A stretch of 64,000 nt of DNA from Pseudomonadota bacterium (GTDB lineage: Bacteria; Pseudomonadota; Alphaproteobacteria; Acetobacterales; Acetobacteraceae). Both the position numbers and the translations under genes were made by a program. A model generated the notes under the pieces. The model saw nothing but the letters and a program-made list of their open reading frames with translations. It was not told where the DNA came from and did not search any database. The DNA is taken from positions 1 through 64,000 of the forward strand of contig JAKBAD010000010.1 of assembly GCA_021809435.1 (NCBI GenBank), written 5' to 3'. Below, one piece after another: positions 1 through 64,000 of the stretch. Positions within the stretch are counted from its first letter, which is position 1. Each line of letters starts with the position of its first letter.

Positions 1-1001
1 TCGAAACCACCTTGTTCATCGTCGCGAGCAAGACCTTCACCACCATCGAGACCATGACCAACGCCCACACCGCCCGCGCCCGGCTGGTGGCCAGGCTTGG
101 CGAAGGCGCGGTCGGCGCGCATTTCGCGGCCGTCTCCACGGCGCTGCCCAAAATCCGTGAATTCGGTATCGAGCCAGAGCGCGCCTTTGGGTTCTGGGAC
201 TGGGTGGGCGGGCGCTACTCGGTCTGGGGCGCCATTGGCCTGCCGGTGATGATCGCGGTGGGCGCCGAGAATTTCCGCGCCTTCCTGGCCGGCGCCCATG
301 CCATGGATGAGCATTTCCGCAGGGCGCCGCTGGAACAAAACCTGCCCGTGCTGCTGGCGCTGGTGGGCGTGTGGCACCGCAACGCCTGCGGCTACCCCGC
401 CCGTGCCGTGCTGCCCTACGACCAGCGCCTCGCGCGTTTCCCCGCTTATTTGCAGCAGCTCGACATGGAGAGCAACGGCAAGCGCGTATCGCTCGACGGC
501 ACGCCGGTCAAAACCGCCACCGGCCCGCTGGTGTTTGGCGAGCCCGGCACAAATGGTCAGCACGCATTCTATCAGCTCATCCACCAGGGCAGCGATGTCA
601 TCCCCTGCGAATTCCTCATCGCCGCTTCAGGCCATGAGCCCGAACTCGCCCATCACCACCAGCTGCTGGTGGCCAACTGCCTGGCCCAGTCACAGGCTTT
701 GCTCATCGGCCGCACGCTCGAGGAGGCGCAGGGCAACCCGCACCGCGTGTTCCCCGGCAACCGCCCCAGCATCACGCTCGCCTATCAGCGCCTCACCCCC
801 CACGCGCTGGGCCGCCTCATCGCGCTCTACGAGCACCGCATCTTCACCGAAGCCGCGCTCTGGAACATCAACGCCTACGACCAATGGGGCGTCGAGTTGG
901 GCAAGGAACTCGCCACCAACCTCCTGCCCGCCGTGCAAGGCCAATCCATCCCCCTCCACCAAGCCACCTCAGCCCTCCTCGATCATTTAGCGGCTAAATG
1001 A
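1..1001 (+). CDS. pgi: glucose-6-phosphate isomerase, C-terminal part (5' end outside window)
   Basis: Catalyses glucose-6-phosphate/fructose-6-phosphate interconversion in cytoplasmic sugar metabolism. The reading frame is open from base 3 and runs 332 residues to a TGA at 999-1001, so roughly the last 60% of a usual ~545-residue enzyme is present. The first visible residues read [14 protein letters not shown], a well-known PGI stretch. The first family signature [11 protein letters not shown] lies near base 206, the active-site stretch [15 protein letters not shown] near base 550, and the second signature [15 protein letters not shown] near base 870. These are diagnostic, so only the missing 5' end is uncertain. 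pyk follows 44 bases downstream on the same strand, placing two central carbon genes together. Confidence 0.96.
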
Positions 1002-1045
1002 GCGGCTGCGACGTGATCCATAGGGAATTTTGTTAGGATTATTTC

Positions 1046-2455
1046 ATGCGTGAATATCGTTTTGCCAAAATCATCGCGACACTGGGCCCCGCGAGTTCAG
1101 ATGTCGGCACAATTCGTGCGCTGGCTGAGGCGGGCGCCAATGTCTTTCGTCTTAATTTCAGCCATGGCACGCACGATGAGCATCGCGCAAGGCTGGATGC
1201 TATACGCGCCGTGGAGACGGATCTTGGTCGGCCTTTGGCGGCACTGGCGGATTTGCAGGGGCCCAAGCTACGCATTGGCCAACTCGAAGGTGGATCGATC
1301 GATCTTGCCGAGGATCAGGAAATTATACTGACGCCTGAGGGCGCAGAGGGCACGATTGCTTTGCCTCACCCGGAGATTTTCGCCGCCGCGCGTGCTGGGG
1401 TCGTGTTGCTGGTTGACGATGGGAAGTTGCGTTTTGATGTTGTCACCGCCACGCCGGAGCGCATCGTCGCGCGCACGGTGGTGGCGGGGCGGTTGTTGCC
1501 GCGCAAGGGCGTGAGTGTCATTGGCGCGACTTTGCCGGTTTCGGCGTTGACCCCAAAAGACCGCGCGGATTTGGCTTTCGCGCTTTCCATTGGTGTCGAT
1601 TGGATTGCGTTGTCGTTTGTGCAGCGTCCGGAGGACGTTATCGAGCTGCGCGATCTGGTCGGCGGTCGGGCGCGCATCATGGCGAAAATCGAAAAGCCTT
1701 CGGCACTAGACTGCCTTGAGGCGATTGTTGAGAAGGCGGATGCGCTCATGGTCGCGCGTGGCGATTTGGGGGTTGAGATGCCGCCTGAGGTGGTGCCGCG
1801 CATGCAGCGCCGGATTCTGAGCGTTTGCCGCCAGTTCGGACGCCCGGTGGTGGTGGCGACACAAATGCTGGAAAGCATGATCACGGCTCCGACCCCGACG
1901 CGCGCTGAAGTCTCTGATGTCGCCACGGCGGTTTATGCCGGGGCGGATGCCGTCATGTTGTCGGCGGAATCGGCGGCGGGGCGCTATCCGGTGCAGGCGG
2001 TTGCGATGATGGCGAGCATTATCCGTGATGTCGAGGCGGACGAGGAGTTCTGGTCTGGTCTTCGTGTAAAGCGGGGCGAGGCACGGGCGGATGTATCCGC
2101 CGTTATTTGCGCGGCGCTTCGTGAGGCGGCCGTGGCGCTCCAGCCGGCGGCGATTGTGGCCTATACCACATCGGGAAATACCGGGTTTCGCGCCGCCGCC
2201 GAGCGTCCGCGCGCGCCGCTCCTGTGTCTTGCTCCCACGCTTGAGGTGGCGCGCCGGCTATGTCTTCCCTGGGGGCTGTGCCCGCGCGTGGCGGCGGGTG
2301 TGGGCGGTATGAGCGATGTGGTGCATGTCGCGAGCCGTTTGGTGCGTGAGGAAGGGCTGGGCGAGCCAGGCCAGACCATGGCCCTTACCGCCGGGCAGCC
2401 GTTTGGCGTGGCGGGCACGACCAATGTGCTGCGCATTGAGCGGATTGACGGTTGA
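1046..2455 (+). CDS. pyk: pyruvate kinase
   Basis: Transfers phosphate from phosphoenolpyruvate to ADP, the last step of lower glycolysis. At 469 residues it is the usual bacterial length. Visible motifs in order are KIIATLGPASS (N-terminus), RLNFSHG (substrate/K+ site), IMAKIEKPSALD with the catalytic Lys, MVARGDLGVEMP, and TQMLESM, followed by the C-terminal alpha/beta domain. The ATG at 1046 is favoured by an AGGA eight bases upstream (1035-1038) and by the match of the N-terminus to the family. It follows pgi by 44 bases and may be cotranscribed. A 10-bp hairpin lies just past the stop (2486-2512). Confidence 0.96.
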   Translation: MREYRFAKIIATLGPASSDVGTIRALAEAGANVFRLNFSHGTHDEHRARLDAIRAVETDLGRPLAALADLQGPKLRIGQLEGGSIDLAEDQEIILTPEGAEGTIALPHPEIFAAARAGVVLLVDDGKLRFDVVTATPERIVARTVVAGRLLPRKGVSVIGATLPVSALTPKDRADLAFALSIGVDWIALSFVQRPEDVIELRDLVGGRARIMAKIEKPSALDCLEAIVEKADALMVARGDLGVEMPPEVVPRMQRRILSVCRQFGRPVVVATQMLESMITAPTPTRAEVSDVATAVYAGADAVMLSAESAAGRYPVQAVAMMASIIRDVEADEEFWSGLRVKRGEARADVSAVICAALREAAVALQPAAIVAYTTSGNTGFRAAAERPRAPLLCLAPTLEVARRLCLPWGLCPRVAAGVGGMSDVVHVASRLVREEGLGEPGQTMALTAGQPFGVAGTTNVLRIERIDG

Positions 2456-2485
2456 CATAAGCCAGCATGTGATTAGGAGCCGTGA

Positions 2486-2512
2486 TGACATGGGCTCGAC
2501 ATGCCCATGTCA
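2486..2512. terminator. 10-bp perfect hairpin between converging pyk and phrB
   Basis: TGACATGGGC at 2486-2495 pairs exactly with GCCCATGTCA at 2503-2512 across a 7-base loop. The space between the convergent genes is only about 115 bases, so a transcription end is likely here. No T-run follows directly, although a TTTTT occurs at about 2529-2533. Intrinsic termination is therefore plausible but not certain. Confidence 0.45.
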
Positions 2513-2570
2513 AGCGCTGCATGTGGGCTTTTTGGTCGCCATTGCGAGGCTTTGCCCCGTGATCACACGC

Positions 2571-4070
2571 CTATTGGCCTAGAAACTGGGCGGCACGGGT
2601 TTGCAGAGCGGCCACCATTTCAGGGGGCATGGCGTTCAATGTCTTGTAGGCCAGGGCAAGACGCGGGTTGCCCTTCAGCAGGGTTTGGTTGCTGACCAGG
2701 AAGTTCCAGTACAAGGCATTGAAGGGGCAGGCCCGTTCGCCCAGCTTTTGTGTCGGATCAAACCTGCAAGACCGGCAATAATCTGACATGCGGTTGATAT
2801 AGGCGCCCCCCGCGGCATAAGGTTTACTGGCCAGCAGCCCGCCGTCGGCATAGAGCACCATGCCCGAAACATTTGGCAGTTCGACCCATTCAAACGCATC
2901 GGCATAGACCAGCAGATACCATTCATTCACCGCTGCCGTATCTATGCCTGCGAGCAGCGCATAATTACCCAGAACCATCAGGCGCTGGATGTGATGCGCA
3001 TAGGCATTGGCCTTGGTCTCTTGCACGCACTGGTGCAGGCAGTTCATGTCGGTTTTGCCGGTCCAGTAAAAATCGGGCAAGGGGCGTTTGGCGCCAAGGG
3101 CGTTGAGGGTGGCGTAGCCCGGCATTTTCAGCCAATAGAGGCCCCGCACATATTCGCGCCAGCCCAGAATTTGGCGGATGAATCCCTCGGTGGCGTTCAA
3201 TGGCACAGCCCCCGCCCGGTAGGCGGCTTCTGCGGCGGCCACGCATTCGCCCGGCAGCAGTAGGCCGCAATTGAGATACAGAGCGATATGCGCATGAAAC
3301 AATAACGGTTCGCCTTGGCGCATGGCATCCTGATAATCCCCAAACCGCGGCAGGCGATCGGCGATGAAGCGATGTAGAGCCGCCTGTGCGCCTGCGCGTG
3401 TAACAGCATGGGTGAACGGATACAGATCACCGAAATGGTTGCCGAACTCCCGCTCCACCAGGGTCAGAACCTGGCTCGTGATGTCGTCGGGCGGTTCGGT
3501 GTAAGAGGGGGGCACCTCGATTTCGCGCGGCAGGGGCTTGCGGTTTTCTGTGTCAAAATTCCATTGCCCACCAATCGGCTTGCCACCTTGCATCAGCACG
3601 CCAAGGCGGGTGCGCAGGGTGCGGTAAAAATATTCCATGCGCAATTGCTTCCGGCCCTCTGCCCATGTGGCAAAGTCAGCCCGGGTGGAGAGGAAGCGGG
3701 TATCCTCGACCAACTCTGCCCCAAGATCGCGCAGGGCCAGCATCACGCGATGCTCGCCAGGCCAAGTGGCAATGATGCTCCGAGTATTGTGGCGGCGGCA
3801 AGCCCGCTCAATTTCTCCCGTAAAACTCTGCGTGTTGGCGGGATCGTCGAGCGTCACATACTCCACCTGCCATCCAACGCTCCGCAACTCCTGGGCGAAA
3901 TGGCGCATGGCGGAGAGAATAAAGGCGATTTTCTTTTGGTGATGGCGGGGCGTCACAGCCTCTTCGCGCACCTCCATCATCAGCACCACGTCGTTGGTCT
4001 TGTCGGCCAATGCCAGGCTTGGCAGGCCCAGGCTCAATTGATCGCCCAGCACGGGAAAGAGACGTGTCAT
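2571..4070 (-). CDS. phrB: FeS-type photolyase/cryptochrome (DPRP family, PhrB-like)
   Basis: A 499-residue member of the deoxyribodipyrimidine-photolyase-related (DPRP) family. Its characterised member Agrobacterium PhrB is a (6-4) photolyase with FAD, a lumazine antenna and a 4Fe-4S cluster. The N-terminus [16 protein letters not shown] is typical. Near the C-terminus, YCRSCRFDP...GERACPFN supplies three cysteines with C-x2-C-x12-C spacing, matching the cluster ligands of PhrB. The predicted role is light-driven repair of UV (6-4) photoproducts; a sensory role cannot be excluded. Its ATG overlaps the stop of the upstream photolyase by four bases, so the two are translationally coupled. It is the last gene of the leftward operon starting at 7337, whose promoter resembles that of rpoE-chrR. 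Confidence 0.93.
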
Positions 4071-5542
4071 GAGAATAAATCCGTGGCGATGGCGGGTTTG
4101 TTGCGGCGGCGCGGGGAGGGGCGTTTGCGGCTGCCGTGCTGGTGCGCGATGGCGAGCGCGATTTCTCGGTGTCCGGGCATCTTGCGCAACGTGTAAACCT
4201 GGGTGAGCGCGGCTTTACGGGCCTGTACGTCATCCACAATGGGCGGCGGGTAGTTGGACGGCGGCTGCGGCGCCACCCAGGGCGTGTGAATGAGCCCGGC
4301 CGGCAGATGCGCGATCTCGGGGACAAAGGCGCGGATGAAGGCACCGTCAGGATCCTGCTCCACCCCTTGCTTCACCGGGTTATAAACGCGCAGCGTATTG
4401 ATGCCCGTGGTGCCCGCCTGCATTTGCATTTGCGGGTAATGAATGCCCGGCTCGTAATCAGCGAACAGCCGGGCCAGATGGCGGGCGGGCGCGCGCCAAT
4501 CCAGCCATAATATTTGGCACGCGAAGCTGACCAGCATGGCCCGCATACGAAAATTGATCCAGCCAGTGCGCGTGAGTGCACGCATACAGGCATCGACCAT
4601 TGGGTAGCCCGTCTGCCCCGTGGCCCATGCGGTAAAGAGACCTTCATCATGGCCGCGCAGCCCGTCATAGGCCGGATGCAAATTCCGGATCTCCAGCATT
4701 GGTTCGCTTTCCAGTTTCTGAATGAAATGGCAGTGCCAATGCAGGCGCGATTCAAAGGCCCGCAGCCCCAGTGGCCAGCCGCCACGCTGGAGGGACGGGA
4801 TGGCGGAGATTTCACGCTGGCGTCGCTTAACGGCCTGTACCACCTCGCGCAACGACAGCGTGCCCAGGCTCAGCGGCACCGAGAGGCGCGACCCATGCAG
4901 CGCGGCATGAGTTGGCGAGGATATGGCGCGCGCATAGCTTGCTCCGGCCGAGGTGAGAAAATTGCCCAGCCGAGCAATGGCGGCGCGGCGCCCAGGAAAC
5001 AGCCCGGATGTGTCAAACTCTTCCGGTTCCGGCAGGGTGTCGCTTGGCAGAGAGGCGGGCGCGGGCAGAACAGGCGCGCGATAGGCGGGTTCGTCCATCA
5101 CCCCGCGCCAGAGCGCATCCCATTCATCGCGGCTGCTTAAGCGCCGAACCACCGCGCCATTTTGATATTCATGCCAGGCCACGCCGGTTTTGCGTGCCCA
5201 GCGCGCCAGCGCGCGGTCGCGTTGATAAGTCCAGAGTGTGCCTGTCTCCTGATGCGACCAGAGCGTGAAACCTGGAAATTGGCGGGCGAGGCGGGCGAAT
5301 ACCTCCAGGGCTTCGCCCACCTGCACCACCAGCCTTTGCCCGCGCTGCTCCAGGCTTGCCTGCAAATCCTGCAACGCGGCATACAGGCAGGCGTAATGGC
5401 GCGGGCTCATGTCGGGTTGGCGCCACAAATCGGGCTCATGAATATAGAGGGCGATCAGCGGTCCGGGGCGTTGGGCGGCATGCCAGAGCGGCGCGTGGTC
5501 GTGCAGGCGCAGATCGCGCTTGAACCAGACGATCTGGGTCAT
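4067..5542 (-). CDS. DNA photolyase / cryptochrome family protein (FAD-binding)
   Basis: A 491-residue flavoprotein with an N-terminal photolyase Rossmann domain starting [19 protein letters not shown] and a helical FAD domain. The FAD region contains [13 protein letters not shown] and [12 protein letters not shown]. The usual Asn/Trp-rich FAD motif of CPD photolyases is replaced by [20 protein letters not shown], which marks a divergent subfamily. CPD repair is therefore likely but not proved. The ATG at 5542 is preferred over one 18 bases upstream because it forms a 4-base ATGA overlap with the stop of the DUF1295 gene and aligns with family N-termini. The tail (about residues 470-485) is Arg/Lys-rich. 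It lies in the apparent RpoE-ChrR regulon beside a second photolyase. Confidence 0.9.
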
Positions 5543-6312
5543 TTCGGCCAGCGCGGCCACATGGCGTTGGTGCGGGCCACATAGGCATCGTAAACGGCGC
5601 CCCGGCGCGCGCGCATGGCGGTTTCAAGCGGTGGCACGCCCGTGAGATAGCGCAGCACCAGGAACATGAGCACGGGAGCGATGAAGGAAAGCCACGTCAC
5701 GGGCCGGGCGGGTTCCAGCGCGATGAGCGGATAGGCCAGCCAGGCCAGCGCCTCACATAAGTAATTCGGGTGCCGGCAGAGTGACCATAGCCCTGTCTCG
5801 CATATGCCCCCTTCAGTGCCGGGCCGGGTGCGCCAGACGCGCAGCTGATGGTCGGCCAGGGCTTCGCCGGCCAGGGCCAGGGCCAGCACGCAGGCACCGG
5901 CAATATCTGCCCCCCGCAGTGCCGCCACCGGCTGTGCCGCGGCCAGATAAACGGAGACGGCCAGCAAGCCGCTCACGGGCCCCTGCCCGGAGATCAGTTT
6001 CAGCATCTGACCTTGAAATGCCGGTCCGGCGGCCGCGCGCATCATGGCGTAGCGTGTGTCTTCCGGGCCAGAGGCCACGCGCCACGCAATATGCCCTCCC
6101 AAACGCGCCGCCCAGGCCATAATGAGCGTGGCCAGCAGGGCGTGTCGCCAAAATGCGCCGGGTGCCGCCAAGGCGACGGCCGCTAACGCCAAACCAGTCG
6201 AGAACGTCCAAACCACATCGATCCATCCGGCATTACCGGCGGCACGCTGCAAGGCCCAGGCCAGCAGCATGGCCAGCGATACGAACACGCCGGCATAAAG
6301 ACAAACACTCAC
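5539..6312 (-). CDS. DUF1295-family membrane protein (steroid 5-alpha-reductase-like fold)
   Basis: A 257-residue polytopic membrane protein. The C-terminal half carries the DUF1295/isoprenylcysteine-methyltransferase-like pattern [16 protein letters not shown] followed by a hydrophobic pair and [22 protein letters not shown]. Related proteins are membrane-embedded reductases or methyltransferases that act on lipids; its substrate is unknown. The start is taken as GTG at 6312 because that gives a 4-base GTGA overlap with the upstream methyltransferase stop. The longer alternative start at 6417 would overlap that gene by over 100 bases. Its position between a CFA-type methyltransferase and photolyases suggests a role in fatty-acyl modification under photo-oxidative stress, which is inference. 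Confidence 0.85.
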
Positions 6313-7337
6313 GGCACCGGCGCCAGCAGATAGTGGCTCACCCCCCAGGGCTTGCCGCCGCCATGGCCGAACAACCCCTCGGTTGCCAAAAAAAACAGCC
6401 GCCAGCGCCGCGCCCATAATGTGGCTTGTGCGCCATATACGGTGTTGAGAATCCTGTCGATTTCGGTGGCGTTGGCGTCAAACCGAGCAAGCCAGTGGCG
6501 TGCCGTGCGGGCGTAATGGCGGCCGCTCCAGCGCCAATCGCGTTCTTGAATAAACAGGTCGGGGAAGGCGGCGGCCAAGTCGTGGCTGGGCATGAGGCCG
6601 CCGGTGAAAAAATGCTGGGCGATCCAGTCTGACCGGTCGGTATGGTCAAACCGGTAGGGGGTGGTGGCATGGGTGAAGACATGCAAAAACAGCTTGCCCT
6701 GCGGTTTCAACCAGCCCCGCACCCGCGCCAGCAGCGCCCGCCAATTCGCCATATGTTCGAACATTTCGACCGACACCACGCGATCAAATTTTTGATCTGG
6801 CGCGAAATCGTTCATGTCGGCGGTGATAACGCGCAGATTGCCAAGCCCCCGGGCCCGCGCTTCAGCCTCGATATGGAGGCGTTGCGGATTGGAGTTGGAG
6901 ACAGCGGTAATGCGCGCACCCGGAAAGCGCTGCGCCATGAACAAGCTGAGAGACCCCCAGCCACAACCCAGCTCCAGAATCTCCTGGCCGTCTTCGAGCA
7001 CCGCATGGGCTGCGGTTTCCTCCAAGGCGTGTTGCTCGGCCTCCGCCAGTGTTTCGCGCCCCGTGGGGTAGAGGCAGCAGGAATATTTCCGGTTCGGCCC
7101 CAGAATGAGACCAAAAAACTCAGGCGGCAATTCATAATGCTGGCGGTTGGCGTCTTCGGTGTGCAGGGCGATGGGGTAGGCCTCCATCTCACGGGCGAAC
7201 GCCAGCACATCTTGGCCGCTGCGCGTCTGGGCAAAATTCGTGCGCCCGACGAGGGCCGAGATCCCCAGGCGCAAGAGCGTGTCAGGCACGGGGGCGGTTT
7301 CGGCAAGATGGGCCAGACGGGCCGGTAACGTGCTCAT
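6309..7337 (-). CDS. CFA-synthase-type SAM-dependent methyltransferase
   Basis: A 342-residue SAM-dependent methyltransferase of the cyclopropane-fatty-acid-synthase superfamily. It has HYELPPEFFGLILG in the N-terminal part, the SAM-binding motif LELGCGWGSLSLFMA near residue 145, and the post-motif SVEMFEHMANW. It resembles the coclaurine-methyltransferase-like branch more than classical Cfa, so methylation of an unsaturated acyl chain is more likely than ring formation. It is the first gene of the leftward operon with DUF1295 and two photolyases. The operon is preceded by a TGATCC-N16-CGTA promoter about 150 bases upstream of the ATG. Rhodobacter sphaeroides has a comparable CFA-like methyltransferase in its RpoE regulon, used in furan fatty-acid synthesis. 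Confidence 0.9.
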   Translation of the reverse strand: MSTLPARLAHLAETAPVPDTLLRLGISALVGRTNFAQTRSGQDVLAFAREMEAYPIALHTEDANRQHYELPPEFFGLILGPNRKYSCCLYPTGRETLAEAEQHALEETAAHAVLEDGQEILELGCGWGSLSLFMAQRFPGARITAVSNSNPQRLHIEAEARARGLGNLRVITADMNDFAPDQKFDRVVSVEMFEHMANWRALLARVRGWLKPQGKLFLHVFTHATTPYRFDHTDRSDWIAQHFFTGGLMPSHDLAAAFPDLFIQERDWRWSGRHYARTARHWLARFDANATEIDRILNTVYGAQATLWARRWRLFFLATEGLFGHGGGKPWGVSHYLLAPVP

Positions 7338-7483
7338 ATTTGCCTCCTGGGGCGTGAGGGGATGAACGCAAATATAACCGCCAGGCGCTTGGCCAACCTA
7401 CCGGGGGCACTCACCAACGCCGCCGGCGCTGGGCGGAGAGCTTGGTGGCCTGGATATTGATCTGGTGCATTCACGTGGCATCA

Positions 7484-7509
7484 TACGCGGTTGTGCGCGC
7501 CATGGATCA
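7484..7509 (-). promoter_or_regulatory. ECF (RpoE/ChrR-type) promoter for leftward methyltransferase-photolyase operon
   Basis: On the minus strand TGATCC (7509-7504) is followed after exactly 16 bases by CGTATG (7487-7482). The same hexamer, spacing and CGTA core precede rpoE-chrR. ECF sigma factors of the RpoE-ChrR group are known to use TGATCC-type -35 elements. The predicted transcript would carry a leader of about 140 bases before the ATG at 7337. Confidence 0.8.
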
Positions 7510-7513
7510 GGAC

Positions 7514-7541
7514 TGATCCGGAAACCTTGGCGCGCCGTACT
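7514..7541 (+). promoter_or_regulatory. ECF (RpoE/ChrR-type) promoter for rightward FAD-oxidoreductase operon
   Basis: TGATCC at 7514-7519, a 16-base spacer, then CGTACT at 7536-7541. The -35 element lies only four bases from the divergent one, giving back-to-back promoters. A transcript starting about 7 bases past the -10 would have a leader under 20 bases, with AAGGA at 7554-7558 and ATG at 7566. Confidence 0.83.
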
Positions 7542-7565
7542 GGAAGCAGATGCAAGGAAAATGGC

Positions 7566-8852
7566 ATGGAGCATGCAACAACGCGGCAGCGCATTGCGGT
7601 GGTGGGCGGGGGGATTACCGGTCTCTCCTGTGCGTGGCTGCTCGCTCAGCGCCATGAGGTGACGCTGTTTGAGGCTCTGCCGCGCTTAGGGGGGCATAGC
7701 CATACGGTAGAGGTTGGCGGCGCGCCGGTGGATACCGGCTTCATTGTCTATAACGAACCCGCTTATCCCAACCTCACCGCGCTGTTCGCGCATCTGGGCG
7801 TGGCAACCGATCCGACCGACATGTCATTTTCCGTTTCGCTCAACGAGGGCGGGCTTGAATATGCCGGCTCGGGCCTGCGAGCTTTGTTTGCCCAGCCGCG
7901 CAATCTCCTGCGGCCCAGATTTTGGGCGATGCTGCGCGATTTGGTGCGCTTTTACCGTACGGCGCCGCAGGATTGCGCCAAGCTCGGCGAGGTCAGCCTG
8001 GGCGCATATTTACGCCAGGGCCAATATGGCGAGGCGTTTTTGCACGATCATCTCTACCCGATGATCGCCGCCGTGTGGTCCTGTCCGGCGGGCAAGGCGG
8101 CCGATTTACCGGCTGCCGCCTTTATTCGCTTTTGTGAAAATCACGGGCTGCTGAAACTGACTGGCCGGCCGCTATGGCGCACCGTGCGCGGTGGCTCGCG
8201 TGAATATGTGTCCCGCCTGCGCGCGGCATATTCGGGCATCCTTCGCCAGGGCGAACCCGTGACGGCGCTGACCCGCCGGCCCGATGAGGTACTGCTCAGT
8301 ACGGCATCGGGCACTGAGCGGTTCGACCAGGTGGTGCTCGCCTGTCATGCCGATGAGGGGTTGGCGCTGTTGAACGACCCCACGGCTGCCGAGCGCGATA
8401 TCATCGGCGCCTTCCGCACCACGCCCAATGAGGTGATCTTGCATCAGGACAAGGCGGCGATGCCACGCCGCCCCCGGGCCTGGGCGGCATGGAATTATCT
8501 GGGCGGGGCGCAGACTGTCGCGGTGACCTATTGGATGAACCAGTTGCAACGCCTGCCTGGCGGGCAAGATTGGTTTGTGACCCTCAACCCCTTGCGGCCC
8601 TTGCGTCGCGCCGTGCTGCGGCAGATTTTTACCCACCCCGTGTTTGACCTGCCCGCCCTGCGCGCCCAGGCGCGGCTGTGGGAGGTGCAGGGCGTCAACC
8701 GCACGTGGTTCTGCGGCGCGTGGTGGGGGGCGGGATTTCACGAGGACGGGTTGCAGGCGGGGCTGGCGGTGGCCGAAACGCTGGGGGGCGTGAGCCGCCC
8801 ATGGCGCGTTGCCAACCAAAATGGGCGCATCCCGGCGCCGCCCGCGCCATGA
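7566..8852 (+). CDS. NAD(P)/FAD-dependent oxidoreductase (flavin amine oxidase-like)
   Basis: A 428-residue flavoprotein. The dinucleotide-binding motif IAVVGGGITGLSCAWLLA sits at the N-terminus, followed by LPRLGGHSHTV and DTGFIVYNEPAYPNLTALF, all typical of the family found beside cfa genes. In Rhodobacter sphaeroides a flavin-oxidase homologue in the RpoE regulon acts in fatty-acid modification, so acyl-chain desaturation or oxidation is a reasonable proposal. The ATG at 7566 is chosen because AAGGA lies seven bases upstream and because longer starts would precede the predicted transcription start. Its stop overlaps the DUF1365 start (ATGA). It is the first gene of a five-gene operon. Confidence 0.9.
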   Translation: MEHATTRQRIAVVGGGITGLSCAWLLAQRHEVTLFEALPRLGGHSHTVEVGGAPVDTGFIVYNEPAYPNLTALFAHLGVATDPTDMSFSVSLNEGGLEYAGSGLRALFAQPRNLLRPRFWAMLRDLVRFYRTAPQDCAKLGEVSLGAYLRQGQYGEAFLHDHLYPMIAAVWSCPAGKAADLPAAAFIRFCENHGLLKLTGRPLWRTVRGGSREYVSRLRAAYSGILRQGEPVTALTRRPDEVLLSTASGTERFDQVVLACHADEGLALLNDPTAAERDIIGAFRTTPNEVILHQDKAAMPRRPRAWAAWNYLGGAQTVAVTYWMNQLQRLPGGQDWFVTLNPLRPLRRAVLRQIFTHPVFDLPALRAQARLWEVQGVNRTWFCGAWWGAGFHEDGLQAGLAVAETLGGVSRPWRVANQNGRIPAPPAP

Positions 8853-9616
8853 ACGCGCTTTACAGCACGCGTGTCACACACACGCGCACTCGCCCGCGCC
8901 GGCATCATCTGGCCTACAGGCTGCCTTATTTGCTGTTGGACCTCGATCATCTCCCCACCGCCCCACTCTTCTCACGCAACCGCTTCAACCTGTTCAGCCT
9001 GCATGAACGTGACCATGGCGATGGCGTGACACCCCTGCGCGCATGGGTGGCGGCGCGCTTGGCCGAGGCCGGGCTGGCTGAAGCGGAGTGCCGCATAACG
9101 CTGCTCACCTTGCCGCGTTTCTTGGGGTTGGGGTTCAACCCGCTCAGCCTGTTTCTGTGCCACGACACCCAAGGCGCGCTGCGGGCCGTGCTTTACGAGG
9201 TAAATAACACGTTCGGCCAGCGGCATCATTATCTTTGCCCGGTGGCGGCGGGGACCCGGGCACCGCTGCGCCAGAGCGCCGAGAAGGTCTTCTATGTATC
9301 TCCCTTCATGGATATGGGCCTACGCTACCGCTTCACCCTCACCCCGCCAGGCGAAGCGGTTGGGCTCCATATCGCCGTTGAGGATTCCCAAGGCCCCATG
9401 CTGCGCGCCACATTGGCGGGCACAAGCCAGCCTTTTACCAACGCGGTCTTGCTGCGCGCCGCGCTGGTGCATCCGCTGCTGGGCGTCAAGGTGCTGGCCG
9501 CGATTCATTGGGAGGCGCTTAAGATATGGCTGAAAGGCTTTGGTCTGCGGCCGCGCCCCGCGCCACCCGTCACACCGGTCACATATGGCCAGGACCTGAC
9601 CAGGAGTTCCACATGA
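8849..9616 (+). CDS. DUF1365 family protein
   Basis: A 255-residue protein of the DUF1365 family, nearly always encoded between an FAD oxidoreductase and a cfa gene. The diagnostic stretches are RNRFNLFSLHERDHGDG and FLGLGFNPLSLFLCHD, followed by EVNNTFGQRHHY. Its biochemical role is not established; context indicates membrane-lipid modification. The ATG at 8849 overlaps the previous stop by four bases, and its own TGA overlaps the cfa ATG the same way. No signal peptide or strong membrane segment is seen. Confidence 0.9.
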   Translation: MNALYSTRVTHTRTRPRRHHLAYRLPYLLLDLDHLPTAPLFSRNRFNLFSLHERDHGDGVTPLRAWVAARLAEAGLAEAECRITLLTLPRFLGLGFNPLSLFLCHDTQGALRAVLYEVNNTFGQRHHYLCPVAAGTRAPLRQSAEKVFYVSPFMDMGLRYRFTLTPPGEAVGLHIAVEDSQGPMLRATLAGTSQPFTNAVLLRAALVHPLLGVKVLAAIHWEALKIWLKGFGLRPRPAPPVTPVTYGQDLTRSST

Positions 9617-10800
9617 GCGACGCAACGATCGCGCTTCCCAACACCTCCTCGGACATGCGCAGCGCGCTGCTGCGGCGTCTTGTGCCGCCTCTGCGCTATG
9701 GGCGGCTGATCTGCGTGCTGCCCGGTGGTCAACAGGTGGAGCTGCGTGGCCCATTGCCGGGCCCGCAGGGCGTGCTGGAGCTGCATGATTGGCGCCTGTG
9801 CCTGGCCCTGGCGCTGCAGGGGGCGAATGGGCTTGATGAGAGTTATTTGGCGGGGGCGTGGAGCAGCCCGGACTTGACCGCCCTGTTGACCTTGCTGGCA
9901 CAAAATTTCGCCGATCACGCGCCCTCGGGGGGGCTTGCCGCGCCGGGGCGGCTGTTCAGGCGCCTGCGCCATGCCGCCAATGCCAATACCCGCGCGGGCG
10001 CGCGCCGCAACATCATGGCGCATTACGACCTTGGCAATGAGTTCTACGCGGCCTGGCTGGACCAGACGATGCTCTATTCCTCGGCTCTTTATGCCGCGCA
10101 GGGCGAGACGCTGGAAGCCGCCCAGGCCCGCAGATTGGCGCTTATCACCGATTGGCTTGATGTGCCCGCGGGAGGCAGCGTGCTTGAAATCGGCTGTGGC
10201 TGGGGGGCGCTGGCGCGTCACTTGGGGGAGCAGGGCGCGCGGGTCACGGGTTTGACCCTTTCGCCCGCGCAGCTTGGCTATGCCCAGGGCGTGGTGGGTG
10301 GAAATGTGCGCTTGGCATTGCGCGATTACCGGGATGAAACCGGGTTATATGACCGCATCGTCTCGATCGAGATGCTCGAAGCCGTGGGCGAGGCCTATTG
10401 GCCCACTTATTTCGCCGCGCTGCGGGCGCGGCTGAAGCCGGGCGGCAAGGCGGTGTTGCAGGTGATTACCATTGATGCCGCGCGCTATCATGCCTATCGC
10501 CGCACACCGGATTTCATTCAGCGACATATCTTTCCTGGGGGTATGTTGTTGCCCAATGCCGAAATCGGCATTCAGGCGCGCCGTGCGGGGCTTACCCAGG
10601 GCCGGGTGCTGCGGTTTGGCGCCAGCTATGCGCATACCCTGGCTGCATGGCGCGCGCGCTTTCTCGCGGCGTGGCCACGCCTTGAGGCGCTGGGGTTCGA
10701 TGCCCGCTTCAAGCGGCTATGGACCTACTACCTGGCCTATTGCGAGGCCGGGTTCGCCACCGGAATGATCAATGTCGGCCTCTACGAACTGAAAGGATGA
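9613..10800 (+). CDS. cfa: cyclopropane-fatty-acyl-phospholipid synthase
   Basis: Methylates unsaturated phospholipid acyl chains using S-adenosylmethionine at the membrane surface. The 395-residue protein has the Cfa hallmark HYDLGNEFYAAWLDQTMLYS, then VLEIGCGWGALARHL (SAM site), SIEMLEAVGEAYW with the conserved Glu, and HIFPGGMLLP. The ATG at 9613 follows AGGAG (9602-9606) and overlaps the DUF1365 stop. Together with the divergent CFA-like methyltransferase it gives this locus two enzymes of the superfamily. It belongs to the operon driven by the ECF promoter at 7514. Confidence 0.94.
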   Translation: MSDATIALPNTSSDMRSALLRRLVPPLRYGRLICVLPGGQQVELRGPLPGPQGVLELHDWRLCLALALQGANGLDESYLAGAWSSPDLTALLTLLAQNFADHAPSGGLAAPGRLFRRLRHAANANTRAGARRNIMAHYDLGNEFYAAWLDQTMLYSSALYAAQGETLEAAQARRLALITDWLDVPAGGSVLEIGCGWGALARHLGEQGARVTGLTLSPAQLGYAQGVVGGNVRLALRDYRDETGLYDRIVSIEMLEAVGEAYWPTYFAALRARLKPGGKAVLQVITIDAARYHAYRRTPDFIQRHIFPGGMLLPNAEIGIQARRAGLTQGRVLRFGASYAHTLAAWRARFLAAWPRLEALGFDARFKRLWTYYLAYCEAGFATGMINVGLYELKG

Positions 10801-10804
10801 GAGG

Positions 10805-11191
10805 ATGAAACAGCTCGCTGCGCTCTATGTCGCCACGGCGATGGTGTTTTTGGGGTTGGATGCCGTGTGGCTGAGCACCATGGCTAACCGGCTCTACAAG
10901 CCTGCCCTCCAAGGGGTATTGGCGGCAAATTTCCGCCCGGTTCCGGCGCTCCTGTTCTACATGCTCTATATCGGCGGCATTGTCGGTTTCGCTGTGCTGC
11001 CCGCCGAGAAGCCGCTGGGGGCGCTGCTGCGGGGGGCGGCGTTTGGGCTGGTCGCCTACGCCACCTATGACCTCACCAACCAGGCGACATTGGCGCGCTG
11101 GTCCACCCGGGTCACGCTGGCGGATCTCGCCTGGGGCGCGCTGGCCACGGCCGTGGCGGCCGCCGTGGCCAGGGCCATGGTGCGCGTATGA
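10805..11191 (+). CDS. DUF2177 family membrane protein
   Basis: A 128-residue integral membrane protein with about four hydrophobic segments. The N-terminal VFLGLDAVWLSTMANRLY and the YATYDLTNQATL stretch are characteristic of DUF2177. The function of the family is unknown; members often sit with cfa/DUF1365 clusters. It begins four bases after the cfa stop, with GAGG just upstream, and ends with a 4-base overlap into the SDR gene, so it is part of the same operon. Confidence 0.88.
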   Translation: MKQLAALYVATAMVFLGLDAVWLSTMANRLYKPALQGVLAANFRPVPALLFYMLYIGGIVGFAVLPAEKPLGALLRGAAFGLVAYATYDLTNQATLARWSTRVTLADLAWGALATAVAAAVARAMVRV

Positions 11192-11910
11192 GCGCGCTTG
11201 GCCCGCGCGCGGTGGTGTTTGGCGCTGGCGGCGCGATTGGCGGCGCGTTGGTGGACGAACTGGCCAATCGCGGTGTTGCCGAAATCCACGCCCTCTCGCG
11301 CCATCCCGGCCGGGCGCCCGCACCCGTGCACACTGATTATGCCGATATACTCGATGAACCATCCCTGGCGGAGGTGGCATTGCGCCTGGGGGCTATGGGA
11401 GCGCTCGATACCGTGATCGTTGCCACAGGTTTGCTGCATGGCGCCGGGCTCTCGCCCGAAAAAGCCTTGCGTGATTTGCGTCCGGAGGCGATGGCGACGC
11501 TGTTTGCCGTGAATTGCACCGGCCCGGCGTTGGTCATGAAGCATTTTCTGCCCTTGCTGGCGCGCGACCGCCCCGCCCGGTTTGCCGTGCTTTCGGCGCG
11601 TGTGGGCAGCATCTCCGATAATCATAAAGGCGGCTGGTATGGCTACCGCGCGGCTAAGGCGGCCTTGAACATGATGGTGCGCGGCGCGGCCATAGAGACC
11701 GCGCGGCGTGCACCGCAGGCCGTGGTATTGGCGTTGCATCCGGGCACGGTGGAAAGTCCGCTCTCACGCCCCTTCCAGGGCTTTATTCCCAAATCACATC
11801 TGACTTCCCCGGTTCAGGCGGCAAAAAATCTGCTGAACGTTCTGGAGGCCGCCAATATTGAACAATCCGGTCGGCTACTGGCCTATGATGGGCAGGAAAT
11901 TGCCCCCTGA
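11188..11910 (+). CDS. short-chain dehydrogenase/reductase
   Basis: A 240-residue SDR-family oxidoreductase. It has an N-terminal nucleotide motif VVFGAGGAIGGALVDELA and the catalytic pair in YRAAKAALNMM (Tyr-x3-Lys). The sequence resembles the CsgA/C-factor-like SDR branch. The substrate is unknown; position as the last gene of the oxidoreductase-DUF1365-cfa-DUF2177 operon suggests a lipid-derived carbonyl or reactive aldehyde, which is inference. The R. sphaeroides RpoE regulon also contains an SDR in its equivalent cluster. Its stop directly abuts the end of the converging membrane-protein gene. Confidence 0.88.
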   Translation: MSALGPRAVVFGAGGAIGGALVDELANRGVAEIHALSRHPGRAPAPVHTDYADILDEPSLAEVALRLGAMGALDTVIVATGLLHGAGLSPEKALRDLRPEAMATLFAVNCTGPALVMKHFLPLLARDRPARFAVLSARVGSISDNHKGGWYGYRAAKAALNMMVRGAAIETARRAPQAVVLALHPGTVESPLSRPFQGFIPKSHLTSPVQAAKNLLNVLEAANIEQSGRLLAYDGQEIAP

Positions 11911-12468
11911 TCAGCCGCGCAGACGGGCATAGGTCATGCCTAAAAAGGCCGTCAACATACCAACACTGGCGGCGTTGAGGGTACGCAACGCCTGAAGCTG
12001 GACCGGGGTGAAGTGCAGCAATGGTGAAATTAACCAACCGGCATTGCCGTGGCTGAGATAAAGCGCGATCGGCGGCGCCATGAGCGCGAAGCTGAGCCAG
12101 CGTTCACGCGTGGTGAATGAGAGTGTCGCGAGGCTGATACAGGGCAGCAAGAACAGCTCGACCCCAGACGCGCCCCCCAGCAACTTGGCGCACCACAGCG
12201 TGTTGAGGGTTCCCAGTGCCGGCAAGGCCGCCCGCGCGGCGCGCGGATGAGAGCGGGCCAGCAAAGCGATGGCCAGAAACAGCGGGCTGGCCAGCATGGT
12301 GATGAAGACCGGCGCGGCGGCGGGCCCGATCATGACATAGAGCGACAACGGATAGACCGGGCCATTGGCGCCGATGACGGTTGAGATCAGGCAGGTGGCA
12401 CGGGTCAGCGGATCGAGGGTGGCGATATCTGAGCGGAGACGGCGGAGGGTGATCATATCATGCTTCAC
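11911..12468 (-). CDS. predicted membrane protein of unknown function
   Basis: A 185-residue protein with several hydrophobic segments (around residues 38-75, 80-125 and 128-180) and no recognised domain. It starts 35 bases after the upstream DUF6134 gene and is probably cotranscribed from the ECF promoter at 13214. A function cannot be assigned from the sequence. Its association with the RpoE-ChrR-type promoter is the main clue. An ATG four codons into the frame is a possible alternative start. Confidence 0.65.
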   Translation of the reverse strand: MKHDMITLRRLRSDIATLDPLTRATCLISTVIGANGPVYPLSLYVMIGPAAAPVFITMLASPLFLAIALLARSHPRAARAALPALGTLNTLWCAKLLGGASGVELFLLPCISLATLSFTTRERWLSFALMAPPIALYLSHGNAGWLISPLLHFTPVQLQALRTLNAASVGMLTAFLGMTYARLRG

Positions 12469-12503
12469 TTACACATGGGGGCTGCCAATGCCGGCTTGGC
12501 CGC

Positions 12504-13157
12504 TCAGCCATCGCGGCGCAAATAGCGGATGGCAGAGCCATCCTTGCCGGTAAAGCCCAGGCTGAGCCAGCTATTATCCCGGCCATACCAAAGGTCGAGC
12601 CCGACATCGCCCGAAAGCCGGTAATGCTGCCCGTTGGCCACACCGCCATTCGCCAGAGGCACCTGCTCCTCGCCCAGAGCGGCGACATGCGGATGGGTAA
12701 GCTTGCCGGTCTGCGGATTGATCCAGGGGCCGTTCAACTCGGCGATATTCCAATGCGTGGCGGGCAACGCATGGGGCGGCGCGAAATAGGTCATGGTGCC
12801 CGTGCCTTCAACCATAAGTCCCGAGGGTGTGAGATCGGCGCGCATATGATCGGCCTTGCCGTCGTCATTGGTGCGGGTCTCGATGTGGAACATGCGCCCC
12901 CCCGCCCATTGTTCGATACCATCCATTTGATAATGAAACAAACGAATCGGTCCAAAAAACACATCGATGCGGACGGCGATGTTAATGGTGAGGTCGCCGT
13001 TGCGTTGCGCGAAATCCAGCGTGTGTGTGCCTATCTGATGGCCCTTGCGCCATATCTCGAACGCCAGCCGGCCGCGCGGAGGCACCGATTGCGCCCACGC
13101 CCGCTGTTTGTAGGCGAGAAACCCTGAGAACCCCAATAAATAATCACGCCGCCGCAT
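12504..13157 (-). CDS. DUF6134 family exported protein
   Basis: A 217-residue protein with an N-terminal export-type segment (MRRRDYLLGFSGFLAYKQRAWA). The body resembles the DUF6134 family: LAFEIWRKGHQIGTHTLDF, a paired DVFFGPIRLFHYQMDGIEQW and a later LPATHWNIAELNGPWINPQTG. Members are predicted beta-rich periplasmic or lipid-associated proteins of unknown activity. A two-arginine motif may indicate Tat export but is weak. It is immediately downstream of an ECF promoter (13189-13214), with a short leader of about 20 bases and no clear ribosome-binding site. Confidence 0.72.
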   Translation of the reverse strand: MRRRDYLLGFSGFLAYKQRAWAQSVPPRGRLAFEIWRKGHQIGTHTLDFAQRNGDLTINIAVRIDVFFGPIRLFHYQMDGIEQWAGGRMFHIETRTNDDGKADHMRADLTPSGLMVEGTGTMTYFAPPHALPATHWNIAELNGPWINPQTGKLTHPHVAALGEEQVPLANGGVANGQHYRLSGDVGLDLWYGRDNSWLSLGFTGKDGSAIRYLRRDG

Positions 13158-13188
13158 GTGCTATTACCAGTTAAAGTATACGCCGCTC

Positions 13189-13214
13189 TACGCGCCGAAC
13201 CGGTGATTGGATCA
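13189..13214 (-). promoter_or_regulatory. ECF (RpoE/ChrR-type) promoter for DUF6134 gene pair
   Basis: On the minus strand TGATCC (13214-13209) is followed after exactly 16 bases by CGTAGA (13192-13187). It matches the three other promoters of this type in the window in hexamer, spacing and CGTA core. The predicted start of transcription is about 23 bases before the ATG at 13157. Confidence 0.8.
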
Positions 13215-13378
13215 TGGAGAGATATGACGCTTGTCATCCTTGGGATGAAAGTCGCTGATCGAGAGGCACGCCAACCCGGCGTGCAGAAGAGCCTTGCGTG
13301 GGGGCGCATGTTCACCCCGCGGGAACCTGCCTAAATGTCGCCCGGCGGCGCGTATGAGGCGCTGACCGGGGAGGAAGC

Positions 13379-14284
13379 ATGCAACACACCACGCTCAGCT
13401 TGCGCCACGGGCTGCTGGCCTTGGCGGTCATGGCGGTTTGGGGGAGCAATTTTGTCATCATCCGGTTGGGGCTTGACCAGTTTCCGCCGTTCCTGTTCGC
13501 GGGGTTGCGCTTCACGCTGGCGGCGTTGCCGGGCGTTTTCTTTCTGCCCCGGCCAAACGTCACTTGGCTCAATCTGGCGGCATATGGCGTGCTCATCGGG
13601 GCGGGGCAGTTCGGGCTGCTGTTTTTGGCCATGGACGGTCACATCTCCCCGGGCCTTGCCTCGCTGGTGATCCAGGTTCAGGTGTTTTTCACCATCTTTT
13701 TGTCCATGGCGCGCAGCGGCGAGCGTGTGCGCGGGTTTCAGGTCGTGGCGTGTCTGCTGGCGGTTGCGGGGATTGCGGTCATTGCCGCGCACGTGAATGG
13801 CAGGACGACACCGCTGGGGCTGGCGCTGGTGGTGCTGGCCGCCGCCAGCTGGGCGGTGGGCAATATTGTCGCGCGCGAGGGGCGGGCGACGAATGTCTTG
13901 GCCTATGTGGTGTGGGGCAGCCTGTTTTCGGCGCCGCCTTTGCTCGCTGTGTCGCTGGTGGTGGATGGCCCGGCGGCGATTGGCGCGGCGCTTGGCCATG
14001 CCACGCTCGGCGGCTGGGCCGCGGTGGTGTGGCAATCTCTGGGCAATAGCTGGTTTGGGTATGCGAGTTGGGCGTTTTTGCTGGCGCGCTACCCATCCGC
14101 GACGGTCAGCCCGATGGCGCTGCTGGTGCCGGTATTTGGCATGGGAGCCGCGGTGCTCTGGCTTGGCGAGCCGATGCCGGGCTGGAAGCTGGCGGCCGCG
14201 GCGCTGGTGATTTTGGGGCTTGGGGTGAGTGTGTTTTATCCGCGTCTGCATGGCCGTTTGGCCGCGTTCAGAGGCGCGGATTAG
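13379..14284 (+). CDS. EamA-family (DMT) exporter
   Basis: A 301-residue inner-membrane transporter with ten predicted helices in two EamA repeats. The first repeat begins MAVWGSNFVIIRLGLDQFPP, and the second begins AAASWAVGNIVAREG. The pattern is close to the amino-acid/metabolite exporters related to YdeD. The substrate cannot be read from sequence. A GGAGG (13371-13375) sits just before the ATG. The divergent DUF6134 gene is controlled separately. Confidence 0.9.
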   Translation: MQHTTLSLRHGLLALAVMAVWGSNFVIIRLGLDQFPPFLFAGLRFTLAALPGVFFLPRPNVTWLNLAAYGVLIGAGQFGLLFLAMDGHISPGLASLVIQVQVFFTIFLSMARSGERVRGFQVVACLLAVAGIAVIAAHVNGRTTPLGLALVVLAAASWAVGNIVAREGRATNVLAYVVWGSLFSAPPLLAVSLVVDGPAAIGAALGHATLGGWAAVVWQSLGNSWFGYASWAFLLARYPSATVSPMALLVPVFGMGAAVLWLGEPMPGWKLAAAALVILGLGVSVFYPRLHGRLAAFRGAD

Positions 14285-14360
14285 GCGCGCTCTCAATGCC
14301 GTCATCCACCGATGACGTGCGCCGCGCAATGGAGATGGCGGATGAGCGGTGCGTGTGTTT

Positions 14361-14407
14361 GGGCAGAGCACGCGGCGGACAGGATTGAAACGCCGCGCGC
14401 TCTGCCC
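14361..14407. repeat. long GC-rich hairpin after the EamA gene
   Basis: Bases 14361-14377 pair with 14391-14407 over 17 positions with one mismatch, around a 13-base loop. The stem is very GC-rich. No T-run follows on either strand, so it may be a factor-assisted terminator, an RNA processing site or an interspersed repeat. No similar copy was noticed elsewhere in the window. Confidence 0.5.
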
Positions 14408-14478
14408 CACACTGAAGAGGCATGGCATTGGCCATGGCACAGCCGCCATAGGCGAAGCTGGCCTGAAACGGGGGAAGC

Positions 14479-14688
14479 ATGATGTGTCCGCACTGTTCTG
14501 ATGGTTCCAGTCCTTTGCACGCCCAGCGCGCCCAGATCATGCATCTCCTGGCCCTGATCGAACACCCAACCGCGCTGCCGGCGGAGGGCGCCTTGCGTAT
14601 TGCCGCGGAGCTTCTGGCCTGGGCGGGCAGGGAGGAGCCGCGCTTTTGCTGCGCGCCGCCCGCTATGCCCGGGCGCGTGGCGGCTTAG
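14479..14688 (+). CDS. small hypothetical protein with N-terminal CxxC
   Basis: A possible 69-residue protein beginning MMCPHCSDGSSPLHAQRAQ. GGGGAAGC lies directly before the two ATG codons and gives a plausible ribosome-binding site. The CPHC pair could bind metal or be redox active. No family is recognised. It occupies an otherwise empty 500-base space between eamA and the amidohydrolase, so chance coding is possible. Confidence 0.42.
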   Translation: MMCPHCSDGSSPLHAQRAQIMHLLALIEHPTALPAEGALRIAAELLAWAGREEPRFCCAPPAMPGRVAA

Positions 14689-14742
14689 ACTATGATTGAC
14701 CCCCGGCAATCATATTCAGGCTTTGTTTTTGCGATGAATTTC

Positions 14743-14782
14743 ATTGGTTTAGATCGAATCGGCCAATTCGATCTAAACCAAT
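14743..14782. repeat. perfect 17-bp inverted repeat upstream of amidohydrolase
   Basis: ATTGGTTTAGATCGAAT (14743-14759) is repeated exactly in inverted orientation at 14766-14782 with a 6-base centre. It ends 24 bases before the ATG of the amidohydrolase gene. Arms are AT-rich compared with the surroundings. It could be a repressor operator, an RNA hairpin in the leader, or a small repeated element. Confidence 0.6.
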
Positions 14783-14806
14783 ATTGATCTACGGGGAGGC
14801 GCCGAT

Positions 14807-16066
14807 ATGGACGCCCATGCCATTCTGCCCGGCCCGTCGGCCGATCTGCTCGCTGAGCTCGAGCATGTTTACCAGGATCTGCACGCCAACCCCGAACTCT
14901 CGATGCAGGAACACCGGACAGCGGGCATCGTGGCGGCGTGGCTCCGCCGGCACGGCTACGAGGTCACCGAGGGCGTTGGCGGTACCGGCGTTGTGGGGGT
15001 GTTGCGTACTGGCGATGGCCCGGTGGTTTTGGCGCGCGCCGATATGGATGCCCTGCCGATCAGGGAAAGCACCGGCCTGTCCTATGCCAGTGATAAATCC
15101 GGCACGGACCGTTTTGGCCAAGCCACGGCCATTGCCCATTCCTGCGGGCATGACATGCATGTGGCGTGGCTGATGGGGGCCGCCAGCATTTTGGCCGCGA
15201 ACCGGGCGGCCTGGCGTGGTACGGTCCTGGCTGTCTTCCAGCCGGGCGAGGAAACCGGGCAGGGCGCGCGGGCCATGATTGAGGACGGCATGGTCAAGCG
15301 GTTTCCCAGGCCCGATGTCACGCTGGGCCAGCATGTGATGCCGTTGCCGGCCGGGCAGATTGGCTGGCGCGTTGGCACGATGCTCTCGGCCGGGGATAGC
15401 TGGGAGGTGACCATGTTCGGCCGTGGTGCCCATGGCTCCATGCCGCAAAAGAGCGTTGATCCGGTGGTGATGGCGGCTTCAACGGTGATGCGCCTGCAAA
15501 CGGTGGTCTCGCGCGAGGTGGCGATGACGGATGCCGCCGTGGTGACGGTTGGCTCGTTACAGGCCGGGATGAACGAGAACGTGATTCCCGACCGGGCTTT
15601 GCTGCGCCTCAATGTCCGGACCTTCAAGGCCGAGGTGCGTACCCGCGTGCTTGCGGCGGTGAGGCGGATTCTCGAGGCCGAGGCCCAGGCGTCAGGCGCG
15701 CCGAGGCCCCCGGAGGTCTCGGTGCTGAGCGAGTTTCCGCTCACCCGTAACGATGAAACCGCCACGCGTAAGGTGGTGGCCGCGTTGGAGCGGCGTTTTG
15801 GCGCCGCGCGTGTAAGCGAGGTCTCCCCCGCCACGGCGAGTGAGGATTTTGGCCTGTTCGGCACGGCCTGGAATACGCCCGCGGTGTTTTGGGTGATTGG
15901 CGGCATCGATCCCGCCACATACGAAGAGGCCCGCAAGGCGGGCAGGGTTGATGAGTTGCCCGCCAACCATGCGCCGAATTTCGCGCCCGTGATTCACCCG
16001 ACCCTGCGCACCGGCATCGAGGCCATGCTGAGCGCGGTCGGGGCCTGGCTGTGTTCCCATGCATAG
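14807..16066 (+). CDS. M20-family amidohydrolase (hippurate hydrolase/aminoacylase type)
   Basis: A 419-residue cytoplasmic metallopeptidase-like hydrolase of the M20D group, which cleaves N-acyl amino acids and similar amides. The metal site motif HSCGHDMHVAWLMGAA lies near residue 104, followed by FQPGEETGQGARAMI, GQHVMPLPAGQIG and HGSMPQKSVDPV (dimerisation domain). The ATG follows GGGGAGG (about 14792-14798). Exact substrate (hippurate, acetyl- or indole-amino acids) is not determinable. A strong dyad sits just upstream, and the gene overlaps the TRIC gene by eight bases, implying cotranscription. Confidence 0.92.
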   Translation: MDAHAILPGPSADLLAELEHVYQDLHANPELSMQEHRTAGIVAAWLRRHGYEVTEGVGGTGVVGVLRTGDGPVVLARADMDALPIRESTGLSYASDKSGTDRFGQATAIAHSCGHDMHVAWLMGAASILAANRAAWRGTVLAVFQPGEETGQGARAMIEDGMVKRFPRPDVTLGQHVMPLPAGQIGWRVGTMLSAGDSWEVTMFGRGAHGSMPQKSVDPVVMAASTVMRLQTVVSREVAMTDAAVVTVGSLQAGMNENVIPDRALLRLNVRTFKAEVRTRVLAAVRRILEAEAQASGAPRPPEVSVLSEFPLTRNDETATRKVVAALERRFGAARVSEVSPATASEDFGLFGTAWNTPAVFWVIGGIDPATYEEARKAGRVDELPANHAPNFAPVIHPTLRTGIEAMLSAVGAWLCSHA

Positions 16067-16700
16067 CGCGGTGCTGAACGGTTTGAGTGAGATGCTCGAT
16101 TGGGTGGGAACCCTGGCGTTTGCCCTGAGCGGCGGGCTGCTGGGTGTCCGCAAGCGGTTCGATTTGTTCGGCGTCTTGTTTCTCTCTTTCGTGGTGGCGG
16201 TTGCGGGCGGCATGATGCGCGATGTTCTGATCGGCGCTCTGCCGCCGGCCGCGATTACCGATACGCATTATTTCCTGATCTCGATCGGTGGCGGGGTGCT
16301 GACTTTTTACTGGTATCCACGGGTGGCCACATTGCAGCGCCAAATCCTGTTGTTCGACATGGTGGGCCTCGCGCTGTTTGCCGTCATCGGTGCGCAAAAG
16401 GCCTTGGACCACGGCATTAACCCGCTGATGGCGGCGATTTTGGGCATGCTGACCGGCATTGGCGGCGGAATGGCGCGCGATGTTCTGGCGGGCGAGGTTC
16501 CCTTCGTGCTTCGTGGCGATCTTTATGCGATTGCCGCGCTGGCGGCGGGGGCGGTTGTGTCCGTTGGGCACGCGGCTGGCGTGGCGCCGCTGATATCCAT
16601 GCCGCTTGGCGCCGTGCTGTGTATTTTTCTCAGGCTGATGGCAATTTATCGTGGGTGGCGCGCGCCGGTGGCCAAATGGGGTAATGACGAAGCCGTGTGA
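16059..16700 (+). CDS. TRIC-type cation channel family protein
   Basis: A 213-residue integral membrane protein with seven predicted helices in two repeats (UPF0126/TRIC). Signature stretches are LSGGLLGVRKRFDLFGV and AVAGGMMRDVLIGALPP in the first repeat, and GMLTGIGGGMARDVLAGEVP in the second. Prokaryotic TRIC proteins are trimeric monovalent cation channels. The ATG overlaps the end of the amidohydrolase gene by eight bases. Some family members have been linked to glycine export, so amino-acid-related transport is possible given its partner. Confidence 0.9.
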   Translation: MHSAVLNGLSEMLDWVGTLAFALSGGLLGVRKRFDLFGVLFLSFVVAVAGGMMRDVLIGALPPAAITDTHYFLISIGGGVLTFYWYPRVATLQRQILLFDMVGLALFAVIGAQKALDHGINPLMAAILGMLTGIGGGMARDVLAGEVPFVLRGDLYAIAALAAGAVVSVGHAAGVAPLISMPLGAVLCIFLRLMAIYRGWRAPVAKWGNDEAV

Positions 16701-16718
16701 AGCGCCCGCTCAGGCGGC

Positions 16719-17621
16719 TTACGGGGATAGCCTGTCGATAAAACCAGGCGGCGCCGGGGCCATGCCGTGGGCGGCGAGCAGGGCGATCGCCTGGTCGGGA
16801 ACATCAGAGATTATCCCATCCACCTGAAGCTCGATCATTCTCCTGATATCCCGGTGGTCGTTGACCGTCCACGGAATCACGGCCAGCCCGAGGCGGTGCG
16901 CCTCCGCCAGTTCGGCGGCGCTTATGGTCTTGTGGTTGGGCGCCCAAATGGCCGCACCGGTACTTGCCACGGCGCGCGGCAAGCTGCCTGGGGGTTCGTG
17001 CTCACATGCGCCGGGTCTGGGCTCTGGGCCGAACCGTAAAGCGGCCCGGTCCGCTATGTGCGCATCCGTCAGGCAGCCACGCCGCAGAGAGGGAGCTAGT
17101 CTCGCCATCTCTTCCAGAATCCGCCAATCAAAGGCGAAAATCACGGCCCTGCCGGTTGCCCCGGCGCGGCTCAGAACCTGCAAGACCTGCGTGGCCAGCT
17201 CTGCGGGTGGGTAGGGCGCATCTGGCTCGGATTTGATCTCGACCAGCAGATCAAGCACTGGGCAGGCCGCCAAAACCTCGGCGAGCGTGGGAATCCGCAC
17301 GCCGTCCTGCCCCTTCTGGGCGGGGTATTGGCGGGCATAGTTTGAGTGGCGGCGCAACCGGCCCACGTCAAACTCGGCCAATTGGGGGCGGGTGAGGTCG
17401 CGGATCAGCGGCGCCGCCGCGCTGACATAAGCGCCCGATGCGATACGGGCGATATCGGGATGCGGCCGCGCATCATGGTGGATGACAGGAATTTTATCCG
17501 CCGTCAGGCGGATATCGAGCTCAATCCCCGTCACCCCCAGCCGGGAGGCCAGGAAAAACCCTGGCAGTGTGTTCTCCGGCGCCAAGCCCCGCGCGCCCCG
17601 ATGGCCAAAAACCGCGATCAT
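16719..17621 (-). CDS. glycerophosphodiester phosphodiesterase
   Basis: A 300-residue GDPD-family enzyme that hydrolyses glycerophosphodiesters to glycerol-3-phosphate and an alcohol. The N-terminus FGHRGARGLAPENTLPGF contains the catalytic HRG and Glu-Asn. GIELDIRLTADKIPVIHHD gives the metal ligands. A conserved later segment is IPWTVNDHRDIRRMIELQVDGIISD. It has no signal peptide, so it is a UgpQ-like cytoplasmic form. It converges with the TRIC gene. Confidence 0.94.
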   Translation of the reverse strand: MIAVFGHRGARGLAPENTLPGFFLASRLGVTGIELDIRLTADKIPVIHHDARPHPDIARIASGAYVSAAAPLIRDLTRPQLAEFDVGRLRRHSNYARQYPAQKGQDGVRIPTLAEVLAACPVLDLLVEIKSEPDAPYPPAELATQVLQVLSRAGATGRAVIFAFDWRILEEMARLAPSLRRGCLTDAHIADRAALRFGPEPRPGACEHEPPGSLPRAVASTGAAIWAPNHKTISAAELAEAHRLGLAVIPWTVNDHRDIRRMIELQVDGIISDVPDQAIALLAAHGMAPAPPGFIDRLSP

Positions 17622-17813
17622 GGTTCGTATGCCCAGTATTGCCCGGCAAGGCTACCAGGGAGTTTGGCACTGGTCACCTGGCCGCTACAGGCGAGCCCGA
17701 GGCGCAGTGTTGATTTTGGCTTGCAAGAGCGCGGCGCAACTCATCAGCCGGAAATATCCTGGGCCTTGATCAGGCTCAAGCCTCCGGGGCTGTGGATCGT
17801 CTAGCGTGGCGTC

Positions 17814-18632
17814 ATGATGGTCCGGTTTGTCGCCAGCATGTTGTTTCTGGGTGCCGTGGCGGCGCTGACCGGCTGCGCCATCCCGGTTGCTGCGCCTCCA
17901 CCAGAGGCCACGAGGCCGGTGATGAGCTATGACGCGCCGGTGGCCGTGCTGCGCCAGCAAATGGCGCGGGAGGTGCCGGCCGAAATCAGCCCATCCCCTG
18001 GGGATGATGGCGGCTGGATCGCCCATACGCGGGCCGTGCTCGCGGCCTCGCCTTACCGGATTTCAGTGCCGCAGCTGGTGGTGGCTGTGGATCGAAACCC
18101 GGCGGTGCAACAAATGCGGGTGATCTTCGCCGATCCTGCGGGGCCGTGGCAGGTGATTGGCGGCGGCAAGGTTTCCACGGGCCGGGCTGGGCGCCGCGGG
18201 TTCTTCATCACCCCCGTTGGCGTATTTGCCCACACCACCGCCATCCTCGATTACCGGGCGGAGGGGACGTATAATTCAAACCATATCAGGGGCTTGGGTG
18301 AAAAAGGCCGGCGCGTCTGGGATTTTGGCTGGCAGAGTGCGGTGGCGGGGTGGCGCATGGGCGGCGTTACCGGCACAATCAGGCTGCTGATGCACGCCAC
18401 CGACCCGGACGTGTTGGCCCCCCGACTGGGCCGCCCCGACTCCCAGGGCTGCGTGCGCATCTCCGCCGCTATGAATGTGTTTCTCGACCGCCACGCCGTA
18501 CTCGATGCCGATTACCTCGGCCACAAAGCCACCAGCCGGGCGGTTGCCGCCGTGCTGCCCGCGAATGCCGATCCCTTCCCTTATGCGGGTACCTATCTGG
18601 TGGTTTTTGATTCATCAGCATCCGCGCCTTGA
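17814..18632 (+). CDS. L,D-transpeptidase (YkuD) lipoprotein
   Basis: A 272-residue cell-envelope enzyme expected to cross-link peptidoglycan or attach proteins to it. The N-terminus is a lipoprotein signal with lipobox LTGC at about residue 21. The YkuD domain covers the second half, with active-site His in LLMHATDPDVLAPRLG and SQGCVRISAAM containing the catalytic Cys. An ATG one codon downstream (17817) is an alternative start. The protein is alone on its strand. Confidence 0.9.
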   Translation: MMVRFVASMLFLGAVAALTGCAIPVAAPPPEATRPVMSYDAPVAVLRQQMAREVPAEISPSPGDDGGWIAHTRAVLAASPYRISVPQLVVAVDRNPAVQQMRVIFADPAGPWQVIGGGKVSTGRAGRRGFFITPVGVFAHTTAILDYRAEGTYNSNHIRGLGEKGRRVWDFGWQSAVAGWRMGGVTGTIRLLMHATDPDVLAPRLGRPDSQGCVRISAAMNVFLDRHAVLDADYLGHKATSRAVAAVLPANADPFPYAGTYLVVFDSSASAP

Positions 18633-18663
18633 CCGCGAAGCGAGGGGGTACGGGGATAGGCCG

Positions 18664-19077
18664 CTACCCTTCGCCAACATCGCCGCAGGACAAGCCAAAA
18701 CCCTCCAGCCCGGCTTCAAGATAATCGGCCAGCAGGGGAATGCCCAAGAGATAGGTCGCGGTGCGTTCATTATGCGCCGCCGCGGCTGCCGCCCGCGCCT
18801 CATCCCAACTGTCAAACGTGCCGCCATCGCGCCCGTACCAGGCCAGGGCGACGAGATCGGCCTGCTCATCTTCGTTCAACCCGCGGATGACGCTGATGAG
18901 CTCAAGGGCTACCGGATCGTCGCTGTGGTCTTCGAGCACCGCGCGCATATCATCGTCGCTGGCATTGGAACCGGGATCTGGTTCGGTTACCTCGTCCTTG
19001 GCGTCGAATTGCCGGGCCTTGCCGATAATAAAGCAGACCGTCTCCAGCGGGATCGTCAGTTTGGCGTTGTCTTCCAT
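18664..19077 (-). CDS. DUF3775 family protein
   Basis: A 137-residue acidic protein of the DUF3775 family, which is common in alphaproteobacteria. Characteristic stretches are PLETVCFIIGKARQFDAKD, PDPGSNASDDDMRAVLED and LNEDEQADLVALAWYGRD, then TYLLGIPLLADYLEAGL. The function is unknown. No export signal is present. It converges with the L,D-transpeptidase gene. Confidence 0.88.
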   Translation of the reverse strand: MEDNAKLTIPLETVCFIIGKARQFDAKDEVTEPDPGSNASDDDMRAVLEDHSDDPVALELISVIRGLNEDEQADLVALAWYGRDGGTFDSWDEARAAAAAAHNERTATYLLGIPLLADYLEAGLEGFGLSCGDVGEG

Positions 19078-19432
19078 GTTGTTGCGCCTGTCTTGGTGAT
19101 ACGTTCATGACGAGGCCCGCGCCACCCGCAGCCCGGCCGCATCGCCCAGAGGCGGACGGGCTGCGGGTCACAAGCGGAGTGGCTTGCCTTAGCGAATTCG
19201 GCCAAGTGCACTCTACGCGGTTAGCGTCCCGCCGGCGTTGATGTTGGTCAAACACCCCGCGCAAGGGCTGAACGAGGCCTGATTGGCTGGCCGGTGCCGT
19301 TATCTCGGATGCCCACACAAAACCAGCGCGTGCGGCGGGGCGTCTTGCTCCAGGCCGGCTTATCGCGCGGCGGCAAAGCGGCGGCCCTTGCCGCCATGGC
19401 GCTGCGGGCTCCGTATCTCGGATCGTGCGAAG
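19078..19432. other. 355-bp intergenic region without a convincing gene
   Basis: The region lies between the start of the DUF3775 gene and the end of the ABC-F gene. Short open frames exist, but none has a clear ribosome-binding site or a recognised family. It should contain the DUF3775 promoter. Several GC-rich short dyads occur (for instance around 19365-19400), which may end ABC-F transcription. Confidence 0.5.
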
Positions 19433-21052
19433 TCAGTGCAGGCCGGGTGCTTCGTGGCCGGTGCGGGAGACATATTCCGTGTAGCCGCCGTCGTAATAAT
19501 GAACGCCTTCGGGCGTGAGTTCGAGCACGCGGTTCGACAGCTCGGCCAGAAAATGCCGGTCGTGGGAAACGAACAGCATGGTGCCTTCGAAATTGGCAAG
19601 CGCCTTGATCAGCATTTCCTTGGTGGCGAGGTCGAGATGGTTGGTTGGCTCGTCGAGCACCAGGAAGTTCGGCGGGTCGAACAGCATCAGCGCCATGACC
19701 AGCCGGGCCTTCTCACCGCCCGAGAGTACGCGCACGCGTTTTTCTACCTCATCGCCCGAGAAGCCGAACGCGCCGGCGAGGTTGCGCAGCACGCCCTGCC
19801 CGGCATGGGGGAAGGCGGAATCGAGGGTGTCGAAAATGCTGGCGCCGGGGTCGAGCAGGTCCATGGCGTGCTGGGCGAAATAACCCAGCTTCACGCTGCC
19901 GCCCAGCGTGACCGTGCCGGCATCGGGGGCGGTGGTGCCGGTAACCAGCTTGAGCAACGTGGATTTGCCCGCCCCGTTCACGCCCAGCACGCAGCAGCGC
20001 TCCTTGCGCCGGATCAGCAAGTCCAGCCCGTCATAAATCGTGCGGCTGCCGTAAGTCTTTGAAACACCGCGCAGGTTGGCCACGTCATCGCCCGAGCGGG
20101 GCGCGGGCTTGAACTCGAACTCGATGGTCTGGCGGCGTTTGGGCGGCTCGACGCGCTCGATCTTGTCGAGTTTCTTCACCCGGCTTTGCACCTGCGCGGC
20201 GTGGCTGGCGCGCGCCTTGAATCGCTCGATGAAGGCGATCTCCTTGGCCAGCATCGCCTGCTGGCGCTCAAACTGCGCCTGCTGGTGTTTTTCGTTCAAG
20301 GCCGCCTGGCGGGCATAGAATTCGTAATCGCCGGAGAAGCTGGTAAGCGTGCCGCCATCGATTTCAATGACCTTGTTGATCACCCGGTTCATGAATTCGC
20401 GGTCGTGCGAGGTCATCATCAGCGCGCCGTCATAGCCGGCCAGAAATTGCTCCAGCCAGATCAGGCTTTCGAGGTCGAGATGGTTGGAAGGTTCGTCGAG
20501 CAGCATGACATCGGGGCGCATGAGCAAGATGCGCGCGAGCGCCACGCGCATCTTCCAGCCGCCCGACAGACGGCCGACATCGCCATCCATCATCTCCTGC
20601 GAGAATCCGAGCCCGGCCAGCACTTCGCGCGCCCGGCCCTCGAGCGCGTAGCCGCCCAGCTCCTCGAAGCGGGCCTGCACCTCGCCGAACCGCTCGAGGA
20701 TGTCATCGAGCCGGTCGGCTTGGTCGGGGTCGGCCAGCGCGGCTTCCAGCTCCGCCAGCTCGGCGCCCACCTCGCTCACCGGGCCGGCGCCCGCCATCAC
20801 CTCGGCCGCCGCGCTACGCCCGGCCATCTCGCCCACATCCTGGCCAAACAAACCAATGCTCACGCCCTTGTCGATGAGGATATGGCCTTCATCGGGTGTT
20901 TCCTGGCCGGTAATCAGCCGGAACAGCGTGGATTTGCCCGCGCCGTTGGGGCCGACCAAGCCAATCTTCTCACCTTTTTGCAGGGCGGCGGATGTCTCGA
21001 CAAAGATAAGGCGCGTGCCGTTCTGCTTGCTGATATTGTCCAGGCGGATCAT
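19433..21052 (-). CDS. ABC-F family ATPase
   Basis: A 539-residue soluble protein with two ABC ATPase domains and no membrane part. Walker A motifs are GPNGAGKST (about residue 35) and GVNGAGKST (about residue 350). Signature motifs are LSGGWKMRVALARIL and LSGGEKARLVMALML. Both Walker B/switch sets (LLDEPSNHLDL, VLDEPTNHLDL) are present. The inter-domain linker carries a charged helix around residues 250-300. ABC-F proteins act on the ribosome as translation factors or antibiotic-protection factors. Layout resembles the Uup/YbiT housekeeping groups, but the subgroup is not certain. Confidence 0.92.
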   Translation of the reverse strand: MIRLDNISKQNGTRLIFVETSAALQKGEKIGLVGPNGAGKSTLFRLITGQETPDEGHILIDKGVSIGLFGQDVGEMAGRSAAAEVMAGAGPVSEVGAELAELEAALADPDQADRLDDILERFGEVQARFEELGGYALEGRAREVLAGLGFSQEMMDGDVGRLSGGWKMRVALARILLMRPDVMLLDEPSNHLDLESLIWLEQFLAGYDGALMMTSHDREFMNRVINKVIEIDGGTLTSFSGDYEFYARQAALNEKHQQAQFERQQAMLAKEIAFIERFKARASHAAQVQSRVKKLDKIERVEPPKRRQTIEFEFKPAPRSGDDVANLRGVSKTYGSRTIYDGLDLLIRRKERCCVLGVNGAGKSTLLKLVTGTTAPDAGTVTLGGSVKLGYFAQHAMDLLDPGASIFDTLDSAFPHAGQGVLRNLAGAFGFSGDEVEKRVRVLSGGEKARLVMALMLFDPPNFLVLDEPTNHLDLATKEMLIKALANFEGTMLFVSHDRHFLAELSNRVLELTPEGVHYYDGGYTEYVSRTGHEAPGLH

Positions 21053-21211
21053 GGGGCCTCGGGGCTGGGAAGGAGCGGGCGGCTCTTAAGCCAAATGCCG
21101 CCGGCCCGCAAACCGGCCTTCGCGGCAGTCTCGTTAACCGGGACATGAACTTTACACCTCAGCGCGCCATGATGCGGGGCTTCAGGGCAAATGGGTACCA
21201 GTTTCAGATCG

Positions 21212-22273
21212 TTACCGCTCGGCGTGAACGATTTCGATGTCATCGTAGCGGTTGAACTTGTAGATGGCGACCGAGACGATCCAGGCGGCGATGAAAATGC
21301 CGATAATGCCATAGCCCAGCACCCCAAACACCTGCTCATCGCTCAGCCAGGCGATCTGGTTCCAGAACAGGCCGGTGAGATTGAACTCGCCCTGCACCAT
21401 CCCGAGCGTCTCGATGCCGCCCACCAGCACCGCCACCACCACCGAAACGGCGGTGAGGGTGATATTATAGAAGAGTTTGCGCATCGGCTTCATGTAGGCC
21501 CAGCCATAGGCGCCGAGCATGAGAATGGAATCGGTGGTGTCGATCAGCGCCATGCCGGCGGTGAACAGGGCCGGGAAAACCATGATCGACCAGATGGGCA
21601 GCCCCTTGGCCGCGGTGGTGGCCGAAATCCCCAGTAACCCCACCTCGGTTGCGGTATCGAAGCCCAGCCCGAACAGAAAGCCGACCGGATACATTTGCCA
21701 GCTATGGTTCACCATGTTGAACAGGCCGCGAAAGAGGCGCGCGAAAAAGCCGCGCTGGGCCAGCAGAATGTCGAGATCTTCCTCGCGATAGGCGCCGCCC
21801 GCTTTCACGTGGCGGAAGGTTTTGACGATGGAGGCGAGAATCACCAAATTCATGAAGGCGATGGCGAACAGGAACAGGCCCGAGACGGTGGTGCCGAAAA
21901 TTCCACCCCAGTCGGAAATGGCATTGAACCGCCCTTGAATGGCCGCCGTGGTGGCGGCCACCACGCCCGAGAGCCCAAACACCACGGTTGAATGGCCGAG
22001 CGAAAAGGCGAGGCCAACACCCGCGGGCCGCTGCCCCCGCTGCATCAACTTGCGGGTCACGTTATCGATGGCGGCGATATGGTCGGCATCGACCGCATGG
22101 CGCAACCCGAAACCATAGGCCAGCAACGCGGTGCCCAGTAGTAGCGGATATGTGTGAAAGACGGTCACCGCCAGCCCCCAAAGCGCGACATTGGCGGTCA
22201 CCAGGCCCACATACATGCTGGCAACCCGCGTACCCGCGCCGCCGCTTACCCCGCGCTTCAGTGCCGCCAGCAT
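21212..22273 (-). CDS. HoxN/HupN/NixA-family nickel permease
   Basis: A 353-residue inner-membrane transporter with eight predicted helices. The family signature HAVDADHIAAIDNVTRKL (H-x4-D-H) is in the second helix, with LGHSTVV and GLGFDTATEVGLL further on. The ATG at 22273 is preferred over one 26 codons upstream because ACGGAGGG sits six bases before it. The family carries nickel and/or cobalt. A perfect NikR-type operator at 22326-22353 argues that nickel is the substrate, used by a Ni enzyme encoded elsewhere. Confidence 0.92.
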   Translation of the reverse strand: MLAALKRGVSGGAGTRVASMYVGLVTANVALWGLAVTVFHTYPLLLGTALLAYGFGLRHAVDADHIAAIDNVTRKLMQRGQRPAGVGLAFSLGHSTVVFGLSGVVAATTAAIQGRFNAISDWGGIFGTTVSGLFLFAIAFMNLVILASIVKTFRHVKAGGAYREEDLDILLAQRGFFARLFRGLFNMVNHSWQMYPVGFLFGLGFDTATEVGLLGISATTAAKGLPIWSIMVFPALFTAGMALIDTTDSILMLGAYGWAYMKPMRKLFYNITLTAVSVVVAVLVGGIETLGMVQGEFNLTGLFWNQIAWLSDEQVFGVLGYGIIGIFIAAWIVSVAIYKFNRYDDIEIVHAER

Positions 22274-22325
22274 CCGCACCCTCCGTTTGGTCCGTGCATG
22301 CTTGCCGCTTCGTGGGCATGAGGTT

Positions 22326-22353
22326 GTATGATATAAATCAAAAATCATCATAC
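22326..22353. promoter_or_regulatory. NikR-type operator
   Basis: GTATGA at 22326-22331 and TCATAC at 22348-22353 are separated by exactly 16 bases. This is the dyad known for Escherichia coli NikR. It lies about 50 bases before the permease ATG, in a position suited to repress its transcription when nickel is plentiful. No nikR gene is present in the window. Confidence 0.82.
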
Positions 22354-22375
22354 TTTTGCGCGGCGATGTGGGTAT

Positions 22376-23278
22376 CTATGCCGCTTGCGCCGCCCCACTG
22401 CCCGCCAGGGCCACAAAGGCGCGCACATAATCAATGCCCTCATCGGCTTCGCGGATGCCCAGGTGAATTTGCTTGGCCACGCCCGCGGGCCCCAGCTTGA
22501 CCGGGTGAACATCGAAGCGTTGAGCATATTCCACCACCAGCCAGCGCGGCAGGGCGGCCACGCCCCGGCCATGGGCGACCATGAGGAGCATGATGTCGGT
22601 GGTCTCGATGGGCATGTGCCGGCGCGGGCTGATGCCGGCGGGGGTCAGGAACTGGGTGAAAATATCCAGCCGGTCGGAGGGGACGGGATAGGTGATGAGC
22701 ACCTCATCGCTGATCTCTTCGGGGCGCGCGAACGCCGCGTCGCGTAACTTATGGGTCGGCCCCACCACCAGCACCTGCTCATAATCAAACACCGGCGTGA
22801 AGCGCAGGCCCGGCTTATAGAGCGGGTCGGGGGTGACCAGCATGTCGATCTCATGGCCAAACAGCGCGCCGATGCCGCCGAACTGGAATTTTTGGCGCAC
22901 ATCAACCTCCACGCGCGGCCAGGCATCGAGATAGGGAGCGACGATCTTGAGCAGCCATTGATAGCAAGGGTGGCACTCCATGCCGATGCGCAACTGCCCC
23001 CGTTCGCCGGCGGCGAGTTGCGCCAGACGCGCCTCGGCGTGCGAGAATTGCGGCAGCAACCGCCCGGCGACGGCCTGCAAAAACGCCCCGGCCTGGGTGG
23101 GGGCGAGGCTACGCCCCTCGCGCCGCCAGATCTGCACGCCAAGCTGGGCCTCGAGTTTGGCAATGGCGTGCGAGAGCGCCGACTGCGTGAGGTTGAGCTT
23201 GCGCGCGGCCGCGGTAAGCGAGCCTTCGCGCGCAACCTCATGAATGATGGCGAGATGGATGCGGTCGAGACTGGGCAT
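22376..23278 (-). CDS. metR: LysR-family regulator MetR
   Basis: A 300-residue LysR-type activator of methionine synthesis genes, normally responding to homocysteine. The N-terminal winged helix reads GSLTAAARKLNLTQSALSHAIAKLE, and the effector domain contains RIGMECHPCYQWLL, a MetR hallmark, and RGVAALPRWLV. The start at 23278 aligns with E. coli MetR; an ATG five codons upstream (23293) would lie inside a MetR-type box. It is divergent from metE, the classical metR-metE arrangement, across a 113-base space holding the boxes. Confidence 0.92.
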   Translation of the reverse strand: MPSLDRIHLAIIHEVAREGSLTAAARKLNLTQSALSHAIAKLEAQLGVQIWRREGRSLAPTQAGAFLQAVAGRLLPQFSHAEARLAQLAAGERGQLRIGMECHPCYQWLLKIVAPYLDAWPRVEVDVRQKFQFGGIGALFGHEIDMLVTPDPLYKPGLRFTPVFDYEQVLVVGPTHKLRDAAFARPEEISDEVLITYPVPSDRLDIFTQFLTPAGISPRRHMPIETTDIMLLMVAHGRGVAALPRWLVVEYAQRFDVHPVKLGPAGVAKQIHLGIREADEGIDYVRAFVALAGSGAAQAA

Positions 23279-23292
23279 GGCGCATGCTTTCA

Positions 23293-23344
23293 TGAATGTT
23301 ATTCATTGATAAATGAAATAATATCATTTTTATTCATGAATTCA
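23293..23344. promoter_or_regulatory. MetR-type boxes between metR and metE
   Basis: TGAATGTTATTCA at 23293-23305 matches the known MetR pattern TGAA-N5-TTCA exactly. A second dyad, TTCATGAATTCA, lies at 23333-23344, with AT-rich sequence between. These sites sit between the divergent metR and metE genes and should serve both metE activation and metR autoregulation. Confidence 0.75.
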
Positions 23345-23391
23345 ACAATCTATAGCGCGGGTCTGTTTTCTTCATCCCGCAGGTGGTTCTC

Positions 23392-25677
23392 ATGGCCCTT
23401 ACCCATTCTCTCGGATATCCGCGCATCGGCGCCAAACGCGAGCTGAAATTCGCGCTCGAAGCCTATTGGAAAGGGGCGTCCTCGCGTGAGGCGTTGCAGG
23501 AGCTGGGCGCCCAGTTGCGGGCCCGCCACTGGCGCGACCAGTCCGGGCTCGATTTGGTGCCCGTGGGCGAGTTTTCGTTCTACGACCAGGTGCTCGACAT
23601 GAGCGTCACGCTCGGCAATTTACCCGCCCGCGTGCGGGGGTTTCACGGCGATGCGCTGGATAATTATTTCCGCATTGCCCGTGGCCGCTCGGCCGAGGAC
23701 CACGCCGCGTGCTGCGGCGTAGCGGCGGGCGAGATGACCAAATGGTTCGACACGAATTACCATTACATCGTGCCTGAATTCGATGCTGGCACCAGTTTCA
23801 CGCTTAATGCCACGCGCCTGCTCACCCAATTTGGCGAGGCCAAGGCCCAGGGCGTGGCCGCCAAGCCGGTGATCATCGGGCCCGTCACCTATCTGGCGCT
23901 TGGCAAGGCCAAGGATGGCACCGACAAGCTCGCGCTGTTGCCCAGACTATTGCCCGCCTATGCCGAACTCCTGGCCGTATTGGCCAATGCCGGCGCCGAA
24001 TGGGTGCAAATCGACGAGCCCCTTCTGGTCACCGAGCTCGATGCCGCCTGGCGTGACGCCTTCAAGACCGCCTATGCCGCGCTCGACACGGGGGGCGTGA
24101 AGCTGCTGCTCGCCACGTATTTCGGAAGGTTGCTGGAAAATCTGCCGCTCCTGGCCGCGCTTCCCGTGCAAGGCGTGCATCTCGATGCCGTCAATGCCCG
24201 TGATGAGGTTGAGGCGCTGGTGGCGGCCTGCCCGCCTGAGCGGGTCATTTCGCTGGGTGTGGTCAATGGCCGCAATATCTGGAAGACCGATCTGGAAGCC
24301 GTGCTGGCGTGGCTGGAGCCGGTGGCCGAACGGCTGGGAGACCGGTTGTGGCTGGCGCCAAGCTGTTCGCTGCTGCATGTGCCGGTCGATCTGGCGTTTG
24401 AGCAGAAGCTCGATGGTGAGATCAAACCCTGGCTCGCATTTGCCGTGCAGAAGCTCGAGGAGCTTCTGGTGCTGGCGAAAGCCCTGAACCAGGGGCGTGG
24501 GGCCGTGGCCGCTCAGCTTAGTGCCAATGCGGCCGCCATTGCGGCCCGTCGGTCGTCAAAACGGGTGCATAATCCGGCGGTGAAGGCGGCGGTTGCAGCT
24601 ATCACGCCCGCGCTCGGCCGCCGCCAGAGCCCATTTGCCGTGCGCGCGGCCAAGCAGGCGGCTTGGCTCAACCTGCCGCTCTTTCCCACCACCACCATCG
24701 GCTCTTTTCCCCAGACCAAAGAGATCCGCCAAACGCGCAGCGCCCTCAAGGCCGGTACGCTCGATGAGGCGGCCTATAAAACCGCCATGCGCCGCGAAAT
24801 CGCCCATGCCGTGCGCGCACAGGAGGAGCTGGGGCTGGATGTGTTGGTGCATGGCGAGGCCGAGCGCAACGACATGGTGGAGTATTTTGGTGAACAGTTG
24901 GATGGCTACGCGTTCAGCCAGAATGGCTGGGTGCAGTCTTACGGCTCGCGCTGCGTCAAGCCGCCAATCCTGTTTGGCGATATCAGTCGCCCCAGGCCGA
25001 TGACGCTGGAATGGATTGGTTATGCCGCCTCACTCACCGCCAAGCCCATGAAGGCCATGCTCACCGGCCCGGTCACCATTCTCAACTGGTCTTTCGTGCG
25101 CGATGACCAGCCGCGTTCTGTCTCCTGCACCCAACTCGCTTTGGCCATCCGCGCGGAGGTGCAAGACCTCGAAAAAGCCGGGATCCGGATCATCCAGATC
25201 GATGAAGCCGCGCTCCGCGAGGGCCTGCCGCTGCGCCGGGCCGAGTGGCAGGGCTATCTTGACTGGGCCGTCGGCGCGTTTCGCGTCACGGCCAATGGCG
25301 TGGCGGATGAAACCCAGATCCACACCCATATGTGCTATTCCGAATTCAACGACATCATTCAGGCCATTGCCGGCATGGATGCCGATGTCATCACCATTGA
25401 AACCTCGCGCTCGGACATGGAACTGCTCGATGTGTTCGAGAGCTTCAAGTACCCCAACGATATCGGCCCCGGTGTCTATGACATCCACGCCCCCAACATT
25501 CCCGCGCCAGCGCAGATATTGGCGCTGATGAAGAAAGCGGCGGCGCGCATTCCGGCGGAACGCCTGTGGGTGAACCCTGATTGCGGGTTGAAGACGCGCC
25601 AATGGAGCGAGGTGATGCCCGCGCTCGCCAATCTTGTCGCCGCCGCGCGCACCCTGCGGGCCGAGGCCGCCCAATGA
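23392..25677 (+). CDS. metE: cobalamin-independent methionine synthase
   Basis: Transfers the methyl group of 5-methyltetrahydropteroyl-triglutamate to homocysteine. At 761 residues it has the full two-barrel length. The N-terminal [18 protein letters not shown] and the C-terminal [15 protein letters not shown] mark the two halves. Zinc ligands are seen in [10 protein letters not shown] and [11 protein letters not shown]. The ATG at 23392 follows AGGTGG and matches the family start; an in-frame start nine bases earlier is less likely. It overlaps metF by four bases. metE is used although the genome also has a B12-dependent enzyme (nrdJ) nearby. Confidence 0.97.
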
Positions 25678-26600
25678 ACGCCCTCGCCCCCACCTTGCGC
25701 CGCTGGCTGGCGGGCGAGCGTATCGGGCCGCTGCCCCCGCGTGATGCCGGGCAGCCGCCGCCCGCGCTCTCGTTTGAGTTCTTTCCCCCCAAAACTCCCG
25801 CGCTCGAGGAGCAGCTCTGGGCGTGCATCCGTCGGCTTGCGCCGCTCGCGCCGCGTTTCGTCTCGGTCACGTACGGCGCGGGCGGCAGCACGCATGAGCG
25901 CACGCACGCCACCGTCTCACGCCTGATCCGTGAAACCAGCCTGGTGCCCGCCGCCCACCTCACCTGCGTGGGCGCAACGCGCGAGGAGGTGGATGGCATC
26001 GCCCGCGCCTATTGGCAGGCGGGCGTGCGGCATATTGTGGCGCTGCGGGGCGATGCGCCAAGCGGTACGGCTTACGTGCCTCACCCGGGCGGCTATGCCT
26101 ATGCCAGCGATCTGGTCGCGGGGCTGCGCCGGGTCGCCGATTTCGAGGTCTCGGTTGCGGCTTACCCCGAAACCCACCCAGCAGCCGTCAACCCGGCGGC
26201 TGATCTCGATAATCTCAAGCGCAAGCTCGATGCCGGGGCGACCCGCGCCATCACCCAGTATTTTTTCGACAGCGCGACCTATCTGCGCTTTCTCGACCGT
26301 GCCTTGGCGGCAGGCATCACCGCGCCCATCGTGCCTGGTATCATGCCGGTCTCGAATTTCGAGCAGGCCGCGCGGTTCTCGGCCCTGTGCGGTACCAGCG
26401 TGCCAGTCTGGCTCAGGGATTTGTTCGAGGGAACCGAGAACGATCCCGAGATCAGGCGCATTGTGGCGAGCATCGTGGCGGCCGAGCAGGTGCGCACGCT
26501 TCAGGCCAACGGGGTGGATGAGTTTCATTTCTACACCCTCAACCGCCCGGAGCTGACCTACGCCATCGCCCATATTCTCGGTGTGCGCCCGCGCGGGTAA
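25674..26600 (+). CDS. metF: 5,10-methylenetetrahydrofolate reductase
   Basis: Reduces 5,10-methylene- to 5-methyl-tetrahydrofolate, providing the methyl donor for MetE. The 308-residue FAD-dependent TIM barrel shows [33 protein letters not shown] and [12 protein letters not shown], then [14 protein letters not shown] and [11 protein letters not shown]. The ATG at 25674 forms an ATGA overlap with the metE stop, so the two are coupled. It lies just upstream of rpoE. Confidence 0.96.
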
Positions 26601-26629
26601 ATGGGTGGCGCGGATTTGTGATCGGGGGG

Positions 26630-26657
26630 TGATCCGTGCCACGGTGGGACGCGTAAA
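26630..26657 (+). promoter_or_regulatory. ECF promoter of rpoE-chrR (autoregulation)
   Basis: TGATCC at 26630-26635, a 16-base spacer, then CGTAAA at 26652-26657. This is the same pattern seen at 7484, 7514 and 13189. Autoregulation of rpoE-chrR from such a promoter is known in Rhodobacter sphaeroides. The predicted first transcribed base is at or next to the GTG at 26665. Confidence 0.8.
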
Positions 26658-26664
26658 GAGACCC

Positions 26665-27294
26665 GTGAATGCCATCGACACTCCCCTCTTTCTGGCGCCA
26701 AGCCAGACCCGTGTGCCGCCGGTGACGGCGCTGGATGCCGCTGCCCCCGATGCCGCAGCGCTGGCGGCGCTGATCGGGCGGGTCGCCGCCGCCCGGGATC
26801 GCACGGCCTTCGCGGCCCTGTACAAGCATTTCGCCCCGAGGGTGAAGGCCTATCTGGTGCGGGCTGGCATGGTAGGGGGAGAGGCTGAGGATGTTACCCA
26901 AAACGTCATGCTGACGCTCTGGCGCAAAGCCGAATATTTCGACCCCGCCCGCGCCGGAGCGGCGACCTGGGTGTTCGCGATCGCGCGCAATGCGCGCATC
27001 GACCATGCCCGTCGCAAGCGGGAGGTGGCGATGCCCGATATGGAAGAGCCCGAGGCGCCAGACACCGCCCCCTCAGCCGAAGCCCTGACCCTTGCCGCCG
27101 AGCGTGATACCCGCCTGCGTGGCGCGCTCAACACCCTGACCCCCGAACAACGACAGATCGTGCAGCTCTCTTTTTTCTCAGATACCCCCCATGCTGCCAT
27201 TGCCAGCGCGCTCAACCTGCCCCTGGGCACCGTCAAGTCGCGTATCCGTCTTGCCATGGGCAAGCTCCGCGCCGTGCTGGAGGAGGGGCTGTGA
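26665..27294 (+). CDS. rpoE: ECF sigma factor, RpoE/ChrR group
   Basis: A 209-residue group IV sigma factor. Region 2 includes FAALYKHFAPRVKAYLVRAG and TWVFAIARNARIDHARR; region 4 includes LTPEQRQIVQLSFFSDTPHAAIASAL and LGTVKSRIRLAMGKLR. Similarity and the adjoining ChrR-type anti-sigma gene identify the singlet-oxygen-responsive class. The start is taken as GTG at 26665; this coincides with the predicted transcription start, so the mRNA may be leaderless or nearly so. A GTG at 26722 is an alternative. The stop overlaps chrR by four bases. Its predicted targets in this window are the fatty-acid-modification/photolyase operons and the DUF6134 pair. Confidence 0.93.
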   Translation: MNAIDTPLFLAPSQTRVPPVTALDAAAPDAAALAALIGRVAAARDRTAFAALYKHFAPRVKAYLVRAGMVGGEAEDVTQNVMLTLWRKAEYFDPARAGAATWVFAIARNARIDHARRKREVAMPDMEEPEAPDTAPSAEALTLAAERDTRLRGALNTLTPEQRQIVQLSFFSDTPHAAIASALNLPLGTVKSRIRLAMGKLRAVLEEGL

Positions 27295-27923
27295 TCAAAC
27301 ATCATCCTTCCGCTGAGACATTGTTGTCCCACGCCGCGGGCACTTTGGCGGCCGGTCACGCGCTGGTGGTGGCCGCGCACATAGAAGGCTGCGCCCACTG
27401 CCAGGCCGAATTGGCGCGACTGGAGGCCACGGGCGGCGCGCTGCTCGATGAGATCTCCCCCGCGGCGATGGAGCCGGAGGCTTTCGCCGAGCTGTTGGCC
27501 CGGCTCGATGAGCCCGCCCCGCCGCCGCCGCCCGCGCCCCGCCAAGCCGAGCTCGCCCTGCCTCCCGGGCTGCGCCTGCCCAAAGTGCTCAAAACCGCTG
27601 AGATTGGGCGCTGGCGGTGGATTGGTCCTGGCGTGCGCCACGCCAAGGTGCGCCTGCCCTGGGCGCGGGAGCAGACCCTCATGCTGCTCCGCGTGGCGGG
27701 CGGGCGGCGGGTTATTCACCACAGCCATGGCGGTGCCGAATTCACGCAGGTGCTCTGGGGTGGGTTTCATGACCATACCGGCCAGTATGGTCCGGGCGAT
27801 ATTGGTGAAGCCGACGAGACCACCCTGCACCAGCCGGTTGCCGACGAGGAAGGCTGCATCTGCCTCGCATCGCTCGAAGGCGGCTTGCGACTGCCCTGGC
27901 TGAGCCGGCTGTTCGGCGGATAA
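27291..27923 (+). CDS. chrR: ChrR-type zinc anti-sigma factor with cupin domain
   Basis: A 210-residue two-domain protein that binds and holds RpoE. The N-terminal anti-sigma domain has the zinc ligands H-x3-C-x2-C (H30, C34, C37), with a His at 4 or 5 as the fourth ligand. The C-terminal cupin domain (from about residue 125) contains HHSHGGAEFTQVL and a later His, matching the metal site of R. sphaeroides ChrR that is needed for the singlet-oxygen response. A Pro-rich linker lies around residues 75-88. It starts with a GTG overlapping the rpoE stop. Confidence 0.94.
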   Translation: MIKHHPSAETLLSHAAGTLAAGHALVVAAHIEGCAHCQAELARLEATGGALLDEISPAAMEPEAFAELLARLDEPAPPPPPAPRQAELALPPGLRLPKVLKTAEIGRWRWIGPGVRHAKVRLPWAREQTLMLLRVAGGRRVIHHSHGGAEFTQVLWGGFHDHTGQYGPGDIGEADETTLHQPVADEEGCICLASLEGGLRLPWLSRLFGG

Positions 27924-27926
27924 GTC

Positions 27927-27965
27927 TTCCCGCCGGCCGGTCAAGCCGCGCCGAGGAGGCGGGAA
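27927..27965. terminator. dyad downstream of chrR
   Basis: TTCCCGCC at 27927-27934 is repeated inverted at 27958-27965 around a 23-base GC-rich centre. It lies four bases after the chrR stop region. There is no T-run, so termination is only possible, not shown. Confidence 0.3.
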
Positions 27966-28006
27966 AATGCTAGGGATTAGCACGTGGTTTCGGCTATGGT
28001 CGGGCC

Positions 28007-29707
28007 ATGCAAGAGCAGGGTTTGGCGACAGAAATCGCCCGGCTCGTCTGGGCGCAACGCTACCGCCATGGCGGTAGCGCCGAGGCTGATATTGGCGCGA
28101 CGTGGCGGCGTGTGGCCCATGCGCTGGCCGCGCCGGAGCGGGTTGACCGCCAAGGCTGGGCCGCGCGCTTTGAGGCCGTATTGCGCGGGTTCCGGTTTCT
28201 GCCGGGGGGGCGCATTCTGGCGGCGGCCGGCACGCCTCGGCGGCTGACCATGCTGAATTGCTTTGTGATGGGTGAAATCGAGGATTCCATCCCCGGTATC
28301 TTCCAGGCCTTGCGCGAAGGTGCCGTGACCATGCAGCAGGGGGGCGGGGTTGGATATGATTTCTCAAGCCTCAGGCCGCGTGGCAGCAAGGCGGTAAGTG
28401 CCGGCGCCATCGCTTCGGGTCCGGTTTCGTTTTTGCCGTTGTGGGACGCCATGTGCGCCACGATCCAGAGCGACAATGCCCGGCGCGGCGCCATGATGGG
28501 CACGCTGCGCTGCGACCATCCCGATGTGGCGCGGTTCATTACCGCCAAGGCGGAGCCCGGCGCCTTGCCGCATTTCAATCTCTCGCTGCTGATCAGCGAT
28601 GCGTTCTTGCGCGCGGTGGCTGAGGATGGGCCCTGGCAGCTGCGGTTTCCGGCCATCCCGCCCGGTCGCGCCGCGCGAGAGGTGCGGGCGCGCGATTTAT
28701 GGGGCGCTTTTCTGAGGGCGGCACTGGCCACGGGCGAACCCGGGGCGCTGTTCATCGATCGCATCAATGATATGAACAATCTGCGCTATTGCGAGACGAT
28801 CAGCGCCGCCAATCCATGCGGCGAGGTGCCGTTGCCGCCTTTCGGGGCCTGTGACCTTGGCGCGCTCAATCTCGCCGCCCTGGTACGCGAACCGTTCACC
28901 CCGGCGGCACGGCTTGATGTGGATGATATCGACCAGATCGTGCCGGTGGCCGTGCGGATGCTCGACAATGTGCTGGACGTAACCCACTACCCGCTGCCCG
29001 CCCAGCGCGCCGAGGCACGGGCGAAACGGCGCATTGGGCTTGGCATCACCGGGCTGGCCGATGCGCTGATCATGCTCGGCCTGCCCTATGACAGCGAGCC
29101 CGCCAGACGCCTTGCCGCGGCCACCATGGCGCGCATCTCCCACCTTGCCTACCGCGCTTCGGTGGCGCTCTCGCGCGAGCGCGGGCCGTTTCCCGCCTGG
29201 CGGCGAGACGCCTATCTCGCAGCCCCTTTCATTCAGGCGCTCCCGGCGCGCTTGCGCGATGATATCGCCCGGCATGGCATCAGAAACAGCCATCTGCTCG
29301 CCATCGCGCCAACGGGCACAATCAGCTTGCTGGCGGGTAATGTTTCCAGTGGCGCCGAACCGGTATTCGCGGCGGACGCCGCGCGCGCCATCCTCGATGT
29401 ACTGGGCCGCCGCCAGACGGTTGATGTGGTCGATCATGCCGTGGCCCTGTGGCGCGCGCGCACCAAGGGCGCCGGTTTACCGCCGACCTTCATCACCGCG
29501 CAGCAATTGCCGGGCGCGGCGCACCTGGCCATGCAGGCGGCGCTGCAGGCGCATGTTGATCAGGCGATCTCCAAGACCATAAACCTTGCCCCGGGTGTGG
29601 ATGAGGCAGGGCTTGGCCAGATATTCCTGCGCGCCCACGAGCTGGGCCTCAAAGGCTGCACGGTCTTTCCCGCCGCCGCGGTGCGTGCGGTGATCACCGC
29701 GCTGTAA
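28007..29707 (+). CDS. nrdJ: adenosylcobalamin-dependent ribonucleotide reductase (class II), short form
   Basis: Reduces ribonucleotides to deoxyribonucleotides using coenzyme B12, without needing oxygen. The 566-residue protein has an active-site Cys in LTMLNCFVMGEIEDSIPGIF, then GGGVGYDFSSLRP, the radical-site motif NPCGEVPLPPFGACDLGALN (thiyl Cys and partner Cys), and IAPTGTISLLAGNVSSG. It ends soon after LGLKGCTVFP, so the C-terminal Cys pair that recycles the active site in many relatives is not visible. Only the three catalytic cysteines and the core barrel are evident. It may be a naturally short subgroup reduced by other means. Confidence 0.88.
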   Translation: MQEQGLATEIARLVWAQRYRHGGSAEADIGATWRRVAHALAAPERVDRQGWAARFEAVLRGFRFLPGGRILAAAGTPRRLTMLNCFVMGEIEDSIPGIFQALREGAVTMQQGGGVGYDFSSLRPRGSKAVSAGAIASGPVSFLPLWDAMCATIQSDNARRGAMMGTLRCDHPDVARFITAKAEPGALPHFNLSLLISDAFLRAVAEDGPWQLRFPAIPPGRAAREVRARDLWGAFLRAALATGEPGALFIDRINDMNNLRYCETISAANPCGEVPLPPFGACDLGALNLAALVREPFTPAARLDVDDIDQIVPVAVRMLDNVLDVTHYPLPAQRAEARAKRRIGLGITGLADALIMLGLPYDSEPARRLAAATMARISHLAYRASVALSRERGPFPAWRRDAYLAAPFIQALPARLRDDIARHGIRNSHLLAIAPTGTISLLAGNVSSGAEPVFAADAARAILDVLGRRQTVDVVDHAVALWRARTKGAGLPPTFITAQQLPGAAHLAMQAALQAHVDQAISKTINLAPGVDEAGLGQIFLRAHELGLKGCTVFPAAAVRAVITAL

Positions 29708-29725
29708 GGCCGCATACCGGGAGAG

Positions 29726-30139
29726 TCAGACGGGCAGTTTGGGCATCAAGGATTTCAGATGAGCGGCGGTATCGGTCGCGGCGCCTGCATAAAGTGTGGT
29801 GACGGTCCAGCCAAGTTCACGCACAGTGTCTTGCATTTTACGGGCATTGGTCAAAAGGCACTCGGTCTGGTCGTGCATCTGCTCGGTCAGCTTGGCGTAA
29901 TCGGGCAGGCCGTTGCGGGCCACGGCATCGCCCCGGAACGACGTGGCCATATGATCCATGATGCTGCGTTGGCACTGATAGATCTGGTTGGCGGCTTCGG
30001 TGAAGGCGTTGTTGGTTTTGGAGAAATAGGTGGTGATGAATTCACTCGCCGGGAAAATCCCGTCATCGTGCGACTGAGCCGCCGCGCGTGGGGGCTTAAC
30101 CGTGCTGGCTTTGACATCGAGGGTTTCAAAGTTTGTCAT
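29726..30139 (-). CDS. phasin-like small helical protein
   Basis: A 137-residue cytoplasmic protein that appears mostly alpha-helical, with QIYQCQRSIMDHMATSF and LTEQMHDQTECLLTNARKMQDTVREL in amphipathic stretches. The layout resembles phasins that coat polyhydroxyalkanoate granules, but no PHA gene is nearby. The ATG at 30139 follows CGGAGA six bases upstream; a longer start at 30256 lacks such a site. An AT-rich segment (30230-30300) lies upstream. Confidence 0.6.
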   Translation of the reverse strand: MTNFETLDVKASTVKPPRAAAQSHDDGIFPASEFITTYFSKTNNAFTEAANQIYQCQRSIMDHMATSFRGDAVARNGLPDYAKLTEQMHDQTECLLTNARKMQDTVRELGWTVTTLYAGAATDTAAHLKSLMPKLPV

Positions 30140-30308
30140 GTGGGTCTCCGATGCTGAAAACATGTGGCTGCGGTCTGGTGACCGGCAGCGGGGGAGCGAG
30201 CGCATCATGATTTGCGGCCAGAGATCTATGTCAAAGATCACCGAAATATACAACATGGTTTCAAAAGTTTAAAGATTTTATATGTAACTTTGCTAGATTT
30301 CTGGCGCT

Positions 30309-30986
30309 TCACGCGAAGGGCATGAACGAGATTTCCGTATAAGCGCGTTCCGGTGGGGTGGTGGCAAAGCTCAGCCGGCCATTGAGCAGGCCCGCAAGGT
30401 CTCTGAGAGTCTCCGTGGCGGGGCCTGGAGGCGAGAATGGCGGAATGCTGGCGCGCAGACGCAGAATATTCACGCTGTCGCGTTCGAGCGTCACGCAAAA
30501 ATTAAACTCACATGGCGTCGCCATCGCCTCATAGAGGCGCCCCAGCATGAAATTCACCACGATCAGCGCGGTCGCGCGGGTTCGGTAGGCGGGCATGACC
30601 GCATTGGTGATGCGCAGATCGAACCGGCCGACGCTCAGGCGTGGCGAGAACAGATCAAACACCCCTTCGGCCAGCTCGCAAACATTGGCGCGGCATAAGG
30701 TCAGATCTTCGTCGCGCAGGCCGGCAAGTTTCTGCAATATCGTGGAAATGCGCTGGGCAACCGGCAGGGCCCAGGGCCAAGTGCCGGATGCGCTGCCCTC
30801 ATCGCCAAGCGTGACCAGCCTGACCATCAGTTCCGCGCGGTTCATCGCCTCATGCACCCAAACCGGCTTGAACACAGATTCACCGCTGCGCGCGGCCGGC
30901 ACGGTGGCGCCCAGCAACTCCAACAGCACCGCTTGGCCAGAGGGTGATAATGCCCGAGGCGGGCACGCATAAGCCACCTCACTCAT
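30309..30986 (-). CDS. degenerate histidine-kinase-like protein
   Basis: A 225-residue cytoplasmic protein. It has an N-terminal helical segment with VHEAMNRAELMVRLVTL, resembling the phosphoacceptor helix of HWE/HisKA_2 kinases, and a later LIVVNFMLGRLYEAMA resembling the N-box helix of their ATPase domain. The classic ATP-binding Gly boxes are absent, so it may act as a phosphotransferase (ChpT-like) or a binding partner and not as a kinase. This assignment is a pattern judgement. It is overlapped eight bases by the sigma-54 activator, so the two form one unit. Confidence 0.55.
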   Translation of the reverse strand: MSEVAYACPPRALSPSGQAVLLELLGATVPAARSGESVFKPVWVHEAMNRAELMVRLVTLGDEGSASGTWPWALPVAQRISTILQKLAGLRDEDLTLCRANVCELAEGVFDLFSPRLSVGRFDLRITNAVMPAYRTRATALIVVNFMLGRLYEAMATPCEFNFCVTLERDSVNILRLRASIPPFSPPGPATETLRDLAGLLNGRLSFATTPPERAYTEISFMPFA

Positions 30987-32067
30987 GACACGGGCTTTCG
31001 GGTGAAGCGGTGGGGGTGGGTGCCAAGCCGGTCCGCTTCATCATCCGGTAAAGCGTCATGCGCGAGATACATAGATCGCGCGCCGCCTGGCTGTGATTAT
31101 GACCGTTCCTGGCTAGAGAGTCCTGCAGCATCGCGCGCTCCGCGGCAGACCCCGGCGGGTGGCGGAGCTTGCCGGCCATCTGGGGCAAGGCGGGTTCGGG
31201 CAGGGCGCGGTGGGCGGGCGTTTCAAGCGCGAGATCGGCCGCCGTAACCTGCGCGCTCTGGCCCATTACCACCGCGCGACGGATGGCCGAGATCATTTCC
31301 CGGATATTGCCCGGCCAGCTGTGGGTGGTGAGGAGCGCACGCGCTTCGGGGGTGAAGCCGCTCACCTCCCGGCCGAACTCGCCAGCGAATTTATGCAGAA
31401 AAAAGGTCGCAAGCAGTTCCACATCGCCGGCGCGCTCGCGCAGCGCGGGCATGCGCAGCGGCAAGACATTAAGGCGATAATAGAGATCTTCGCGGAACTG
31501 GCCGGTGGCGATGGCGCGCTGCAAATTGACGTGGGTTGCCGATATGATTCGTGCACAAACATGAATCGGTTGATGCCCGCCCACCCGCACGATCGTGCCC
31601 TCCTGCAGGAAGCGCAGCAGATGGCCCTGTAAATCGAGTGGCAGATCGCCGATTTCATCGAGAAACAGGGTGCCTTTATCGGCCATTTCGATCAGGCCGA
31701 TCTTGCGCGCGGCGGCCCCGGTGAACGCGCCTTTTTCGTACCCGAACAGTTCAGACGCAATCAGCGATGCCGGCAGTGACGCGCAATTTATAGCGACAAA
31801 CCGGCCATCATGCACAAGCGAGCGCTCATGCAATGCCCTGGCCGCCAACTCCTTGCCGGTGCCGCTCTCACCGGTGATGAGAATGGGCACGCTGGTCGGC
31901 GCCTGGCGCCGGATCTTATCGAACACGGCGCGCATGACCGGGCTGTCGCCGACCATGAACTCGCTCGCCCCCTGCGGGCCAGGCGCGGCGCGGGTGTGGG
32001 TAGATGGCACCAAATCCCAATGTGTGGTTGGCAGGGCAGTGGCGCGCCCGGTATGGTCTCTGTTCAT
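30979..32067 (-). CDS. sigma-54-dependent transcriptional activator without receiver domain
   Basis: A 362-residue bacterial enhancer-binding protein. After a short 37-residue leader comes the AAA+ domain with GESGTGKE (66-73), the sigma-54 contact loop GAFTGA (113-118), Walker B TLFLDEIGDLP (about 132-142), and the arginine-finger region FREDLYYRLNVLPLRMP. A Fis-type helix-turn-helix follows (NHSQAARDLCISRMTLYRMM). It lacks a receiver or GAF domain, so control must come from a partner or from its own expression. The degenerate kinase-like protein encoded next (8-base overlap) is the obvious candidate. Confidence 0.92.
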   Translation of the reverse strand: MNRDHTGRATALPTTHWDLVPSTHTRAAPGPQGASEFMVGDSPVMRAVFDKIRRQAPTSVPILITGESGTGKELAARALHERSLVHDGRFVAINCASLPASLIASELFGYEKGAFTGAAARKIGLIEMADKGTLFLDEIGDLPLDLQGHLLRFLQEGTIVRVGGHQPIHVCARIISATHVNLQRAIATGQFREDLYYRLNVLPLRMPALRERAGDVELLATFFLHKFAGEFGREVSGFTPEARALLTTHSWPGNIREMISAIRRAVVMGQSAQVTAADLALETPAHRALPEPALPQMAGKLRHPPGSAAERAMLQDSLARNGHNHSQAARDLCISRMTLYRMMKRTGLAPTPTASPESPCHE

Positions 32068-32530
32068 TCACGGCTCCTGTCCTCGGCTCAAGTCGTAAGG
32101 CGTCATCATGGGCAACGCCGTATCAATGGCCGCTCCTCGCTCGAAGCCGGCCTGTCCGTGGTGGTCAGCCCAAACACTCTTTATGGCATGACGATCTACA
32201 TCGTTCGGTCCCGCCAGGGGGCGCGTTTGGGGTTGCCGGATCGGTTTATCCGGGTCCCTCCTCAACTTGCATGCCGCGCCGTGGTCTTGAACACACCGAA
32301 CTCGCAATAGTGCGTGTGGCTTCCATGAGCTGATCTCGCTTTGTTGTTTTGATTTGATAGATGCCTAGTCTTGATATATTTAATTAACGAATTCCAAGAC
32401 TCGGAATTCATCTAGGTAGCTCCCGCGACGTGCATTTTGGTTATTTGCAGGCGAATGCTGCGATTAATGTTTTGTAACCCTGTGTATCTGATCGGTATCC
32501 GGTAGATCGTGCATGGAAAGTTAAATCGAA
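32068..32530. other. 463-bp regulatory intergenic region between divergent regulators
   Basis: No gene is convincing here. The right half (about 32330-32530) is AT-rich compared with the window and should hold the promoter of the fused kinase gene. A dyad, GAATTCC-N7-GGAATTC, lies at 32389-32409. The left half precedes the sigma-54 activator and is GC-rich. No -24/-12 sigma-54 promoter was found. Confidence 0.6.
32389..32409. promoter_or_regulatory. inverted repeat upstream of the fused sensor-regulator
   Basis: GAATTCC (32389-32395) and GGAATTC (32403-32409) form a perfect dyad with a 7-base centre, about 120 bases before the ATG at 32531. It could be the binding site of the LuxR-type domain of that protein or of the divergent regulator. 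That use is inferred. Confidence 0.4.
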
Positions 32531-35383
32531 ATGACAGCCAAGAACCAAGATGAGGCCGCTGAATTTTTAAAAGAATTCGATCTCGCCACATATGCCGGCC
32601 TGTGCGCCAACCAGCGGTCTGACGCGGCGCGGCGTGATGAGTTTCACCAGCTCTCAGCTGGTGAAACGCGCATTAGTCACCGGAAAATTCAACTCTTTTT
32701 CGATGCTCTTCCCATCGCCAGCTGTATGCTCGATGCCGAAGGACGAATTCGCTTTGTCAGCGCTACCATGCCCGAATTATTCGGCTATGCGCCCGCAGAG
32801 CTGCTCGGTCAGCCCATTGGCATTCTGCTGCCGCCCGCCATGCGCGTCCGCCATGAGCACCTGCATGCGCGGTTTCTGGCCGCGCCCGAGCGGCGCTCCA
32901 TGGTCGGCGGCCCCGATACGCACGGCCTCGCCAAGGACGGCACGCGCCTGCCGCTCGAAATCGGGCTGAGCCCGCTTGAAACGGCGGAGGGGCGGCTGGT
33001 CATGGTGATGTTTCATGACCTGCGCGGCATTCGCCAGGCCGAGGCCGAGCGGGATGAGGCACGCCATGCCCTGGCGGTCGAGTTTGAGGATTTGCGTAAC
33101 CTGCACCGGCTGGCCACCCGCCTAGTGGGTGCCGAGCCCCTACCTGTCCTGCTCGATGAGATGCTCGCCGCCGTGATGGGCTTCCAGCACGCGGATTTCG
33201 GCAATATCCGGCTTCTCGATGCCCCCACCCAAACCCTCACCATTGCCGCCCAACGCGGCTTCGGGGCGTCATTTCTCGCGGCCGTCGCGGTTGTCCGCGC
33301 CGAGGATGACTGCGCCTGCGGCCGCGCGCTGGAGGGGGGACGGCGAGTGGTCATCAGGGATGTCGAGGCCGATGCGGCCTTTGCCCCCTACCGCGCCATC
33401 GCCGCGGCGGCAGGGATCAGAGCGATGCAATCAACCCCCATCCGCGCGCGTGATGGCAGTCTCAAGGGCGTGCTCTCCACCCATTTCGCCGTCCCGCACG
33501 TTCCCGCTGACCGCGAATTGCGCCTGACGGATTTGTGCGCGCGCATGGTGGCGGATCTCATCGAGCGGGTGGAGGCCAGCGCGGCGCTGCAGGCCGCGCG
33601 CCTGGCGGCCGAGCAGGCCAACCAGATGAAGACGCGCTTTCTCTCGGCGGCGGGGCATGATCTGCGTCAGCCGTTGCAGACGATGGGGTTGCTCAAGGCC
33701 GTGCTGGAGCGTCAGATCATCAATCCGCGCGCCTTCGGCACGCTCGCCAAGCTGGGCGACGCGGTTGAGCAGATGCAAGACCTGATCGATACCCTGCTCG
33801 ATGCCAGCCAGATCGAGCGGGGCGCCGTGCCGGTGGTGCTCGAACCCGTGTCTCTTGGCCCTCTGCTGGCGCGGCTGGCGCGGAGCTTCATCCCCATGGC
33901 CGAGGCCAAGGGGCTTGAGCTCCGCCATGTTCCTCATGAAGGCGTCATCCGCACCGATGCCCGCTTGCTCACCCGCCTGCTGGGCAACCTGCTCTCGAAC
34001 GCGATCAAATACACCGACCATGGCCGGGTGCTGCTGGGCTGCCGGCGCCGGGGCGGGGCGTTGCGCCTGGAGGTATGGGATACCGGCATCGGCATCGCCC
34101 AGGAGCGCGCGCGCAGCATTTTCGGTGAGTTCGAACGTGGCGATCAGGCCGGCAATGGCCGGGCCGGTTTAGGGCTTGGCCTCTACATCGTCCAACGTTT
34201 CGCAGACCTGCTCGGCGGGCGGATCGAGCTGTGCTCGATGCCCGGCAAGGGCAGCATGTTCGCCCTGGTGCTGCCTGCCCCCGCCGGCGCTGGCGCTGGG
34301 CAAGCCGGCGGCGGATTGACGGATGATGAGCCGCTGGTGGTGCTGGTCGAGCCAGACAGCCCTCAGCGTGAGGCGTTGATCGCTCTGCTGCGCCTCGAAG
34401 GTTACCAGGCCATGGCGTTTGACGCTGGCCCCGCTCTGTTGGCGCATTTGGCGCATTTGCCGCCCGCCATGCCGCTGGTCATCGCCGCCGCCGATCACCT
34501 GCCGGGTGGAATGGACGGCCTGGAGTTGGTGACCGAGCTGCGCGTCAGGCTCACCCAGCCGGTGCCCGCCGTGATATTGGCCAGCCGTGAGCCCAGCGCC
34601 GCCGAAGCCGCATGGGCGGGGGGTAATTCTCAATTCATCACGCGCCCGTTCAGGGCGGCCCAATTACTGACAGCCATGGAAAGCGCCGTGCGCCAAGTGC
34701 GCCCAGAGTGGCGCCCGCCACCTCCAGCTTGGCGCGAGCCGGTGGGCGGGCAGATGCTACCGCCTCAACCAGCGGAAGCGGATATCGCCATCATCGACGA
34801 TGATGCCGGTCTCGGGGCCGCGCTTCATGAAATTTTTACGGAAAACGGCCATCAGGCTGAAATTTTTACCTCCGCCGAGGCGTTTTTGGCGGAACCCGGC
34901 CGGGCGCGGTTCAAGTGTCTGGTGGTTGATGTCAATTTGCCGGGGATGAGCGGGTTTGAGCTGCAGGCGCGGTTGAACGAGGACGGGTCGGCGCCCAAAA
35001 TAGTGTTCCTGAGCGGCCATGCCGAGCTGCCGGGCGTGGTTTCGGCACTGCAGGCTGGTGCGGCGGATTTTTTGCGCAAGCCCGTGAATGGCGCGAGGCT
35101 ACTGGAGAGCGTGACGGCGGCAATACGCCAGACGCGGGCGTCCCCCCCCGACCATCTCCACCTCGCCGATGTTCACCAACGGCTCTCGGGCCTGACCCGG
35201 CGCGAGCGCGAGGTGATGGTGCGCGTGGTGCGCGGCGAGCTGAACAAAAATATTGCCGCCGATCTGGGCGTTGCCGAGCGCACCATCGAGCATCACCGTC
35301 AAAACATGATGCAGAAAATGGGGGCGCGTTCACTCGCGGCGCTGGTGCGGATGGTGGCGTTGGTCGAGGGGGATGGTGAATGA
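32531..35383 (+). CDS. PAS-GAF histidine kinase fused to two receivers and a LuxR-type HTH
   Basis: A 950-residue cytoplasmic single-chain sensor and response regulator. PAS domain about 55-165; GAF about 200-345 (VLLDEMLAAVMGFQHADFG onward); kinase dimerisation helix with GHDLRQPLQ near residue 375; ATPase domain about 480-595 with LLGNLLSNAIKYTD and GLGLGLYIV. Receiver 1 (about 600-720) lacks a clear phosphoacceptor Asp at the usual position, reading LVIAAADHLPGGMDG. Receiver 2 (about 750-870) is canonical and FixJ-like (IIDDDAG, VVDVNLPGMSG, FLSGH, RKPV). The HTH (about 890-945) is LuxR/FixJ type. The fusion of a whole FixL/FixJ-like pathway is notable. No membrane segment is seen; GAF and PAS imply a soluble ligand or cofactor. 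Confidence 0.92.
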   Translation: MTAKNQDEAAEFLKEFDLATYAGLCANQRSDAARRDEFHQLSAGETRISHRKIQLFFDALPIASCMLDAEGRIRFVSATMPELFGYAPAELLGQPIGILLPPAMRVRHEHLHARFLAAPERRSMVGGPDTHGLAKDGTRLPLEIGLSPLETAEGRLVMVMFHDLRGIRQAEAERDEARHALAVEFEDLRNLHRLATRLVGAEPLPVLLDEMLAAVMGFQHADFGNIRLLDAPTQTLTIAAQRGFGASFLAAVAVVRAEDDCACGRALEGGRRVVIRDVEADAAFAPYRAIAAAAGIRAMQSTPIRARDGSLKGVLSTHFAVPHVPADRELRLTDLCARMVADLIERVEASAALQAARLAAEQANQMKTRFLSAAGHDLRQPLQTMGLLKAVLERQIINPRAFGTLAKLGDAVEQMQDLIDTLLDASQIERGAVPVVLEPVSLGPLLARLARSFIPMAEAKGLELRHVPHEGVIRTDARLLTRLLGNLLSNAIKYTDHGRVLLGCRRRGGALRLEVWDTGIGIAQERARSIFGEFERGDQAGNGRAGLGLGLYIVQRFADLLGGRIELCSMPGKGSMFALVLPAPAGAGAGQAGGGLTDDEPLVVLVEPDSPQREALIALLRLEGYQAMAFDAGPALLAHLAHLPPAMPLVIAAADHLPGGMDGLELVTELRVRLTQPVPAVILASREPSAAEAAWAGGNSQFITRPFRAAQLLTAMESAVRQVRPEWRPPPPAWREPVGGQMLPPQPAEADIAIIDDDAGLGAALHEIFTENGHQAEIFTSAEAFLAEPGRARFKCLVVDVNLPGMSGFELQARLNEDGSAPKIVFLSGHAELPGVVSALQAGAADFLRKPVNGARLLESVTAAIRQTRASPPDHLHLADVHQRLSGLTRREREVMVRVVRGELNKNIAADLGVAERTIEHHRQNMMQKMGARSLAALVRMVALVEGDGE

Positions 35384-35439
35384 CCCTGGCCCGCTCAAGG
35401 GCTACAGCACTCACCGTCTGATCGGAACAGGCGGTGAGG

Positions 35440-36360
35440 TCAGGTCTCGAGCAGCGCGCTGGCGAATTCCGCCGCCTCGAAAGGGCGTAGATCGTCGATC
35501 TGCTCGCCGGTGCCGACCAGATGAATGGGCAGGCCATAGCGCTCGGCCAGCGCCACCACAATGCCGCCCTTGGCCGAACCGTCGAGCTTGGTGACCACCA
35601 GCCCGGTCAGCTCCACCATGTCCTTGAACACGCCAACCTGGGTCACGGCATTCTGGCCGGTGGTGGCGTCGAGCGTGAGGAGCGTGGCGTGGGGAGCGGT
35701 CTCGTCGAGCTTGCGGATGACGCGCAGGATCTTGCGCAACTCCTCCATCAGCGCATTCTTGTTATGCAGCCGCCCGGCCGTGTCGATCATCAGCACATCG
35801 ATTCCGGCTTTCATGGCCTTCGAGAGCGCCTCATGCGCGAGCGAGGCGGGGTCGGAATTGGCGGGCGCGGTGATCACCTCGGCACCCGCCCGCTGCCCCC
35901 AGACCTGCAGCTGCTCCACCGCGGCGGCGCGGAACGTATCGCCCGCGGCCAGCATCACGCTCAGCCCCTCCTCCCGGTAGCGGGCGGCGAGCTTGCCGAG
36001 GGTGGTGGTTTTGCCCGCCCCGTTCACGCCGGTCATGAGAATGACATAAGGCTTGCGGGCGCGGTCAATCTCGAGCGGCCGGGCCACGGGGGCGAGAATT
36101 TCACCAATCTCGGCGGCCAGCGTCTCGCGCACCTCTTCGGCGGTCACTTCCTTACCAAAGCGTGTCTTGCGGAAGGATTTGATGATGCGCGCCGCGACTT
36201 GGGGACCGAGATCGGCGGCGATCAGCTGGTCTTCGAGCTCCTCGAGCGCCGCGTCATCGAGCTTACGCTTGGTGAAGGTGGCGACAATACCACCCGTGAG
36301 CTTGGAAGCCGAGCGCGAGAGACCGGATTTGAGCCGGGCGAAAAAGCCGGAAACTGCCAT
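35440..36360 (-). CDS. ftsY: signal recognition particle receptor FtsY
   Basis: A GTPase that receives SRP-ribosome complexes at the membrane for co-translational insertion. The 306-residue protein consists of N and G domains with only a short lead, without the long acidic A domain of E. coli. Motifs are GVNGAGKTTTLGKLA (G1), DTFRAAAVEQL, DTAGRLHNKNALM (G3), TKLDGSAKGG (G4) and LPIHLVGTGEQIDDL (G5 region). It directly follows dapF without a gap. Confidence 0.96.
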   Translation of the reverse strand: MAVSGFFARLKSGLSRSASKLTGGIVATFTKRKLDDAALEELEDQLIAADLGPQVAARIIKSFRKTRFGKEVTAEEVRETLAAEIGEILAPVARPLEIDRARKPYVILMTGVNGAGKTTTLGKLAARYREEGLSVMLAAGDTFRAAAVEQLQVWGQRAGAEVITAPANSDPASLAHEALSKAMKAGIDVLMIDTAGRLHNKNALMEELRKILRVIRKLDETAPHATLLTLDATTGQNAVTQVGVFKDMVELTGLVVTKLDGSAKGGIVVALAERYGLPIHLVGTGEQIDDLRPFEAAEFASALLET

Positions 36361-37182
36361 TTATGCGGCCTCTGTCAGGGTACCGGTGAACACGGTCTCG
36401 GCCGGGCCGCGCATCAGCACATGGTTATCCGCCCGCCAGGTGATGAGCAGTTCACCGCCATCCATGGTAATCGTGGCGCGTCGCCCGGTCAGGCCGCGGC
36501 GATGCGCGTTGACCAGCGTGGCGCAGGCGCCCGAACCGCAGGCCAGCGTCAGCCCGGCACCGCGCTCCCACACCCGCAGGCGGATGCGCTCAGGGCTCTC
36601 CACATGTGCAAAGCCGATATTGGCGCGCTCTGGAAACAGCCGGTGGGTTTCGAGCTTGGGCCCCAGCGTGTCGATGGGCAGATGCGCGAAGCCATCGACA
36701 AAAAAGGTCACGTGCGGGTTGCCCATCGAGCAGGCGGCAGGGTCGGAGACCGGGCCGAGCCCGAGTGAGAGGTGCAGCGTGTCGGCCTCGTGGGCGACCG
36801 GCACATCCTCCCAGCCCAGCTTGGGCGTGCCCATATCCACCTCGACCAGCCCCGGCCCCAGAATCTCGGCCCGCAACAGCCCGGCCACGGTGCGCACCCC
36901 AATTTCACGCGCGCCCGACTCCTCGGCGATCAGCGCGGCGACGCAGCGCGTGGCATTGCCGCAGGCCCCTGATTCGGTGCCATCGGCATTGAGGATGCGC
37001 ATGAACACGTCAGCCGAGCTATCGCCCGGCTCCATGATGATGAGCTGGTCGCAGCCCACGCCAAAGCGCCGGTCGGCGATGTGGCGTACGAGCGGGGCGG
37101 GCAGAGATAGCGGCGCGGGGCGGGCGTCGAGCACGACGAAGTCATTCCCCGCGCCCTGCATCTTGGTGAAACTGAGAGACAT
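36361..37182 (-). CDS. dapF: diaminopimelate epimerase
   Basis: Converts LL- to meso-diaminopimelate for lysine and peptidoglycan synthesis. The 273-residue enzyme has [14 protein letters not shown] at the start, the first catalytic Cys in [11 protein letters not shown], and the second in [11 protein letters not shown]. Two similar halves of the epimerase fold are apparent. The stop is immediately followed by the ftsY start, so the pair is cotranscribed. A palindromic element separates it from mreB upstream. Confidence 0.96.
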
Positions 37183-37232
37183 GGCTCTAGAATAGCGAGG
37201 GCTGGGGCGTGAAACCAGGGTAGGACTAAGAT

Positions 37233-37277
37233 TAAAAGTTTTTGGGGGTTTGGCCCCTTTTTTTAAAAAGGGGCCAA
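37233..37277. repeat. palindromic intergenic element, copy 1 (mreB 3' end)
   Basis: A lead-in block TAAAAGTTTTTGGGGGTTTGG begins at about 37233 and runs into a palindrome at 37250-37277 with 13-bp perfect arms around TT (TTGGCCCCTTTTT and its complement). A second copy at 63702-63750 has nearly the same lead-in but a different palindrome core. Here it lies five bases after the mreB stop and could serve as its terminator. Confidence 0.75.
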
Positions 37278-37281
37278 GAGC

Positions 37282-38740
<1,459 letters not shown>

Positions 38741-38995
38741 GTGACCCCGACCCGTTTGACCAAACCCCTGCTTCTCTTGAGCCTCATTCTGCCCCTCGCG
38801 GCTTGTGGCTATTCCCCGGGTTCGCGCGCGCTCTCGGGCGGCGCCATCGGCGCGGGCACGGGTGCCATTGTCGGCGCGGTCACGGGTATTGGGCCTGGCG
38901 CTGGCGCGGCCATCGGCGGTGCGGTTGGCGCGGTGGCGGGGGCCGCCATCAGCCCGCATACGCTCAACCTTGGCAAGCCGCTGGTCGGCGAGTGA
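38741..38995 (+). CDS. small glycine-zipper lipoprotein (copy A)
   Basis: An 84-residue envelope protein. A lipoprotein signal ends in the lipobox LPLAAC, followed by GYSPGSRALSGGAIGAG and repeated G/A-x3-G/A motifs typical of glycine zippers that pack in membranes. A GTG start at 38741 with GGAG eight bases upstream is preferred; the longer frame would put the signal peptide internally. It is a close relative of the next gene, so the pair looks like a tandem duplication. Glycine-zipper lipoproteins are generally of unknown function and outer-membrane located. Confidence 0.78.
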   Translation: MTPTRLTKPLLLLSLILPLAACGYSPGSRALSGGAIGAGTGAIVGAVTGIGPGAGAAIGGAVGAVAGAAISPHTLNLGKPLVGE

Positions 38996-39015
38996 AGCCG
39001 CAGACGGAGGATGAC

Positions 39016-39258
39016 ATGGTGATGCAGTCTAACAACAGAGTTTTGATTGGCGCGGCCATGCTGATCTTGGCCTTGACCGGGTGCGGCTATTCGCCGGGCC
39101 ACCGCGCTTTAACTGGCGGCGCCATCGGCGCGGGGGCTGGTGCCATCATCGGCGCGGCCACCGGTATGGGGCCGGCCGAGGGGGCGTTGCTGGGTGGTGC
39201 GGCCGGCGCGGTCACCGGCGCGGTCACCACCCATCACCAGATCAATCTGGGCGAGTAA
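39016..39258 (+). CDS. small glycine-zipper lipoprotein (copy B)
   Basis: An 80-residue paralogue of the preceding protein. The lipobox is LALTGC, then GYSPGHRALTGGAIGAGAGA and further Gly zippers, ending HHQINLGE compared with PHTLNLGKPLVGE in copy A. The ATG at 39016 has CGGAGG five bases upstream. It starts 20 bases after copy A and is probably cotranscribed. A strong terminator follows. Confidence 0.8.
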   Translation: MVMQSNNRVLIGAAMLILALTGCGYSPGHRALTGGAIGAGAGAIIGAATGMGPAEGALLGGAAGAVTGAVTTHHQINLGE

Positions 39259-39263
39259 AAGCC

Positions 39264-39288
39264 AAGGGGGCCACGCGGCCCCCTTTAT
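39264..39288. terminator. bidirectional terminator between lipoprotein gene and htpG
   Basis: AAGGGGGCC (39264-39272) pairs with GGCCCCCTT (39277-39285) over nine bases with an ACGC loop, followed by TTTATCTT. The genes on both sides converge on it (htpG ends at 39291). Confidence 0.75.
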
Positions 39289-39290
39289 CT

Positions 39291-41078
39291 TCACGCCTTG
39301 GCCAACGCCATGGCGATGGATTTCACGAACGATGCCGGTTCGTCGGGCAAGTCGCCCTCCTGCAGCCGGGCCAGATCAAGCAGCAGTCCGGCCTCGCTGG
39401 CCACGCTTTCCCGCTCGCCGAGACTGGCGATCAGCGGATGGGCGGGGTTGATTTCAAGCCTCGGCGGCAGACCAAACACCGGCCGGCCGGCGCGCTTGAG
39501 CAGCTTTTGCATGGCGAGGTCGGGTCCGCCCTCGGCCGCCACCAGCATCACCGGGCTGTCTTTGAGCCGGCTCGAGGCCGCAACGCCCGAAACCTTGTCC
39601 CCCAGCGCGTCCTGCAGCTTCGCGCACAGCGCCGCCACCTGGTCGTCGGGCTTGGCCTCCTCGAACAAGCCACCGGCCTGCGAGGCGGAGACGAGCTTCT
39701 TCTCCTTATAGGTGCCCAGGCGCTGGGGCCAGAACGCGTCGATCGGATCGGCGAGCAGCAGCACCTCGAAGCCCTTTTCGGCGAAACCTTCGAGCTGCGG
39801 TGAGGTTTTGGTCAGCGCCCCCTCGCCCGAGAGGTAATAAATCGCCTCCTGCCCCTCTTTCATCCGCCCGACATATTCATCGAGCGTGGTGGCTGCTTCG
39901 GTGGTCGAGGCAAAGCGCAGCAGCGCCGCGATCTCGGCGGCGTGGCCGGTATCCTCGTAAATCCCCTCCTTCAAAACCGGCCCGAAAGCTTCCAGGAACT
40001 TGCCGAAGCTCTCGGGCTCCTTGGCTTTGGCCTTCAGCTCCGTGAGCACGCGGTTGACCAGCGCCTTGCGGATTTTCTCGAGCACCGGGGTGGATTGCAG
40101 GATTTCGCGGCTGACATTGAGGGGCAGATCCTCGGTATCCACCACGCCCGAGACGAAAGACAACCAGCGCGGCAGCAGCTCGGCGCGGTCGGTGATGAAC
40201 ATGCGCTTCACATGCAGCCGGACCTTCGATTCCCGGTCATCCTCGACGGGGAAGAACGGTTTCTCGGAGGGGATGAACAGCAGCGCCGAGAATTCCAGCG
40301 TACCCTCGGCCCGCCAATGGATGGTGGCAAACGGCTCATCGAAGCTGTGTGCCACGTGGCGGTAGAAATCCTGGTACTCCTCGGGCTTGATCTCGCTCTT
40401 GCTCCGCCGCCAAAGGGCGGTACCCGAGGTCACGGCCTCGAATTTGCCGTCCTCCTCCAGCTCGATCGGCAGGGCGATGTGGTCGGCCCATTTGCGGATG
40501 ATGGTTTTAAGACGCAGCGGCTCGAGAAATTCTTCCGCGTCGTGCTTGATATGCAGCAAGATGGTGGTGCCTGGCGCCTCGCGCGTGGCGCTGCCCAGCG
40601 TATATTGCCCCTTGCCGTCCGAGGCCCATTCGCAAGCTTCATCATGCCCGGCCTTGCGCGAGACGACCTCGACCTTCTCCGCCACCATGAACGCCGAATA
40701 AAACCCAACGCCGAATTGCCCGATCAGGCTGGGCCGGTCCTCTGGCTTGGCCGCGCCCAGATTGGCGGCGAAAGCGGCCGTGCCCGAACGCGCGATGGTG
40801 CCAAGGTTTTCGGCCATCTCCTCGCGCGTCATGCCCACACCACAATCCTCGATACGGATGGTGCGCGCGGCCTTGTCGGCGCTGATGCGGATGGCGGCGT
40901 TATCAGGTAGCGCCAGCGTTTCGTCAGAGAGCGCCAGAAAGCGGCGTTTATCGGTGGCATCGGCCGCGTTGGCGACCAGCTCGCGTAGAAAAATTTCGCG
41001 GTCGGAGTAAAGCGAATGCACCACCAGATCGAGCAGGCGCCCGACTTCGGTGCCAAAATTATGTGTCTCTTCAGCCAT
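39291..41078 (-). CDS. htpG: molecular chaperone HtpG (Hsp90)
   Basis: An ATP-dependent cytoplasmic chaperone. The 595-residue protein has the GHKL nucleotide site: [28 protein letters not shown] and [15 protein letters not shown]. The middle domain contains [11 protein letters not shown], and the C-terminal dimer domain follows. The ATG at 41078 has GAGGA five bases upstream and gives the usual MAEET start; an ATG five codons earlier is less likely. It stands alone with its own promoter region. Confidence 0.96.
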
Positions 41079-41256
41079 GTATTCCTCAATCATGAGCGAA
41101 CAAACCCCCTCCCTCGGCCTGCCGCCGCGGCAAGCCAGGCCGGCGAGGTAAGTGGGGTTAGTTTAAGATGCCGGGCGCCTGGCGCCAAGGGGCGGGCGTT
41201 GGCAGGTGTGACACGCACTGGTAATCATGCCCGTGTAACGCCCACGGAGACCAATC

Positions 41257-41718
41257 ATGGCTCAAGCCAGCTTCACCCGCCTCAACCGTGCCGATCTCGC
41301 AGGCCTTATTGGCGCGGCCGACGATGAAGACCCACGCGCCCTGACCGCCTATCTGGCCGATAACGGCACCGTTGCGGCCGAGTTCGAGGGGGATGGCGGG
41401 GTGTTCGCCGTATTGTTGCCGGTGCTGGCCGAGGATTTCGATATTGACCTCGAGACCAGCGAAAACGGCCTGATCGGCGACCTGGCCGAGCGCTCGAAAG
41501 CCCTGGTGGTGATTTTAACCTCTGATGAGCGCCATGAATACCGCGCCCGCCTCGACCCTGAGAGCTTCGATCCCGAGGAACTCGGCCAGTTATATGCCGA
41601 TTTCACCGAGGAGGAGGACGAAGACCAGGGCGAGGCCATGCTGGCGGGCATCATCGCGCTTCATGAAGCGCTGGGCGAGGTCGATGACAGCCATGTGGTG
41701 GTGCTGATGGTGGGTTGA
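41257..41718 (+). CDS. acidic hypothetical protein
   Basis: A 153-residue, strongly acidic protein without a recognised domain, signal peptide or membrane segment. The sequence alternates short hydrophobic and acidic parts, such as AEDFDIDLETSENGLIGDLAE-like stretches and ADFTEEEDEDQGEAMLAG, and ends VVVLMVG. A GGAG precedes the ATG by nine bases. Codon use fits neighbours, so it is likely a real gene. Function is unknown. Confidence 0.72.
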   Translation: MAQASFTRLNRADLAGLIGAADDEDPRALTAYLADNGTVAAEFEGDGGVFAVLLPVLAEDFDIDLETSENGLIGDLAERSKALVVILTSDERHEYRARLDPESFDPEELGQLYADFTEEEDEDQGEAMLAGIIALHEALGEVDDSHVVVLMVG

Positions 41719-41723
41719 CCCGT

Positions 41724-42563
41724 TCAGCCGCCCGCCTCGAGCGCCAGCAGCACGCGCATCAGCCGCTCGAACTCCGCGACCGAGAGCGTCTCCGCCCGGC
41801 GCGTGGGGTCGATATCCGCGGCCTCGACCAGGGCGGCGCCGCCCAGAGGCTTGAGCGCGCCGCGCAGCATCTTGCGCCGCTGGCCAAAGGCCGCCGCGGT
41901 AAGCCGTTCCATGGCGCGCAGCTCATGTTTGGGCGGCTGCACGTGTTTGGGCACCAGCCGCACCACCGCAGACTCCACTTTCGGGGGCGGCGAAAACGCG
42001 CCCGCCGGCACGGTCAGGGCCAAATCCACATCGCACAGCCATTGGCTGAGCACCGCGATACGCCCATAGGCACTGGTATCGGGGCTGGCGCAAATGCGCT
42101 CGGCCACTTCAAGCTGAAACATCAGCGTCAGCGTCTGATAGGCGGCGGCCTCGTGCAGCCAGCGCACCAGCAGCGGCGTGCCGATATTATAAGGCAGGTT
42201 GGCGATAATGGCGCGCGGCCCCGGCACCAGGGCGGGAATATCGATTTTCATGGCGTCTCCCGCCACTACCGAGAGCCGCGGCGTCAGACGGGCCAAATCT
42301 TCAATCGCCGCCACGGCGCGCGGGTCGAACTCAATGGCGGTGACATGCTGGGCCGGGGTGGCGAGCAGCGCGCGGGTAAGGCCGCCGGGGCCGGGGCCGA
42401 TCTCAACCACGTTGAGGCCCGAAAGATCGCCCGCCAGCCCGGCGATACGCGCGAGCAGCCCGGGTTCGAGCAGAAAATGCTGGCCGAGCGATTTATCGGC
42501 CTTGAGGTCGAAGCGGGCGATAACTTCGCGCAGAGGCGGCGGGGGCGCAGAAAAATCCGTCAT
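41724..42563 (-). CDS. rsmA: 16S rRNA (adenine1518-N6/adenine1519-N6) dimethyltransferase
   Basis: Dimethylates two adjacent adenines near the 3' end of 16S rRNA during 30S maturation. The 279-residue enzyme has KSLGQHFLLEPGLLARIA, the SAM motif VVEIGPGPGGLTRALL, the post-motif AIEFDPRAVAAIE, and the catalytic NLPYNIGTPLLVRWL. It is divergent from a ClC transporter over a 42-base space that carries a dyad. Confidence 0.96.
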   Translation of the reverse strand: MTDFSAPPPPLREVIARFDLKADKSLGQHFLLEPGLLARIAGLAGDLSGLNVVEIGPGPGGLTRALLATPAQHVTAIEFDPRAVAAIEDLARLTPRLSVVAGDAMKIDIPALVPGPRAIIANLPYNIGTPLLVRWLHEAAAYQTLTLMFQLEVAERICASPDTSAYGRIAVLSQWLCDVDLALTVPAGAFSPPPKVESAVVRLVPKHVQPPKHELRAMERLTAAAFGQRRKMLRGALKPLGGAALVEAADIDPTRRAETLSVAEFERLMRVLLALEAGG

Positions 42564-42574
42564 GGCGCTTGTTA

Positions 42575-42603
42575 GCGCATTGTCACGCGTGGCAACAATG
42601 CGC
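42575..42603. promoter_or_regulatory. dyad between divergent rsmA and ClC genes
   Basis: GCGCATTGT (42575-42583) is mirrored by ACAATGCGC (42595-42603) around an 11-base centre that itself contains the palindrome CACGCGTG. It fills most of the space between the two divergent start codons, so binding there could affect both genes. Its right arm lies just before the GTG start at 42606. Confidence 0.45.
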
Positions 42604-42605
42604 CC

Positions 42606-44369
42606 GTGAGCGAAGCCTTACCCGACTCGGCCTGGAGCCAGGCCCTGCAAAGATTGCGCGCGCTGGCCCGGGCGGATGAAGCCTGGCTGGCGGTGTTGGC
42701 GGCTGGTGTGGGAATGGCGGCGGGCTGCGGGGTGGCGGCGGTCAATGCCATCACCGGACTCATGCATATCTATTTGTTTTTGTTGCCGCAGGGCGGCGGC
42801 ATTTCAGAGGCCGCCCGCCTGCCGCCCCTGCGGGTGCTGCTGGTGCCGGCGGGCGGTGGGTTGGTGCTGGGGGTGATCACGGCGGTGCTGAGCCGGTTCC
42901 GTCCGCGCGTGCCGGTCGACCCGATCGAGGCCAACGCGCTCTATGGCGGGCGTATGTCGCTGACCGATTCGATTGTGGTGACCGTGCAGACCATGCTTTC
43001 CAACGGTGTTGGTGCCTCGGTGGGCATGGAGGCGGGCTACGCCCAGTTCGCTGCTGGTTTGGCCTCGAAGTTTGGCCAGGCGCTGCGTCTGCGCCGCAAT
43101 GATCTGCGCGTGCTGGTGGGATGCGGCGCGGCCGCGGCCATCGGCGGGGCGTTCAACGCGCCGCTATGCGGGGCATTTTATGGTATCGAGCTGATCATGG
43201 GCGTTTATACCATGGCCAGCCTGCCTTATGTGGTCATTGCCGCGCTGGCTGGCACGCTCACGGTTCAGGCTCTGGGGTTCGGCACGCCGCCGCTTACGGT
43301 CACGTTGCCGCAAACCATCCCTGATTCCGCCTATGTGCTCATTCTGGTGCTGGGTGTGGTGTGCGGTTTGGCTGGCATTGTCATCATGCGCGGCGCCACA
43401 CTCATCGAGGCCGGCTTCCGCGCCTCCGGCATTCCCCCCTGGGCGCGCCCGGCACTGGCCGGGTTGGTGGTGGGGGCGCTAGGTTGCATCACGCCCAAGG
43501 CGATGTCGTCGGGTCACTCGGCCCTGCATGCTTATATAGATGTCAATTATCCGTTTTTCATGGTGCTGGGGTTTTTCGTCATCAAGGCGCTGGCGTCGGC
43601 GGTCTCCATTGGCGCGGGCTTTCGCGGCGGTTTGTTCTTTGCCTCGCTGTTTCTGGGCGCGCTGTTGGGCAAGGTGTTCGCCGGGCTGCTGGGCGTGATG
43701 CCGTTCATGGCCCATCTGCCGCCTGGGCTGTTTGCCGTGGTCGGTATGAGCGGCTTGGCGGCCTCGGTGGTTGGTGGGCCAATGACCATGACATTCCTGG
43801 CCCTCGAATCGACCCGCAGTTTCACCGCCACCATGGCCGTGCTGGCGGCCGCTATTGCCTCCACCCTCACCACGCGGCGATTATTTGGCTATTCATTCGC
43901 GACCTGGCGCTTTCATCTGCGCGGCGCCCCCATCCGCTCAGGCGTCGATATCGGTTGGGTACGGGCGTTGACGGTCGGGCGGATGATGCGCAGTGCCCCC
44001 AAGATCGTGCAGTCAGAGATGAGCCTGGCGGATTTCCGCCGCGAAGTGCCCGCTGGCGCGCTGGCCCGGGTGATCGTGGTGGATGAGCAGGCGCGTTATG
44101 CCGGCATGATCTATCCGCCCGAAGCCGCGGTGGCGACGGGTGAGGGGCGCAAGGTCGCCGACCTGATGCACCACCAGGGGCGGTTTTTGGTGCCCGGAAT
44201 GAATGTGCGCGAGGCGCTGGATACGTTCGAACAGGTAGCGGCCGATGCGCTTGCGGTGGTCGACGATGCCGAGCACATGAAGGTTGTGGGGCTGGTGACA
44301 GAGCAACACGCCCTGCGGCGTTACAGCGAAGAACTGGATCGGCGGCACCGGGAGATTTCAGGCGCGTGA
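42606..44369 (+). CDS. ClC-family chloride channel/transporter with CBS domains
   Basis: A 587-residue membrane protein with about ten or more helices (about 25-440) and a C-terminal CBS-type pair (about 450-585). The anion path shows AIGGAFNAPLCGAFYGIELI and GFRGGLFFASLFLGALLG. The normally conserved G-R/K-E-G-P site reads VGASVGMEAGY: the gating Glu is kept while Arg and Pro are replaced. That marks a divergent subgroup, and ion selectivity cannot be deduced. Translation starts at GTG 42606. It is divergent from rsmA. Confidence 0.9.
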   Translation: MSEALPDSAWSQALQRLRALARADEAWLAVLAAGVGMAAGCGVAAVNAITGLMHIYLFLLPQGGGISEAARLPPLRVLLVPAGGGLVLGVITAVLSRFRPRVPVDPIEANALYGGRMSLTDSIVVTVQTMLSNGVGASVGMEAGYAQFAAGLASKFGQALRLRRNDLRVLVGCGAAAAIGGAFNAPLCGAFYGIELIMGVYTMASLPYVVIAALAGTLTVQALGFGTPPLTVTLPQTIPDSAYVLILVLGVVCGLAGIVIMRGATLIEAGFRASGIPPWARPALAGLVVGALGCITPKAMSSGHSALHAYIDVNYPFFMVLGFFVIKALASAVSIGAGFRGGLFFASLFLGALLGKVFAGLLGVMPFMAHLPPGLFAVVGMSGLAASVVGGPMTMTFLALESTRSFTATMAVLAAAIASTLTTRRLFGYSFATWRFHLRGAPIRSGVDIGWVRALTVGRMMRSAPKIVQSEMSLADFRREVPAGALARVIVVDEQARYAGMIYPPEAAVATGEGRKVADLMHHQGRFLVPGMNVREALDTFEQVAADALAVVDDAEHMKVVGLVTEQHALRRYSEELDRRHREISGA

Positions 44370-44780
44370 AATTTCTGGAACCGCCGAAGTCTAAAAAATA
44401 AAACTCGCCCCGCAGAGCCTCTATGTTCCCCTTGGCGCGGTAGACTCAGAAAAGTTCCACTTTCAGGCAGTGTTTTTTATGAGGAAGGTCTGAATGGGTG
44501 TAACGCTGACCTTATTAAGGTAATAATACTTTCCTAATAAGGTGCTGATTCAATGATAATAAAAAAGGACATTATTCTTAAACATTTTTACCAGCACGGC
44601 GTAATTTGTATTATTACAAAACCTATTTCTCAAAAATAAAATTTTTTATTGGTTTGTGTTTGTTTTTATGATTCTGGTCACGGGATTTTTATTGATTGTT
44701 GATGGGTTTATCCTTGCCTGTATCGCAGTGCAGCGGTAAAACCGTAACGATACAGGCTTAAAGTGACAGGGGTGTAATAG
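44370..44780. other. AT-rich 411-bp leader region of the secreted protein gene
   Basis: This stretch is far richer in A and T than anything else in the window (especially 44480-44710). It contains no gene. Two strong dyads occur: ACCTTATTA (44509-44517) with TAATAAGGT (44535-44543), and the hairpin at 44716-44757. The composition suggests a strong or silencer-bound promoter, or recent acquisition. Confidence 0.65.
44716..44757 (+). promoter_or_regulatory. leader hairpin just upstream of the surface protein start
   Basis: GCCTGTATCG (44716-44725) pairs perfectly with CGATACAGGC (44748-44757), and inside it CGGT (44734-44737) pairs with ACCG (44741-44744). The structure ends about 23 bases before the ATG, leaving the GGGGTG ribosome site free. 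It could stabilise the mRNA, as 5' hairpins do for abundant envelope proteins, or be an operator. Confidence 0.55.
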
Positions 44781-46430
44781 ATGGCGGCTGCATTAACGGT
44801 TGGTAGCGCATTTAATGCGGTGGTTGGTGTTGTTTCGGTTCCGTCGTCATTTCCGGGCGCGGTCACAACTTCAGGGTCTCTTAACGAGGCGCTGCAGGCC
44901 TACCTGAACTCGCTTTCCGCGAGCGTTCACGGCGGGCAGTATGATTTCCAGAACAACAATATCATCGACTCGTCGAGCTTCTCGACCGTCCAGTCTGGCG
45001 CCACGGGCAGCTTCGAAGAGCTGACCAATCGTGATTCCAGCGGCCACATCGCCACGGGCTCGGCCTCGGGGTCTTACACGGTCGCGTCCGGCGTGACCGA
45101 TTTTGTGGTGCAGGCTCCCGGTCAAGAGACCGTGCAGGGGCAGTCCAGCACCAATTTTGCCCTGTTTGGCGCCAATTCCAACGTGTTCTATTCAGCCGCG
45201 AACGGCGCCGGCAGCGTCTATGCCGCTGGTGGCCAGGACACGCTGAACATGTCCGACTTCTCCGGCAGCATCTGGGCCTCGGGCACTGACACGGTGGTGG
45301 TCAATAATAGCGGCAATGGTCTGTCTGGCGGCAATTATGCCAGCTCGGTGCGGCCGGTGGTCACTTCCTACGGTACGGACAATATCCGCCTGTATGATTT
45401 TAACGGTACCGTGAACGCCGCGGGCACCGATAATGTCTACCTTAACAACCAGAACTCCACGGTGACGGCGGTGGTGAATGCCACCGGGTCGGAAAACATC
45501 TCGGTGCTCGGCGCGGCCACCACCTCGGCGATCATCAATGAGAGTGGGGTAGGCACCACGGATAATTTCCAGGTAGGCGAGTCGATGGACGCGACGGTGA
45601 GCGCGTCTGGGGGGGCCAACTCTTACGTCTTCTTCGAGCCCGACTCCGGTTCGTCGCTGTTCTTCATCAACAACTCCAGCGTCGCCGGCAGTGTGCTCTT
45701 TTCGAATTTCATCATCAACGGCACGCTCCATCCCTCGCATAATGCGATGACCGTGTATGGCGGTGCCGCTGGTGGTCAATATGTCGCCGGTGCGGGTGGT
45801 AATTCGCTCCTCGTCGGCGGTGTGTACGACACGGCTGCCGCCAGCGTGGCGGGCGTACCGGTAGATACGTCGAGTGTTGCCGGTGGTGCCGTTACCCTCT
45901 ACGCGGGTGGCAGCAATGATACGCTTTATGCCACCAGCGGTACCGGTACCAATGAGCTGTGGGGTGGCCCCGGCACTGGCGAGAAACTGCTGGCGGCGAG
46001 CACGACGGGTGCCAACGATTTCAATATCGGCACTTATAATGGTCAGACCTTGTCCTGGAACGAGGCTGCGGGCGGCATGGCATCGACCAACGGTTCGGGC
46101 GCGCAGATCTTCTTCATTGGCAATGCGCAGGCGGAAACACTTACCGGCTCGACCGTTGCTGGGGCGACCAACACTTACCGTTTTGAAACCGCCGCCCAGA
46201 CCGCGGGCTCGACGTTCACCATTACCGATTTCGGTGCCAACAGCCAATTCCTGGTTACCAACAGCACGGGTACGGCTGGGTCGACCACGGTGTCCATCTC
46301 GGCCGTCTCGGCTTATGGCAGCAACAGTTCTCAGCTTTGGCTCTCGGATGGCACGGTGGTCACGCTTAAGGGCGTCAGCACCTCACATATCAGCCTGCAA
46401 TATAACGGCACCTTGGCCACCTATAACTGA
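44781..46430 (+). CDS. Ser/Gly/Asn-rich repeat protein, probably secreted (RTX/beta-solenoid-like)
   Basis: A 549-residue protein with no Cys, only two Lys and four Arg, and very high Ser, Gly, Thr, Asn, Ala and Val. Roughly residues 150-290 carry irregular 17-21-residue repeats built on GTDNIRLYDFNGTVNAAG and GTDNVYLNNQNSTVTAVV, a pattern of beta-solenoids. A degenerate RTX-like stretch, YAGGSNDTLYATSGTGTNEL, is near residue 380. There is no cleavable signal peptide, so type I secretion or an S-layer/adhesin role is a reasonable guess. The AT-rich leader and dedicated hairpin suggest high, regulated expression. A GGGGTG site precedes the ATG. Confidence 0.72.
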   Translation: MAAALTVGSAFNAVVGVVSVPSSFPGAVTTSGSLNEALQAYLNSLSASVHGGQYDFQNNNIIDSSSFSTVQSGATGSFEELTNRDSSGHIATGSASGSYTVASGVTDFVVQAPGQETVQGQSSTNFALFGANSNVFYSAANGAGSVYAAGGQDTLNMSDFSGSIWASGTDTVVVNNSGNGLSGGNYASSVRPVVTSYGTDNIRLYDFNGTVNAAGTDNVYLNNQNSTVTAVVNATGSENISVLGAATTSAIINESGVGTTDNFQVGESMDATVSASGGANSYVFFEPDSGSSLFFINNSSVAGSVLFSNFIINGTLHPSHNAMTVYGGAAGGQYVAGAGGNSLLVGGVYDTAAASVAGVPVDTSSVAGGAVTLYAGGSNDTLYATSGTGTNELWGGPGTGEKLLAASTTGANDFNIGTYNGQTLSWNEAAGGMASTNGSGAQIFFIGNAQAETLTGSTVAGATNTYRFETAAQTAGSTFTITDFGANSQFLVTNSTGTAGSTTVSISAVSAYGSNSSQLWLSDGTVVTLKGVSTSHISLQYNGTLATYN

Positions 46431-46449
46431 TCGGGCCGCCCCCGACGCA

Positions 46450-46480
46450 AAAACCGCCCTGGTGACAGGGCGGTTTTTTT
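46450..46480 (+). terminator. intrinsic terminator after the secreted protein gene
   Basis: AAAACCGCCCT (46450-46460) pairs with AGGGCGGTTTT (46467-46477) over 11 bases with a 6-base loop, followed by a run of seven Ts. This is a textbook rho-independent terminator, 20 bases past the stop. Confidence 0.9.
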
Positions 46481-46487
46481 ATGCCCT

Positions 46488-46892
46488 TCATTCAGCCGGC
46501 TCAAACGTCAGCACGATGCCGTTAATGCAATAGCGGAGCCCGGTTGGGGGAGGGCCGTCGGGGAAGACGTGGCCGAGATGCCCGCCGCAATTGGCGCAAT
46601 GCACCTCGGTGCGCACCATGCCATGGCTGCGGTCCACGGTCTCGCCTAACGCGCCATCCTCGGGGGTGGTGAAGCTCGGCCAGCCAGTGCCGCTGTCAAA
46701 CTTATCGCCAGAGACGAACAGCAGCTGCCCGCACCCGGCGCAGTAAAACCGTCCCGGCCGCTTTTCATAATTCAGCGCGCAACTGCCAGGCCGCTCGGTC
46801 GCGTGGCCCCGCAAAATCGCATATTGTTCAGGGCTCAGCCGCTTGCGCCACTCGGCATCGCTCAGTGTGAAGGGAAAAACCTCCCCGCTCAT
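46488..46892 (-). CDS. msrB: peptide-methionine (R)-S-oxide reductase
   Basis: Repairs oxidised methionine (R-sulfoxide) in proteins. The 134-residue enzyme shows ERPGSCALNYEKRPGRFYC, the zinc pairs CAGC and CANC in HCANCGGHLGHVFPDGP, the conserved GTGWPSFTTPEDG and the catalytic Cys in LRYCINGIVLTF. No signal peptide, so cytoplasmic. A terminator separates it from the convergent secreted-protein gene. Confidence 0.96.
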   Translation of the reverse strand: MSGEVFPFTLSDAEWRKRLSPEQYAILRGHATERPGSCALNYEKRPGRFYCAGCGQLLFVSGDKFDSGTGWPSFTTPEDGALGETVDRSHGMVRTEVHCANCGGHLGHVFPDGPPPTGLRYCINGIVLTFEPAE

Positions 46893-46961
46893 ATCGCTCT
46901 CCTTGGCAGTTTAAGCCAGATATAAGCGTACCACGCGGGAAACCAAAGAGGGTGAAACAGT

Positions 46962-46992
46962 AAACCCCGCCGCGTTGCCGCAGGCGGGGTTT
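46962..46992 (-). terminator. terminator downstream of small hypothetical gene
   Basis: AAACCCCGCC (46962-46971) pairs with GGCGGGGTTT (46983-46992) over ten bases. It lies beyond the end of the leftward small gene at 47027 and before msrB. The T-run on the minus strand is short. Confidence 0.6.
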
Positions 46993-47026
46993 GGTTAGCG
47001 TGTGCCGCCTGGGGTGTGGTTCAGCT

Positions 47027-47191
47027 TCACACCTTGTGGGCGTCGGCGGCCAGCTTGTCGAGGCTCAGCGCGCGCCAGCGGGCGAGGGTGGCTTCCCGGG
47101 CGGGCTTACCGTCCTGCAACGACGCGGCGATCAGCCGGTCGATCACGGCGGTGCGCAGCTCGGCTTCGGTTTTCAGCATGTTGGCAGGCAT
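47027..47191 (-). CDS. small hypothetical protein
   Basis: A 54-residue protein starting MPANMLKTEAELRTAVI and continuing with a charged helical part. GGAG lies eight bases before the ATG at 47191. In-frame starts upstream (47218 or 47260) are possible. Downstream terminator and separate spacing support a real gene. Function unknown. Confidence 0.5.
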   Translation of the reverse strand: MPANMLKTEAELRTAVIDRLIAASLQDGKPAREATLARWRALSLDKLAADAHKV

Positions 47192-47409
47192 GGGGGTAAC
47201 TCCGAATTCTCTTTCCATCTGGACGAACCGTCCATGAACAATGTTTTCCCGCTCAACCAAGGCAGCATTAAGGCGGCTCCTTGAAAGGATTGTGACAGAT
47301 TAAATTTTTTGTGTGCCGTCGGATTCCAGGCTTTCGGCCCGCCCGACCCCATGGCTAAATTTTAACAGCTTGTTATAAAGCCGCGTCTGCTTTGCGTTCG
47401 GGTTTTTCC

Positions 47410-47799
47410 ATGCCGCTGCCTGCTGTTTTTCGTATAATTCTGGCATTTTCGGGGTTGGCTGGGTTGGCGGCGTGCGCGCCTGGTGGAGAAGACGCCGCCG
47501 CCTCTGGCACCATGGTGCCGGTGAACATCGCGGCGCTCTCCGGGGCAACACCCGCGGTCATCAACGCCGATTTCGGCCCCCCCACATTGCTGCGGGTCGA
47601 TGGCCCAGCCCAGGTCTGGCTCTACCATTCCGCCAGTTGCGGCATGGACCTGTTTCTCTACCCCGATGCCACCGGCACGCCGCGCGTGACCTCGGTGGTT
47701 CCCGATGGTACCGACCCGCAAGCCTGTGTCGAGAGCTTTCAGCGCGCGCCCACGACCGCGGCCGCTTTGTCCGTTCACGCCGCGGCCTCCTATGACTGA
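47410..47799 (+). CDS. hypothetical lipoprotein
   Basis: A 129-residue envelope protein. A hydrophobic signal ends in the lipobox LAGLAAC at about residue 21. The mature part has two further Cys residues (in YHSASCGMDLFLYPDATG and DPQACVESFQ), which could form a disulfide in the periplasm. A TTG start at 47392 would add six residues and is less likely. No family is recognised. Confidence 0.65.
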   Translation: MPLPAVFRIILAFSGLAGLAACAPGGEDAAASGTMVPVNIAALSGATPAVINADFGPPTLLRVDGPAQVWLYHSASCGMDLFLYPDATGTPRVTSVVPDGTDPQACVESFQRAPTTAAALSVHAAASYD

Positions 47800-47869
47800 G
47801 CCGGTGGCCGCGAGGCTGGAGCCCTCACGCCTGGCCTGATAAGGTAGCCCCGGATAACGGGAGCTACGC

Positions 47870-48814
47870 ATGTCCTCACTCAAGGTCGCGGTGCAGATGG
47901 ACCCTCTGCACGCCATCGACATCACCGCCGACTCGACTTTCGCCCTGATGCTGGAAGCCCAGCATCGCGGCCATAGCCTTTTCTATTATGAAGTCCCCCA
48001 TATGTGGCTGGATGGTCCGGCCCTCAAAGCCCGGATCAAGCCTGTGCGGGTCAAGCCGGTGGCTGGGGCCCACCACGAGTTCGGCGCCGAGGAGATCACC
48101 GACCTCTCGGCGATGGATGTCGTGCTGATGCGCCAGGATCCGCCCTTTGACATGGCCTACATCACCGCGACTCATCTGCTCGAGCATATCCACCCCAAAA
48201 CCCTGGTGGTGAACGACCCCAAATCAGTGCGCAACGCACCCGAAAAGCTGCTGGTCACCCATTTCCCCGAATTGATGCCGCCAACTCTGGTCACCTGGGA
48301 CCGCGCCGCGATCCGCGATTTCCGCGCCCGGCACCAAGACATCATCGTCAAGCCGTTATTTGGCAATGGCGGCATCGGCGTGTTCCGCATCAAGCCTGAT
48401 GACGAAAATCTCGGCGCGCTGCTCGACATGTTCTTCGCCGCCTCGCGTGAACCGCTCATGGTGCAGCGCTATGAACCCGCCGTCCGGGCCGGTGACAAGC
48501 GCATCATTCTGGTCGATGGCGAGGCGCAAGGCGCGATCAACCGCGTGCCCGTGGCCGGTGATTCGCGCTCGAACATGCATGCTGGCGGCCGGCCAGAGCC
48601 CACCAAACTCACCCGTCGTGAGCACGAGATTTGCGAAGCCATCGGCCCGACCTTACGCGCGCAGGGGCTGATCTTCACGGGTATCGATGTAATTGGTGAT
48701 TATTTAACCGAAATCAACGTCACATCACCCACCGGCTTGCAGCAAATCGCGCGGTTCGACGGCGTCAATCTCGCGGCCTCGATCTGGGATGTGATCGAGG
48801 CCAAGCGGGGATAA
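47870..48814 (+). CDS. gshB: glutathione synthase
   Basis: Joins gamma-glutamylcysteine and glycine, using ATP, to form glutathione. The 314-residue ATP-grasp enzyme begins LKVAVQMDPLHAIDITADST and contains IIVKPLFGNGGIGVFRI (ATP loop), PSRFP-like RGDKRIILVDGE (seen as AGDKRIILVDGEAQGA), and LTEINVTSPTGLQQI. GGGAG lies before the ATG. Glutathione links to the formaldehyde-handling alcohol dehydrogenase at the window end. Confidence 0.96.
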   Translation: MSSLKVAVQMDPLHAIDITADSTFALMLEAQHRGHSLFYYEVPHMWLDGPALKARIKPVRVKPVAGAHHEFGAEEITDLSAMDVVLMRQDPPFDMAYITATHLLEHIHPKTLVVNDPKSVRNAPEKLLVTHFPELMPPTLVTWDRAAIRDFRARHQDIIVKPLFGNGGIGVFRIKPDDENLGALLDMFFAASREPLMVQRYEPAVRAGDKRIILVDGEAQGAINRVPVAGDSRSNMHAGGRPEPTKLTRREHEICEAIGPTLRAQGLIFTGIDVIGDYLTEINVTSPTGLQQIARFDGVNLAASIWDVIEAKRG

Positions 48815-48825
48815 CCAGCAAAATA

Positions 48826-48856
48826 GCGCGGGGGCTTGTCGGTAAAGTCCCCGCGC
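48826..48856. terminator. terminator between convergent gshB and folB
   Basis: A 12-bp stem (48826-48837 with 48845-48856, one G-T pair) with GC-rich base lies between the converging genes. A run of As precedes folB on the plus strand, giving a T-run for minus-strand transcripts to a limited degree. Confidence 0.6.
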
Positions 48857-48869
48857 CGCAAAAACCTGA

Positions 48870-49232
48870 TTATTTTTCAACCGTCAGATTATACCCGATG
48901 CTCTCGACATCTGGGTAGATGTCGGGCTTGCGCGTGTGGATGCTGACGCGCGTCACCTCGGGCCGCGAGAGGCAAAATTCAGCTATGTCGTGGGTCAGTG
49001 TCTCCTGCAGTTCGTAATGACCGGCATCCACCAGTTTTTGAATTTCGGTGTGCAGAAAACGATAATCGAGCACGGCCGAGATGTCGTCCTGGCGTGGTCG
49101 CCGGGGGTTGGCGAGCGTCAGTTCCACATCAATCAGCAGACGTTGCCGGTTCTCGCGCTCAAAATCATGCACGCCAATCGACGCGCTGACCACCAGCCCG
49201 CGCAAAACCAGAGAAGCCTCATATTTCAGCAT
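48870..49232 (-). CDS. folB: dihydroneopterin aldolase
   Basis: Cleaves dihydroneopterin to 6-hydroxymethyl-dihydropterin and glycolaldehyde in folate synthesis. The 120-residue protein has LRGLVVSASIGVHDFERENRQ-type N-terminal strand (LVVSASIGVHDFE), a DYRFLHTEI segment and EVTRVSIHTRKPD. The start at 49232 overlaps the end of the upstream SDR gene by 14 bases and has GGAGAAAG eight bases upstream. The longer frame to 49298 has no support. Confidence 0.92.
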   Translation of the reverse strand: MLKYEASLVLRGLVVSASIGVHDFERENRQRLLIDVELTLANPRRPRQDDISAVLDYRFLHTEIQKLVDAGHYELQETLTHDIAEFCLSRPEVTRVSIHTRKPDIYPDVESIGYNLTVEK

Positions 49233-49992
49233 TGCGCGCGTCTTTCTCCAAAAACACCACATCACGCGGCCGGCGCTGCAGCACCTGTCCGCCATCAATC
49301 ACCAGCGTCTGGCCGTGATAGGCCGGGCTGGCCAGAATAAAATCAACGGCATTGCATATCTGCTCTGGCGTGCAGCCTTTGCCCATCGGGTTATTGGCGT
49401 GCGAGCGTTCGAACTCCGCCTCCGTCTGCAGCCCCGAGATGAGCGTGATGCCGGGCGCTATGCCGGCCACGCGCAAGGTCGGCGCCAAGCTCATGGCCTG
49501 CATCTGAATCATGCCCTGTAACGCCACTTTCGAGAGTGTGTAGGAAAAATAATCAGGATTAATACCAAACACCTTGTTGTCGACAATCGAGATGGCGACG
49601 CCACGCGCCGCCCGCCCGACCAGCGCCCGGTGGAAATGCTGGGTGAGCATCGCCGGCGCGAACAGGTTGACGCGCATATTGCGCTCCAGCGCCTCGTAGG
49701 TGGCGGTGCCGGCTTTGTCGAATATGAAATCCGAGGCATTGTTAATCAGTAGCCCGAGCGGGCAGACTGCCTCTGCGCGCTCCACCAACCCCAGCACCGC
49801 CGCCTCATCGCCCAGATCAGCCTGGAGCAACGTCGCTCGCCCGCCGGTGGCCTCGATCGCGGCCTTCACCTCTTCCGCGCCCACGCCCGAGCTGTGGTGG
49901 TGGATGAATACATGCCACCCCTTGCCCCCCAAATGCCGCGCCATGGCCGCGCCCAGCCGTTTGCCCCCGCCCGTGATCAGCACGCCCTGCAT
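49219..49992 (-). CDS. SDR-family reductase, pteridine-reductase/FolM-like
   Basis: A 257-residue short-chain dehydrogenase/reductase. It has the cofactor loop VLITGGGKRLGAAMARHL with an Arg pattern common in NADPH-dependent pteridine reductases, LINNASDFIFDKAG, and the catalytic YTLSKVALQGM. Operon position overlapping folB supports a dihydromonapterin or dihydrofolate reductase role (FolM/PTR1-like), which is inference from context. Confidence 0.85.
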   Translation of the reverse strand: MQGVLITGGGKRLGAAMARHLGGKGWHVFIHHHSSGVGAEEVKAAIEATGGRATLLQADLGDEAAVLGLVERAEAVCPLGLLINNASDFIFDKAGTATYEALERNMRVNLFAPAMLTQHFHRALVGRAARGVAISIVDNKVFGINPDYFSYTLSKVALQGMIQMQAMSLAPTLRVAGIAPGITLISGLQTEAEFERSHANNPMGKGCTPEQICNAVDFILASPAYHGQTLVIDGGQVLQRRPRDVVFLEKDARNAEI

Positions 49993-50127
49993 ATCTGCCC
50001 TTTCATATTATGTCCGCCGAGATAATCACTTCTCCCCCACTCTCCAAGCCCGCCGGGGAGATGAAAAAAACCTTGCTGCCAGGGCCGGAAGCGCCTATAT
50101 CGGCGCCAACACAACCCGCTTCTTGCA

Positions 50128-50158
50128 GAGGGTGGCCTTAAGGGCCGCCTTTTTTATT
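50128..50158 (+). promoter_or_regulatory. hairpin with T-run in the rimP leader (possible attenuator)
   Basis: GGTGGCC (50131-50137) pairs with GGCCGCC (50143-50149, one G-T pair), followed by TTTTTTATT. This sits about ten bases before the rimP ATG, inside the leader of the rimP-nusA-infB operon. It has the form of an intrinsic terminator, so premature termination (attenuation) or the end of a short upstream RNA is possible. Confidence 0.5.
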
Positions 50159-50165
50159 GGACCAA

Positions 50166-50693
50166 ATGACCAACGATAACCGCCCCGTGCTCACCGGCCT
50201 CGAAGGCCGCATCGCCGACATTATTGTCGAGCCCCTGGAAGCCCAGGGCTATGAGCTGGTGCGCGTACAGGTGACCGGCACCGAAACGCCGACCGTGCAA
50301 ATCATGGCCGACCGGGCCGACGGCGCGGCCTTCACGCTCGATGATTGCGAAGTGCTTTCGCGCCTGCTCTCGGCGGTGCTCGATGTCGAGGACCCGATCA
50401 CGAGCGCCTGGAACCTGGAAGTCTCGTCGGCGGGCATCGACCGGCCGCTGACCCGCACCAAGGATTTCGTCAAATATGCCGGATTCGATGCCCGAATCGA
50501 GCTGAATTTCCCCGGCCCCAATGGCCGCAAGCGTTTTTCCGGCGTGCTGATGGGGGCCGATTCTGATATCGTGCACCTCAAGCTGGAAAATGGTGAGGTC
50601 GTCGAGCTCAAGCGTGCCGACATCCGCAAGGCCAGGCTCGTGCTCACCGATGCGCTGATCGAGTTTACCACCACCCCCAAAGTGACCAACTGA
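50166..50693 (+). CDS. rimP: ribosome maturation factor RimP
   Basis: Assists late assembly of the 30S subunit. The 175-residue protein starts MTNDNRPVLTGLEGRIADII and includes VEPLEAQGYELVRVQ, LDVEDPITSAWNLEVSSAGI and DRPLTRTKDFVKYAGFDARI, all typical. It is the first gene of the conserved rimP-nusA-ylxR-infB-rbfA operon, directly after a hairpin with T-run. Confidence 0.95.
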   Translation: MTNDNRPVLTGLEGRIADIIVEPLEAQGYELVRVQVTGTETPTVQIMADRADGAAFTLDDCEVLSRLLSAVLDVEDPITSAWNLEVSSAGIDRPLTRTKDFVKYAGFDARIELNFPGPNGRKRFSGVLMGADSDIVHLKLENGEVVELKRADIRKARLVLTDALIEFTTTPKVTN

Positions 50694-50710
50694 AGACCTA
50701 GAGGACGCAC

Positions 50711-52231
50711 ATGGATACCTCAGTCAACCGCCCGGAATTGCTGCTTGTGGCCGATGCCGTGGCGCGGGAGAAGCAGATAGAGCGCGAGGATGTGCTGGTG
50801 GCGATGGAGCAGGCGATCCAGAAAGCCGGCCGCGCCAAGTACGGTCACGAAAAGGATATCCGCGCCGTCATCGACCGCAAGAGCGGTGAGGTGAAGCTCT
50901 CGCGCTGGACCGAGATCGTGGAAGCCGTGGAGAACGAGGAAACGCAGATCCCCGTTGCCATCGCCAAGAAATTCGCGCCCGAGAAGAATGTCGGCGATTA
51001 TCTGGTTGACCCGCTGCCGCCCATCGATTTCGGCCGCATCGCCGCCCAGACCGCCAAGCAGGTGATCGTGCAGAAGGTCCGCGAATATGAGCGCACCAAG
51101 CAGTATAACGAGTTCAAGGACCGTGTCGGCGAGATCATCAACGGCGTGGTCAAGCGCACCGAATACGGCAACCTGATGGTCGATCTCGGCCGCGCCGAGG
51201 CGCTGCTGCGGCGCGATGAATGCATTCCCCGTGAGAATCTGAAAAACGGCGACCGTGTGCGCGCTTACATTTATGATGTGCGCGAAGAGCTCCGCGGCCC
51301 GCAAATCTTCCTCTCGCGCACCCATCCTGGCTTTTTGGCCAAGCTGTTCGCCCAGGAAGTGCCCGAAATTTACGACGGCATCATCGAGATCAAGGCCGTC
51401 TCGCGTGACCCGGGGTCGCGTGCCAAAATGGCGGTCATCTCGCGCGATGCCTCGATCGACCCGGTCGGCGCCTGCGTTGGTATGCGTGGCTCGCGCGTGC
51501 AGGCGGTGGTGGCCGAGCTGCAAGGCGAGAAGATCGACATCATCCCCTGGTCGCCCAACGTCGCCACATTCGTGGTCAACGCCCTGGCGCCCGCCGAGGT
51601 TTCCAAGGTCGTGATGGACGAAGAAGCTGGGCGGGTTGAAGTCGTGGTGCCCGATAACCAGCTGTCACTGGCCATTGGCCGGCGTGGCCAGAATGTGCGT
51701 CTGGCGTCTCAGCTCACCCGCTGGGACATTGATATCCTGACCGAAGCCGAGGAATCGGAGCGCCGTCAGGAAGAGTTCCGCCGTAAGACTGGCCTGTTCG
51801 TCACGGGGCTCGATGTTGATGACGTCATCGCTGGCTTGCTGGTGCAGGAAGGGTTCGAGACCGTCGAGGATCTTGCTGCCATCGAGATGGATGAAATCGC
51901 CTCCATTGAAGGCTTCGATGAGAATGTCGCCGCCGAACTGCAGCGCCGCGCCAATGCCTATCTCGAGCGCCAGGCCGCCGAGCTGGAGGAGAAGCGCGTC
52001 GAGCTGGGGGTGAGCGACGACATCGCCGCCTTCGAGGTTTTCTCCGCCAAGGATTTGATCTCGCTTGGCGAGAAAGGCGTGAAGACGCTCGATGACCTGG
52101 CGGACCTCGCCGGTGATGAGCTGGTGGAGATTCTGGGCGCCGAGGTGATGACCGAGGAGCAGGCCAATGAGGTGATCATGGCCGCGCGCGCCCACTGGTT
52201 TGAAGGCGAGGAGGGCGGTGACAACGCTTGA
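50711..52231 (+). CDS. nusA: transcription termination/antitermination factor NusA
   Basis: Binds RNA polymerase and RNA to control pausing, termination and antitermination. The 506-residue protein has the N-terminal domain (about 1-130), S1 domain ([17 protein letters not shown] onward), two KH domains ([20 protein letters not shown] marks the second), and an acidic C-terminus with helix-hairpin-helix repeats (about 360-500). It begins 17 bases after rimP with GAGGA before the ATG. Confidence 0.97.
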
Positions 52232-52832
52232 CATCGACATTGAGCCAGACCCCGAAACGGGCCCCCTGCGCCGCTGCCTGGTAACCAGACGCCAGGGCCG
52301 CCGGGAAGAAATGCTCCGCTTCGTGGTTGCCCCCACGGGTGAGTTGCTGTTCGATGTCACCGCGACCCTGCCAGGCCGGGGCTATTGGTTAAGCGCCGAG
52401 GCTGGCGTACTGGATCAGGCCATCCGGCGGGGCGTGTTTCCCCGGGCGGCCAAGGCGGCACTCAAACTGCCCGCCGATCTGGGGGCGCTGGTGCGCGGCG
52501 TGCTCACCCGCCGGATAGCCGAGCTGCTGGGCTTGGCGCGCCGGGGCGGGGCGGTGGTGTCGGGGTTCGAGAAGGCGCGGGAATGGTTGACCCAGAACCG
52601 CGCCGGGCTGGTGGTACAGGCGTGCGATGGCAGCGCCCAGGAGCGAGCCCGGTTTCTGGGCCGTGCCGAGGTGCCGGTGGTCACGCCGCTTGGCGCCGCG
52701 GCACTGGGGCAGGTGTTGGGGCGCGAGCAGGCTGTGCATGTGGTGGTGGCGCCGGGCAGGCTGGCCCGGATGATAGAAGTTGAGGCGCGGCGCCTTCAGG
52801 GTGTTGCGGTGAATGAAACAAGCGGGCAGTAG
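52218..52832 (+). CDS. YlxR-L7Ae fusion RNA-binding protein
   Basis: A 204-residue protein joining an N-terminal YlxR/DUF448 domain (PLRRCLVTRRQGRREEMLRF, then GRGYWLSAEAGVLDQAI) to a C-terminal L7Ae/YlxQ-like domain (ELLGLARRGGAVVSGFEKAR onward). In other bacteria these are two genes between nusA and infB; the fused form is common in alphaproteobacteria. Start is GTG 52218, overlapping nusA by 14 bases, with GGAGG just ahead. Probably acts on RNA or ribosomes; exact role unknown. Confidence 0.9.
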   Translation: MTTLDIDIEPDPETGPLRRCLVTRRQGRREEMLRFVVAPTGELLFDVTATLPGRGYWLSAEAGVLDQAIRRGVFPRAAKAALKLPADLGALVRGVLTRRIAELLGLARRGGAVVSGFEKAREWLTQNRAGLVVQACDGSAQERARFLGRAEVPVVTPLGAAALGQVLGREQAVHVVVAPGRLARMIEVEARRLQGVAVNETSGQ

Positions 52833-52888
52833 AGCCCAACCAGACCAGGGCGACCTGGCCTGAGACTGTAGATGGACCGGATTAAAAC

Positions 52889-55654
52889 ATGACCGACGGC
52901 AACGACCAGAATGAATCCAAAGGCAGGCTCTCGCTGCGCCCGGCGGCGCGCGGGGATGCAGGGCATACTGTCGATGCCGGCTCCGTACGCCAGAGCTTTT
53001 CGCATGGCCGCTCGAAAGTGGTGCAGGTCGAGGTGCGCAAGAAGCGCGGCGCCGGCCCAGCCCCCGCGGGCAGCCCGGCCGCGCCCGAAGCGCCGCGCCC
53101 CGCCGCCCCGCTGAGCCTGCGCCAGCAGGGCGGCGAGTCGCGCGGCAGTGCCACGCCGGCTCAGGGCGGCAACCAGCCGGGCACTGCCCCGCGTCAGCGC
53201 GCCGCGGCCGCTGGCCCGGGTGGCCGCGCCCTTACGGCGGCCGAGCAGGCCAACCGCCAGCGCGTGCTCCAGGCCGCTGCCCAGCGTGAGGCTGAGCGGC
53301 GCGAGCAGGAAAAAATTTCCATCCTTTCGGCGGCCGAGGAAGCGCGCCGCAAGGCCGAAGAGGACGCCCGCCTCGCCGCCGAGGCCGAGGCCCGTCAGGC
53401 GGCTGAAGCCGAAGAGGCGCGCCGCAAGGCCGAAGAAGAAGCCCGGATGAACGTGGCGCAGCAAGCGGCGCCCGCCGTCAGCGCCCCGGCGGCGGCCGCG
53501 CCCACGCCGGCTGCCCGTCCCGCCGCGCCGGCTCCCCGTCCCGGCCAGCCGGCCGCTCGTCCTGGTGCCCCTGCGCGCCCCGGTCAGCCGGTGGCCCGCC
53601 CTGGCGCCCCGGCGCCCGGTGCCGTGCGCGAAACGCTGCAACTCAAAACCGGCCGCGCCGAGGAAGAGGAAGAAGCGCCGCGCCGCCGCGTCGCCACGCC
53701 GTTGCCCAAGCGTGGCACTCCGGTGGCGCCCGCCAAGAAGGGCGTCGCCGATAACCGTCGCTCTGGCCGGATCGACGTGCAGGCCGCCATCGAGGGTGAG
53801 GACGAAAAGACCCGCTCGCTCGCCTCCGTGCGCCGCCAGCGTGAGCGCGAGCGCCGTCAGGCCGAGCTTGAGCGTCTGCGCTCGGATGGCGTGAAGGTGG
53901 TGCGCGAAGTCGTGCTCCCCGAAACCATCACGGTGCAGGAGCTGGCCAACCGCATGGCCGCCCAGGGCCGCGATGTGGTGCGCGCGCTGATGAAGATGGG
54001 CGTGATGGCCACCATTACCCAGGCCATCGACGCCGACACGGCCGAGCTGGTGGTCACCGAATTCGGCCACAAGGTTCGCCGCGTCGCCGATTCGGATGTC
54101 GAAATCGGTCTGGAAGGTGAAGAAGACACCGACGCCGACCTGCTGCCGCGCCCGCCTGTGGTCACCATCATGGGCCATGTCGATCACGGTAAAACCTCCC
54201 TGCTCGACGCGCTGCGCCACACCGATGTGGCGGCTGGCGAGGCTGGCGGCATTACCCAGCATATCGGCGCCTATCAGGTCACCTTGCCTTCGGGTCAGGC
54301 GATCACCTTCCTCGACACGCCCGGCCACGAGGCCTTCACCGCCATGCGCGCCCGCGGCGCCGCCGCGACCGACATCGTGGTGCTGGTGGTGGCCGCCGAT
54401 GATGGCGTGATGCCCCAGACCATCGAGGCCATCAAACACGCCAAGGCCGCCGGCGTGCCCATCATCGTGGCGATCAACAAGATCGACCGCCCTGGCGCCG
54501 ACCCCACCCGTGTTCGCAACGAGCTGCTGCAATACGAGATCGTGGTCGAGGACATGGGTGGCGACACCATGGATGTTGAGGTTTCCGCGCTCAAAAAACT
54601 CAATCTCGACAAGCTCCAGGAAGCCATCCTGCTGCAGGCCGAGGTGCTCGAGCTGCGCGCCAACCCCAACCGCGCCGCCGAAGGCGCGATCATCGAAAGC
54701 CGGCTCGACAAGGGCCGCGGCCCCGTCGCCACCGTGCTTGTGCAGAAAGGCACGTTGCATCAGGGCGAGATCGTGGTCGCCGGCGCCCAGTGGGGCCGTG
54801 TGCGCGCCATGCTCGACGATAAAGGGCAGCAGATCAAAGATGCCGGCCCGTCCCTGCCGGTCGAGATTCTCGGCCTCTCAGGAGCGCCGACCGCTGGCGA
54901 GCCGTTTGTGGTGGTCGAGAATGAAGGCCGCGCCCGCGAGATCGTGGAATATCGCCAGGCCAAGCTGCGTGAGCGCCAGGTGGCGGCGCAGACCGCCCTG
55001 CGCGGCACCATGGAAGAGATGCTCGCCCGCATTCAGGCTGGTGCGCAGAAGGAAGTGGCCGTGCTCATCAAGGCCGACGTGCAAGGCTCGGCCGAGGCCA
55101 TTGCGGTGGTGCTGGGCAAGCTCGGCAACGAGGAAGTGCGCGTGCGCATCATGTATTCGGGGGTCGGCCAGATCACCGAGAGCGATGTACAGCTGGCGAA
55201 AGCCTCCGATGGCATCATCATCGGCTTCAATGTCCGCGCCAACGTCCAGGCCCGCGAGCTGGCACAGCGCGAGGGCGTGGATATCCGCTACTTCTCCATC
55301 ATCTACGAAGTGGCCGACGATATCGAGAAGCTGGTCAAGGGCAAGCTCGCCCCCATCGAGCGCGAGAAATTCCTCGGCTATGCCGAGATCCGCCAGGTGT
55401 TCAACATCACCAAGACCGGCAAGGTCGCGGGTTGTTACGTCACCGAGGGCGTGGTCAAGCGTGGTTGTGGCGTGCGCCTGCTGCGTGATAACGTGGTCAT
55501 CCACCAGGGCGAGCTCTCGCAGCTCAAGCGCTTCAAGGATGACGTGAAGGAAGTGGCCCGCGGCTATGAATGCGGCCTGTCCTTCGCCGGCTTCCAGGAT
55601 CTGCGCGAGGGTGACGTGGTCGAGTGCTACGAGACCGAGATTATTGCGCCCTGA
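52889..55654 (+). CDS. infB: translation initiation factor IF-2
   Basis: A GTPase that places initiator tRNA on the 30S subunit. The 921-residue protein has a long Ala/Pro/Arg/Glu-rich N-terminal part (about 50-320, including a charged helix with EEARRKAEE repeats), the IF2_N domain ([20 protein letters not shown]), and the G domain with GHVDHGKTS (about 428), DTPGHEAF (about 476) and NKIDRPGAD (about 530). Domains II-IV follow. It lies between ylxR and rbfA in the usual operon. The N-terminal DNA is very GC-rich and gives long false antisense frames. Confidence 0.97.
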
Positions 55655-55673
55655 AGCCTGAGAGGAGGCGCTT

Positions 55674-56084
55674 ATGAAACGCGCAGCGAACGGGGGCGGG
55701 CACAGCGCCGCTCCCAGCCAGCGCCAGTTGCGGGTCGGTGAGGAAATCCGCCACGCTCTGGCCGAGGTGCTGATCCGCACCGAATTCCGTGACCCTGATC
55801 TGGCCCATGCCCATATCACGGTCTCCGAGGTGCGCATGTCGCCTGACCTCAAGCATGCGGCGGTGTTCGCCAGCGTGCTGGGCAACCAAGATATCCGCCC
55901 GCTCCTGCCCGCCTTGCGCCGGGTTGCGCCGTATTTGCGCGCTCAGCTCGCCCCCAAGCTCAAGCTGCGTGTGGTGCCCGATATTAAGTTCCTGGCCGAT
56001 GAGGCGCTGGATGAAGCCAGCAAGATCAACGCCCTGCTGCACACGCCCGCGGTGGCCCGCGATCTAGGGCCCGAGGAAACCTGA
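55674..56084 (+). CDS. rbfA: 30S ribosome-binding factor RbfA
   Basis: Helps 16S rRNA processing and cold adaptation. The 136-residue protein shows RQLRVGEEIRHALAEVLIR, the KH-type core HITVSEVRMSPDLKHAAVF and LKLRVVPDIKFLADEALDEA. GAGGAGG lies before the ATG. The usual downstream truB, rpsO and pnp genes do not follow; a Sua5-type gene comes next instead. Confidence 0.95.
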   Translation: MKRAANGGGHSAAPSQRQLRVGEEIRHALAEVLIRTEFRDPDLAHAHITVSEVRMSPDLKHAAVFASVLGNQDIRPLLPALRRVAPYLRAQLAPKLKLRVVPDIKFLADEALDEASKINALLHTPAVARDLGPEET

Positions 56085-56131
56085 CGCTGCGCACCCGCCG
56101 CCTGACCGCCTCCCAGATCGACGAGGCCGCC

Positions 56132-57049
56132 TTGCTGTTGCGTGAGGGCCAGCTGGTCGCGTTCGGCACCGAGACGGTCTATGGCCTGGGCGCTGATGCC
56201 TGCAATGGCGAGGCGGTGGCCCGCATTTACCAAGCCAAGGGGCGTCCCAGCTTCAACCCGCTCATCTGCCATTATGCCTCGGCCATGGCGGCTTTTTGCC
56301 ATGTGCGGCCAAACGCCCTGGCCGAGCGGCTGGCGGCCAAATTCTGGCCCGGCCCGCTCACCCTGGTGTTGCCCCGCGCGCCAGCCTGCCCGGTTTCCAA
56401 GCTCGCCGCCGCCGGCCTTCCCACGCTCGCCGTGCGTGTGCCCGGTCACGCCCTGGCGCATGACCTGCTGGCGGCCTTTGGCGGCCCGGTGGCCGCGCCC
56501 AGCGCCAACCGTTCGGGCCATATCTCGCCCACCCGGCCCGAACATGTGCTCGAAGATCTCGATGGCCGGATCAGTGCGGTGCTCGATTGCGGGCCCTGCC
56601 CGGTAGGCGTCGAATCGACCGTGCTCGATCTGTCGGGCGAAACACCCACGCTGCTGCGCCCTGGCGGCGTCGCGGCCGAGGATATTGCAGCCGAAATCGG
56701 CCCCTTGCGACATGGCGCCCCCCCCGGCGCGGCGCTGGCCTCGCCAGGGTTGCTGGCATCTCATTATGCCCCCGCGCTGCCCGTGCGGCTGAATGCCGAG
56801 GTACTCCAGCCCGGCGAGGCGCTGCTCGCCTTCGGCGCGCCCCTGCCTGGTGCCCGTACCATCTTCCAGCTCTCGGCGCGGCGCGATGTCATAGAGGCCG
56901 CCGCCAATTTGTTCGAGGGGCTGCACGAGCTGGACGCCAAGGCCGCGGTGCTGGGGCTCACCGGCATCGCCGTGCAGCCTATCCCCGAGCTGGGTATCGG
57001 CCTCGCCATCAACGACCGCCTGACCCGCGCGAGTGCCCCCAAAACCTGA
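56132..57049 (+). CDS. L-threonylcarbamoyladenylate synthase (Sua5/TsaC family)
   Basis: Makes threonylcarbamoyl-AMP for the t6A modification of tRNAs. At least 305 residues are coded: FGTETVYGLGADACNGEAVARIYQ, KGRPSFNPLICH and VAAPSANRSGHISPT make up the YrdC domain, and LLASHYAPALPVRL opens the Sua5 C-terminal domain. The listed start is TTG 56132, the first standard initiation codon in the frame. Family-like sequence continues upstream (LTASQIDEAA) with no stop back through the end of rbfA, so a CTG (56081 or 56087) may be the true start. Alternatively the N-terminus is short. Confidence 0.88.
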   Translation: MLLREGQLVAFGTETVYGLGADACNGEAVARIYQAKGRPSFNPLICHYASAMAAFCHVRPNALAERLAAKFWPGPLTLVLPRAPACPVSKLAAAGLPTLAVRVPGHALAHDLLAAFGGPVAAPSANRSGHISPTRPEHVLEDLDGRISAVLDCGPCPVGVESTVLDLSGETPTLLRPGGVAAEDIAAEIGPLRHGAPPGAALASPGLLASHYAPALPVRLNAEVLQPGEALLAFGAPLPGARTIFQLSARRDVIEAAANLFEGLHELDAKAAVLGLTGIAVQPIPELGIGLAINDRLTRASAPKT

Positions 57050-57093
57050 TTTAATTTGACACGGCGCGCCGTCCGGCGCGCAACATCACCGCG

Positions 57094-57933
57094 ATGCGCG
57101 TGTTCATCCTCGCTGTTGCCCTGTTGCTGCCGGCCCTGCCGGCCTGGGCGCGTGATGTCTGGTTCACCACCTCCGACGGCGCGCGCCTGCACTACACCGA
57201 AACCGGCCCGGCCAATGCCCCGCTTACCCTGATATTCGTACCCGGCTGGACCATGCCGGGCTGGATTTTCGCCCCCCAGCAGAGATTTTTCCAGCGCCGC
57301 TACCGCGTGGTGCTGTTCGACCCGCGCGGCCAGGGCAGCTCGCAAATTCCCCCCACAGGCTACAGCCAAACCCGCCGTGGCAAGGATATCGCCGAGTTGA
57401 TCGACCGTCTTCCCGGCCGGGTGGTGGTCATTGGCTGGTCGCTCGGCGTGCTTGACACGCTGGCCTTCATTCACCAGGGCGGCAATCCCCGGATCGTGGG
57501 GCTAGTGCTGGTCGATAATTCGGTGGGTGAGCCGCCGGCCCCACTCTACCATCCGCCCCCGCCCGGCCCACCGCGCCCTTACCCGGTGTTTGTGCGTGAA
57601 TTTGTCGCCGGCATGTTCCACACCCGCCAAACCCCGGCCTATCTTGCCCATCTTACCCAAGCATGCCTGCGCCTGCCCCGGCCTTATGCCGCCGCGCTAC
57701 TCGCCTATCCGGTGCCGCGCGGCTATTGGCGTGCCGCGCTGCTCTCGACCGGCGTGCCGGTTTTATACGCGGTGCGTCCCCTGTGGGCGGCACAAGCGCA
57801 TAATTTGGTGGCCGAACGTCCTCATACCGATATTGCAATCTTTCCCCGGGCGGGCCATGCGCTGTTCATCGATCAGGCGAGTCGCTTCGACACGCTGATG
57901 CAGCAATTTCTGGAGCGTGACATCCATTCATGA
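57094..57933 (+). CDS. exported alpha/beta hydrolase
   Basis: A 279-residue periplasmic hydrolase. A signal peptide (FILAVALLLPALPAWA) is followed by the alpha/beta fold: FVPGWTMPGW (oxyanion region), LFDPRGQGSS, nucleophile elbow VIGWSLGVLD with the catalytic Ser, and AGHALFIDQ with the catalytic His. The family is broad and the substrate unknown. It overlaps the next gene by four bases (ATGA), forming an envelope operon with a membrane protein and an exported methyltransferase. Confidence 0.85.
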   Translation: MRVFILAVALLLPALPAWARDVWFTTSDGARLHYTETGPANAPLTLIFVPGWTMPGWIFAPQQRFFQRRYRVVLFDPRGQGSSQIPPTGYSQTRRGKDIAELIDRLPGRVVVIGWSLGVLDTLAFIHQGGNPRIVGLVLVDNSVGEPPAPLYHPPPPGPPRPYPVFVREFVAGMFHTRQTPAYLAHLTQACLRLPRPYAAALLAYPVPRGYWRAALLSTGVPVLYAVRPLWAAQAHNLVAERPHTDIAIFPRAGHALFIDQASRFDTLMQQFLERDIHS

Positions 57934-60374
57934 GAGCCTTGAACCTGTTTCTGGTCTCGGCCGCCGCGTTGGGGCTGGAGACGGCGCTGACCCGCTATTT
58001 CGCTCTCAGCTCCTGGTCCGATTACGGCTATTGGGTCATTTCCATCGTCATGGCGGGCTTCGCGTTTTCGGGCGTGGCGCTGGCAGTGGGCGGGAGCTGG
58101 GTGCGCCGCTATGTCCCCTTGCTGCTCTCCTGGCTGCCGGCCCTGCTCACCCTCTCGGCGGCGCTGGGCTATGAGGGCGTGGTCGCCAACCCGTTCAACC
58201 CGCTCAGCCTGCAAAACCCCACCACTTATCTACCCCAGCTCGGCTTGATCGGCCTCTATTACGCGGCCCTGCTGCCCTATTTCTGTCTCACCGGCCTGTT
58301 CATCTCGCTCTGCTTTGTCGAGGGCCAGGCGCGTATTGGGCGGGTCTATGCGGCCGATTTGCTAGGCGCCGCCGCCGGCTCGGCTTATGTGCTGGCCCTG
58401 ATGTATGGCGTGCCGGCCTTCACGCTGATTTATTGGCTGTTACCGCTCCCCGCCCTGGCGGCCCTGTTTGCGCCCGCGCGCCGTGGTGCCGCCGGCCTTG
58501 GTGCCTTGGCCGCGCTGGCGCTGGGCTATACGCTGCTTCTGCTTGGCCCGCAGGCGGCGGTCAGCCAATACAAACCCGTCTTCGCGCCCTTGCATACGCC
58601 AGGCGCCCAGCAGCTTGCCACGCTCACCTCGCCACGCGGTGAATATTGGCTGCTCGCTGATTTCACCGAGCGCGTGAACACCGATATTTCAAACGATTCG
58701 GCCATGCTCGGCTATCCCGACCCGCCGCGCGCCCTCGGCCTCTACCGTGATGGGGTGCGCATCGCTTCCCTGCCTCTGCCCGGCCCCATCGATAGCGGGT
58801 ACGCCAAAGGCGCGCTGGATGCGCTGCCCTACACCCTGCGCCCCCACGCCACTTCCCTGCTGATTGGCGCCTCGGGCGGGTTTCGCATCGCCGAACTATC
58901 CAGCCTGGGCGCGGCTCGGGTCACGGCGCTGGAGCCCGACCCCGTGCTCTATGGCGCGCTGATGCATGGGCTCGGGCCATCGCCCGCCTATCCGCTTACC
59001 CCCGGCGTCACCATCTTGCCCGCCAACCCCCGAGCCTTTCTGCGCCACGCGCAAGACTTTGACGTCGTTGACCTCTCCGCCGATTTTCTCGACCAATCGC
59101 CGGCCAATAGCTATGATGTTTCCGCCGAGGCGCTGGCCGCCGACCTGGCCGCCCTCACGCCCGGCGGCGTGCTCTCGGTGCCGGTCTCGATCCAGGATTT
59201 TCCCGCCTACGCGCTGCGCATGCTGTCAACCGTGAACGCGGCGCTGCGCTTGGCGCACGCGCCCGATCCCGCGGCTCAGATCATCCTCTACCGCTCGGCA
59301 TGGAATGCCCGTATCCTGGTCAGCAACCAGCCCTTCAGTGCCGCCGATATCGCCCGCGCCACCAAATGGTGCGATGACCGCTCCTTCGATGTGTCTTTCT
59401 ACAAAGGCTTTGATGCCATCAAAGCCCGCGACAATCTCTATAACGACCTGCCCGCCGTCTCGTTCACCAATGGCACCCAAACCGCGCTGGGTGACGATGA
59501 TTCCCTGGCCGATGAGGCCCCCGCCTTGCTCGCCGGTGAAGCCACCGCCTCCAGCGCGGCATTCGATTTGCGCCCCGTGACCGACGATCGCCCTGCTTTT
59601 TACGCCGTGCTGCGCCTCAACCGCCCTGGGCTGCTGTGGGCGCGCATTCAAATTCTGCCCCAAGCCGAGATCGGCGCGCTGGTCAATCTCGCCGTCGCCG
59701 CGCAGGCCGTGCTCATCGCGCTGCTCGTGCTCATCGTGCCGCTGGTTTTTCGCCGCGGCAGGGCAGGGCAGGGCGGGGCGGCGCTGAAAGGCGCGTTCTA
59801 TTTCCCCGCCCTGGCGCTGGGATTTTTGTTCATCGAGCTGTTCGCCATCGAGCGCGCCAGCCTGGTGCTCGATGACCGCGCGCTGGCCTTCGCCATCGTA
59901 CTCTCGGTGCTGCTCGGCGCCTCGGGCGTTGGCGCGCTGATGTCTGGCCGGCTGGCGGCCCGCCCACGGGTGGGGGTGGTGCTGGCGGTGGTCGGGCTGG
60001 CGCTGTGGGCCGGGCTGGTGGTGGCGCTTCAGGGCGCTCCGGTGCTGGCACTGGCTGGCTTGCCCGTGGCGGCGCGCGTGGCCGTGCTGGTGCTGCTGCT
60101 CGCGCCCGCGGGCGTGCTCATGGGCCTGCCTTTTCCCCTGGGTCTCACCCAGTTCGCCGCCGATGGTTTTTTTCTGCCCTGGGCCTGGGGGCTGAACGGC
60201 GCTTTCTCGGTGCTGGCCACGCCCCTGGCCAATTTGCTTCTGCGCAATATCGGACTACACGCCGTCTTGTGCGGCGCGGTCGTGCTGTATGGCTTGGCCG
60301 CGCTCAGTTTCCCCGCCCGTGAAGGACAAAAATCTTGGTACGCCATTTTCAGACGTTCAGCCGCCGCGGCGTGA
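57930..60374 (+). CDS. large membrane protein with spermidine-synthase-like domain
   Basis: An 814-residue protein with about seven N-terminal membrane helices (to about residue 215), a soluble domain, and about seven helices at the C-terminus (from about 580). The soluble domain has a nucleotide/SAM-fold pattern LLIGASGGFRIAELS, VTALEPDPVLYGAL and a conserved FDLRPVTDDRPAFYAVL, as in membrane-bound spermidine-synthase-like proteins. Catalytic Asp pairs of true spermidine synthases are not obvious, so polyamine synthesis is unlikely. It overlaps both neighbours. Confidence 0.8.
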   Translation: MRALNLFLVSAAALGLETALTRYFALSSWSDYGYWVISIVMAGFAFSGVALAVGGSWVRRYVPLLLSWLPALLTLSAALGYEGVVANPFNPLSLQNPTTYLPQLGLIGLYYAALLPYFCLTGLFISLCFVEGQARIGRVYAADLLGAAAGSAYVLALMYGVPAFTLIYWLLPLPALAALFAPARRGAAGLGALAALALGYTLLLLGPQAAVSQYKPVFAPLHTPGAQQLATLTSPRGEYWLLADFTERVNTDISNDSAMLGYPDPPRALGLYRDGVRIASLPLPGPIDSGYAKGALDALPYTLRPHATSLLIGASGGFRIAELSSLGAARVTALEPDPVLYGALMHGLGPSPAYPLTPGVTILPANPRAFLRHAQDFDVVDLSADFLDQSPANSYDVSAEALAADLAALTPGGVLSVPVSIQDFPAYALRMLSTVNAALRLAHAPDPAAQIILYRSAWNARILVSNQPFSAADIARATKWCDDRSFDVSFYKGFDAIKARDNLYNDLPAVSFTNGTQTALGDDDSLADEAPALLAGEATASSAAFDLRPVTDDRPAFYAVLRLNRPGLLWARIQILPQAEIGALVNLAVAAQAVLIALLVLIVPLVFRRGRAGQGGAALKGAFYFPALALGFLFIELFAIERASLVLDDRALAFAIVLSVLLGASGVGALMSGRLAARPRVGVVLAVVGLALWAGLVVALQGAPVLALAGLPVAARVAVLVLLLAPAGVLMGLPFPLGLTQFAADGFFLPWAWGLNGAFSVLATPLANLLLRNIGLHAVLCGAVVLYGLAALSFPAREGQKSWYAIFRRSAAAA

Positions 60375-61255
60375 TCGCGGGTCTCGGCGCCGCGCTCGCG
60401 GCCCCTGCTCTGGCTGATCAGGCCATCCCCCCTCTCACATTGCCAACCCCCGCCACGCCCAACGGCAAGCCATGGACGCTGGCGGCCTTCGAGACTGCCA
60501 TGGCGGCGTCCGGCCGGCCGGTCTCGCTCACCCAGGCGCAGTTCGATGCCATCCAGGCCCGCAAGCCCGCCGCCATGGCGGCGATTTCAGATTACCTCAC
60601 CCAGCGCCTGGGCAAGGCCGACCCCCTGGTGATGGCCGCCTTCGAGGCCGTGCCCCGCGAATATTATCATTACAATTACGAGCAACACCGCACCACCTGC
60701 GGCGATGCCTACGACCCCCCGCCGCCCAAAACCTGGGCGCTCGGCTATGGCTCGGTGCTCTCCGATTACGAGGGTCAAGCCTATATGACCCAGGTCATCG
60801 CGCCCAAGCCGGGCGAGGTGTCGCTCGAAATCGGCACCGGCTCGGGGTTTCAGTCCTCGGTGCTCTCGCGCATCGTCGATCACGCCTACACGATCGAAAT
60901 CATCGCGCCCATCGGCAATGCCGTGCAAAAAATTTTCGCGCCGCTCGGCTATACCAATATCACCGCCAAGGTGGGCGATGGGTTTTATGGCTGGCCCGAA
61001 GTGCCGGGCGGGTTTGACATCATCATCGTCACCTGCGTGGCGCAATACGCGCCGCCCGCCTTGTTCGCCCAGCTCAAGCCCGGCGGGCGGATGATCATCC
61101 CCATCGGCCAGCCCTTCAAGCATGGCCAGGTTTTCTATGTTTACCACAAAGATGCCGCAGGAAAGATCCACTCCCGCCGTGATATCGGGTGTTTCTTCAT
61201 TCCGATGACGGGCGCGATGCAAACGGCGCCGACCGGTGCCGCCACATCCGCCTGA
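60335..61255 (+). CDS. exported protein-L-isoaspartate O-methyltransferase family protein
   Basis: A 306-residue SAM methyltransferase of the PCMT type with an export signal. The N-terminus has the twin-arginine-like SRRGVIAGLGAALAAPALA, unusual because PCMT is normally cytoplasmic. The core contains VSLEIGTGSGFQSSVLSRI (SAM site) and GGFDIIIVTCVA, with QLKPGGRMIIPIG after. The start is TTG 60335 (AAGGA eight bases upstream), overlapping the previous gene by 40 bases. It may repair damaged proteins or methylate another envelope substrate. Confidence 0.82.
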   Translation: MVRHFQTFSRRGVIAGLGAALAAPALADQAIPPLTLPTPATPNGKPWTLAAFETAMAASGRPVSLTQAQFDAIQARKPAAMAAISDYLTQRLGKADPLVMAAFEAVPREYYHYNYEQHRTTCGDAYDPPPPKTWALGYGSVLSDYEGQAYMTQVIAPKPGEVSLEIGTGSGFQSSVLSRIVDHAYTIEIIAPIGNAVQKIFAPLGYTNITAKVGDGFYGWPEVPGGFDIIIVTCVAQYAPPALFAQLKPGGRMIIPIGQPFKHGQVFYVYHKDAAGKIHSRRDIGCFFIPMTGAMQTAPTGAATSA

Positions 61256-61348
61256 GCCTTGTCAACCCGTCATTGGGCGCGTGGGTGGCTTGCCGCCACA
61301 CGTTCCCCGTGGCACCTATCTGCCAGTTTGTGTCCCTAGGAGGAACTC

Positions 61349-62224
61349 TTGGTCAAACCGCTTCGCAAGGCCGTGCTTCCCGTTGCCGGCCTTGGCACTC
61401 GCTTCCTGCCCGCTACCAAGGCCATGCCCAAGGAGATGCTCCCCGTTGTCGATAAGCCGCTGATTCAGTACGCGGTCGATGAAGCGCGCGCCGCCGGCAT
61501 CGATCAGTTCTGCATGGTCACCGGCCGCGGCAAAACCGCCCTGATCGACCATTTCGACATCGCCTTTGAACTCGAAGCCACGCTCGCCGAGCGTTCCAAG
61601 CGCGAGGCGCTGGAGCTGCTGCGCGAAGAGGCCATGCCGCCCGGCTCCATCACCACCGTCCGTCAGCAAGTGCCGCTTGGGCTTGGCCACGCCATCTGGT
61701 GCGCGCGCAGCTTCATCGGCGATGATCCGTTCGCCATCCTGCTCCCCGATGATCTGGTGCTGAGCAAAACCCCCTGCACCGCTCAGCTCGCCAAGGTCTA
61801 TAACGAGACCGGCGGCAATGTCGTCGCGGTCTCCGAGGTGCCGCGCGAACACACCAACCGCTATGGTATCCTGAAAGTTGGCGAGACGCATGGCGACATC
61901 GTCGAGGTCACCGGCCTGGTCGAGAAACCCAAGCCCGAGGACGCCCCCTCCAACCTCTCGATCATCGGCCGCTATGTGCTGCTGCCCGAAGTGGTGAAAT
62001 ATCTCTCGCAAATGGAGCGCGGCGCCGGCAACGAGGTGCAGCTGACCGACGCCATGGCCAAAATGATCGGCCACACGCCTTTCCACGGCCTGAAATTCGA
62101 AGGCAAGCGTTTCGATTGCGGTGACAAGATCGGCTTTCTCGAAGCCCAGATCGCCTTCTCCCTCGCCCGCCCCGATCTCGGCCCGGCGGTGCGCGAATTT
62201 CTCAAAAACTACGTCAACGCCTGA
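61349..62224 (+). CDS. galU: UTP-glucose-1-phosphate uridylyltransferase
   Basis: Makes UDP-glucose for exopolysaccharide, LPS and osmoprotectant synthesis. The 291-residue nucleotidyltransferase begins with AVLPVAGLGTRFLPATKAMP and KEMLPVVDKPLIQYAVDEA, then VTGRGKTALIDHFD and EKPKPEDAPSNLSIIGRYVL. The start is TTG 61349, strongly supported by AGGAGGA just upstream. It is followed 11 bases later by the phosphohexomutase gene, completing a sugar-nucleotide route from glucose-6-phosphate. Confidence 0.96.
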   Translation: MVKPLRKAVLPVAGLGTRFLPATKAMPKEMLPVVDKPLIQYAVDEARAAGIDQFCMVTGRGKTALIDHFDIAFELEATLAERSKREALELLREEAMPPGSITTVRQQVPLGLGHAIWCARSFIGDDPFAILLPDDLVLSKTPCTAQLAKVYNETGGNVVAVSEVPREHTNRYGILKVGETHGDIVEVTGLVEKPKPEDAPSNLSIIGRYVLLPEVVKYLSQMERGAGNEVQLTDAMAKMIGHTPFHGLKFEGKRFDCGDKIGFLEAQIAFSLARPDLGPAVREFLKNYVNA

Positions 62225-62235
62225 AGAGCCCGATC

Positions 62236-63639
62236 ATGAGCTTCTCGCATAATTTCTCCAAAAGCTCGCTGCGTGAATATGATATTCGCGGCATTGTCGG
62301 CGAAACCCTGACCGAGGCCGATGCCTTCGCCATCGGGCGGGTGTTCGGCTCCATCGTGGTCGAGTCCGGTGGCCAGCGCGTGGCTGTCGGGCGTGATGGC
62401 CGCCTGTCCTCGCCCATGCTCTCCGCGGCCCTGATCGAGGGGTTGATGGCGTCCGGCGCCGAGGTCATTGATGTCGGCCAGGGCCCGACCCCGATGCTCT
62501 ATTTCGCCTCCTTCTCAGAGCCCGCCGATGGCGCGGTGATGGTCACGGGCAGCCACAACCCGCCCAACTATAACGGCTTCAAGATGATGCTGAAGAACAA
62601 GCCGTTCTTTGGTGCTCAAATTCAAAATCTCGGCGCCCGCGCGGCCGCCGGCCAGGTGGTGCCCGCGGCCAAGGGCAGCGTGGTCACCAAAGACATCACG
62701 CAAGCCTATGTCGAGCGCCTGCTGCAGGATTGGGATGGCGAGAAGACGCTGAAAGTGGTGTGGGACAATGGCAATGGCGCGGCGGGCGATGTGCTCACCC
62801 GCCTGGTCGCCAAGCTGCCGGGCAAGCATATCGTGCTCAACGCCAAGGTGGATGGCACCTTCCCCGCCCATCATCCCGACCCGACCGTGCCCAAGAATCT
62901 CGAGCAGCTGATCGATGCCGTGAAGAAGGAAGGCGCCGATGTCGGCGTGGCCTTCGATGGCGACGCCGACCGCATCGGCCTGGTCGATAATGAGGGCCAT
63001 ATCCTGTTCGGCGACCAGTTCCTCATCCTCATGGCGCGCGATGTGCTCAAATCCCACCCCGGCGCCACCATCATCGCCGATGTGAAGGCCAGCCAGATCC
63101 TGTTCGACGAAATCGCCAAAGCCGGCGGCGCGCCTCTGATGTGGAAAACCGGCCACTCGCTCATCAAATCCAAAATGGCCGAGGCCGGCTCGCCTTTGGC
63201 GGGCGAAATGTCGGGCCATATCTTCTATAACGACAAATGGTACGGGTTCGATGACGCACTCTACGCCGCCGTGCGCGTGCTGGGCGTGATCGCGCGCATG
63301 ACGCCGAGCGTGGCTGAGTTCCGCGCCAGCCTGCCCGCCGTGCTCAACACGCCCGAGCTGCGCTTTGATTGCGCGGAAGACCGCAAATTCGCGGTGGTGG
63401 CCGAGGTGGCCGAGCGGCTGAAACAGGTGGGGGCCAAGGTCTCGGATACTGACGGTGTCCGCGTGAACACCGAGGATGGCTGGTGGCTGCTGCGTGCCTC
63501 CAACACCCAGGCGGTGCTGGTGGCGCGTGCCGAGAGCACCTCGGAGGCTGGCCTTTCTCGCCTCAAATCCGCCCTGGCCGCACAGCTTTCGGCATCTGGC
63601 CTCGCCCCCGATTTCGAAGCCACCAACGCCGGTCATTAG
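62236..63639 (+). CDS. phosphomannomutase/phosphoglucomutase
   Basis: Interconverts hexose-6- and hexose-1-phosphates for sugar-nucleotide synthesis. The 467-residue alpha-D-phosphohexomutase has SSLREYDIRGIVGETLTEAD, VGRDGRLSSPML, the phosphoserine loop MVTGSHNPPNYNGFK, the Mg site VAFDGDADRIGLVD and the sugar loop AGEMSGHIF. The C-terminal RASNTQAVLVARAES binds phosphate. The AlgC/ManB-type assignment covers both mannose and glucose substrates. It is the last gene before the palindromic element at 63702. Confidence 0.93.
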   Translation: MSFSHNFSKSSLREYDIRGIVGETLTEADAFAIGRVFGSIVVESGGQRVAVGRDGRLSSPMLSAALIEGLMASGAEVIDVGQGPTPMLYFASFSEPADGAVMVTGSHNPPNYNGFKMMLKNKPFFGAQIQNLGARAAAGQVVPAAKGSVVTKDITQAYVERLLQDWDGEKTLKVVWDNGNGAAGDVLTRLVAKLPGKHIVLNAKVDGTFPAHHPDPTVPKNLEQLIDAVKKEGADVGVAFDGDADRIGLVDNEGHILFGDQFLILMARDVLKSHPGATIIADVKASQILFDEIAKAGGAPLMWKTGHSLIKSKMAEAGSPLAGEMSGHIFYNDKWYGFDDALYAAVRVLGVIARMTPSVAEFRASLPAVLNTPELRFDCAEDRKFAVVAEVAERLKQVGAKVSDTDGVRVNTEDGWWLLRASNTQAVLVARAESTSEAGLSRLKSALAAQLSASGLAPDFEATNAGH

Positions 63640-63701
63640 AGCCAGGTGATATGAGATACGCTCGCATGGCGACCCCGTCCCATACCATTACACTCTAAGG
63701 T

Positions 63702-63750
63702 ATAAAAATTTTTGAGGGGGTTTGGGGGACTTTTTATAAAAAGTCCCCCA
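63702..63750. repeat. palindromic intergenic element, copy 2
   Basis: A lead-in TATAAAAATTTTTGAGGGGG runs into a perfect 28-bp palindrome at 63723-63750 (TGGGGGACTTTTTA and its complement). Lead-in and layout match the copy at 37233, while the palindrome core differs (GGGGGAC vs GGCCCC) but stays self-complementary. It lies between the phosphohexomutase and the convergent dehydrogenase gene and may end transcription of both. Confidence 0.75.
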
Positions 63751-63775
63751 ACTCTTCCAAACAATCCCTTTAACC

Positions 63776-63839
63776 TAGAGGGTGATTCAGACTTCAGATC
63801 GCTCCGCAAAGCGGGGCAATCTGAAGTCATCGCACTCTA
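63776..63839 (-). terminator. long imperfect inverted repeat at the dehydrogenase 3' end
   Basis: A central hairpin pairs 63790-63807 with 63811-63828 over 18 positions (one mismatch, one G-T) around an AAA loop. Pairing continues outward (63776-63786 with 63829-63839), giving a stem of nearly 30 pairs. It reaches into the stop codon of the leftward dehydrogenase. It looks like a REP-type repeat or terminator; there is no T-run. Confidence 0.55.
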
Positions 63840-64000
63840 AAACATCACCACCGAGCGGATGCTCTCGCCCGCATGCATGAGGTCGAACGCCTCATTGATG
63901 CGCTCGAGCGGCATGGTGTGGGTGATCAGATCATCGATATTGATCTTGCCCTCCATGTACCAATCCACAATTTTCGGCACATCGGTGCGGCCCCTGGCGC
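63837..64000 (-). CDS. S-(hydroxymethyl)glutathione dehydrogenase (class III alcohol dehydrogenase), C-terminal end
   Basis: The last 54 residues of a zinc-dependent alcohol dehydrogenase, with the start beyond the window. The minus strand reads GRTDVPKIVDWYMEGKINI, then DDLITHTMPLERINEAFDLM, then HAGESIRSVVMF and a TAG at 63839-63837. This tail is highly typical of glutathione-dependent formaldehyde dehydrogenase (FrmA/AdhC). The enzyme oxidises the glutathione-formaldehyde adduct, so it depends on the glutathione made by gshB in this window. Confidence 0.9.
   Translation of the reverse strand, partial: ARGRTDVPKIVDWYMEGKINIDDLITHTMPLERINEAFDLMHAGESIRSVVMF

What the first reader, a model, noticed from the sequence alone, without database searches (positions are those of the whole stretch)
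7484..7541. Back-to-back TGATCC-N16-CGTA promoters drive two divergent operons of the stress regulon
On both strands of one short intergenic space there is an exact TGATCC, a 16-base spacer and CGTA. The two -35 elements are four bases apart. The identical pattern precedes rpoE-chrR (26630) and the DUF6134 pair (13189). A uniform-base estimate for this 10-base pattern over both strands of 64 kb is about 0.12 chance matches, yet four were found, all directly upstream of start codons. The ChrR-type sigma system thus appears to control these nine genes.
Basis: partly seen in the sequence, partly recalled or inferred. Interest (0 to 1): 0.85.

Follow-up and report, generated by a model that had tools for sequence, protein, structure and literature searches.

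The report
Divergent singlet-oxygen promoters, one inherited
Two back-to-back stress promoters of a well-known bacterial singlet-oxygen response drive membrane-lipid and DNA-repair genes here, and one of them appears to be a promoter left behind when the sigma-factor gene it used to drive was lost from this spot.

Summary
Four exact TGATCC-N16-CGTA sites lie in the window (0.12 expected); the two at 7484-7539 are back to back, 4 bases apart. The motif is the printed consensus of the RpoE/ChrR (ECF11) sigma system, which the window encodes. The operons are a UfaD-UfaO-UfaM-type furan-fatty-acid operon (right) and a CMAS methyltransferase-DUF1295-photolyase operon (left). The regulon reading is supported, and largely already known.

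New here: in 12 of 12 same-genus relatives with a close ufaD (58% identity or more), the pair separates ufaD from rpoE-chrR. Only in the window has rpoE-chrR gone, to 26.6 kb. The left promoter's 146-nt leader still carries an rpoE-like start, 17 bases identical at the same offset in relative G400. It is most likely the old rpoE promoter, now serving a lipid methyltransferase operon. None of 119 exact pairs elsewhere shows this gene pairing.

Two wider patterns are unproven: rpoE starts 8 or 9 nt after CGTA in 85 of 109 loci, suggesting leaderless mRNA; gaps between -35 elements favour 4-7 and avoid 8-11 bases.

The parts
7484..7509 (-). ECF11-type promoter of the left operon (TGATCC-N16-CGTA); most likely the former rpoE promoter
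   Evidence: relatives
7514..7539 (+). ECF11-type promoter of the right (ufaD-like) operon
7334..7474 (-). 46-codon leader frame starting with a GTG 9 nt after CGTA, like rpoE in relatives; its TGA overlaps the ATG of the next gene (ATGA); probable remnant of rpoE
6309..7337 (-). CMAS-family (cyclopropane-synthase-like) methyltransferase, called CMAS2 here, first full gene of the left operon; FufM-like function is only a guess
   Evidence: Pfam PF02353
5539..6417 (-). DUF1295 protein (ORF start not fixed; overlaps the gene before)
4067..5560 (-). DNA photolyase (PF03441, PF00875)
2571..4070 (-). photolyase-related protein (PF04244)
7566..8852 (+). UfaD-type flavin amine-oxidase-family protein
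   Evidence: start and distance
8678..9616 (+). UfaO-type DUF1365 protein (ORF start not fixed; overlaps the gene before)
   Evidence: DUF1365 = UfaO domain per PMC7380195
9526..10800 (+). UfaM-type CMAS methyltransferase (ORF start not fixed)
10805..11191 (+). DUF2177 protein
11188..11910 (+). short-chain dehydrogenase
13189..13214 (-). ECF11-type promoter before the DUF6134 gene
12504..13157 (-). DUF6134 protein
11911..12468 (-). 185-aa protein, no Pfam or NCBIfam match; homologues lie in the same cluster in some relatives
26630..26655 (+). ECF11-type promoter of rpoE-chrR at its present place
26665..27294 (+). RpoE (ECF sigma factor); GTG start 9 nt after CGTA
27291..27923 (+). ChrR anti-sigma factor

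Best explanation
The two sites are back-to-back promoters of the RpoE-ChrR (ECF11) singlet-oxygen sigma system. When ChrR lets go of RpoE, RpoE-RNA polymerase starts transcription in both directions. To the right it reads a UfaD-UfaO-UfaM-type operon (furan fatty acids), to the left a CMAS methyltransferase-DUF1295-photolyase operon. The left promoter is inherited: in the ancestor, as in the close relatives, it drove rpoE-chrR. In this genome rpoE-chrR was lost from here (a copy with its own promoter sits at 26.6 kb), so the old promoter and a stub of rpoE became promoter and 146-nt leader of the lipid and photolyase operon. Shown: motif, gene families, gene order in relatives, shared rpoE start sequence. 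Inferred: transcription, induction by singlet oxygen, enzyme products, and the order of the loss and the move.
For: Motif and enrichment. Printed consensus. Sigma and anti-sigma identity. Exact sites on both sides, with rpoE opposite ufaD, in 12 of 12 same-genus relatives that have a close ufaD (G405). 77 of 119 pairs elsewhere are rpoE|ufaD, 101 of 119 have rpoE on one side, and 0 of 119 are CMAS2|ufaD. The rpoE start codon is 9 nt after CGTA in all 12 relatives, in the window's present rpoE and in the leader frame. Rpoe remnant: 17 exact bases at the same offset as G400 (score 34; best of 300 shuffles 32) and a gapped match to G385 (27; best of 300 shuffles 24). CMAS2 directly follows chrR in G408 and G400. 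One full-length ChrR in the window genome (a second hit is weak, E 9e-4).
Against: No expression data. The leader does not match the rpoE 5' regions of 6 of the 8 relatives tested above the best of their 300 shuffles (G408, G396, G398, G392, G394, G406), as expected for a fast-changing N-terminus but weak as proof. The best match to the window's own rpoE is not at the start. Four same-genus genomes with a more distant ufaD (45-51% identity) have no such pair. Two of nine genome-wide matches look like chance.
Confidence: 0.82

Rival explanations
1. The promoters are real ECF11 promoters, but the left one arose with the methyltransferase operon itself; rpoE-chrR was never between them in this lineage, and the rpoE-like start in the leader is chance.
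For: In L066 ufaD and CMAS2 are divergent with motif-like sites 37 bases apart, one of them with a mismatch, while rpoE has another place. Six of eight relatives give no leader match above shuffles.
Against: 17 exact bases at the same offset in G400, a match in G385 at the same offset, and the GTG at exactly 9 nt as in the rpoE of all 12 close relatives. All 12 have rpoE there.
Confidence: 0.13
2. Compatible with the best explanation: the present rpoE-chrR is not the moved original but a copy from another lineage (displacement), after which the old copy decayed at the divergent site.
For: ufaD and CMAS2 place the window genome with G385 (support 0.94 and 0.99, FastTree), but RpoE+ChrR place it with G391/G389/L030 (89/88); a G000+G385 clade is rejected at AU p 0.014. 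RpoE is 66% identical to G385 while ufaD is 80%.
Against: A G000+G385+G405 clade is not rejected (p 0.14), G405 is absent from the ufaD and CMAS2 trees, and the clade tests were chosen after seeing trees. Either way the promoter inheritance stands.
Confidence: 0.45
3. Chance matches or another regulator's sites.
For: Two of nine matches in the genome look like chance.
Against: 0.12 expected, 4 found in the window; the exact pair recurs in 15 of 384 other class genomes and in 70 of 394 genomes of another family, with zero control matches in either sample.
Confidence: 0.02

Closest known systems
RpoE-ChrR (ECF11) core regulon of Rhodobacter sphaeroides and relatives
   Same: Same promoter consensus, sigma/anti-sigma pair, and furan-fatty-acid genes in the core regulon (PMC6852236, passages); photolyase genes are listed with such promoters in Shewanella (PMC4336711, passages).
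   Different: Here rpoE-chrR is detached from ufaD, and the divergent partner is a methyltransferase-photolyase operon; no photosynthetic reaction centre family was found in the genome (PF00124).
UfaM/UfaD/UfaO furan fatty acid pathway (PMC7380195, passages)
   Same: Amine-oxidase-family, DUF1365 and CMAS genes in one operon; the paper names RPA2569, RPA2571 and RPA2570 as the R. palustris UfaM, UfaD and UfaO.
   Different: No direct sequence comparison with the tested enzymes was possible here; product unknown.
PSPTO_1043 regulon of Pseudomonas syringae (PMC5507510, passages)
   Same: The paper prints the consensus TGATCC-N16-CGTA, with rpoE-chrR and phrB among its promoters.
   Different: The other promoters in its table stand before different genes.

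Membership tests
ECF11 RpoE-ChrR system | ECF sigma factor nearest to R. sphaeroides RpoE | tested here: met
   Best PDB match 2q1z_A (RpoE, ECF SigE), E 1.5e-41; next best 4.2e-21; organism of the entry recalled
ECF11 RpoE-ChrR system | Adjacent ChrR with zinc anti-sigma domain and cupin domain, ligands kept | tested here: met
   2z2s_B E 4.7e-37; all eight ligand columns conserved by my reading of the alignment (H5, H30, C34, C37; H144, H146, E150, H180) (ligand list); TIGR02451 188 bits against cutoff 124.5. The stricter equivalog NF051881 is below its cutoff (170 of 300).
ECF11 RpoE-ChrR system | Target promoters TGATCC-N16-CGTA, one before rpoE itself | tested here: met
   sequence only
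ECF11 RpoE-ChrR system | ChrR inactivated and regulon induced by singlet oxygen | not testable with these tools
   needs an experiment
Furan fatty acid (Ufa) operon | UfaD, UfaO (DUF1365) and UfaM homologues together | tested here: inconclusive
   Families match; no R. sphaeroides or R. palustris enzyme sequence was in hand to test orthology
FufM (dimethyl-furan methylase) | Sequence relation to RPA0924 | not tested
   RPA0924 sequence not in hand; only a CMAS-family match

The most novel reading that the evidence does not exclude
In Alphaproteobacteria, and in some other Proteobacteria, the ECF11 sigma gene rpoE is translated from a leaderless mRNA, because its start codon sits on the transcription start of its own promoter. 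In this genome that leaderless start survived the loss of rpoE as a 46-codon leader frame that couples translation to a captured lipid-methyltransferase operon. The paired promoters also obey a preferred -35 spacing (4-7 bases, avoiding 8-11), which suggests that two polymerases on the shared region constrain each other.
Probability: 0.4. Interest if true: 0.62.

Novelty: new variant of a known kind. Interest (0 to 1): 0.45.

Why it matters
It looks like a clear case of a stress promoter outliving the regulator gene it served and being taken over by an effector operon. If the 8-9 nt rule means leaderless rpoE mRNA, the autoregulated step of a major singlet-oxygen response would use a different mode of translation start from many of its targets, which can be tested directly in R. 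sphaeroides or another laboratory alphaproteobacterium.

Tried and rejected
Rejected: chance motif. A phototroph setting: no Photo_RC match in the genome. A mobile or plasmid setting for the window: other genes include NusA, IF-2, SRP54-type GTPase and diaminopimelate epimerase families; no transposase or integrase family appeared among the proteins I scanned, which were not all ORFs of the window.

Helical phasing as the cause of the gap pattern: in the deduplicated set (133 clusters with gaps 0-30) the best period was 8.5, not 10.5, although 10.5 also beat a uniform null (p 0.0005). In the second sample without the repeats I had marked (63 of 71 sites) periods 10.5 and 11.0 had p 0.029 and 0.005; one search showed that one more of the 63 repeats a site, and one (G022) was already, so those two p values rest on slightly too many sites. 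Related genomes are not independent, so I claim only the 4-7 excess and 8-11 deficit, and both only as a lead.

An orthology test of CMAS2 with FufM was not possible without the R. palustris sequence. Whether rpoE-chrR moved or was displaced by a foreign copy stayed open. Papers: a search for back-to-back divergent promoters with ECF sigma factors (4 of 5 terms) gave 0 papers. Three leaderless searches gave 2, 11 and 65 papers (8 of the 65 listed), seen as listings except passages of PMC3616915; none of the listings or passages I saw reports leaderless ECF11 rpoE, but the library is partial and supplements were not read. A search for rpoE, chrR, ufaD, DUF1365 and divergent wording (3 of 5 terms) gave 3 papers, listing only there (one of them, PMC7380195, I read in passages).

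Full report
Observation. Shuffles give 0.12 on average, and none of 100 reached four. At 7484-7539 two sites face away from each other with GGAC between the hexamers. The genome (2.65 Mb) has nine matches against one for the reversed control.

What the genes are. Right operon: amine-oxidase-family (UfaD type), DUF1365 (UfaO type), CMAS (UfaM type), DUF2177, short-chain dehydrogenase. Left operon: CMAS (CMAS2 below), DUF1295, photolyase, photolyase-related protein. Third site: DUF6134 and a 185-aa protein without a family match. Fourth: rpoE-chrR. Outside the window, sites precede rpoH, folE and a gene with a photolyase FAD domain. Of the remaining two, one lies inside an Hsp20 gene with a 17-base spacer, and the other has no near gene in the right direction that I could identify; I count these two as probable chance.

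Known background. The consensus TGATCC-N16-CGTA is printed for PSPTO_1043 (PMC5507510, passages). Shewanella RpoE2 and R. sphaeroides Pos19 promoters have the same form (PMC4336711; PMC5036791; passages). A review states that the core regulon includes rpoE-chrR and furan-fatty-acid genes (PMC6852236, passages). UfaD, UfaO and UfaM make a methylated furan fatty acid (PMC7380195, passages). So the regulon as such is ordinary.

Relatives. I searched 41 genomes with the UfaD protein (the window's own, 24 others of its genus, 16 of its class). Of the 24, 12 have a close UfaD (58% identity or more). All 12 have exact sites on both sides of the space, with gaps of 4, 5, 5, 34, 28, 33, 33, 33, 6, 12, 13 and 4 bases, and in all 12 rpoE-chrR stands opposite ufaD (G405, whose ufaD is split between two contigs). 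Four more of the 24 have a more distant ufaD (45-51%: G407, G390, G393, G401), a photolyase-like gene beside it and no site pair within 350 bases upstream with up to one mismatch per site; they are a result against a genus-wide rule and look like another ufaD branch to me. The other eight gave weak or no hits. Among the 16 class genomes some have the pair (for example G001, G003, G004) and others with a UfaD match have none (for example G005, G006, G008, G010).

Of these, 77 are rpoE|ufaD, 101 have rpoE on one side, four are rpoE|CMAS2, none is CMAS2|ufaD (genes called by similarity to window proteins within 400 bases, so misses are possible). One of the 119 contigs, L066, has ufaD and CMAS2 divergent elsewhere on it, with sites 37 bases apart, one with a mismatch. 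The exact pair is found in 16 of 385 class genomes, the window's own included, and in 70 of 394 genomes of the family of G022, G022 included, whose nearest named loci in hand are Rhodobacteraceae (the family name is my inference). Control matches were zero in both.

Inherited promoter. In G408 and G400, CMAS2 follows chrR directly; in G385 a hydrolase-like gene lies between, by my reading of the ORF, and that gene has no match in the window genome. In the window, rpoE-chrR is between a methylenetetrahydrofolate reductase gene and a ribonucleotide reductase gene instead. The left leader reads, right after CGTA, nine bases and then GTGAATGCACCAGAT; G400's rpoE shares 17 bases at the same offset, and G385's rpoE start aligns over about 50. 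The other six of eight relatives tested did not beat their shuffles. The leader frame runs 46 codons to a TGA that overlaps the next gene's ATG. I take the left promoter as the former rpoE promoter. Trees of ufaD and CMAS2 join the window with G385, while RpoE+ChrR do not; displacement by another lineage's copy is possible but not shown.

Leaderless rpoE. Of 130 loci examined (119 from the scan, 11 relatives), 109 distinct ones have rpoE beside the pair; in 85 of these an in-frame ATG or GTG lies 8 (37) or 9 (48) nt after CGTA. Of the 24 that do not fit, 17 are Gammaproteobacteria by record title and my knowledge of the names. In the 12 close relatives the start is at 9 nt every time, as in the window's rpoE. 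On the ufaD side the figure is 9 of 94, and 44 of 94 have their most upstream in-frame start 26-35 nt away. On that side the base that follows eight bases after CGTA is a purine in 72 of 94, against 42 of 94 one base earlier, as expected of a transcription start; this is suggestive only. No start-site data were available to me. In S. meliloti all mapped leaderless transcripts begin with AUG (PMC3616915, passages), which speaks against GTG-started leaderless genes such as the window's.

Spacing. Gaps in 141 distinct sites of 0-30 bases, the window's included, depart from uniform (chi-square p 0.0002; 8-10 bases: 3 seen, p 0.0004, class chosen after seeing the data). In the second sample, all 71 sites counted: 4-7 bases 21 (9.2 expected), 8-11 bases 2 (9.2 expected). 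Without the 8 repeats I had marked: 18 and 2 of 63 (8.1 expected each). One search found one more repeat, with gap 29, which leaves 18 and 2 of 62. Kinship among genomes inflates such tests.

Verdict. An ordinary, well-conserved promoter set of a known regulon, correctly spotted, with an unusual local history and two general patterns worth a bench test.

Noticed in passing
26656-26667 and loci: rpoE start codon 8 or 9 nt after CGTA in 85 of 109 loci; possible leaderless rpoE mRNA.
   Followed up: partly
loci: -35 gaps of back-to-back ECF11 promoters favour 4-7 bases and avoid 8-11.
   Followed up: partly
11911-12468: 185-aa protein with no family match whose homologues lie in the same stress cluster in some relatives.
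   Followed up: no
L066 1756-1813 and 6405-6493: A contig with two divergent motif pairs in one cluster: rpoE|SDR and ufaD|CMAS2, the latter with one mismatch.
   Followed up: partly
L132: A MAG contig titled Klebsiella pneumoniae carries a distant rpoE-chrR with this promoter pair; probably a wrong label.
   Followed up: no
L032, L075: MAG contigs titled Solirubrobacterales and Chloroflexi carry the pair; transfer or binning error not tested.
   Followed up: no
25581-26600: The methylenetetrahydrofolate reductase gene before rpoE has a second copy in the genome (73% identity), and G400 has an 86% match.
   Followed up: no
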